From an uncultured Eubacterium sp. (GTDB taxonomy: Bacteria > Bacillota > Clostridia > Lachnospirales > Lachnospiraceae), in the NCBI GenBank assembly GCA_947385775.1, contig CANDMI010000042.1, forward strand, positions 1 to 33,530: a stretch of DNA of 33,530 bases, in the 5' to 3' direction. Made by a program: the position numbers and the translations under genes. Of this stretch, positions 1-33,530 are shown piece after piece. The number at the start of each line of letters is the position of its first letter. Position 1 is the stretch's first letter. Below the pieces are notes generated by a model. The model made no database searches. It was not told the DNA's origin and was given only the letters and a program-made list of their open reading frames with translations.

Positions 1-963
1 TTTTTTTATCAGCTCACTGACCAGCCCGTTGGAGCTTGTGTTCGCCCAATAGGGCGCCAACTTCCTTTTCTTTAAAAAGTTTATGATCGACCATGGATTG
101 TAAATGTTTTTATACCCGCCAAACTGGAACCCGTCATACCAATACCGAACTTCCCGCTCCTGACCCCGCAGTCCAAATTCATCCAACGCCTGGAACGTTT
201 CCGCTTCCGTAAAACCAAACGCTTCCCCATACGCTTCCGACAGGACCGTCGCGACCTCCAAGTTATTCATGTCCGAAAAAATGGATTCCTTGCTCACCCG
301 CGTAATGCCTGTCAGTATCGCCCGCTCCAAGTGCGGGTTGGTTTTAAACGTCGCGTTAAACAGCCCTTTTATAAAGCCCGTCATTTCCTCCCAGTAGCCG
401 TTCGTGTAGGCTTCCTGCAACGGCGTGTCGTACTCGTCTAATAAGATCAGCGCTTTTTTGCCATAATACTCTGCCAAAAAATAAGAAAGCTGGTTTAAAG
501 AATCCTGCGCATCTGAATTGTCCATTTCCGATGTGATCTTTTGAAAATTTACCGCATCTTCTCCTTTTAAAAATCCTTCCTCCAGCAAAAAACGATTACG
601 CTGATATACTCTTGTGATCAGCTTGCAGATCGTCTTCCTTGTATCCTTAAAATTATCCGCTTTCACGCTCGCAAAGCTTAAAAATATGACCGGATAAGCC
701 CCCTGCAATTTCCGATATTTCTCTTCTTTCCAAATCGACAGCCCTTCAAACAAATGCCCGTCGCCTTTATGGATCAGTGAGAAAAAATAGTCCAGCATAC
801 TCATTGTAAGCGTTTTCCCAAACCTGCGCGGGCGCATGATCAGCGTCACGCTGTCTTCGCTTTCCCACCATTCTTTGATAAACGCGGTTTTATCAACGTA
901 AAAACAATTTTTACGGATGATATCCCCAAAATCCTGTAACCCGATCGCCGGTATACGCGCCAT
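1..963 (-). CDS. AAA-ATPase-like / DUF1703-type protein, 5' part only
   Basis: The gene begins at an ATG at 961-963 with AGGAGG six bases upstream and runs off the left edge after 321 codons without a stop. The start MARIPAIGLQDF followed by FYVDKT is typical of the AAA-ATPase_like family (PF09820). A Walker A-like P-loop RPRRFGKT lies at residues 44-51 and a Walker B strand ALILLDEYDTP at 171-181. The later ILTGITRVSKESIFSDMNN and WYDGF segments also fit. Family members usually end in a PD-(D/E)XK-like nuclease domain (PF08011), which would lie outside the window. The cellular role of the family is not settled; they are abundant accessory genes in Clostridia and Bacteroidetes. The family assignment is secure and the function is open. 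Confidence 0.9.
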   Translation of the reverse strand, partial: MARIPAIGLQDFGDIIRKNCFYVDKTAFIKEWWESEDSVTLIMRPRRFGKTLTMSMLDYFFSLIHKGDGHLFEGLSIWKEEKYRKLQGAYPVIFLSFASVKADNFKDTRKTICKLITRVYQRNRFLLEEGFLKGEDAVNFQKITSEMDNSDAQDSLNQLSYFLAEYYGKKALILLDEYDTPLQEAYTNGYWEEMTGFIKGLFNATFKTNPHLERAILTGITRVSKESIFSDMNNLEVATVLSEAYGEAFGFTEAETFQALDEFGLRGQEREVRYWYDGFQFGGYKNIYNPWSIINFLKKRKLAPYWANTSSNGLVSELIKK

Positions 964-1143
964 TGCAAACCTCCTGATTTTCCAGCTGAAGCCTCTGATC
1001 TTTCGCCCTGATCTCATTACAAAATCTATGCTCGTTTTGTAAATCCTGCAAGATCTAAAATCCGCATTCCGATATTTTCTATCATACCACAGCCAAGGCG
1101 CAAAATCTACCGCTTAAATGTCTGCTGAACGTAACTAAAAATT

Positions 1144-1288
1144 GTTACTATTCACGGCCTGAAGGCCGCTCATAGTAACGTTTCCAGTCCATTTAAAATC
1201 GCCTGCGGCGAGGACTGGAAATCAAAAGCCGTTACTCTTTCATACGGAATGCGCAGCTAGTGCACATTCCTGGGCTGTGAAAAGTAAC
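1144..1288. mobile_element. MITE-like element 1 (145 bp, 8-bp target duplication)
   Basis: The element runs from GTTACTATTCACGGCC (1144-1159) to GGCTGTGAAAAGTAAC (1273-1288), imperfect terminal inverted repeats. It is flanked on both sides by the direct repeat TAAAAATT (1136-1143 and 1289-1296), a clean 8-bp target duplication. It codes for nothing. Internally it is palindromic: GTTACTAT pairs with ATAGTAAC (1144-1179) around a GGCC/GGCC stem, and TTTCCAGTCC pairs with GGACTGGAAA. Its right arm (CATACGGA...CCTGGGCTG...GTAAC) is homologous to that of the element at 26493-26684. No transposase is visible in the window. Confidence 0.8.
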
Positions 1289-1305
1289 TAAAAATTTACA
1301 TCTTG

Positions 1306-2286
1306 TCATCCCGTCCCCAACTGCGCCAAAATCACAGCCCCAAAAATCAGAACGCACCCAAACATTTCCCGTCCTGACAACGCCTCTCCCAAAAGCGCCC
1401 AGCCCGCCAGCACAGAAAATACCGACTCCAAGCTCATAAGCAAAGAAGCCACCGCGGGATTTACCCCCTGCTGCCCTATAATTTGCAGCGTGTACGCCAC
1501 GCCGCACGAGAGCGCTCCAGCATATAATATCGGAATCCATGCATAAGGATTTTGAAGCGTTTCCATCCAGGCGAAAATCCCATTGACGGAATGGCCCATG
1601 TCGACAAAAAACATTGGCGCAGCGGAAACAATGCCGCTTACCAGAAACTGGATACAGGCCATGCGCACGCCATCCACCAGTACGGCGAAATGGTCTATGA
1701 TCAAAATATGCACCGCAAAGGACAAAGCGCAAAGCAAAAGAAGAATGTCTGGAAAAGAAATGCGAAACTCCCCGTCAATGCACAGCAGATACAATCCGCA
1801 TACAGCGATCAAAACTCCGAGCCACATATTCCATCCAAATTTTTTATGTAAAAATATCCCAAGTATCGGCACAAGTATCATATAGCAGGCGGTCAGAAAT
1901 CCCGCCTTTCCCGCCGGGGCGCCCATGTATATCCCCATCTGCTGCAAATTGCTCGCAATGGCTAACGCCAGCCCGCAGGATATGCCGCCCAAAAGCAGCG
2001 TCTTTAATTCCGCCCGGCTGTTCGGCCTGCGCTTTGTCAGATTCAGACGGTCCATCAGCCTGATCGCGGGCAGCAGCACGATCCCGCCGATCAAAAGGCG
2101 GATGCAATTAAACGTATATGGCCCCACCAGATCGCCGCCGGCGCTTTGCGCTACGAATGCGACTCCCCAGATAAACGCGGTCAATATTAATAAAAACTCA
2201 TTCCGATGTTTGCTTCCGGATCTGATTTCAAAGTTGTTTTCGGATTTATTTTCGAATCTGTTTTCGGATCTGTTTTTGGAATCCAT
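1306..2286 (-). CDS. DMT-superfamily (EamA) membrane transporter
   Basis: This 326-aa protein has about ten hydrophobic segments. The first, LLILTAFIWGVAFVAQ, matches the opening helix of EamA-domain drug/metabolite transporters; FLTACYMILVPILGIFLHKK ends the first five-helix repeat, and the second repeat ends in VASLLMSLESVFSVLAGW followed by a final helix. The substrate cannot be read from sequence; family members export amino acids, metabolites or drugs. The first 31 residues form a polar Ser/Glu/Asn-rich extension encoded by four 12-bp tandem repeats (2233-2280), absent from typical members. The start ATG follows GAGGGG by eight bases and lies five bases after the Uma2 stop, so the two genes are probably co-transcribed. 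Confidence 0.9.
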   Translation of the reverse strand: MDSKNRSENRFENKSENNFEIRSGSKHRNEFLLILTAFIWGVAFVAQSAGGDLVGPYTFNCIRLLIGGIVLLPAIRLMDRLNLTKRRPNSRAELKTLLLGGISCGLALAIASNLQQMGIYMGAPAGKAGFLTACYMILVPILGIFLHKKFGWNMWLGVLIAVCGLYLLCIDGEFRISFPDILLLLCALSFAVHILIIDHFAVLVDGVRMACIQFLVSGIVSAAPMFFVDMGHSVNGIFAWMETLQNPYAWIPILYAGALSCGVAYTLQIIGQQGVNPAVASLLMSLESVFSVLAGWALLGEALSGREMFGCVLIFGAVILAQLGTG

Positions 2287-2291
2287 CTTTT

Positions 2292-2822
2292 TTACCCCTC
2301 ATCCTCCAGCTCATAATCGATGCCATTGAATAATTCGTCAAATGTAAGCAACACATTTGGAAAATGCACGATCCGAAGATCTTCCTTATTGCTTTCGGTA
2401 ACCGTACAAAATAAATAATACCTGGGCTTGCCCTGCTCATAATCCAATACATTTATTTCAATCCGCTTCCTTCTCCAATCCACAAGCCAGTATTCGTCAA
2501 TCTCCTGGCCGCAATAAAGCTCCATCTTTTTGCCGCGGTCGTATTTTTCGGTTGACGGAGAAAGGACTTCCATTACAAACCGCGGATTGTTTAAAAAAGA
2601 ATTTCCCCGCCTATTTCGAAAACGGCAATTAATAGAAACGTCCGGCACAACCGTTATCTCTTCTCCGTTTATTTCCCATTTATATTGGACATTATCGCCA
2701 AATACCCTGCATAAATGATCCTGCATCTGGTTTCCCACTTTAATCAGGAAATTGGAGATTACCATGGAATGCTCAATATAAGCTCCCGCCATGTCCGTTA
2801 TCTGAATATCCAAAACTCCCAC
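2292..2822 (-). CDS. Uma2-family putative PD-(D/E)XK endonuclease
   Basis: This 176-aa protein starts at GTG (2820-2822) behind AGGTGG. The motifs VVPDVSI (the acidic residue of the fold), FVMEVLSPSTEKYDRGKK and EYWLVDWRRKRIEI are the signature of the Uma2/DUF820 family, a restriction-endonuclease-like fold. Biochemical function is unproven for most members, which occur in many copies in cyanobacteria and Clostridia. The gene is upstream of, and nearly contiguous with, the EamA transporter, and divergent from the small CxxC protein at 3041. A second, distantly related Uma2 gene is at 25567-26103. Confidence 0.88.
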   Translation of the reverse strand: MGVLDIQITDMAGAYIEHSMVISNFLIKVGNQMQDHLCRVFGDNVQYKWEINGEEITVVPDVSINCRFRNRRGNSFLNNPRFVMEVLSPSTEKYDRGKKMELYCGQEIDEYWLVDWRRKRIEINVLDYEQGKPRYYLFCTVTESNKEDLRIVHFPNVLLTFDELFNGIDYELEDEG

Positions 2823-2944
2823 AACTGACCACCTTCCTTATATCTTAATAGCTTTATTATGCCAGAATCTTATGCAAATTGCTATACCATCTTTCCCCGC
2901 ATTTTAAAAGCTTTCGCTTTTCTCTATGGACTTCACGTTCACGT

Positions 2945-2973
2945 TTGCTTTTTTCTGAAATTTTCGGTATACT
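2945..2973 (+). promoter_or_regulatory. Sigma-A promoter for the 74-aa protein gene
   Basis: TTGCTT (2945-2950), a 17-base spacer and TATACT (2968-2973) predict a start near 2980, about 60 bases upstream of the ATG at 3041. Confidence 0.7.
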
Positions 2974-3040
2974 GCCTATATCGCAAACGGATTTTCCAAT
3001 ACCGCAATACCATTTTTCAACTATCAGGCAGGAGGGAATT

Positions 3041-3265
3041 ATGCTATTTAAAAAAAAGAAACCAGAGCCGCTGAATTATCCTTACGACAGGGAAAACGAA
3101 AAACCGATTTTAAAATGCAGCATTTGCAACGGGGAACAGGTCGCAGGCTTTAAAAACATACATACCGGGGCGTTCCATGAGGTGATGTTTATACGAAATG
3201 ACGCGGAGCTCCAGGCTTTTATGGCGCAATACGGGCTTTCCGGGGAGATCGCTAAGGAATATTAA
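3041..3265 (+). CDS. Small conserved-type CxxC protein, 74 aa
   Basis: The ATG at 3041 is preceded by AGGAGG at a proper distance, so I chose it over in-frame starts further upstream. The product opens with a Lys-rich MLFKKKKPEP, then has ILKCSICNGEQVAGFKNI (a CxxC pair) and HEVMFIRNDAELQAFMAQYG. It resembles short conserved proteins of Clostridia that carry CSIC and GEQVAGF motifs; I know no demonstrated function. The single CxxC could bind a metal in a dimer or be redox active, but that is speculation. It is monocistronic, has its own promoter at 2945, and ends about 20 bases before a paired-hairpin repeat that separates it from the convergent ABC exporter gene. Confidence 0.8.
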   Translation: MLFKKKKPEPLNYPYDRENEKPILKCSICNGEQVAGFKNIHTGAFHEVMFIRNDAELQAFMAQYGLSGEIAKEY

Positions 3266-3287
3266 TTTAATGTGCCTGTGCTTATCA

Positions 3288-3456
3288 ATCGAGTAGGGGA
3301 AGACTTCCCCTACTCGCCGCGCGGCCCGCATACTGCGTCAGCAGCAAATTTCCATATGCGGGCCTGTGCAATCGAGCAGGGAATTTTGATTTCCTGCTCG
3401 CGCGCCGGGCGCCCGTCAGCTTCTGCTGACATATTTCATTTGGGCGCCCGTGTGCA
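3288..3456. repeat. Paired-hairpin repeat, two tandem units
   Basis: Unit 1 (3288-3370) has hairpin GAGTAGGGGA/TCCCCTACTC, the linker CCGCGC, then hairpin GGCCCGCATA/TATGCGGGCC enclosing CTGCGTCAGCAG, and ends in TGTGCA. Unit 2 (3371-3456) differs in sequence but keeps the plan: GAGCAGGGA/TTCCTGCTC, then GGGCGCCCG...GGGCGCCCG enclosing GTCAGCTTCTGCTGAC, ending TGTGCA. Unit 1 is nearly identical to the single unit at 18560-18644. Both loci lie between convergent genes. Confidence 0.8.
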
Positions 3457-3492
3457 TAAAAAAGAAAGCGCAGGCTATCTCCTAGCCTGCGC
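3457..3492 (-). terminator. Intrinsic terminator of the ABC exporter gene
   Basis: On the minus strand a 10-bp stem GCGCAGGCTA/TAGCCTGCGC (3468-3477 with 3483-3492) is followed by a T-rich tract. The stop codon of the exporter (3482-3484) lies at the loop edge, so the last sense codons form one arm. Confidence 0.8.
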
Positions 3493-5275
3493 GATATAAT
3501 CCCGCGTAAATGCCGCCTTTTTCAAGCAACTCCTCATGTGTGCCCTGCTCCTCAATTCCCTGCTCGGTTAAAACCAGTATCCGACCGGCGTTTCGGATTG
3601 TCGTAAGCCTGTGGGCGATCACAAATGTGGTGCGGTTTGCCGCCAGCTTTTCTAACGATTCCTGCACGACCTTTTCGCTTTCATTGTCCAGCGCGGAAGT
3701 CGCCTCGTCAAAAATTAGGATCGGCGGATTTTTCAAAAATACTCTGGCAATGGAAAGACGCTGCTTTTGCCCGCCGGAGAGCTTTACGCCCCGCTGCCCT
3801 ACGTCGGTGTCGTATCCGTCTGGAAGCTCCATGATAAAATCGTGCGCATTTGCGCGCTTTGCCGCCTGTATCACCTCTTGCCTGCTTGCGCCGGGCTTTC
3901 CGTAGGCGATGTTGTCATAAACCGTTCCGGTAAATAAATACACGTCCTGCTGGACAATGCCGATATTTCCCCGCAGGCTCTTTAGCTGTAACTTTCGTAT
4001 ATCCTGCCCGTCCACCGTGATCCGCCCGCAGCACGTCTCATAAAACCGTGGAATCAGGCTGCACAGCGTGCTTTTGCCTATGCCGGAAGAACCCACCAGG
4101 GCGACGTATTCCCCTGCCGGAACCTGTAAATCAATATGCTCCAGCACGCAGTCCTTGTCATTAGCGTAACGAAACGATACGTCCTCAAAGCGGATATCGC
4201 CCTTTACATTTTCCAAAGGCTTCGCATCCGGCGCGTCCTCAATATCCGGCAGGATATCCAGCATTTGGATAAACCGCTCGTACCCCGAATAGCCATTTTG
4301 AAACTGCTCCGTAAAATCGATCAGCGTTTTGATCGGATCGGTAAACACATTGATATAAAGCAAAAACGTCACAAAATCCGTAACCCGCACAAGGCCCCTT
4401 ACCGCCATTAGCCCGCCTGCCGCGATCACAAGCACGTTAATCAGCATCGTAAATGCCGTCAGGCCCGAATGGTACTGGCCCATATAAAAATAACTGTCTT
4501 TTTTCGCGGCTAAAAACCCGTCGTTGCCAGCCTTAAACTTTTCATTTTCCACGGATTCATTCGCAAAGGATTTGACCGCGCGGATTCCTGAAAGGTTATC
4601 CTCAATCTGGCTGTTGATCTCCGCGATCTTCACCCTGTTTTTCTGAAACGCCCGCTTCATACGCTTATTGCATACATAGGCAAACGCCAGCATAAACGGA
4701 ACGAGCGCAAACGCTGCCGCCGCAAGATACGGATTTATGGACAGCAGGATAAAAAACGCGCCAATGATCTTAATGCACGAGATCGCAACGTTTTCCGGCC
4801 CATGGTGCAAAAGCTCCGTTATATCAAATAAATCGCTTGTCACGCGGGACATCAGCTGGCCGACTTTTTGCTCGTCAAAAAACGAAAAGGACATTTTTTG
4901 ATAGTGGTCGAAAATCTGGGCGCGCATATCGTACTCGATTTTTGCGCCCATCACATGCCCATAATTGGAAATATAATAATTGCTAAACCACTGTACGCCC
5001 ACTAAGGCGACCAAAACCGTCCCGAGCTTTAAAAGCGCCGCCTGCGCATCCGCCGCGTCCATATAGATCACAGTATTTGTAACATAACGGACTGCCAATG
5101 GAAAGACCAAAGCCACCGCCGCGGATAAAAACGCAAAAACCATATCTGTCAAAAACACTCCCAGGTATGGTTTATAATAAGACGCAAGCCGCCGCAAAAC
5201 GCCTTTTTTTGGATTTTTACTTGTTTTTTCTGACTCTTTTATATTTTCTATATTCTTTATTTTCTTTATTTTCAA
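3482..5275 (-). CDS. ABC exporter, fused membrane and ATPase domains
   Basis: This roughly 597-aa half-transporter has six membrane helices in the first 300 residues (type I exporter fold), then a complete nucleotide-binding domain: Walker A GSSGIGKST, signature LSGGQKQR, Walker B ILIFDEATSALD and switch VIAHRLTT. All catalytic residues are present, so it probably works as a homodimer of the MsbA/BmrA type; the substrate is unknown (lipid, drug or peptide). I chose the TTG at 5273-5275 because it overlaps the TGA of the 53-aa gene (TTGA) and has GGAGAG upstream. Another TTG at 5303-5305 would add ten residues. The N-terminus, MKIKKIKNIENIKESEK, is encoded by a purine-rich low-complexity tract. 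Confidence 0.9.
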   Translation of the reverse strand: MKIKKIKNIENIKESEKTSKNPKKGVLRRLASYYKPYLGVFLTDMVFAFLSAAVALVFPLAVRYVTNTVIYMDAADAQAALLKLGTVLVALVGVQWFSNYYISNYGHVMGAKIEYDMRAQIFDHYQKMSFSFFDEQKVGQLMSRVTSDLFDITELLHHGPENVAISCIKIIGAFFILLSINPYLAAAAFALVPFMLAFAYVCNKRMKRAFQKNRVKIAEINSQIEDNLSGIRAVKSFANESVENEKFKAGNDGFLAAKKDSYFYMGQYHSGLTAFTMLINVLVIAAGGLMAVRGLVRVTDFVTFLLYINVFTDPIKTLIDFTEQFQNGYSGYERFIQMLDILPDIEDAPDAKPLENVKGDIRFEDVSFRYANDKDCVLEHIDLQVPAGEYVALVGSSGIGKSTLCSLIPRFYETCCGRITVDGQDIRKLQLKSLRGNIGIVQQDVYLFTGTVYDNIAYGKPGASRQEVIQAAKRANAHDFIMELPDGYDTDVGQRGVKLSGGQKQRLSIARVFLKNPPILIFDEATSALDNESEKVVQESLEKLAANRTTFVIAHRLTTIRNAGRILVLTEQGIEEQGTHEELLEKGGIYAGLYRAG

Positions 5276-5433
5276 TCGAAGCTCTCTCCATCCTCCTTTT
5301 GCCAATATTCCGTTTTCTTTGGTTTATTCAAAACCGCGTTCAGGTCAATGATGTCACGGCAGATCGCCTGCGCGGACGAATAAGTTCCAAACAATAAATC
5401 CAGATATTTTTCCTGTTTCAATTCCAGCTCCAT
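5272..5433 (-). CDS. Small protein, 53 aa, coupled to ABC exporter
   Basis: An ATG at 5431-5433 with GGGAGG upstream opens a 53-codon frame whose TGA overlaps the exporter's TTG start by two bases. The product begins MELELKQEKYLDLLFGTYSS and ends EYWQKEDGESFD. It is charged, probably helical, and has no membrane segment or signal peptide. I do not recognise the family. The ribosome binding site and stop/start overlap argue that it is translated and that it couples translation of the exporter. It could be a small regulator or accessory subunit, or mainly a coupling leader. Confidence 0.65.
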   Translation of the reverse strand: MELELKQEKYLDLLFGTYSSAQAICRDIIDLNAVLNKPKKTEYWQKEDGESFD

Positions 5434-5597
5434 AATAGCCTCCCTGCTCAAATAAGAATCTGTTCTGAAATAGACATTGAAAAAAATAATAAAGATAAAA
5501 TTAATATAAAATATGTCTAAAACTACTCTAAACTTACCACACAGGGTTATTTTAGCAATAAACTGAAATTTTTTCCATAGTAAAATTTAATAAAATA

Positions 5598-6404
5598 TTA
5601 TGAAATATTACATTTCTTGACAGCATCTTTCATCTGCCGGACCGCATCCGCAACATGCGGCACACAGTTTTCGCCATATTCCCCACAAAGCTTCACAAGC
5701 GCGGAGCCTACGATCGCGCCGTCTGACAACGCCGCCATTTCCGCCGCCTGATCTGGCGTGGAGATCCCAAATCCAACCGCGCATGGGATATCCGCCACTT
5801 CCTTTACCAGCCGCACCATCGCCCCAATGTCCGTCGTGATCTCGCTCCTGGTCCCGGTCACGCCAAGGGAGGATACGCAGTATAAAAAGCCCTTTGCTTC
5901 CTTTGCGATCATCTGTATCCTTTCATGGGAAGTTGGCGCGATCATGGAAATTAACGCGATCCCATGCGTATTACACGCATCCGTAAAATCCCCTTTTTCC
6001 TCAAACGGCACATCCGGCAAGATTAGCCCGTCTATGCCGCAGTCCGCCGCCTTTTCCATAAACCGCCCCGTCCCATAAGAAAACACGACGTTTGCGTAGG
6101 TCATAAAAACGAGCGGAACCTGCGAATTTTTTCGAATGTTTTTTACCATCTGAAAAATATCGTCCGTCGTAACATTTTTTGAAAGCGCGCGGATATCCGC
6201 TTCCTGTATCACCGGCCCTTCCGCGGTCGGGTCGGAAAACGGGATGCCAAGCTCGATCAAATCCGCTCCCGCTTTTTCCATCTCATATACGAGCCGCTCC
6301 GTCACTTCCAGGGACGGGTCCCCGCAAGTGATAAAAGGGATAAACGCTTTCCCATGTAAAAAAGCCTGCCTGATATTATTTTCCCCATTCTGATTCCTAT
6401 TCAT
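5598..6404 (-). CDS. trpA: Tryptophan synthase alpha chain
   Basis: TrpA cleaves indole-3-glycerol phosphate to indole and glyceraldehyde 3-phosphate and passes indole to TrpB. This 268-aa TIM barrel shows [22 protein letters not shown] with catalytic Glu51, [25 protein letters not shown] (loop 6) and [11 protein letters not shown]. The start at 6402-6404 is preferred over an upstream frame opening because GAGGAGAGG precedes it and it overlaps the trpB stop by eight bases. At the position of the E. coli catalytic Asp60 (motif SDPLADGP) this protein reads SDPTAEGP, so the carboxylate is Glu. It is the last gene of the operon; no strong terminator follows. Confidence 0.96.
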
Positions 6405-7587
6405 AAATTTCCTCTCCTCTGTAACGCGCGATCGCCGCACAGTCCTTATCGCCGCGCCCTGATATATTGATTACAATGATCTGGTCTTTTTTCATGCCAG
6501 GCGCAAGTTTCATCGCATACGCCACTGCATGAGCGCTCTCGATTGCGGGTATAACGCCCTCCATCCGAGATAAATATTCAAACGCGCGCACCGCTTCCTC
6601 ATCCGTCACCGGCACGTATTCCGCCCGTCCCGTATCGTGCAAGTACGCGTGCTCCGGCCCGATCCCCGGGTAATCCAGCCCTGCCGATATGGAATATACA
6701 GGCGCGATCTGACCATATTCATCCTGGCAAAAATAGGATTTCATGCCATGGAAAATGCCGGGCCTTCCGGTCGCGACCGTCGCCGCCGTCTCCGCCGTGT
6801 CCACACCGCGCCCCGCCGCCTCGCATCCGATCAGGCGCACCGATTTATCTGGAATAAAATGATAAAAGGCCCCCATCGCGTTCGAGCCGCCGCCAACGCA
6901 CGCCATAACCACATCCGGCAGCTTCCCTTCCGCCTGCATAAGCTGCAATTTGATCTCTTTGGAAATGACCGCCTGGAAATCCCGCACGATCGTCGGAAAC
7001 GGATGCGGGCCCATAACAGAGCCTAACAGGTAATGGGTGTCGTCTATGCGTTTTGTCCATTCCCGCAGCGCTTCCGACACCGCGTCCTTTAACGTGCCGG
7101 TTCCCGATGTGACGGAATGCACCTTCGCTCCCAAAAGGCGCATACGGTATACGTTTAACGCCTGGCGCTTTATATCCTCCTCTCCCATAAAGACCTCGCA
7201 TTCCATTCCCATATAGGCCGCCGCCGTCGCCGTCGCCACTCCATGCTGGCCCGCCCCGGTTTCCGCGATCAGCCTCGTCTTTCCCATCTTTTTCGCAAGC
7301 AGGCTTTGGCCTAACACATTATTGATTTTATGAGAGCCGGTATGGTTTAAATCCTCCCGTTTTAAATAAATCTTCGCTCCGCCCAAATCCCTGGTCATAC
7401 GTGACGCATAATACAGGCTGGAAGGACGGCCCGCATAATTGTGGTATAAATCCTCAAGCTGCCTTTGGAACTCCGGCTCGTTTTTGTAATGCTCATACGC
7501 CCGCTCCAGCTCAATGACCGCGTTCATCAATGTCTCTGGAATATACTGGCCTCCATGCTTCCCGAATCTGCCGTTTTTATCTGACAT
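6397..7587 (-). CDS. trpB: Tryptophan synthase beta chain
   Basis: TrpB condenses indole with L-serine to L-tryptophan using pyridoxal phosphate, in an alpha2-beta2 complex. The 396-aa protein is standard TrpB1 length. It has [14 protein letters not shown] at the N-terminus, HTGSHKINN with Schiff-base Lys87, ETGAGQHG at 109-116, and the PLP phosphate loop GGGSNA at 232-237. The 3' end overlaps trpA, and the 40-bp gap to trpF keeps it within the operon. No damage is visible. Confidence 0.97.
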
Positions 7588-7627
7588 GTTTATCTCCTTT
7601 CTGATATCCTATTAATAAAATCTTAAT

Positions 7628-8299
7628 TTATTTATCTAAAATTTTTAAAATCCTTTTATCCGAATCCTTTTCCATACAATCTGCCCGGGACATATGGGCA
7701 AGCTGGACGAAACGGGCGATTTTCTTTTCATCCTTCCACCCGTCCGTCTCCGCGCCGCCGGAAACGTCAACCGCATACGCGCCTTTTGCAAGCGCTTTTG
7801 CAATATTATCCAGGCTGATCCCGCCTGCCAGAAAATAACGTTTGCGGCAGCTTACTCCTGTCAACAAAGACCAGTCGAACGACTGCCCGGTGCCGCCGCT
7901 TCCATGGTCAAATAAAAGGAAATCCGCGCAGCTTTCTTCCATCCGCGTGATATCGGCTCTTTCACGGACGGACACCGCTTTTATCACAGGCGCGCCCGTC
8001 TTTCTTTTGATCCAGCTGATATCTTCCTCCGTCTCCTGTCCATGAAGCTGCACAACAGAAATAATATCTTGATTCAATAAATCCGCTATCAACTCCCGCT
8101 CTTCGTTTACAAATACGCCCACGCTTGCAATATCCGGCGACAGCATTGCTTTTAGCATAGCGGCGCGCTTGGGCGTGACATACCGTTTGCTTTTAGGCGC
8201 GAACACAAAGCCGATATAATCCGGCCTGGATCGATTCACCGCCTGGATATCCTGCGGCCTGCGCAGGCCGCAGATTTTTATTTTCATTGTTTTATTCAA
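7628..8299 (-). CDS. trpF: Phosphoribosylanthranilate isomerase
   Basis: TrpF isomerises N-(5'-phosphoribosyl)anthranilate to the carboxyphenylamino-deoxyribulose phosphate used by TrpC. This 223-aa TIM barrel has KIKICGLRRPQD with the catalytic Cys, YIGFVFAPKSKR, VQLHGQE and the phosphate-binding AVDVSGGAETDG. Translation probably starts at TTG (8297-8299), which overlaps the trpC stop (TTGA) and follows AGGAGG by about ten bases. An internal ATG four codons later lacks a well-spaced ribosome binding site. The protein ends in a short Lys/Asp-rich tail. Confidence 0.95.
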   Translation of the reverse strand: MNKTMKIKICGLRRPQDIQAVNRSRPDYIGFVFAPKSKRYVTPKRAAMLKAMLSPDIASVGVFVNEERELIADLLNQDIISVVQLHGQETEEDISWIKRKTGAPVIKAVSVRERADITRMEESCADFLLFDHGSGGTGQSFDWSLLTGVSCRKRYFLAGGISLDNIAKALAKGAYAVDVSGGAETDGWKDEKKIARFVQLAHMSRADCMEKDSDKRILKILDK

Positions 8300-9114
8300 T
8301 CCCGCGCGCCCTCCTGTCCCCGCAGCCGCGCAAGCATCGCTTTTTTATCCTGTGACTTCATCAAAAGCTCTCCGATCAGTACCGCGTCTGTGCCGTTTTG
8401 CATAAGCAAAGCGATATCATCCGCGCCCCGTATCCCGCTTTCTGACACATAAACGCAATCCGCAGGAACAAATTCCCGCAGCCGGACGCTGGCGGTAAGA
8501 TCCACCTGGAAGGTGTTCAGGTCACGGTTATTCACGCCGATCACCCTGGCCCCACATTTATTCGCGCGTTCCACCTCCTGCTTCGTATGCGCTTCCACCA
8601 GGGCGGATAACCCAAGGCTGTCGGATATTTTTAAATATTCTTTTAATTCTTCGTCCGTTAGCAGCGCACAGATCAAAAGGATCGCGCTTGCCCCAAGCGC
8701 CTTTGCCTCATAGATCATATACGAGTCTATCACAAAATCCTTGCGCAATACCGGAATCCGCACATTTTTTGCGATTTCCTGTAAATATTCATCCCTGCCC
8801 TGAAAGTAAAACGGCTCTGTCAGGCAGGAGATCGCCGCGGCCCCGGCGGCTTCATATTCCCTGGCTATCTGCAAATATGGAAACTCCGGCGCGATCAGCC
8901 CTTTGGACGGGGACGCTTTTTTTACCTCGCAGATAAAGGACATGCCCTGTTTCTTTAACGCCTGCTCAAACGGATACGCAAATGGCTCCCTGTCGTTTTT
9001 TTGTTTTTACAAAGCCTTAGATTTTACCGCTTCTAACGGAAGGATCTCTTTTTTACGCGCGATGCGCTCTTTTGTCTTTTGCGCGATCCGGTTTAAAATG
9101 GATGCATCCTTCAT
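8296..9114 (-). pseudogene. trpC: Indole-3-glycerol phosphate synthase gene with in-frame TAA
   Basis: TrpC makes indole-3-glycerol phosphate. The natural start is the ATG at 9112-9114, overlapping the trpD stop as ATGA. That frame encodes a normal N-terminus (ILNRIAQKTKERIARKKEIL...) but meets TAA at codon 36 (9007-9009). The same frame then continues without any shift through PFAYPFEQALKK into an intact catalytic core: SFICEVKKASPSKG, VLRKDFVID, GVNNRDL, VSESGI. From the next ATG (8941-8943) a 215-aa protein could be made, but there is only a poor ribosome binding site and it would lack about 57 residues, including the N-terminal helix. A single substitution in an A-rich stretch explains the stop; a sequencing error, readthrough or reinitiation are alternatives. 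Confidence 0.88.
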
Positions 9115-10127
9115 TTTGTATTCTCCTTTGACAGCTTTATAAACTCTTCCAGCCTTGCTTTCGCCGCGCCTGTGTCAATCAGATTTTGCGCCAAACGCAC
9201 CCCTTCTTCCAAAGACGGCGCCTTTCCCGCCACATATAAGCCCGCGCCCGCGTTCAGCGCAACCGCGTTCCGCTTCGCGCCCTTTTCTCCGTTTAAGATC
9301 GACCGCGTGATCTTCGCGTTTTCCTGTGGAGCGCCGCCGATCAGCTCCTCTTTTTCGCATTTTGCAAAGCCAAACTGTTCCGGCTCGATCACATACGACC
9401 GGTACGAGCCGTCCTTTACTTCGCAGACTGTCGTCGGCGCGCTTAAGGATATTTCGTCTAATACATCCTGCCCGTAAACGACCATCGCGCTTTTTACACC
9501 CAATTTAGACAATACCCTGGCAAGCGGCTCCACCAGCGCTTCTTCGTACACACCCATGACCTGCATGCTTGCCCCCGCCGGATTGGTCAACGGCCCTAAA
9601 ATATTAAAAATCGTGCGAATCCCAAGCTCTTTTCGCACCGGAGCTACATATTTCATGGACAAATGGTAATTTTGCGCAAACAAAAAACAAATGTTGATTT
9701 TATTTAAAAGCTCCGTGCTTTTTTCTGGAGGTATAGAAATATTCACGCCCAACGCTTCTAACACATCCGCCGCGCCGCACCTGCTGGACGCCGCCCGGTT
9801 GCCGTGCTTTGCCACCGGAACGCCGCCGGAGGAGATTACGATGGCTGACGTCGTGGAGATATTAAAAGAATTGGACTGATCGCCGCCAGTCCCTACGATC
9901 TCCAGCACATCCATATCATGAAGCAGGCGGATGCAATGACCGCGCATCCCCTCCGCGGAGCCTGTGATCTCATCGATCGTTTCCCCTTTCATCGCCAGCG
10001 CGGTCAGATACGCGCTAAGCTGTATGTCGCTTACGCCGCCGCCCATGATCTCATCCATTACGGCTTTTGCGGTATTATAGCTTAAATTCTCTTTCTTACC
10101 CAAAGATATGATCGCTTCTCTAATCAT
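9111..10127 (-). CDS. trpD: Anthranilate phosphoribosyltransferase
   Basis: TrpD transfers the phosphoribosyl group of PRPP to anthranilate. The 338-aa protein has the PRPP-binding [14 protein letters not shown], the anthranilate-site [23 protein letters not shown], and [14 protein letters not shown]. It is a stand-alone enzyme, not fused to TrpG. The start at 10125-10127 is preceded by GGGGA at a somewhat long distance. Its TGA overlaps the original trpC start, showing tight translational coupling. A 148-bp A-rich (minus-strand) gap separates it from trpG, the largest gap in the operon. Confidence 0.96.
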
Positions 10128-10275
10128 CTTCTATGATCCCCTTTCTAAGACATATTTCAGTTTACGGTTATAATTTTTTCTGGAATTTTCTACTTTTCAT
10201 AGCTTATTTTCGTTTTATTTTTTTCATTTTCTTTTATAGCTTTATTTTTATAACTTTACCTTTTGAGTTTTACTT

Positions 10276-10866
10276 TTATGACTTTGCTTTCACGGCTTCT
10301 ATAAAATTTCGGATTATCTTTTCCCCGTCTGGCGTAAGGATCGACTCTGGATGAAACTGCAAGCCATAGACCAGATACTCCTTATGCTCCAACGCCATGA
10401 TTTCGCCTTCTTTAGATTCCGCGGTTATTTTCAAACATTCCGGCAGGCTGGATCTTACCGCGATCAGGGAATGATATCTTGCCGCCTGGATTTCTTTCGT
10501 TTCCCCGCCTAATCCGGCAAAAATTTTACTGTCTGTATCCACACGTATCCGGGAAGCCTTACCATGCATTAAACGCTCCGCATAGGAGACCACGCCTCCG
10601 AACGCTTCGAAAATCGCCTGATGCCCGAGGCAGATGCCAAGGATCGGGATCTCGCCGGATAATTTTTGCACCGCTTCGATGCAAATTCCCGCGTTTTGCG
10701 GCCGTCCCGGGCCTGGGGAAAGACAGACGGCCTTTGGCTTTTCGCTTCGTATTTCTTCAATCGTAATTTTATCATTCCGCACCACCCGTATGTCTGGCTG
10801 GATAGCTCCGATCAGCTGGTAGAGATTATAGGAAAAGCTGTCGTAATTATCGATTAACAAAATCAT
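10276..10866 (-). CDS. trpG: Anthranilate synthase glutamine amidotransferase subunit
   Basis: TrpG hydrolyses glutamine and delivers ammonia to TrpE. The 196-aa class I amidotransferase has LIDNYDSFSYNL at the N-terminus, the nucleophile Cys79 in GICLGHQ and the His/Glu pair in LQFHPES. The length is typical for a monofunctional subunit. The start codon overlaps the trpE stop (ATGA), giving equimolar expression of the two subunits. In some organisms the same subunit also serves PabB; no pabB is present in this window. Confidence 0.95.
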   Translation of the reverse strand: MILLIDNYDSFSYNLYQLIGAIQPDIRVVRNDKITIEEIRSEKPKAVCLSPGPGRPQNAGICIEAVQKLSGEIPILGICLGHQAIFEAFGGVVSYAERLMHGKASRIRVDTDSKIFAGLGGETKEIQAARYHSLIAVRSSLPECLKITAESKEGEIMALEHKEYLVYGLQFHPESILTPDGEKIIRNFIEAVKAKS

Positions 10867-12338
10867 ACATCAATCCCTCCTTCCGCCTGCTTTAACGCAT
10901 TCAAAACCGCCCGCGCTTTATTCGCGCATTCCTCAAATTCCTTTTCCGGCACGCTGTCCGCGACTATGCCCGCGCCAGAACGCACAAACGCCTTGCCATT
11001 TTTTGCATAGGCGATCCGTATCGCGATACAGGTATCCAGATTTCCGGTAAAATCCAGATAGCCGATCGCGCCGCCGTATATCCCGCGCTTGTTATCCTCC
11101 AGTTCGTTTATGATCTCACATGCCCGAAGCTTTGGCGCGCCGGAAAGCGTTCCAGCAGGCAAAATCGAATCTACCGCGTCCAGCGCGTCTTTATCCTCGC
11201 GGATTTCTCCCTTTACGGTGGAGCCGATATGCATCACATGGGAAAATCGTTGGATGGACATATATTTTTCCACCTCCACAGAGCCAAGCTTACTGATCTT
11301 TCCGATATCGTTCCTGCCAAGATCCACGAGCATATTGTGCTCCGCGCATTCCTTTTCATCTGACAAAAGGCTTTGCTCCAGCTTAAGATCTTCCTTCTCG
11401 TCCCTGCCCCTTGGCCTCGTGCCAGCCAGCGGAAAAGTATATAAATTCCCATTTTCCAGCTTGACTAACGTCTCCGGCGAAGCTCCCGCGATCTCGATAT
11501 CGTCGCTGGAAAAATAAAACATATAAGGCGACGGATTACTCGTGCGAAGCATACGGTAAGCGTCAAGCAAGCTCCCTTCGATATCGGCTTCTATCCGGTT
11601 GGACAATACGACCTGGAAAATATCCCCTTCCCGGATGTAGCGCTTTGCCTTTTCCACGATTTCGCAGTATTTTTCTTTGTCAAATAAATAGCGGAACCCG
11701 CTCTTTATTCTAAGCGGCGAATTTTCGGCAAATTTCCCATGCTGCAATAAGTCCGCCATCTTTTGCAGCTGCATCTCGCCCTCTAGGTAAGCGCGTTCCA
11801 GCTCTTTCACCTGGATATTTACGATCAGGATCGCCTTTTGCCTGTAATGGTCGAACGCGATCACTTTGTCAAACAGCATCATATCCACATCCCGGAAGGA
11901 CTCTTCGTCTTTTGCGTCCAGCTTTAGCGACGGCTCGCTGTATTTGATATAATCGTAGGAAAAGTATCCGACCAGCCCCCCGGAAAACGGCGGCATTTCC
12001 GGCAGCGCCGGCGCTTTATTTTCTTTTAAAATCTTACGGATAATCTCACCCGGATGATCCGTCTCTTTAATCAAGACGGAATCGCTCACAATCCTTGCTT
12101 TTCCATTTAAGCAAGCAATCTCTACGGTTGGGTCATAGCCCAAAAACGTATACCGCCCCCAACGCTTCTCCTGCTCGGCGCTTTCCAGCAAAAAACAATG
12201 ACTGCTTGCCTGCTTTAACCGCCGGATCGCCATGATCGGCGTGATCGTATCGGAAAATAATTCTAATTTTAACGGAATCCTCTGATAATCCCCCTGCTCT
12301 AAGATCTCCTTTGCCTGGCTCAATGATGGATAGGCCAT
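10863..12338 (-). CDS. trpE: Anthranilate synthase component I
   Basis: TrpE converts chorismate plus ammonia to anthranilate and is the committed step. The 491-aa protein contains the N-terminal tryptophan-binding motif FLLESAE, expected to confer feedback inhibition, and the chorismate-binding core: REGDIFQVVLSNR, PSPYMFYF, GASPETLV, PLAGTRPRG, RNDIGKIS, ILPAGTLSGAPK, GGAIGYLDF and RSGAGIVADS. The start follows AAGGAGG. It is the first gene of the operon, directly downstream of the T-box leader, so transcription into it depends on antitermination by uncharged tRNA-Trp. Confidence 0.97.
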   Translation of the reverse strand: MAYPSLSQAKEILEQGDYQRIPLKLELFSDTITPIMAIRRLKQASSHCFLLESAEQEKRWGRYTFLGYDPTVEIACLNGKARIVSDSVLIKETDHPGEIIRKILKENKAPALPEMPPFSGGLVGYFSYDYIKYSEPSLKLDAKDEESFRDVDMMLFDKVIAFDHYRQKAILIVNIQVKELERAYLEGEMQLQKMADLLQHGKFAENSPLRIKSGFRYLFDKEKYCEIVEKAKRYIREGDIFQVVLSNRIEADIEGSLLDAYRMLRTSNPSPYMFYFSSDDIEIAGASPETLVKLENGNLYTFPLAGTRPRGRDEKEDLKLEQSLLSDEKECAEHNMLVDLGRNDIGKISKLGSVEVEKYMSIQRFSHVMHIGSTVKGEIREDKDALDAVDSILPAGTLSGAPKLRACEIINELEDNKRGIYGGAIGYLDFTGNLDTCIAIRIAYAKNGKAFVRSGAGIVADSVPEKEFEECANKARAVLNALKQAEGGIDV

Positions 12339-12402
12339 ATCGCATACCTCCTTTTCGTATTACACTCGGCAAAGCCGCTAATTTCCTTATGCCCCTGCGC
12401 AT

Positions 12403-12465
12403 AAAAAAACACCCTGTCCAAGATCATGTATAGAATCTTTCCATACATAATCAAGGACGGGTGTT
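12403..12465 (-). terminator. T-box regulated terminator before trpE
   Basis: ACACCCGTCC at 12456-12465 pairs with GGACAGGGTGT, and the arms continue into a long stem through GATTATGTATGGA / TCTATACATGATC. The hairpin ends in seven T residues (A at 12403-12409 on the plus strand). Confidence 0.9.
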
Positions 12466-12803
12466 ATTGTCTAACCAAAAACTGCCGTACCTGAATTTAT
12501 TCAGGCAAAACATCAGACAACCCAACATATATCGTTGTCTGATGGCATGATTCTGGCATAAATATCATCCGCGGTGCCACCTTGCTTCACAGGCATGCCT
12601 GCGCACTTTGACGAGATACCAACATATCTCCGGCAACTAACGTATGCCCAACGTCGCAGAATACTTAAGATCGTCTCCCTTTGACTGCGCCCTCCGTGGT
12701 CCATTTAATAATCTGCGTTTCATCCGGCTCTCACCTACCCGGACTCTCTGTGGATGCACAACTATTTTTATCTCCACTTCATCGGTTTGATGTTTGAAAT
12801 TCT
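12403..12803 (-). promoter_or_regulatory. Tryptophan T-box leader (riboswitch) of the trp operon
   Basis: On the minus strand the roughly 400-nt leader contains the conserved T-box AAGGTGGCACCGCGG (12569-12583), which binds the acceptor end of uncharged tRNA. Upstream, TGG at 12701-12703, followed by ACC, is the probable specifier codon for tRNA-Trp. The antiterminator partner CCGTCCTT is at 12453-12460 and is also one arm of the terminator, so the two folds exclude each other. Unusually, 108 nt separate the two antiterminator arms; they hold two extra hairpins, at 12511-12544 (stem CATCAGACAAC) and 12490-12505 (CCTGAAT/ATTCAGG). Confidence 0.92.
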
Positions 12804-12809
12804 TGTTTT

Positions 12810-12838
12810 ATTAAATCACAGGAAAAATGGTTTGTCAA
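12810..12838 (-). promoter_or_regulatory. Sigma-A promoter of the trp operon
   Basis: On the minus strand TTGACA (12833-12838), a 17-base spacer and TTTAAT (12810-12815) predict a start near 12803, just upstream of the T-box leader. Confidence 0.85.
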
Positions 12839-12866
12839 TTCCTTTTTTTGATTTTTCGCAAATTTT

Positions 12867-15800
12867 TTATTCCCCATCCAAAAGCGCCGCCATCAGCTGC
12901 TCCTTATCCAGCCCGGAAATTGACACTCCATCCTCTGACATGATCGAATCCGCCAGATTTTGCTTATTTTCCTGCATTGATAAAATGCGCTCCTCTATCG
13001 TCCCTTTCATGATCAGCCTTAACACCGTCACCTTGTTATCCTGCCCTATGCGGTACGCCCGGTCTGTCGCCTGGTTTTGGGCGGCGAGGTTCCACCAGGG
13101 ATCATAATGGATGACCATATCCGCGGCAGTTAAATTAAGCCCTGTCCCGCCGGCTTTTAGGGAAATTAAAAACACATCCGCCTGCCCGTCCTGGAACCGG
13201 GAAACGAGGCTTCGGCGCTCTTCCTTTTTGGTTTTGCCCGTCAGCACAAAAACCTTTATCCCATGCTCTGTCAGAAGCGTTGACAAACGTTCGAGCATCG
13301 CCGCAAACTGGGAAAACAACAGGATTTTATGCCCGCCGCCAACGGCGTTTTCCACTACCTCAACGCATGCTTTGACCTTGGCTGGCTCCTCTGCATAGTT
13401 TTCATAAATCAGGCCCGGGTCGCAGCAGATCTGGCGTAAGGCGGTAAGCTCCGCAAGTATCTGGAGCTTTTGCGTTTTAAATTCCGCTTCGGTCTGCTTT
13501 GCAAGCGTCATTAGCAGCTGCTTTTCCCGCGCCTGGTACAGGCTGCACTGTTTCTTTTCCAGCTTCGCGTATACGACCTTTTCGATTTTATCCGGAAGCT
13601 CCTTTAACACGTCCTTTTTTAAACGCCGCAGGATAAAAGGCTTTACCATGCGGGATAAGCGCAGCCTGGCGGCTTCCTCCCCACTTTCCGCGATCGGCGC
13701 TTCCAGCTCTTCTTTAAAACGTTTATAGCTGAATAAATATCCCGGCATCAAAAACTCGAAAATGCTCCAAAGCTCGCTTAAACGGTTTTCCACCGGCGTT
13801 CCGGTCAGCGCGAAGCGGCAGCCGCAGGTGATGGATTTGACCGACTTCGCCGCCTGGGTGGAGGCGTTTTTAATGTACTGCGCCTCGTCCGCGATCATAT
13901 AGTCAAAGCCCTTGCCGCAATAAAAATCGATATCGCGTTTTAATAAATCATAAGAGGTGATCAAGATATCATAGGTTTCCCATTCTTCTATTTGAGACTG
14001 CCTTGTCTTTGCGTTTCCCGCCACCGCCTGCACCCGCGCGTCTGGATAAAATTTCTGGCTTTCCGCTTCCCAGTTATACACAAGGGAGGACGGGCATACG
14101 ACCAGCGCGTGGGTTCCCGGATGCGCCGCGATAAACGTCAACACCTGCAACGTTTTTCCAAGACCCATGTCATCGGCTAATATCCCGCCAAACCCATATT
14201 TGGAAAGCGTGCACAGCCACTGGAAGCCGATCTCCTGATAAGGGCGCAGCACGGCTTTTATCTGCGCCGGGATCTCATTATCCCCGTCCTCCATAGAGCG
14301 CATTTCCCGTACGATCGTTTTAAACTTCTTATCCCGCTCCATTCGGATATATTCGGAGTTATCCTTCATCAAAGCGTCCAGATAAAGCGCGCGAAACAGC
14401 GGCGCCTGCGCTCTTTTGTTTTTTAACTGCTCCTTCGTCAGTTGCAGCCCTTCGTTTAATTCTGCCAAAACAGCCAGGGAATTTTCATCCATACGTAAAA
14501 ATTCCCCGGTTTTTAGCTTATGGTACTTTTTTTTCTTTTTATAATCCGAGAGGATATCCATAACCTCTCCCGCGCTCATTCCCTCCACGTCCCAGCTGAC
14601 GTCCAAAAGGTTTCCTTTCATCGATACGCCGGTGGTCACCTTTGGCATTTGGATCACGCGCATATTTTTAAAACGGTCGGTCGCAAACACCTCCGACACC
14701 GCCTCCAGCTCATGCAGGCCCCGTTCTAAAAATTCCAGCATCGAATCCTCTTTCTTGCTTATGTAAGTCACCTGGTCGTCCGCCAGCTCGAAATACGCTT
14801 CTAAAACCGTGCGAACCTGAAATTCGCTTCGGATATCCCGGCCCGCTTCGTCCTTTGCCGCAATCTTTGCCACGTCATATTCTTTTTCGCCGTAGGATAC
14901 CTTCGCCTTACATTCAACATGCTCGCCCACCTTATCCAGATAGCTTCGAAAAACCGCCTCCTGTGGCTCATAAGAAGAAAACTCTACCCTGGAAATCTGT
15001 ACGTCAAACACATCCAGGATCATCGGCAGCACATTTTTCGCAAACGCTCCAAAATCCTGCTCTCCCAGAAAGAAGCTCGGGTTTGACAGCTCCATCCCAT
15101 AGTCGCGATACCGCATATAATAATGGCGGCTGTTTATTTCCTCCCTGCCCTGCGCCATCAGCTTTAAAAAGCTTTTCGCCTTGTCATAATATTCCCTTGT
15201 GCAAATGTAAAAGCGATGGTTCCATAAAATATACCACTGTTTTCCGCCCTCCGTCAAAAAAATCGGGTCCATTTCCACATTCGCGCCCTTGCTGTCAAGC
15301 TCAACGCCCTGAATCCGAAGCGGAAGGCGCGGATTTTCCCTTACGATAGAAACCGCCTCCACCGTTCCCGTCAGCTGGTCGTCCACCGAAAGCGCGCTTC
15401 CTTCATAAAGCTCCATCAACTGGTCTAACATCGCCGGGGATAACGTGCACGAGCGGCGCATCTGCGGGTTGCTGTAGCTCCACCCCGGATACCGGAAGGA
15501 ATATTCGCTCTCGGCATCCAGCTCAAAAAGCAGGTTCACAAGCCCTGTGGATTCCCTTGTAAACGCGCTCTGGCTGTGGGTAAACGCCAGCTTTTTGCCA
15601 TACGAAAAAAAACGCATCTGTTTAATGTTATCCACCAGCCCGCCGATGTCTTTGACCACATACATTTGCGTAACTCCTATTTTAAGCTCCAAAGATTCAC
15701 GGTCTGATTCTAAATGCAAAAGCGGCTCCAGTCTTACGTCCCCGTTTCCATGCTCCTGGCAAAACTGGTTGCGGTCTTGCAGCACATAATAATCCAACAG

Positions 15801-16289
15801 CTCTTTTAACGCCACATCGCTTGCGCGGGCCTGTCCGCTTTTCTTCCCCGAAGCAGATCCCATCCTCTGCGACGATAAGGAAACGCTCCTTTTCTGCCCT
15901 TCCCCGCCATTTGCGCCTTCCTGCGCGTCTTGCGCGGCTTCATTAAAAAGCTCGTAAACCTCTACGTCCTCATACTGGTAATTGTATTCAAAAAACAGCG
16001 CCGCCACATGCTTGCAGGCTCCCGGATAGTTTTCATTGGCAGGGCATTCGCAGGTATAGCCTAAGATCGTATCCTCCCTGTCCTTCGCCCAGGGCGCGAT
16101 CACCGCTTTGGCATGGTACGCATTTCCCATGCTTCCCCTTATTTCCCCTTCCAAAATAAACGTCCCGTTCTTTTGGTCTTTAATTTTTATTTTTTTTACC
16201 GCGTCCTCGCAAAACAAATTGTAGCCGCGATCATAGACATTTTTGTTGCTGGCGCAGTTTTGGATCGCTTTATTGTCTAATGTTTTCAT
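12867..16289 (-). CDS. SWIM zinc-finger SNF2-family helicase/ATPase
   Basis: This 1140-aa protein has an N-terminal SWIM zinc finger (C80, C82, C92, H94 in CECPANENYPGACKHV), a long SNF2-associated middle region, and a C-terminal Snf2 motor. The motor shows motif I DDMGLGKT near residue 705, motif II DEAQ near 800, LTGTPVENRLSELWSIF, and helicase-C motifs SLKAGGTGLNL and QATDRAYRIGQ. Such bacterial proteins are DNA- or RNA-polymerase-associated translocases of mostly unknown task; no restriction or defence partners are adjacent. The start ATG at 16287-16289 has no ribosome binding site, and the promoter at 16296-16324 places the transcription start on the ATG itself. Confidence 0.95.
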   Translation of the reverse strand: MKTLDNKAIQNCASNKNVYDRGYNLFCEDAVKKIKIKDQKNGTFILEGEIRGSMGNAYHAKAVIAPWAKDREDTILGYTCECPANENYPGACKHVAALFFEYNYQYEDVEVYELFNEAAQDAQEGANGGEGQKRSVSLSSQRMGSASGKKSGQARASDVALKELLDYYVLQDRNQFCQEHGNGDVRLEPLLHLESDRESLELKIGVTQMYVVKDIGGLVDNIKQMRFFSYGKKLAFTHSQSAFTRESTGLVNLLFELDAESEYSFRYPGWSYSNPQMRRSCTLSPAMLDQLMELYEGSALSVDDQLTGTVEAVSIVRENPRLPLRIQGVELDSKGANVEMDPIFLTEGGKQWYILWNHRFYICTREYYDKAKSFLKLMAQGREEINSRHYYMRYRDYGMELSNPSFFLGEQDFGAFAKNVLPMILDVFDVQISRVEFSSYEPQEAVFRSYLDKVGEHVECKAKVSYGEKEYDVAKIAAKDEAGRDIRSEFQVRTVLEAYFELADDQVTYISKKEDSMLEFLERGLHELEAVSEVFATDRFKNMRVIQMPKVTTGVSMKGNLLDVSWDVEGMSAGEVMDILSDYKKKKKYHKLKTGEFLRMDENSLAVLAELNEGLQLTKEQLKNKRAQAPLFRALYLDALMKDNSEYIRMERDKKFKTIVREMRSMEDGDNEIPAQIKAVLRPYQEIGFQWLCTLSKYGFGGILADDMGLGKTLQVLTFIAAHPGTHALVVCPSSLVYNWEAESQKFYPDARVQAVAGNAKTRQSQIEEWETYDILITSYDLLKRDIDFYCGKGFDYMIADEAQYIKNASTQAAKSVKSITCGCRFALTGTPVENRLSELWSIFEFLMPGYLFSYKRFKEELEAPIAESGEEAARLRLSRMVKPFILRRLKKDVLKELPDKIEKVVYAKLEKKQCSLYQAREKQLLMTLAKQTEAEFKTQKLQILAELTALRQICCDPGLIYENYAEEPAKVKACVEVVENAVGGGHKILLFSQFAAMLERLSTLLTEHGIKVFVLTGKTKKEERRSLVSRFQDGQADVFLISLKAGGTGLNLTAADMVIHYDPWWNLAAQNQATDRAYRIGQDNKVTVLRLIMKGTIEERILSMQENKQNLADSIMSEDGVSISGLDKEQLMAALLDGE

Positions 16290-16295
16290 ACAAAG

Positions 16296-16324
16296 ATTAT
16301 AGCAAGTTCCAAAATGACTGTAAA
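16296..16324 (-). promoter_or_regulatory. Promoter giving a probable leaderless SNF2 mRNA
   Basis: On the minus strand TTTACA (16319-16324), a 17-base spacer and an extended -10 TGCTATAAT (hexamer 16296-16301). The expected start, seven bases after the hexamer, is 16289, the A of the start codon. Confidence 0.75.
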
Positions 16325-16326
16325 CC

Positions 16327-17157
16327 CTAAACCCATTTCTTTTTCTTAAAATAAATCAGCATACTGACGCATATCGTAACGCTTATGCCGATAAACACAG
16401 GATAAGCGTATTTCCAGTCCATTTCCGGCATATTCGTAAAATTCATCCCGTACCAGCCTACCATTAAGGTCAGCGGCAAAAACACCGTTGTGACGACTGT
16501 GAACAGGCGCATTAAATTATTTTGCTCGATATCGATCTGCGCCTGGTACGCTTCCCGCATCTGCGTCACATAATCCCGCAGATTGATGACATAGGAAAGA
16601 TATCTGGATGTCCTGCCCGCAAGAATCCGAAAGTGAGACAGCCCGTCCTGCGTCAGCATCCCGTTTTCATTTAAGATCAGATTATCAAAGATCACATCCA
16701 GCTGCTCATAATAGCGTTTCAATCGAAGCAGCTCCTTGCGGTAGGCTATGATCTTATGGATATAATTTTCATTGTAGCGCACCATAGCCGCCATTTCCGC
16801 GTCCGCGACCTCGCACTCCATATCCTCCAGGTTATCCATGTCATTTTGAAACAAACGCAAAAAAAAGCTCCACAGGGAGCGTTCGTTTGTCTCCTCCTTT
16901 GACGCAAGCTCAAAGACGCGCTTATACGCCCGCTCCCCCTCGCACAAAAAGAACAGATCCTCATGGTCTAAATACACCATAACCTGCCCCGCCGCTTTGC
17001 CGATCTGCCTGATATCATAGATCTGAAATGCAAACAGGCTATAATTTTTATAACACTCAAAGGTTTCTCCATACCTTTCCTTTATATACCTTGCAACCTT
17101 TGGGTTCATATATTTTGTGTATTCCGCCGCTTCCTCCATATTCAAAACCTTTTGCAT
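16327..17157 (-). CDS. CorA-family divalent cation transporter
   Basis: This 276-aa protein has a cytoplasmic helical N-terminal domain and two C-terminal membrane helices. The signature YGMNF (residues 236-240) ends the first helix, and a second helix and a Lys-rich tail follow. CorA proteins form pentameric channels for Mg2+ (some members prefer Zn2+ or Co2+); the substrate cannot be decided here. The protein is shorter than E. coli CorA and the N-terminal domain is divergent. The start at 17155-17157 has only a distant GGAG; the second Met (MEEAAEY) is a possible alternative. It lies 37 bp upstream of the SNF2 gene, which has its own promoter. Confidence 0.88.
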   Translation of the reverse strand: MQKVLNMEEAAEYTKYMNPKVARYIKERYGETFECYKNYSLFAFQIYDIRQIGKAAGQVMVYLDHEDLFFLCEGERAYKRVFELASKEETNERSLWSFFLRLFQNDMDNLEDMECEVADAEMAAMVRYNENYIHKIIAYRKELLRLKRYYEQLDVIFDNLILNENGMLTQDGLSHFRILAGRTSRYLSYVINLRDYVTQMREAYQAQIDIEQNNLMRLFTVVTTVFLPLTLMVGWYGMNFTNMPEMDWKYAYPVFIGISVTICVSMLIYFKKKKWV

Positions 17158-17267
17158 AAATTCCGACCCAACTCCAATCCTATCCGTTTCTTACAAATAT
17201 AACCATTTTTGTTTACTTTATACAGCAAAAAATCACGTCGGAACACGATATTTTTTCATTTTTACCG

Positions 17268-17295
17268 TTGCAAACCATTCTCATAAGGGTATAAT
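17268..17295 (+). promoter_or_regulatory. Promoter of the class V aminotransferase gene
   Basis: TTGCAA (17268-17273), 16-base spacer, TATAAT (17290-17295). The predicted start near 17302 gives a leader of about 115 nt. Confidence 0.7.
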
Positions 17296-17324
17296 TTATC
17301 TCTGAAAACAGCAAATACGCCTAT

Positions 17325-17374
17325 CTGCCAGATACCGTTTTGGCTGTTTCTAAAAATAACGGCTCAACTGGCAG
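17325..17374 (+). other. Hairpin in the 5' leader of the aminotransferase mRNA
   Basis: CTGCCAG (17325-17331) pairs with CTGGCAG (17368-17374), and an inner ACCGTT can pair with AACGG. The structure lies between promoter and ribosome binding site. It matches no riboswitch class I know. Confidence 0.4.
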
Positions 17375-17416
17375 AAAGCATTTTTGAAACACGCTTTAAA
17401 AATACAGGAGGATGCA

Positions 17417-18568
17417 ATGATAAAGTTAATGACGCCAGGCCCGACCCAGGTTTTGGAAAACGTACGCATGGCAAGAAGCACAGAATGCACAAATCCAGAT
17501 CTGGACGCCGATTTTTTTGATTTTTATAAAGACACCTGTCAATTAATCAGCTCTCTTTTGCACACCAAAAATGAAACCCTGATTTTAGGAGGAGAAGGGA
17601 TCTTAGGATTAGAAGCCGCCTGCGCTTCTCTTACCGAGCCAGGCGATAAAGCGCTGGTCATTGACAACGGGATATTTGGAAAAGGCTTCGCGGATTTTGT
17701 CCGCATCTATGGCGGCGTACCGGATATCTATCACGCGGATTATGAACGGGAGATCGACGTAGAGGCGCTGGCAGATTACCTGAATGAACACGACGACTAT
17801 AAGTACGCGACCGTCGTCCACTGTGACACCCCAAGCGGAATCCTCAATGATATCAGCAGGATCTGCCCTTTGTTAAAACAGCATGGAATTTTAACGGTTG
17901 TCGATGCCGTATCTTCCATGTTTGGCGAATACGTCGATGTGGATCAATTCCAGATCGACCTGCTCTGCGGCGGCTCGCAAAAAGCGGTTTCCGCTCCTCC
18001 GGGCCTAACCTTTGTGACCATCAGCGGCGACGCGCGACGCGCCATGAAAACCCGGAAAACCCAGATCGCGTCCTTTTACGCGAACCTGATGGCGTTTGAA
18101 AATTACTATGAAAACAAATGGTTCCCATACACCATGCCGATCAGCGATATCAAAGGGCTGCGCGCCGCCTTTGACAATATCGCGGCAGACAGCGAAATGT
18201 TAAATCTACATAAAACAATCGGCTCCGCAGTTCGTGAAACGCTGACCGCAGCCGGGTTAAGGCTGCACCAAAAAAGCGGGTTTTCCAACACCGTCACCGT
18301 ATTTGACATTCCTGACGGCCTTCGCGACGAGCAGATCTTAAACGCGGTGAAACAAAAGCATCACATCCTGCTTGCAGGCTCCTTTGACGAGCTTACGGGC
18401 AAGGTCATCCGCATCGGCCATATGGGAGCCAACGCTACCGTCAGCAATCTGACGGAAACGCTTTATGCCTTAGACGATACGCTGCGCTCTCTTGGCGTTA
18501 AGCTTTTGGTTCCGATGGATGAGTATTTCCGTCAGCTTATCCGAAAGCAGTCCCATGGAATCGAGTAG
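17417..18568 (+). CDS. Class V PLP-dependent aminotransferase (alanine/serine-glyoxylate type)
   Basis: This 383-aa fold-type I enzyme starts with LMTPGPTQV, has GGEGILGLEAAC, DNGIFGKGFADF, HCDTPSGILNDI, the cofactor Asp in VVDAVSSMFGE, and the Schiff-base Lys189 in GGSQKAVSAPPG. These match the alanine-glyoxylate / serine-pyruvate / ureidoglycine-glyoxylate aminotransferase group. The donor and acceptor cannot be assigned, and no purine or phosphonate genes are nearby. The start at 17417 has AGGAGG five bases upstream and removes an 11-residue N-terminal extension of the open frame. The stop TAG at 18566-18568 lies inside the first hairpin of the paired-hairpin repeat. Confidence 0.9.
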   Translation: MIKLMTPGPTQVLENVRMARSTECTNPDLDADFFDFYKDTCQLISSLLHTKNETLILGGEGILGLEAACASLTEPGDKALVIDNGIFGKGFADFVRIYGGVPDIYHADYEREIDVEALADYLNEHDDYKYATVVHCDTPSGILNDISRICPLLKQHGILTVVDAVSSMFGEYVDVDQFQIDLLCGGSQKAVSAPPGLTFVTISGDARRAMKTRKTQIASFYANLMAFENYYENKWFPYTMPISDIKGLRAAFDNIAADSEMLNLHKTIGSAVRETLTAAGLRLHQKSGFSNTVTVFDIPDGLRDEQILNAVKQKHHILLAGSFDELTGKVIRIGHMGANATVSNLTETLYALDDTLRSLGVKLLVPMDEYFRQLIRKQSHGIE

Positions 18569-18644
18569 GGGAGAGCATCTTCCCTACTCGCCGCGCGGCC
18601 CGCATGCTGCGTCAGCAGCAAACTTCCATATGCGGGCCTGCGCA
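18560..18644. repeat. Paired-hairpin repeat, single unit
   Basis: It is nearly the same as unit 1 at 3288-3370: hairpin GAGTAGGG/CCCTACTC, linker CCGCGC, then GGCCCGCAT/ATGCGGGCC (18597-18605 with 18630-18638) enclosing CTGCGTCAGCAG. It begins inside the last codons of the aminotransferase and ends next to the terminator of the convergent peptidase gene. Confidence 0.8.
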
Positions 18645-18645
18645 T

Positions 18646-18670
18646 AAAAAGCCGCAGGCTTATGCCTGCG
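18646..18670 (-). terminator. Intrinsic terminator of the C39-like peptidase gene
   Basis: On the minus strand CGCAGGC/GCCTGCG (arms 18664-18670 and 18653-18659) with loop ATAA, followed by GGCTTTTTA. The TAA stop codon of the gene is in the loop. Confidence 0.82.
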
Positions 18671-19556
18671 ACTGGAATGACCATAGATTCTTAATCTGCC
18701 CTTGCAGCTTTTCATAGCTCCATACCTGGCTGCTGCGGGCGATGCAGTTTGGATCGTTGACGAAAAACCCGTTCGCGTCGTATCCGTAGATCACGATAAA
18801 ATGTCCCTGTGTAGTAAAATCCCCAGGCCCCACCGTGCAAATGATCGGCCTGCCATTGTCCAGCGCCGATTTCATCACGGCTTCATCCAAAGAAAGCTCT
18901 GTGGAATACAGCCCAAGCTGCGCCGCCCCCTGCGTCATAAGCGACCAGGCGGTTCCGCTGTCCTCCACATAATATCCATTCTCCTCGCTAAACCTGGCCA
19001 CCCAGGTCGGCGTTTTTTCCGTATCATGGGTCAAGGACAATAAAACCATGGAAAGGCAGGTCGGCCCGCATCCAGACAGGCCAATGATGCTTTTTCCGTA
19101 AGGCTGGTAGCCCCACCGCTTATCCCATTGCAGCAGCAGCGGAAAATCCTGGCTGCATTCCGCGTCTGTAAAGCCCTGCTCTATTGTTAAGTCCGCATTT
19201 AAATATCCGGCTATAAACTCTTCCATCTCTGGATTGTTTAAAAAGGAAAGAATCAGCTCCTTTGGATATTTCTCGTAGTCCTCACATACCTTTGCCGCCG
19301 TCTCATTTGTAAGGGCAAATTCCTGTAAATCCCTGCTCAATTGCGAATTCTCCCGTATCACCGGACGCTCCACCGCATGGACTGCCGTCGCCTGCAACTC
19401 CTTTTTTTCCGGCTCCTGCTTCAAAAAATAATCCGACGCCATCCTTGTCGACGCCAAGATCGCGACAAAAAAACAGAAAGCCAACACAATGCCTTTTACC
19501 GCATGCCGCCTTTTACGCCTGACGCTCCGTTTCCTGGCTGCTGCTCTTGAACTCAT
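18660..19556 (-). CDS. Membrane-anchored C39-like cysteine peptidase
   Basis: The 298-aa protein has a very basic N-terminus (RKRSVRRKRRH), one membrane helix at about residues 22-40, then an extracellular part of about 250 residues. The C-terminal half matches the papain-like peptidase_C39_2 family: FPLLLQWDKRWG with the oxyanion Gln143, SGCGPTCLSMVL with probable nucleophile Cys163, QGHFIVIYGYD with His252 and FFVNDPN with Asn/Asp267-268. Topology predicts an outside-facing enzyme, unlike the bacteriocin-processing C39 domain of ABC transporters. The start at 19554-19556 follows GGAGG by eight bases, dropping five residues from the longer frame. The substrate is unknown. Confidence 0.85.
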   Translation of the reverse strand: MSSRAAARKRSVRRKRRHAVKGIVLAFCFFVAILASTRMASDYFLKQEPEKKELQATAVHAVERPVIRENSQLSRDLQEFALTNETAAKVCEDYEKYPKELILSFLNNPEMEEFIAGYLNADLTIEQGFTDAECSQDFPLLLQWDKRWGYQPYGKSIIGLSGCGPTCLSMVLLSLTHDTEKTPTWVARFSEENGYYVEDSGTAWSLMTQGAAQLGLYSTELSLDEAVMKSALDNGRPIICTVGPGDFTTQGHFIVIYGYDANGFFVNDPNCIARSSQVWSYEKLQGQIKNLWSFQSQA

Positions 19557-19753
19557 AAAGACTGCCTCCATTTTTTAATTTCATTAAAACAAGCTTATTA
19601 TAACCGAATCACAAACGCTGTTTTTTTCTTTTTTTCTGAAAATTTCTTACGATTTTATCTCACGGGCATACGGGCTTTTCCCGATGCAGGCAGGCTTTTT
19701 TATCCGCATATCGCTTTGGCTTGCTTTTCTATTGTTTTCCAAAACTGCAATTT

Positions 19754-20869
19754 TTATGCATCGTTTCCGCGGTTTTCCAATTTAAAATATCCTTTTTGCT
19801 CCTCTAAAAACGATGCGTCGTCAAAATAATCGATCCGCATTGCTCGCTTTACGGCGTTTAATGTGACCGCCGCTTTCTCCTTCGCCTTACGGCTGCCTTC
19901 CCGCAATATTTCATACACCGTATCCAAATCCTTTTCATACTGCGCGCGCCGCTCCCGAACCGGCGAAAACTCCTCCTGCATGACCTTGCATAAAAATTTT
20001 TTCACCTTTACGTCCCCAAGCCCGCCTTTGGTATAGTGCGCTTTTAATTCGTCCAGATTCGCGTACTCCGGCAGATATTCCTTAAAATGCCCATCCGTGC
20101 AAAATGCGTCCAAATAGGTAAACACCGTATTTCCTTCCAGTTTTCCCGGGTCCTGCACACGAATATGATCCGGATCTGTAAACATGGACATGACTTTCTT
20201 TTTCATCACATCCTCCGGGTCTGACAGATAAATGCAGTTGCCAAGAGACTTGCTCATTTTTGCCTTTCCGTCAATCCCAGGAAGCCTTAGGCACGCCTGA
20301 TTGTCTGGAAGGAGGATCTGCGGCTCCACAAGCGTCTCGCCGTAAACGGAGTTGAACTTATGCACGATCTCCCTCGTCTGCTCCACCATCGGCATCTGGT
20401 CCTCTCCAACCGGAACCGTCGTCGCCTGAAACGCCGTGATATCCGCCGCCTGGCTGATCGGATAGCAGAAAAATCCAACCGGGATGCTCGTTTCAAAATT
20501 CCGCATCTGGATTTCCGCTTTCACCGTCGGGTTTCTCTGTAGCCTGGACACAGTCACGAGATTCATATAGTAAAAGGACAGCTCCGTCAGCTCGGATACA
20601 TGCGACTGCACAAACAACACCGATTTTTTCGGGTCCAGGCCCACCGACAGGTAATCCAGCGCCACCTCCATAATATTTTCCCGGATTTTTGCCGGATTGT
20701 CCGCATTATCCGTAAGCGCCTGCGCGTCCGCGATCATAATGTATATTTCATCAAATTCGCCGGAATTTTGCAGCTGCACTCTTTGCTTCAAAGAGCCTAC
20801 GTAATGTCCCACATGCAATTTCCCCGTCGGACGATCCCCTGTCAATATGATTTTTTTCTTTTCATTCAT
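19754..20869 (-). CDS. trpS: Tryptophanyl-tRNA synthetase
   Basis: TrpS charges tRNA-Trp. The 371-aa class Ic enzyme has ILTGDRPTGKLHVGHYVGSL with the HIGH-like HVGHY at 19-23, the PVGEDQ stretch, and KMSKS at 204-208. The start ATG at 20867-20869 has GGAGAAG upstream, so the longer frame (15 more residues) is probably not used. It is the TDRPTGKLH-type TrpRS common in Firmicutes. Uncharged tRNA-Trp, its substrate, is the effector of the trp T-box 8 kb away, so the two loci are functionally linked. No T-box was found in front of trpS itself. Confidence 0.96.
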   Translation of the reverse strand: MNEKKKIILTGDRPTGKLHVGHYVGSLKQRVQLQNSGEFDEIYIMIADAQALTDNADNPAKIRENIMEVALDYLSVGLDPKKSVLFVQSHVSELTELSFYYMNLVTVSRLQRNPTVKAEIQMRNFETSIPVGFFCYPISQAADITAFQATTVPVGEDQMPMVEQTREIVHKFNSVYGETLVEPQILLPDNQACLRLPGIDGKAKMSKSLGNCIYLSDPEDVMKKKVMSMFTDPDHIRVQDPGKLEGNTVFTYLDAFCTDGHFKEYLPEYANLDELKAHYTKGGLGDVKVKKFLCKVMQEEFSPVRERRAQYEKDLDTVYEILREGSRKAKEKAAVTLNAVKRAMRIDYFDDASFLEEQKGYFKLENRGNDA

Positions 20870-21034
20870 CGCTCTTCTCCATTTCCCGATTTCTATTCTA
20901 TACGGCTGATGCATCCATTCAGCATCTATTTCAATATCATTCCAAATGATTTCTATTGCATTTCACTTTTATTTTAATTTGACTAAATTTTTTCCGTTTT
21001 TCCTTAGGCTTTCTGTAGCCATTTTTATCCTGCA

Positions 21035-22681
21035 TCATAGCATTAAATCCGTGCGCTCCTTGCTTTCCTCGATCCGCTCGTTCAGCCTGCGGAATGGGAC
21101 GCTAAGCGCAAGCCCGATCAAAAGTGACGCTACGGCAAATGCCGCCAGCTTTCCAAGGCTTTCCCAATAGACGTTTCGGTAGCGGCCGCCAACCGCCTCC
21201 TTTAGCGCGTCCATCGCATACGGAAACGGCAAAAACCGGTAGATCTGCTGGTATACTTTCGGCAGGACTTCTTTTGGAAACGTGCCGCCAGCTCCGGCCA
21301 CCTGCACGACCATCACCACGATCGCCAACGCTTCTCCCACATTTCCAAAGGCATAGGTCAAAGAGTAGATAAACAGCGTAAACACAAAGCTTGCTAACGC
21401 CGCCGCGCACCAGAATAAAAAAATATGCTCGCATTGGATCTCCAGGAAAAACAGATCCCCCAACACGCAAATGAGCGTCTGCACCTGCCCGATCGCAAAA
21501 AATATAGCGTACCTGCCAAAATATTCCTGGTAAGGCTTTATTTCCATAATGTTTTGCGACGGCTTTACTTTTATGTGAATAATCGCCACTAAGATCAGCG
21601 CGCCAACCCATATGGATAAAATCGTATAAAAAGGCGCCATCTGGGAGCCATAATTCTTGATCGGATAAACGCGTTTCGTCTGCACATCCACCGGTGTGGA
21701 AAAAAACGCGCCGATCTTTTCCGGCTCGTTTTGCAAGATCTCCGCCGCCTGCCGCAGCGCTTCATTTTCCCCAAGCCCGGATAATGCCGTCTCCACATTG
21801 TCCACCTGTTTATATATTTTTTTCAAAAGCTTTGACAGCTGCTTTAAATCCGCCTTGCCGTCTTCCAATATGAGCAGGTAATCCTGCAAACGCACATTGG
21901 CGGTCTGCAATCCGGAAAGGCTGATCCCCGCGGAAACCGACGAGATCAGATCCAAATCGCCCCGCAGATCTTCCACGATCTTTTCATTTAACCGCTCCAC
22001 GCCATGCGCCGCCTGCGCCGCCGAATCCACCGTATCGCTTAACAGCGCCGCCGCCTTTTGGTGATCTAAAATATTGGATTTTAACTGTTCTAAACGCGTC
22101 CTGATCTTGCCCTCGCCCGTATCCTTTTTGTTGCTTAGAAGATCCCCCAGCTTTGCAGCCGCCTGGGTGATCGTTCGAAACACCGTGCTGTTTACCTGGG
22201 TCTGCACGGCCGTGCGCGCCTTTCCGGTAATCTTGGTCGCGATCGCGTTTTTCTTGTCATTTTCATAATACAGCATTTTCCCGCCATCCAGCTCGCCGTC
22301 CAAAACGCCCGCTATGCGCTTTGTAAAATCCTGCGGGATAATGATCGCCGCATAATACTCCCCGCTGTATACGCCGTTGACCGCCGTACGCTCCTCTTCT
22401 GGAAACACCCAGCCGATCGTCGTATTGTCATGGAGCGCTTCGATGACGGAATCCCCGACCACCAGGGACACATCTTGCAGCTTTACGCCCTCGTCTTTCG
22501 AAAAAACTGCAATTTTAAGATTCGAAGTCGCCTCCTCGCTGTATGGGTCCCAGTTGGAATTTATGTTAAACCATGCATACAAAGAAGGAATAACGCAAAG
22601 CCCCATCAGGATCACCATGGCGACCACGTTTGTGCTGACATTTTTTAAATCCCGCAGCATGATTTTTATTATATTACTCAT
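21035..22681 (-). CDS. YhgE/Pip-domain membrane protein, 548 aa
   Basis: The N-terminus IIKIMLRDLKNV followed by a membrane helix and PSLYAWFNINSNWDPY is the hallmark of YhgE/Pip proteins (ABC-2-like fold; the family includes phage-infection proteins and the YueB/EsaA receptors). Next comes a predicted extracellular region of about 330 residues with helical, coiled-coil-like stretches, then about six C-terminal helices (MAPFYTILSIWVGALIL onward), as in ABC-2 permeases. AGGGGG precedes the start. It is shorter than its paralogue at 23220, mostly in the coiled-coil region. It is the last gene of a three-gene cluster. Transported substrate and role are unknown. Confidence 0.9.
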   Translation of the reverse strand: MSNIIKIMLRDLKNVSTNVVAMVILMGLCVIPSLYAWFNINSNWDPYSEEATSNLKIAVFSKDEGVKLQDVSLVVGDSVIEALHDNTTIGWVFPEEERTAVNGVYSGEYYAAIIIPQDFTKRIAGVLDGELDGGKMLYYENDKKNAIATKITGKARTAVQTQVNSTVFRTITQAAAKLGDLLSNKKDTGEGKIRTRLEQLKSNILDHQKAAALLSDTVDSAAQAAHGVERLNEKIVEDLRGDLDLISSVSAGISLSGLQTANVRLQDYLLILEDGKADLKQLSKLLKKIYKQVDNVETALSGLGENEALRQAAEILQNEPEKIGAFFSTPVDVQTKRVYPIKNYGSQMAPFYTILSIWVGALILVAIIHIKVKPSQNIMEIKPYQEYFGRYAIFFAIGQVQTLICVLGDLFFLEIQCEHIFLFWCAAALASFVFTLFIYSLTYAFGNVGEALAIVVMVVQVAGAGGTFPKEVLPKVYQQIYRFLPFPYAMDALKEAVGGRYRNVYWESLGKLAAFAVASLLIGLALSVPFRRLNERIEESKERTDLML

Positions 22682-22690
22682 AACGCCCCC

Positions 22691-23152
22691 TTATTTGCCT
22701 TCCAGATCTGACTTAGGCTCTGACTCGGGCTTTGATTCAAGCTTTGACTCAAACTTTGACATAAAAAGCCTGCGGCTTTCCGCCTTTTTCTCTTCAATCT
22801 GGCGCAGCAGCTCCAGCATTTTATCTTCCAGCTGCTCGACCTCGCTTCCGATCAGAGCGCCGTCGAAAGCTTCCGCGTCCTGCTGATACAATAAAAGCCG
22901 CTCCCTTGCCTGGAAATCCATATATTCTACATAGATCAAATAAGACGAGATCAAAAACAACGAAATGATCCATAACGCCAGAAAAATAACCTTCGAGCTT
23001 TCCGTCAAAAACAACAGGAATAAAAACAGCATCGGAATAAAGATCAGGCATTGAATGCCCGCCCGGATGCGCTTTTCATTCGCCGCGTGAAGCTCCTTTT
23101 CCCGCGCCGCCAAACGCTGTAGTATCTGCTTATATTGTGCATTTTCCTCCAT
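22691..23152 (-). CDS. Two-helix membrane protein with coiled-coil ends, 153 aa
   Basis: A ribosome binding site GGAGG precedes ATG 23150-23152. The protein has an N-terminal charged helix (YKQILQRLAAREKEL), two adjacent membrane helices at about residues 33-76, then a C-terminal coiled coil (EVEQLEDKMLELLRQIEEKK). The last 20 residues are a low-complexity tail rich in Glu, Ser and Lys, encoded by four 12-bp tandem repeats (22718-22765). I do not recognise a named family. It lies between two YhgE/Pip genes with gaps of 9 and 67 bp, so it may be a partner of these proteins. Confidence 0.82.
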   Translation of the reverse strand: MEENAQYKQILQRLAAREKELHAANEKRIRAGIQCLIFIPMLFLFLLFLTESSKVIFLALWIISLFLISSYLIYVEYMDFQARERLLLYQQDAEAFDGALIGSEVEQLEDKMLELLRQIEEKKAESRRLFMSKFESKLESKPESEPKSDLEGK

Positions 23153-23219
23153 CTATATCCACCTCCAAAACGCAAACGCCTGTATCCCCCGGTAATTCCA
23201 GCTGTCCGTAACGCAAACG

Positions 23220-25328
23220 CTACATCATCCCGGTATCCTCCATCCGTTTTTCCACAAAGCCATAAAATTTCCGAAACGGCAGCCTTATGACAAGCCCAAG
23301 CATTAACGCGCCTGCCGCAAACAGCATCAATTGCATTAAATCCAGCACATATTCTTTCCCATACATTCCGGCAATGGCTTCCCGCATCGCATTGATGGCG
23401 TATGGAAACGGGAAAAAGATATACATCTTCTGGTAAAACTCCGGCAAAATTTCGATCGGATACGTCCCGCTGGAGCCTGCGATCTGAATGACCATCAGCA
23501 CCACAATGACCGCTTTTCCAATATCGCCAAAAGAAATCGTCAGCGCATAGATCAAAAGCGAAAACGTAAAGCTCGTAACAAACGCCGCCAGCAAAAGCCT
23601 GCGTGGGTACAGGCATTGGATATGGAGCAAATACAGATCCCCCCATACCGTAACCGCCGCCTGCACGAGGGCCAGCGCGAAAAATAAAAGGTACCTTCCA
23701 AAAAACAGCTCGTGTGGCTTTGGATCTAAAAGCCCTCTGGCGTCGGCCTTTACTTTTACTTTAATTAAGGACACCAAAACCACCCCGCCGACCCATAAGG
23801 CAAGCGTCGTATAAAACGGCGCAACGCCGGAGCCGTAATTATCCACCGGATAAACCGTATGCGTCTCCACCTCAACTGGGCTTGCAAAGAAAGCCCCATA
23901 CTCCTTTGGATTTCCTTTTAAAAACAAAACAAAGTTTTCCACAATCTGCGCGCCGTCCATTCGGTTTACCGTCTCGGTAAGCAGCTCCAGCTTCGTCTCC
24001 ATCCGCCCAAGCTCCTTTGCGATGCCCCGAAAGCCCTCGTTCATAGAGCCTGCCGCCTGCTTTCCCTGATCTAACGCCATGCTTAGAAGGTCGATATCCT
24101 CCCTGGCGTGGCTGACCGCCTGGGAAATATCCGCTTCCTTTTGCTTGCAAGCGTCCTCAAGCTTTGTAAGGGACTGGCTGACCGTCTGCTGCAATTCCTG
24201 CCGCAGGCTTTCGATCTGCTGGCTTAGCTGCGCCTCCATATCTTCTAAGATCTTGATATCCTGCGCCTGACTCCCGCTTTCTAATTGTGCGATCATACCC
24301 TCCAGCCTGCCCGAATGTGCGGTCAGCTGGCTTAGTACGATCCCCTGCGGTAGATCTAACGAAGTCGCCGCGTTTAAAGCCTCCACCGCGCTTATGACCT
24401 TATCGATCATGGACTTTGCCTGGGAAAGATGGCCGGTCACCTGGCTGACATAGGCTTTTTTACGCTCCTCCACCTTCGTCCTTTGCGCCTGCGCAAGCTG
24501 CGCCGCCGCCTGGTTCACCGACTGTAGCGCCTGCCCTCCGGAAAAGGACAAGCGCTGCGAAAGTGGCTGTGTATCCTGCATACTGTCCACATTTTCCTGC
24601 GCCTGGCTTAACTGCGTCTGTATCGTCTGAAAATCGCTCTGCGCTCCATCGATCGAAGCCGTCAGCTTGTCGTTGGCCTGCACAAGGGATTTTACGACCA
24701 CAGAAAAATGCTCCGTCCGCTCCTTTGCCTGCGCAAGCTTTGATACGATCGCGTCCGCGATCTCTTTTTGCTTTAGCCCCTCCACCGCGGTTTTTTGTTT
24801 CTCAAATAACCGGCTTACGATCAGCGCGATATACTGCTCATTGATATTTGTTTCCAAGGTCGTTACCGCCGTATCCGTAATCTTTGTCGCCACCGCGTTC
24901 TTTTTTTCATTGACATAATAAGTGACCGAAGGGCGTTTTAACCCCTCCAAAAATCCATGATACATGCATTTCGTAAAATCTTTGGAAAATACGACCGCCG
25001 CATAATACTTCCCCGCCGAAACGCCGTTTAAAGCCTCTTTTTCAGTCTTTACACGCACCCAGTCTATGCTCTTATTTTCTTTTAACGTATCCATGACCGT
25101 CTGCGCTACATTGACTTTGCTTCCATTTTCATCCGTATAGCCCGCATCCTCCGACGCGACCGCGATCTGCATATTTCCGGTATTGCCATACGGGTCCCAG
25201 TTGGAATAAATATTAAACCACGCATACAGCGCCGGAATCAGGCACAGGCCCAATGCGATGATCAGCGCGAAGGGGTGACGAATAAGCGACGCTACGTCCC
25301 TTAGAAAAATTTTTTTTATGTTTTTCAT
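23220..25328 (-). CDS. YhgE/Pip-domain membrane protein, 702 aa
   Basis: The first residues MKNIKKIFLRDVASLI, one helix and PALYAWFNIYSNWDPYGNTGNM identify the YhgE/Pip family. A long extracellular region (about residues 40-500) is rich in Gln, Ala and Ser with heptad character (AQLAQAQRTKVEERKK, QQIESLRQELQQTVSQ), so it probably forms an extended coiled coil. The C-terminus has six helices beginning at VAPFYTTLALWVGGVVLVS. I placed the start at 25326-25328, where the family N-terminus begins; the frame is open 55 codons further upstream but that part looks non-coding. The ribosome binding site is weak. It is the first gene of the cluster. Confidence 0.9.
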   Translation of the reverse strand: MKNIKKIFLRDVASLIRHPFALIIALGLCLIPALYAWFNIYSNWDPYGNTGNMQIAVASEDAGYTDENGSKVNVAQTVMDTLKENKSIDWVRVKTEKEALNGVSAGKYYAAVVFSKDFTKCMYHGFLEGLKRPSVTYYVNEKKNAVATKITDTAVTTLETNINEQYIALIVSRLFEKQKTAVEGLKQKEIADAIVSKLAQAKERTEHFSVVVKSLVQANDKLTASIDGAQSDFQTIQTQLSQAQENVDSMQDTQPLSQRLSFSGGQALQSVNQAAAQLAQAQRTKVEERKKAYVSQVTGHLSQAKSMIDKVISAVEALNAATSLDLPQGIVLSQLTAHSGRLEGMIAQLESGSQAQDIKILEDMEAQLSQQIESLRQELQQTVSQSLTKLEDACKQKEADISQAVSHAREDIDLLSMALDQGKQAAGSMNEGFRGIAKELGRMETKLELLTETVNRMDGAQIVENFVLFLKGNPKEYGAFFASPVEVETHTVYPVDNYGSGVAPFYTTLALWVGGVVLVSLIKVKVKADARGLLDPKPHELFFGRYLLFFALALVQAAVTVWGDLYLLHIQCLYPRRLLLAAFVTSFTFSLLIYALTISFGDIGKAVIVVLMVIQIAGSSGTYPIEILPEFYQKMYIFFPFPYAINAMREAIAGMYGKEYVLDLMQLMLFAAGALMLGLVIRLPFRKFYGFVEKRMEDTGMM

Positions 25329-25437
25329 AGTTTGTTTTCCATGTCTTTCTTTAAATTTCAAGAATTTTACTTCAAACAATATATTAACAAAAAATGGGGG
25401 GAAATACAATAAAGATTTCCAGAAGCTTGCTTTACCC

Positions 25438-25486
25438 GTTACCGTTTCGCTTTCGGCTTCACAGCTGCCTTTGTTTGTGAGTAATA
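25438..25486. repeat. Possible degenerate MITE fragment
   Basis: It begins GTTACC and contains GCTTCACAGCTGCCTTTGTT, close to GCTTCGCAGCTACCTTTGTT inside the elements at 27042 and 27612. It ends near GAGTAAT. No target duplication was found, so this may be an old remnant or a chance match. Confidence 0.35.
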
Positions 25487-25514
25487 AGATCACATGTTTA
25501 AAAAGAACCTTCTA

Positions 25515-25543
25515 TTGTAAATTTTGCCGTTATTCGTTATAAT
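25515..25543 (+). promoter_or_regulatory. Sigma-A promoter of the second Uma2 gene
   Basis: TTGTAA (25515-25520), 17-base spacer, TATAAT (25538-25543); predicted start near 25550, only about 17 bases before the ATG. Confidence 0.75.
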
Positions 25544-25566
25544 AAAAACAGAAAGCAGGTGATGAC

Positions 25567-26103
25567 ATGGACGCAATATCAAAAGACGCAATCTACACCA
25601 TTCAGGATATCTATGCTTTGCCGGATGGAGAGAGGGCGGAACTGATCGACGGACAGATTTATTACATGGCTCCTCCGGGATGGAAACATCAAAAATTGCT
25701 CAATTTCATAATCACAGAGATAAATTTATATATCCGAAATCATAACGGGAATTGCGAAGCGCTCCCTGCTCCGTTTGCAGTATTTCTAAATAAAGATGAA
25801 AGAAATTATCTGGAGCCGGACATATCCGTAATCTGTAACGCTTCAAAGCTGGACGAAAAGGGTTGTCACGGCGCGCCAGATTGGGTCATTGAAATTGTTT
25901 CGCCAACAAGCAGAGTACGGGATTATTATCATAAACTAATAAAATATGGGACGGCAGGCGTTCGGGAATATTGGATCGTTGACCCGGAAACAAGGATCAC
26001 AACCGTTTATACATTTGAACAAGATACGGTAGAGCAATATAGATTTGGACAGGATGTGCCAGCAGGAATCTTTCGGGGGTTTTCTATAAGAGTGGAATCG
26101 TAA
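25567..26103 (+). CDS. Uma2-family putative PD-(D/E)XK endonuclease
   Basis: This 178-aa protein has the N-terminal YTIQDIYALPDGERAELIDG typical of Uma2 proteins, then HQKLLNFIITEINLYI, the acidic-residue motif YLEPDISVIC, PDWVIEIVSPTSRVRDYYHK and EYWIVDPETR. The fold is restriction-endonuclease-like, but activity is unproven for the family. The start ATG has AGGTGATG upstream. It is only distantly similar to the Uma2 gene at 2292, so they are not a recent duplication. It is convergent with the 55-aa gene and followed by an inverted repeat at 26135. Confidence 0.9.
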   Translation: MDAISKDAIYTIQDIYALPDGERAELIDGQIYYMAPPGWKHQKLLNFIITEINLYIRNHNGNCEALPAPFAVFLNKDERNYLEPDISVICNASKLDEKGCHGAPDWVIEIVSPTSRVRDYYHKLIKYGTAGVREYWIVDPETRITTVYTFEQDTVEQYRFGQDVPAGIFRGFSIRVES

Positions 26104-26134
26104 ATATGGATACTTTTGCAGCGCCTGTGGCAAT

Positions 26135-26197
26135 ATTATACTCACGAGTGTTACCGTCTTAAACTATATGGCAGGCTTTCTCGCTCATGAGTATAAT
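26135..26197. terminator. Inverted repeat between convergent genes
   Basis: ATTATACTCACGAGTG (26135-26150) and CGCTCATGAGTATAAT (26182-26197) are complementary except for two positions. The position between two converging genes suggests a bidirectional terminator, but there is no T-run; it could equally be an operator or a remnant of a mobile element. Confidence 0.4.
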
Positions 26198-26241
26198 AAT
26201 GCTTTGCACCTTTCTATTTGCGGTTTATTACAAGTCTATTA

Positions 26242-26409
26242 TTACAATGTGAGATCCTCAACGTTAACGCCTAAAGAGGATAATTTTGCGGTAGTCACTT
26301 TAATCTGATAATCCAGCTCTTTATTTTCCTGACTGCCATTTTCTTTTTTGATACGCTGCAAATCCGTGTATCGATCAATCGTAATCGTGACTAATTCTTT
26401 ATCTGTCAT
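26242..26409 (-). CDS. Small hypothetical protein, 55 aa
   Basis: An ATG at 26407-26409 with GGAGG eight bases upstream begins MTDKELVTITIDRYTDLQRI and ends SLGVNVEDLTL. The protein is soluble, charged and probably a helix pair. I do not recognise the family. The good ribosome binding site argues for translation. It is convergent with the Uma2 gene and adjoins the MITE-rich region. Confidence 0.65.
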   Translation of the reverse strand: MTDKELVTITIDRYTDLQRIKKENGSQENKELDYQIKVTTAKLSSLGVNVEDLTL

Positions 26410-26492
26410 TCCGAATACCTCCATATTTTCACCGCCTTTTCATTGACACTGTTGTTATCCATTACAATTTGAAAAATGGGGACAAAAACATC

Positions 26493-26684
26493 GTTACAGT
26501 TCAGCCTTTGGCTTCACTTTAACGGAATCCGGCTCATTGGAAGTTTCTACGTTCCACTCCGGTCGGTGTTGAACAAACGTCCACTGGACGTTTAACACCC
26601 TTTGGCAAAGAGCCGGATTCCCACAACCACAACTTTATCATACGGACTTTGCAGTAAATGCAAAGTCCTGGGCTGAACTGTAAC
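26493..26684. mobile_element. MITE-like element 2 (192 bp, 8-bp target duplication)
   Basis: Perfect 14-bp terminal inverted repeats GTTACAGTTCAGCC / GGCTGAACTGTAAC, flanked on both sides by AAAACATC. Internal palindromes include GAATCCGGCTC/GAGCCGGATTC and ACGTCCA/TGGACGT. The right arm is related to that of element 1. No coding capacity. Confidence 0.85.
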
Positions 26685-26711
26685 AAAACATCCCCATTTC
26701 CTAATTAACTC

Positions 26712-26740
26712 TTGCAAATGAGCAAGGTACCATTTATAAT
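26712..26740 (+). promoter_or_regulatory. Promoter of the antisense RNA
   Basis: TTGCAA (26712-26717), 17-base spacer, TATAAT (26735-26740), pointing toward the 3' end of the 25-aa toxin-like gene. Confidence 0.7.
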
Positions 26741-26746
26741 CAGCTT

Positions 26747-26853
26747 ATAGACAGTTATAGGATTCTGGCATGTCCGATGATTGTCACCGGAAACTTATCA
26801 TAATATAAGTTCTTGCATGGCTATCCCCTATTGGCGTAGGAGATAGCCGTTTT
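26747..26853 (+). ncRNA. Probable antisense (antitoxin) RNA
   Basis: Predicted from the promoter at 26712-26740 to a hairpin GGCTATC/GATAGCC (26819-26825 with 26842-26848) followed by GTTTTA. The RNA would be about 105 nt and overlap the 3' end of the mRNA for the 25-aa peptide, whose stop codon is at 26852-26854. This is the arrangement of TxpA/RatA-like type I systems. Not homology-based. Confidence 0.55.
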
Positions 26854-26929
26854 ACTTACGGTGATTGTCGATATATGATACAGCTGCGAATATAACTAAC
26901 AGCAACGTCAAAACTTCTAACGTATCCAT
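26852..26929 (-). CDS. 25-aa hydrophobic peptide, probable type I toxin
   Basis: The ATG at 26927-26929 has a strong ribosome binding site AAGGAGG five bases upstream. The product, MDTLEVLTLLLVIFAAVSYI followed by DNHRK, is a single membrane helix with a charged tail, the build of small holin-like or Fst/TxpA-type toxins in Firmicutes. The upstream arm of a 7-bp hairpin with GAAA tetraloop (26939-26956) lies against and partly within the ribosome binding site, a common way to restrain toxin translation. A convergent promoter produces an RNA overlapping the 3' end. Toxicity is inferred from architecture alone; a small structural membrane peptide is possible. Confidence 0.65.
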   Translation of the reverse strand: MDTLEVLTLLLVIFAAVSYIDNHRK

Positions 26930-27003
26930 ATGTACCTCCTTCCCGTTTCCGGAAAGTACAACCACCAGACTATCCCTACGATGCACTAATCTGACTATGA
27001 AAT

Positions 27004-27011
27004 ATTATAGC
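27004..27011 (-). promoter_or_regulatory. Extended -10 promoter of the toxin-like gene
   Basis: On the minus strand TGCTATAAT (hexamer 27004-27009); no good -35, as expected for an extended -10. The predicted start near 26997 gives a 68-nt leader. The MITE at 27042 begins just upstream. Confidence 0.6.
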
Positions 27012-27041
27012 ATATTGGAACGGAAAAGTGTATATAAAATT

Positions 27042-27205
27042 GTCTCAGTTCAGCCCACGCCATTCACAAAGGCGCGCTTATGCGCTTTCCGCTGCTTCGC
27101 AGCTACCTTTGTTCATAAGACGGCGTTCCCTCAGCCGATGTGAGCAGCCGAAAATTCGTGCAAGCACGATTCCCCGCTGTTCATATCGGCTGGCTGAACT
27201 GTAAC
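27042..27205. mobile_element. MITE-like element 3 (164 bp, 8-bp target duplication)
   Basis: Ends GTCTCAGTTCAGCC and GGCTGAACTGTAAC, flanked by ATAAAATT at 27034-27041 and 27206-27213. Nearly identical in sequence and equal in length to the element at 27612-27775. Internal palindromes are GCTGCTTCGCAGC, GGCGCGCTTATGCGC and TCGTGCAAGCACGA. Confidence 0.85.
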
Positions 27206-27235
27206 ATAAAATTTACAAAATTTTTAAATTAGAGC

Positions 27236-27264
27236 TTGCTTTTCTTATACGAAAGATGTAGAAT
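27236..27264 (+). promoter_or_regulatory. Promoter of small RNA copy 1
   Basis: TTGCTT (27236-27241), 17-base spacer, TAGAAT (27259-27264), preceded by an A/T-only stretch resembling an UP element. Confidence 0.8.
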
Positions 27265-27270
27265 AAAGTA

Positions 27271-27408
27271 GAACGTACATGGGGGATGAAAAGTTTTGCT
27301 TTGGAATGGGCAATTCTTATTACTGGATATTTTTGACATAATTTTATTACTTTTACAAAAGACAAAACTATTCCATATGCTTGCTCGTAATTCCCCATGT
27401 ACTTCTTT
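27271..27408 (+). ncRNA. Tandem small RNA, copy 1
   Basis: The start predicted from the promoter coincides with the 5' arm of a 12-bp closing helix, GTACATGGGGGA (27275-27286) with TTCCCCATGTAC (27391-27402). A second helix pairs TGGAATGG (27302-27309) with CTATTCCA (27368-27375), leaving a 58-nt apical region. The 3' half shares GGATATT, ATTACTTTTACA and AAACTATTCCA with copies 2 and 3. It has no open reading frame with a ribosome binding site. Family not recognised. Confidence 0.7.
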
Positions 27409-27531
27409 TATGAAAAAATCTAACTTTGTTTATGTGCTCTTTCTTCTATCAATAGAATCTGCTGATGTTTTTCATATGTTAATTTCCACTTTTTCACAAA
27501 AAAGATTGAGGCGTAAAATCACAGAATACTT

Positions 27532-27603
27532 GTTGCAGTTCAGCCCGCGCTTATTCATGCAAGCATGATTCGCCCATCTTACAGCCGATGGCTGAACTGT
27601 TAC
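27532..27603. mobile_element. MITE-like element 4 (72 bp, short form)
   Basis: Ends GTTGCAGTTCAGCC and GGCTGAACTGTTAC with a much shorter interior (GCGCTTATTCATGCAAGCAT), a deletion derivative of the family. Flanking AATACT occurs on both sides but an exact 8-bp duplication is not kept. Confidence 0.7.
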
Positions 27604-27611
27604 CAAATACT

Positions 27612-27775
27612 GTAACTGTTCAGCCCACGCCATTCACAAAGGCGCGCTTATGCGCTTTCCGCTGCTTCGCAGCTACCTTTGTTCATAAGACGGCGTTCCC
27701 TCAGCCGATATGAGCAGCTGAAAATTCGTGCAAGCACGATTTCCCGCTGCTCACATCGGCTGGCTGAACTGTTAC
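27612..27775. mobile_element. MITE-like element 5 (164 bp)
   Basis: Ends GTAACTGTTCAGCC and GGCTGAACTGTTAC, nearly identical to element 3. It starts eight bases after element 4, and AATACT flanks both sides (27606-27611 and 27776-27781). Confidence 0.8.
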
Positions 27776-27803
27776 AATACTTTCTCAAAATTAAATTTTT
27801 AGC

Positions 27804-27832
27804 TTGTTTTTTTTGTGATTATGGTGTATAAT
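27804..27832 (+). promoter_or_regulatory. Promoter of small RNA copy 2
   Basis: TTGTTT (27804-27809), 17-base spacer, TATAAT (27827-27832), with an A/T-only upstream stretch. Confidence 0.85.
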
Positions 27833-27838
27833 AAATCC

Positions 27839-27980
27839 ATACACGGGATATGGGAAAGCATAATCATAGAACAGTTGATTTTGAGGCTTGATATTTTTTA
27901 CTTACATGAAAACACATTACATTTTTACATAAGATAAAGCTGTTTTATTTGTTTATGTGGATCTCTCCCGTGTCGTTTTG
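27839..27980 (+). ncRNA. Tandem small RNA, copy 2
   Basis: Closing helix ACACGGGA (27841-27848) with TCCCGTGT (27966-27973), second helix ATAGAACAG (27866-27874) with CTGTTTTAT (27940-27948), and a 65-nt apical region. The second helix has different bases from copies 1 and 3 but still pairs, i.e. compensatory change. Shared blocks TTGATATT, ATTAC, TTTTACA and GATAAAGCT. The 3' end is T-rich; transcription may stop there or at the hairpin at 28016. Confidence 0.72.
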
Positions 27981-28015
27981 TTTTTATTGTTTTTATATGG
28001 ATGAATTTATTGAGG

Positions 28016-28052
28016 TCTGCGGTTATAACAATATAACGCAGATTATTTTTTT
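28016..28052 (+). terminator. Intrinsic terminator downstream of small RNA copy 2
   Basis: TCTGCGGTTATA (28016-28027) pairs with TATAACGCAGA (28032-28042), one base bulged, followed by TTATTTTTTT. Confidence 0.75.
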
Positions 28053-28139
28053 CGATAAATCTTTTACTTTAAGTCTTTTACTTTTCAAATACGCCAGTGA
28101 AAATTTTGCATTTTTGTAGTAGAAAAATAAAATTATGTC

Positions 28140-28168
28140 TTGTATTTTTTATGCAAATGATGTAGAAT
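28140..28168 (+). promoter_or_regulatory. Promoter of small RNA copy 3
   Basis: TTGTAT (28140-28145), 17-base spacer, TAGAAT (28163-28168), preceded by an A/T-rich stretch. Confidence 0.8.
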
Positions 28169-28174
28169 ATAGAA

Positions 28175-28308
28175 GACACGGGAATGAGATGCACAGCATT
28201 GGGATAGGTAATACGACTGCTTTAACTATTACTTGATATTACATACTAGATTTTACATTACAGATAAAGCTATTCCAAATGCCTATGTACATCTCTCCCG
28301 TGTTTTTT
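28175..28308 (+). ncRNA. Tandem small RNA, copy 3
   Basis: Closing helix ACACGGGA (28176-28183) with TCCCGTGT (28296-28303), extended by GAGATG/CATCTC and GCATT/AATGC, then TGGGATAG (28200-28207) with CTATTCCA (28270-28277) and a 62-nt apical region. The closing helix runs directly into TTTTTT, so it may also act as terminator. It shares TTGATATT, TTTTACATTA and GATAAAGCTATTCCA with its paralogues. Confidence 0.75.
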
Positions 28309-28428
28309 CATTTATTCTTTGTTTCTCGAAACTTCGTAATACGTTTTATCCCGCATTTCTTACCAGATCCAGTTTAAAAATAACATAACGATCACGCAAA
28401 GCTAAGACGCGCGTTCTCTTAATAAAAC

Positions 28429-28472
28429 AAAAAATCCCCCGGCATCTGACAGTCTCCTGTCAAATACCGGGG
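28429..28472 (-). terminator. Strong terminator of the surface-protein gene
   Basis: On the minus strand CCCCGGTATTTGACAG pairs with CTGTCAGATGCCGGGG (28457-28472 with 28437-28452), loop GAGA, followed by GATTTTTTG. Confidence 0.93.
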
Positions 28473-28477
28473 AAAAC

Positions 28478-28555
28478 GGGCCAAAGACCTTACTTCTAGT
28501 CTATGTATCATCCTGCCGCTTCGGCCCTATGGAAAAGCTTTCGAAAAAGCATTCC
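28478..28555 (-). other. Structured 3' UTR of the surface-protein mRNA
   Basis: Between stop codon and terminator are two further stems: GGAA-GCTTT / AAAGC-TTCC around TTCG (28531-28555), and GGGCCGAAG with CTTTGGCCC (28519-28527 with 28478-28486), enclosing 32 nt. I recognise no riboswitch class. A role in mRNA stability is a guess. Confidence 0.5.
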
Positions 28556-28561
28556 GTCTGA

Positions 28562-31500
28562 TTATTTTCCTTCTACTTTAAAGGTCTTTACCTTCCAAGC
28601 GTTGTCGTTATCTTTGATATCCGCCGCAGTTGTTACACTACTCTTAACAACATAAACGATTATTTCAACGTCTTTCTTTGCACCTGTAATTTCTGTTGGA
28701 GTAGACGTAAATTTATCTCTATTCGTCGCATCAAGAAGATTATTTACAAACCCATCAGATCCTACTTTTATGATAACATCATAATCTCCTGAAACCTTGG
28801 AATTATTTATAAATTTATCGTTTATATTTGCAACATCTGACAACTTAGCCGCTGAACCAGAAGTTACTGCTACGCTGGAGTTCAGCTTGGAAGCAACTGC
28901 GTTTACGATGCCGGCCGGATCACTGTTTGTTACACCACCTGCGACAACATTCTCTGGATTCTTCTCATCCTTACCATCTTTCTTTAAAGTCAATGCTGAT
29001 CCATTGCCGGTAGTTGCTGCAACTGGTTTAGCCTTTGTTTCAACATCTAAAGTTACATCTTTTGTTGCTTCAACTGTAACTAAATCAATAGCTTTATCTG
29101 TAATACCATCCTCATGTACAACCGCAATCGTAGAAGGATTCTTTACAGCTACATTGCTGATCGTGCCATTAATACCATTTGTAATCTCAACTTTTACGTT
29201 CTTATTTGCAACGTTGTTAACAGATAAGGTCGTAATTGTACCACTCTCATTCACAATCTTTGCGTTTGAGCTGCCAGTGTTTACTTCGACTAAGTCAATT
29301 GTAGCTCCGTTGTTTCTAAGTGTCTTGCTGGCAATTGCACGGATGTCTACCTTGCCGAATACTAAATTACCACTGTTAGATTTTATTGAATCCCAATCCG
29401 CATTCGGTGTGCTGATCTTAAGAGTTGCAATTCTGCTTTCCGTGGCAGTTGAATTTGTAATCCTGCATCTCGCGCCATCGGTAAAGGTAGCCTTTACTTC
29501 ACCTGAAATACTCTTACCATTTAATTCAATATCTACCGGACGAGTAATATTCAAGCCACCAGTAATATTCTCACTCAATATGATCTTGCGGTATTTATCG
29601 CTTCTGATCGCATTCTCGATAGCTGCCTTGTAATCTGTAAGACTATCGTTAAATGAGATATACTGTTCACTTCTATCATCGCCAAATACAGCGTCATCCG
29701 AGGTAGCACATACTACATCATGGTTATATGGCAGTGCCATTTCCACTAAGTCTGCCAATACCTGACCTGCACTGGATGTTACTCTGTTGCTAATTGTTAA
29801 TGTAATGTTTCTTCCCCCATTTGCATCGTCGATGACATATGCAGATCTCTTCGGTATTACGATCGTTACAGAATCAATTACATTCGAATGATCATCATAG
29901 CCTTCAATACCCTGCAATACATACGCATCAGATGGAACCTGGTTACTGTTGATCGAGTAATTACGCGCGTCAAATACGATCGAATTCTTGTTAACCGCAT
30001 TTGTAAACTTCACAAAGATGTAACGGTCGCCATTGTCGCCAGTTGCTTGCCCAGCGTCCCAATAGTTGCCAGACTGTGTGCCAAAACCATATTTCTTAGT
30101 TTTTGATACAGAAGCCCATGCTACTCTAAAGCCCGCTACGGTACCTGTTACTTCAAATGTCTTGCTGACTGTGCCTGTGTTGCCATAGTCATCGGAAATA
30201 CCGGTAATATGAAGCGTCCAGTCTTTTGCGCTTGGCAGCTCTTCTTCTGGCTCTACCGCTACAGACATATCGTCATCCGCTAAATCTACAAATTTGCCTT
30301 TGATTGTTCTTCCAACGGTTGGGCTGATAAACTGTGCCGCAGACTGCTGGATCCCTTTTTCCCAGGAAGCCGACTGCTTTACAGATGGCGTAGATCCTTC
30401 TTTATTTAAGCCCTTTGCACTGTTATCCTGACGAATCTTGATCGGCTCGCTGAATTTTACATTCGCTTTGGAGCCAGTCCAGGTCATCTCTGTCATTGTC
30501 GGAGCGGTCGTATCCGGAGCCTGCATCTTTGGATCAGCGGAAAGGTCATAGGAAATCTCTGACGCATTCTTCATGCCATTATCTTTGTTGATCAGTTTGT
30601 TTGCGCCGATCACAAGCTTATATTTATGGCCGTAGAAGTAATCATTGTATGTGGAGCCAAGCTCGCCATAAACCTTTGTCCAGTCCTTTGTCGTCTCTAC
30701 CAAATACTTCTCATCCGTAACCTTTGTTACACGGATTGGATTGTCGCCGTCTTTTGCGCCAATATTCTTATCATTCTCTCTTAACTGAAGAATGGATGTT
30801 TCATTTTGATTCGTCTCACTTGAAGTTTCCGAATCCGCATTCTTCACTTCGAAGAAATCATCGCTGAATACCTTTGCAACCGGAGCGTTGAACGTGATCA
30901 TGTACTGCTCTGGAGACTGTACCTCTACTTCCTTGATCGCCGGCTGTGTCGTATCGTCGTCAATATGGAAGTTCTTTGTATCTGTTGTGATAATATTGTT
31001 TACGCCGGATGTATTCGACGCCCAGTCACCGACATTCTGTACGGTCAGTATATTGTCGCCTACATCAAAACGCGGATAATCCACAATCTCTTTGTTATCA
31101 GAATCTTTAATCTTTCTTTCGCCTAATTTGATCGTAACAACGTTGCGGTCGTTCTCTCCGTCTTTGCCGGAGCCTACTGTAGCTTCCGCCGCCTTCCCAT
31201 CTTTGTCGCCCCACATATCCAAATTCAAGCCTCTGCCGCCAACCAGGTAATTTGAGGTCAAATCAGCTGCATGAGCTTTATTAAGAGCAGCAACATTTCC
31301 TGGAACCACCGCTTCGGAATATGTTACAATCAAGGTTCTGCGGCCTTGTGTCTCAACCTTCATTACACGCGGCGTCTCAGAATCCGTCAGTACAAATGTC
31401 TCTGTATAAGTCGTTGTCTTCTTTGTAGCCGGATCTGTCAACTGTACACGTACGCCGATATGTCTGTTATTTGACAACGGTTTGTTCACCAACACCTGCA

Positions 31501-32845
31501 GCGCACGATTATTTTCCGCAACTGCACGAAGGTTTACAACCTGACCTGCACCCTTTATTGACGGATCTGTAGTATAGCCATTTGTACTATTATTCTCTAC
31601 TGTGCCAAAGTTCTTGCTTGCAGCCTGCTGCGCAGTAATATCATCTAATACTTCAATCTTGACCTTGCTTGTGTCAATCTGGCCGTTTGTCTTGAAGTAA
31701 TCGTCTTCAATCGCATCCTGGAAGAACAAGGTAAGGCGGTCTGCGTAATTGGACTCTGCGCCGATTACGACTGGAGTAGAGATGCCTTCCAAAACCGGAG
31801 TCATGTTGATGTTGATCGTCTCTTTCTTACCTCTAAGGCCTTCTTCATCTGTGCCTTCCACACGGATGATCTCCGCTGTAACATGCGCTGTCTGCGCTAC
31901 ATCCAGCGCCACAGATTTCAGCACGTTTTCCGTCTTGCCTTCTGTTGTTACAACGTCCGGTCTGGAGAAGCTGCCGCGGTCAGTTGTGAAGCGGATCGTA
32001 TAGTTTTTGTCTTTGATCGTATTGCCGTTTGGATCTTTTACTTCGCAGACAATCGGCAGTTCCGCATAACCATCCGCTTTTAACTGGTTCTTTTCACTGG
32101 ATGATTTCAGCTCTAAGTGATAATCCTTTGTCGCATCCGCCTGCATTGTGAATGTCGCGGACAATGCGTCTACCGCTTTGCCTTCCGCATCCTTTAAGCC
32201 GGTTACGTTTAATGTATAGGTCTTGCCCGCTTCCGCGCCAGCCAGCGTCAAGGTAACCGTCATGCCGTCGCGCACTTCTACGTTTTCTACCGTTACGCCT
32301 TCTTCCGCAACCTTGAAGTTCTCTTTTACAAGAGTCGCTTGGTCAAGGACAGCCGAGAATTTTACGTCTACGTTTGTCTTAGATGTAGCTGTTGCCGAGC
32401 TGATCTTTACGCCTTCTGGTGTAGGCGGCGTTGGATCGTCAGTCCCTGGATCTACTGTAGTTGACTTTGGATTTACCGTTACTTTGCAGACTAATTTCTT
32501 CGTGTTATTCTTTTTCTTGTTGCTTGTCTTTAACTTAACGGTTACTTTTACGTTTTTGTGTTTCTTCTTGCAATTTTTTGCTTTCAGAACAACGGAAGTA
32601 GATTTCTTTGTAGCAGTTACAACGTCTTTCCTTGCGGAAGTCGCGCTTGTAACTTTCCACTTCAGGGAGTTGTTCTTAAGCTTCAGTGTCTTTTTCGCGC
32701 CAGCTTTTAATGTGACAGATTTTGCGCTTAACGCTACATATTTCGTAGCAGCGGAAGCTGTCGCCATATTCGCAGCTGACAGTGAGAATGCCATTGCAGC
32801 AGATAATGATACTGCGACCACTCTCGTCATGAAACTCTTTTTCAT
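28562..32845 (-). CDS. Large secreted surface protein, S-layer/Ig-like, 1427 aa
   Basis: The protein starts behind AAGGAGG with a signal peptide (KKSFMTRVVAVSLSAAMAFS..., cleavage near residue 33). Residues about 34-130 form a very Lys-rich Ig-like (Big_2-type) domain beginning TKYVALSAKSVTLKAGAKKT. An acidic Pro linker (DPGTDDPTPPTPEG) follows, then SbsA-like Ig domains (VDVKFSAVLDQATLVKENFKV and similar units near YMITFNAPVAKVF and ANVKFSEPIKI). The last 350 residues are Val/Asn-rich and look like a beta-helix (IELNGKSISGEVKATF onward). No LPXTG, SLH or C-terminal membrane helix is present, so attachment may depend on the cationic N-terminal domain. The strong promoter, 5' stem-loop and terminator suggest an abundant cell-surface protein. 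Confidence 0.9.
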   Translation of the reverse strand: MKKSFMTRVVAVSLSAAMAFSLSAANMATASAATKYVALSAKSVTLKAGAKKTLKLKNNSLKWKVTSATSARKDVVTATKKSTSVVLKAKNCKKKHKNVKVTVKLKTSNKKKNNTKKLVCKVTVNPKSTTVDPGTDDPTPPTPEGVKISSATATSKTNVDVKFSAVLDQATLVKENFKVAEEGVTVENVEVRDGMTVTLTLAGAEAGKTYTLNVTGLKDAEGKAVDALSATFTMQADATKDYHLELKSSSEKNQLKADGYAELPIVCEVKDPNGNTIKDKNYTIRFTTDRGSFSRPDVVTTEGKTENVLKSVALDVAQTAHVTAEIIRVEGTDEEGLRGKKETININMTPVLEGISTPVVIGAESNYADRLTLFFQDAIEDDYFKTNGQIDTSKVKIEVLDDITAQQAASKNFGTVENNSTNGYTTDPSIKGAGQVVNLRAVAENNRALQVLVNKPLSNNRHIGVRVQLTDPATKKTTTYTETFVLTDSETPRVMKVETQGRRTLIVTYSEAVVPGNVAALNKAHAADLTSNYLVGGRGLNLDMWGDKDGKAAEATVGSGKDGENDRNVVTIKLGERKIKDSDNKEIVDYPRFDVGDNILTVQNVGDWASNTSGVNNIITTDTKNFHIDDDTTQPAIKEVEVQSPEQYMITFNAPVAKVFSDDFFEVKNADSETSSETNQNETSILQLRENDKNIGAKDGDNPIRVTKVTDEKYLVETTKDWTKVYGELGSTYNDYFYGHKYKLVIGANKLINKDNGMKNASEISYDLSADPKMQAPDTTAPTMTEMTWTGSKANVKFSEPIKIRQDNSAKGLNKEGSTPSVKQSASWEKGIQQSAAQFISPTVGRTIKGKFVDLADDDMSVAVEPEEELPSAKDWTLHITGISDDYGNTGTVSKTFEVTGTVAGFRVAWASVSKTKKYGFGTQSGNYWDAGQATGDNGDRYIFVKFTNAVNKNSIVFDARNYSINSNQVPSDAYVLQGIEGYDDHSNVIDSVTIVIPKRSAYVIDDANGGRNITLTISNRVTSSAGQVLADLVEMALPYNHDVVCATSDDAVFGDDRSEQYISFNDSLTDYKAAIENAIRSDKYRKIILSENITGGLNITRPVDIELNGKSISGEVKATFTDGARCRITNSTATESRIATLKISTPNADWDSIKSNSGNLVFGKVDIRAIASKTLRNNGATIDLVEVNTGSSNAKIVNESGTITTLSVNNVANKNVKVEITNGINGTISNVAVKNPSTIAVVHEDGITDKAIDLVTVEATKDVTLDVETKAKPVAATTGNGSALTLKKDGKDEKNPENVVAGGVTNSDPAGIVNAVASKLNSSVAVTSGSAAKLSDVANINDKFINNSKVSGDYDVIIKVGSDGFVNNLLDATNRDKFTSTPTEITGAKKDVEIIVYVVKSSVTTAADIKDNDNAWKVKTFKVEGK

Positions 32846-32869
32846 TTCTTTTCCTCCTTAAAGATTACG

Positions 32870-32886
32870 CATACAGAAGCTGTATG
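32870..32886 (-). other. 5' UTR stem-loop of the surface-protein mRNA
   Basis: CATACAG and CTGTATG form a 7-bp stem with loop CTT about 12 nt after the predicted transcription start; possibly an mRNA-stabilising hairpin. Confidence 0.55.
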
Positions 32887-32903
32887 ACAGTTATTGTGAA
32901 CCA

Positions 32904-32932
32904 AGTATACAATATTCATTGAAAATTGTCCA
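32904..32932 (-). promoter_or_regulatory. Promoter of the surface-protein gene
   Basis: On the minus strand TGGACA (32927-32932), 17-base spacer, TATACT (32904-32909). Predicted start near 32897, leader about 52 nt. Confidence 0.8.
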
Positions 32933-33335
32933 TATTGAAATCTACCAAATCCATGCTGTTTTTGGAACAATTCTCGTGACTTTTGCCCGCTCCCATTCCA
33001 ACCCTAATTTTCCACCAGCCGGGGCCATCTTTGTCTGTGATACAAATGCGCCCTGCCTGTGCCTCTAAACAATGGGGCTTTGGCTCTGTCTGAATGCTGT
33101 ACCTCCCGGACTCACTATATAGTTACGGGGGGGCTGGACAAAAAAGTGGGGTGGATGAAATTTTTTTTTGTTTTTTCTAAAAAATATTTTTTTGCGATGA
33201 TTTTCTTTTGAAAATGCCGCATTTTCGGCGTTTTCATGGATGCTGTAAATATTTTATTTCGCTGGGGCGGGGGAGGGATCGTTTTTTTCGTTTCTTTCCT
33301 AAAATTATGAAATCGCTTTTGACCCGCTCTTTGTT
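32933..33335. other. Intergenic region without a convincing gene
   Basis: It holds homopolymer tracts (A/T runs near 33150-33200, G runs near 33126 and 33265) and a palindrome GAAAATGCCG/CGGCGTTTTC (33209-33235). A 60-codon minus-strand open frame (32916-33095) lacks a normal start codon. No promoter for the right-edge gene is expected here because only its 3' end is in the window. Confidence 0.5.
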
Positions 33336-33530
33336 TTAGCTTTTTTCCGCTTCTAATCTGGCCAGGCGGGCGTTTAATTCGCTTATGGTCTGGGTTAGTT
33401 GGCTGATGGCACGATATTGTTGTTCCAGCATCTGGTCTTTTTCCTCTAGCTTTTTGTATCGCTCCTCCAGCTTCCTATCCCTTTCCTCCAATTCTTTTTG
33501 CCGCATGTTCTCCCTTATCCGCTCCCAGTA
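33336..33530 (-). CDS. 3' end of a coiled-coil protein gene
   Basis: The last 64 codons of a minus-strand gene that enters from the right edge and ends at TAA 33336-33338. The sequence (ENMRQKELEERDRKLEERYK, then EEKDQMLEQQYRAISQL) is almost pure heptad coiled coil. Such tails occur on Rpn/PD-(D/E)XK-type transposase-nuclease proteins and some Uma2 proteins of Clostridia, but nothing here identifies the N-terminal domain. Confidence 0.75.
   Translation of the reverse strand, partial: YWERIRENMRQKELEERDRKLEERYKKLEEKDQMLEQQYRAISQLTQTISELNARLARLEAEKS

Follow-up and report, generated by a model that had tools for sequence, protein, structure and literature searches.

Three tandem candidate RNA genes of an uncultured Eubacterium sp. 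with homology to the strand opposite an IS4-like transposase gene

On balance, we favour the view that three tandem RNA genes of an uncultured Eubacterium sp. constitute a solo family whose ancestor was an antisense RNA, similar to RNA-OUT, made by an IS4-like insertion sequence (IS). The three copies lie within the window, i.e. the whole 33.5-kb stretch of DNA that was analysed (33 530 nucleotides), and their coordinates are collected in Table 1. The features computed here that bear on this view are the homology to the IS, a promoter sequence conserved among members of the IS subfamily, stems whose pairs have changed on both sides, the loss of the transposase frame and, in a second genome, a further solo copy near the homologue of the neighbouring gene.

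Promoter-like sites and paired stems of the three copies

The sequence-only reading of this DNA had placed a promoter-like site (TTGNNT, a 17-bp spacer and TAKAAT) in front of each of three small-RNA genes. These sites were borne out as the only matches to the pattern in the window, all three exact and all on the + strand (Table 1), against a mean of 0.10 in the shuffled window and with none of 100 shuffles reaching three; as the sites were first picked via this very pattern, the promoter shared by the three copies is partly the reader's selection. Each unit has the same layout and combines an A/T-rich stretch and the promoter-like site with two stems, one of them the closing stem, a large loop rich in A and U, and an end rich in T. 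The predicted +1 (7 nt past the −10) falls 6, 2 and 1 nt upstream of the closing-stem starts in copies 1, 2 and 3 respectively, near the 5′ arm as had been proposed, and the T-rich end said to follow the closing stem is present at each copy. A generic promoter and terminator scan of positions 26600–28600 called none of the three sites a promoter, because it demanded four of six matches to TTGACA, and none of the three copy ends a terminator, because loops were restricted to 3–8.

Table 1. Features of the three RNA copies and their neighbourhood in the window (positions are those of the window).
Feature	Position	Strand	Evidence
Promoter-like site, copy 1 (TTGCTT-17-TAGAAT)	27236..27264	+	Motif scan; aligns with the IS antisense promoter
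RNA copy 1, predicted ends	27271..27408	+	Fold z −4.5; model R1 134 bits (training sequence)
Closing stem, copy 1	27277–27284 with 27393–27400	+	
Promoter-like site, copy 2 (TTGTTT-17-TATAAT)	27804..27832	+	Motif scan
RNA copy 2, predicted ends	27839..27985	+	Fold z −2.3; model R1 118.6 bits (training sequence)
Closing stem, copy 2	27841–27848 with 27966–27973	+	
Promoter-like site, copy 3 (TTGTAT-17-TAGAAT)	28140..28168	+	Motif scan
RNA copy 3, predicted ends	28175..28312	+	Fold z −5.2; model R1 114.8 bits (training sequence)
Closing stem, copy 3	28176–28182 with 28297–28303	+	
Transposase-frame remnant opposite copy 1, in a 61-codon open piece	27234..27314	−	Weak: tblastn 33% over 27 amino acids, E 2.1
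Transposase-frame remnant opposite copy 3	28129..28218	−	tblastn 47% over 32 amino acids, E 0.012 for the window
Putative surface-protein gene, neighbour, convergent with the RNAs	28562..32845	−	

Pairwise, the copies are identical at 68–77% of aligned bases, and the mean column identity of all three, some flank included, is 72%. The sequences said to be shared by their 3′ halves stood with a correction for copy 1, which has GGATATT and GACAAAACT where TTGATATT and GATAAAGCT had been given. A 90-amino-acid ORF with a TTG start, a mechanical call, overlaps copy 1.

All three copies fold better than their dinucleotide shuffles (z-scores in Table 1). In a structure laid on the three-copy alignment and chosen by eye from the same three sequences, 61 of the 63 cells pair (96.8%), a value reached by two of 500 shuffles, and shifting the partner by 1–3 columns lowers the pairing to 37–57%. 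Because of this choice by eye we give more weight to the double changes than to the pairing percentage: seven of the 21 stem pairs have changed on both sides across the three copies. These double changes, together with the relatives found elsewhere, support the proposal that the copies belong to a structured RNA family of several members, each preceded by a promoter-like site.

No Rfam family reached its gathering score anywhere in the window. At the much laxer limit of E 10, 17 matches were obtained in 27150–28400, including Clostridiales-1 RNA (RF01699; E 5e-7; 39.9 bits against a cut-off of 48), which falls on a neighbouring repeat (27580–27768, minus strand) and not on the copies. The other matches (E 0.19 to 9.1), mostly to microRNA and snoRNA models, look like chance hits to long hairpins. 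The suggested comparison with 6S RNA (RF00013) and Clostridiales-1 thus yielded no family that matches the three copies. The copies do resemble 6S RNA in being long hairpins with an open region, and might on that account be read as 6S-like RNAs that mimic an open promoter. We strongly disfavour this reading and give it next to no credence, as RF00013 has no match at E up to 10 in 27150–28400, the genome carries its proper 6S RNA on another contig than the window (contig 11; 66.8 bits, cut-off 46.4), and the copies share homology with an IS, on its antisense strand.

Homology to the antisense strand of a transposase gene

When the copies were compared by blastn with 13 genomes of the genus, matches were obtained in one other genome, that of Eubacterium plexicaudatum (n = 21), where they fall on IS copies, on the reverse strand of the transposase gene. 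The covariance-model search that had been proposed gave the same picture. A model built from the three window copies only, with the promoters left out (R1), found 22 places in E. plexicaudatum, of which 21 are the IS antisense strands already detected by blastn (E 5.4e-7 to 2.3e-6); these matches span the whole model, including both hairpin arms. The 22nd place is the solo copy described below. The IS is ∼1.68 kb in length (1679 positions), with 16-bp inverted ends and a 459-amino-acid transposase. We call it IS4-like only, since the transposase scores below the curated IS4 cut-off (34.8 bits with the NCBIfam model IS4_1, NF033592; cut-off 115). It is also below the cut-offs of the IS1380 and IS701 models and of the Pfam DDE transposase models that it matches.

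The homologous part of the IS is the antisense strand of the first ∼80 transposase codons. A blastn search of the window with the IS (E up to 1) returned the three copies only (E 1e-12, 8e-9 and 2e-5), and the matches are confined to IS positions 1297–1557 of 1679, i.e. the antisense unit. Neither the IS ends nor the remaining transposase gene gave a blastn match in the copies. Copy 3 is 74% identical to the IS across the promoter and 5′ half, and in a laxer local alignment copy 1 extends ∼25 nt beyond the IS start codon. Stops close the transposase frame in copies 2 and 3, and copy 1 keeps an open piece of 61 codons. No transposase homologue was found by protein search in the copies' own draft genome, a 152-contig assembly of a kind from which repeats often drop out. 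These comparisons lend good support to an origin of the window RNAs from a putative antisense RNA of the IS.

Twelve ISs, mostly from records titled Lachnospiraceae, were aligned by codon; eleven of them are 59–67% identical to the first at the protein level. An antisense TTG-N20-TANNNT is found at codon 66 in all 12, against at most three of 12 at any other of the 1349 positions and at most one of 10 at any position of the sense strand; the 12 members are akin, and the count does not amount to 12 independent trials. Every member would accordingly carry a candidate promoter of its own within the transposase gene, aimed at the start of that gene. In distant transposase relatives the codon-66 antisense site occurs in none of 39, and the amino acids that encode it (FYI, RKTS) differ there. 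The 12 members were taken from 80 loci, omitting L092 (same record and match figures as L091), L095 and L102 (broken frames), loci that were partial or distant, and all further copies from E. plexicaudatum. Two members, L098 and L100, were trimmed at the first stop (161 and 264 codons respectively), and L082/L084 and L086/L098 are near-copies. The 39 distant relatives come from the 46 loci L103–L148, leaving out L104–L106 and L112 (genome and figures the same as L103), L118, L134 and L122 (E. plexicaudatum).

Codon conservation beyond that of the amino acids, calculated over the 62 of 66 pairs with < 75% identical codons, peaks at codons 1–25 (+0.25 to +0.17) and 66–80 (+0.14), and is at most +0.10 elsewhere. 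Translation initiation can also cause the former peak; the latter we attribute to the predicted antisense promoter. The IS antisense strand folds better than within-sequence synonymous shuffles in all 12 members, albeit modestly (z −0.9 to −2.7). With codons drawn gene-wide, its z is negative in 10 of 12 (−1.7 to +0.5), and the sense strand has a negative z in nine of 12.

Two further observations concern the IS itself. Its leader (L011, 1742–1863) is predicted to fold into a long stem in which CCTCCC is paired to GGGAGG, the ribosome-binding site for transposase translation. Four IS copies in E. plexicaudatum (L008, L009, L010 and L018) align with the full copy over the 5′ 446–450 bp only, sharing a near-identical inner boundary (L011, 1415–1418) and retaining the antisense unit.

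A solo copy in Eubacterium plexicaudatum

The putative surface protein encoded next to the RNAs in the window has a single match in E. plexicaudatum (E up to 1e-20), and ∼5 kb past the end of this match lies a solo copy, at 5493418–5493563 on the minus strand of contig 1, in the same convergent layout as in the window. Its R1 score of 24.9 bits (E 0.16 genome-wide; 7.5e-4 within the surrounding 32-kb stretch) is weak proof if taken alone, because the reverse strands of two of the training sequences score no lower (25.5 bits for copy 3 and 24.9 bits for copy 1). Its promoter (TTGCTT-17-TAGAAT) provides independent support, as R1, with which the copy was found, holds no promoter. In addition, the copy folds with a z of −3.5 and has AGATAAAGCTATTC in common with copy 3, at a place where the IS has AGATGAAACTGTTC. 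Taken together, promoter, fold, shared AGATAAAGCTATTC and location make a convincing case that this solo copy is real.

Across the four solo copies, the TTG and TA.AAT elements are identical in six of six comparisons (0.86 for the whole hexamers) and the 17-bp spacing is constant, whereas the identity of the spacer is 0.63. The two genomes are well separated: in the trp region the best match between them is 67% identical DNA over 1.8 kb, with other pieces at 65–82%, and at 67% unselected relics should be hard to recognise. In a tree, a branch (84/94) sets the four solo copies apart, a grouping to which we give little weight, since their own branches are long and may have been joined falsely.

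None of the 11 other genomes searched within the genus gave a solo copy with R1, and neither did 12 other genomes with the IS; nor was one found in 396 other genomes of the family sample among the matches listed, under stricter filters and with eight candidates scored per genome. As the other searched genomes gave none, the solo form rests on two genomes. Four weak R1 hits in two of the 12 IS-bearing genomes proved to be IS copies, one of them split into two pieces. On the surface-gene flanks of eight other genomes, R1 gave nothing below E 1 (filters off for L187–L195, default filters for L196–L202). A family search at the DNA level produced matches in three of 299 genomes besides its own, all 23–39 nt in length and A/T-rich (L066–L068). 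The pattern AGAYAAARCTRTTY matched 17 times in 13 genomes, four times in the known copies, and its reversed control 34 times; TTG-17-TA..T lies upstream of only two of the other 13 matches, L210 and L220. Both were rejected, L210 because its promoter-like site is too close (31 nt upstream) and L220 because it is without the fold.

The surroundings of the surface-protein gene have features of their own. An 18-nt stretch of copy 3 (28257–28274) is identical to part of the sense strand of the gene (29087–29104; E 0.001), probably by chance. Repeated ORFs reminiscent of Rpn-type transposase genes crowd beside the surface-protein match in E. plexicaudatum (L174), and in six of the eight other genomes (L187–L190, L192 and L194) the contig ends 0.7–2.7 kb past the match. 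The flank is perhaps a hot spot for repeats.

Possible origin and role of the solo RNAs

In the intact IS, a reverse-strand promoter inside the transposase gene (codons 66–76) would fire towards the start codon. Its product would be a hairpin RNA with a predicted length of 170–190 nt, ending in U residues near the start codon, and by analogy with RNA-OUT of IS10 it would block translation of the transposase message by pairing with its start. The fold of the IS message, which is predicted to put the ribosome-binding site in a long stem, may be an additional safeguard, like the one described for IS200 (PMC12594629). In the lineage of the window, the part that begins with the A/T-rich upstream stretch and runs to the T-rich end would have been retained as a solo gene. 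Its loop would have become shorter and its copies would have risen to three, with loss of both the transposase frame and the ends of the IS.

The retained promoters and folds suggest that the solo RNAs still do something. They most likely still act in trans via base pairing, which would be directed firstly at the messages of related incoming ISs; we tentatively rank silencing first because it needs no new function. That the solo RNAs are transcribed, that they act in trans and what they act on is what we infer. Complementarity between the solo RNAs and the IS message is partial (z −3.7, −7.3, −10.6 and −7.4), and some is expected from descent alone. It fits a drifted trans-silencer, or one adapted to a different variant of the IS, and the loop bases that are shared by solo copies and unlike those of the IS would fit a new target.

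The strongest competitor is that the copies are dead, i.e. decaying fragments that go back to old insertions of the IS 5′ region or to its duplication, with promoter and hairpin as leftovers of the IS. This would agree with their homology to IS DNA, with the broken or shrunken transposase frames, with the repeats that crowd the region and the contig ends past the surface-protein match in six of eight relatives, and with the lack of solo copies in the other genomes searched. We nevertheless consider decay unlikely, although by no means negligible. Random remains of the IS 5′ region fit poorly with blastn homology over the antisense unit only, with TTG, TA.AAT and 17-bp spacing unchanged beside a spacer that is 63% alike, with seven pairs carrying double changes, and with a fourth copy, made of the same parts and close to the homologous gene, in a species with 67% identity in its trp DNA. 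The constancy of the promoter parts and spacing, the double changes and the further solo copy near a homologous gene are the reasons why we regard the window copies as having been kept.

If kept, the RNAs could also have been exapted by the host, acting now, away from the IS, on host messages or by binding a protein. The bases that copy 3 and the E. plexicaudatum solo copy share and the IS lacks, the position of both near homologous surface-protein genes and the absence of a transposase match from the copies' own genome all point this way, and the 5′tnpA RNA of IS200 in Salmonella offers a precedent (PMC12594629). The complementarity to the IS message, partial as it is, persists nonetheless, and we rate exaptation as improbable, somewhat more so than decay. 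Descent from the IS antisense RNA with retained base pairing remains our preferred reading. Its fullest form, put forward tentatively as a possibility that we hold to be somewhat less than even, is that the host has taken over the antisense brake of a transposon. Freed and multiplied, the solo silencer RNA genes would form a heritable RNA shield against members of one IS subfamily even after the IS is gone, and two distant species of the genus would have held them beside the same gene for a surface protein.

IS10 is a member of the IS4 family, a kind that the transposase found here resembles weakly. As with RNA-OUT of IS10/Tn10, the predicted IS RNA is a hairpin, antisense to the transposase gene and aimed at the start of its message. 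Stable hairpins are predicted for the window copies, the E. plexicaudatum solo copy and the IS (z −2.4 for the last). RNA-OUT is 69 nt in length and uses the first 35 nt for pairing to the initiation region (PMC5006887), whereas the IS RNA is predicted to be much longer, with its promoter ∼200 nt inside the gene. The IS antisense RNA is by position the complement of the message, but its U-rich end is predicted to fall near the start codon and not to reach the ribosome-binding site. It lies opposite the 5′ part of the transposase gene; the window copies lie opposite degraded remnants only. The solo copies further differ from RNA-OUT in being solo genes of diverged sequence, and are partly, not perfectly, complementary to the IS message.

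Regulatory RNAs derived from ISs are already known. Asr9 and Ssr9 of ISPpu9 are IS-tied sRNAs, one of them antisense to the leader of the transposase message; Asr9 pairs with the 5′-UTR and is said to aid expression, and the portion of the report available mentions no diverged solo family (PMC8450116). The small structured 5′tnpA RNA of IS200, to which a host role is ascribed, differs in being a sense-strand piece of the IS transcript that is still bound to the IS (PMC12594629). In Vibrio parahaemolyticus, the RNA-OUT svpa1401.1 is a copy away from the transposase gene that it supposedly controls; it has one difference from the cis copy (PMC6601013), which marks it as a recent copy and not as a diverged, multiplied family. 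Our search of the open-access literature found no report of a diverged, multiplied solo antisense family. Antisense control of transposases is classic, with the RNAs of the papers cited here being transposon-owned or near-identical copies. Solo genes, if the reading is true, would show a host keeping a transposon's repressor as an RNA defence or turning it into a regulator. E. plexicaudatum ASF492, a strain cultured from the mouse gut, would allow a direct test of the candidate antisense promoter that this IS subfamily of gut bacteria conserves within its codons.

Two 187-nt repeats (27036–27222 and 27606–27792) stop shortly before the promoters of copies 1 and 2, their offsets being almost equal. 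These repeats are 91% alike, against 68% for the two copies, which fits no simple duplication history. Further repeats, at 26493–26684 and 27521–27603, have CAGTTCAGCC / GGCTGAACTG ends in common with the 187-nt repeats and perhaps form a MITE family with them, and Clostridiales-1 may be a mobile repeat of the 187-nt kind. On the minus strand, positions 26852–26929 encode a hydrophobic peptide of 25 residues (MDTLEVLTLLLVIFAAVSYIDNHRK), with a GGAGG site before it and an apparent inverted repeat after it. The peptide has no Pfam match at E up to 1, and is reminiscent of small holin-like or type I toxin peptides.
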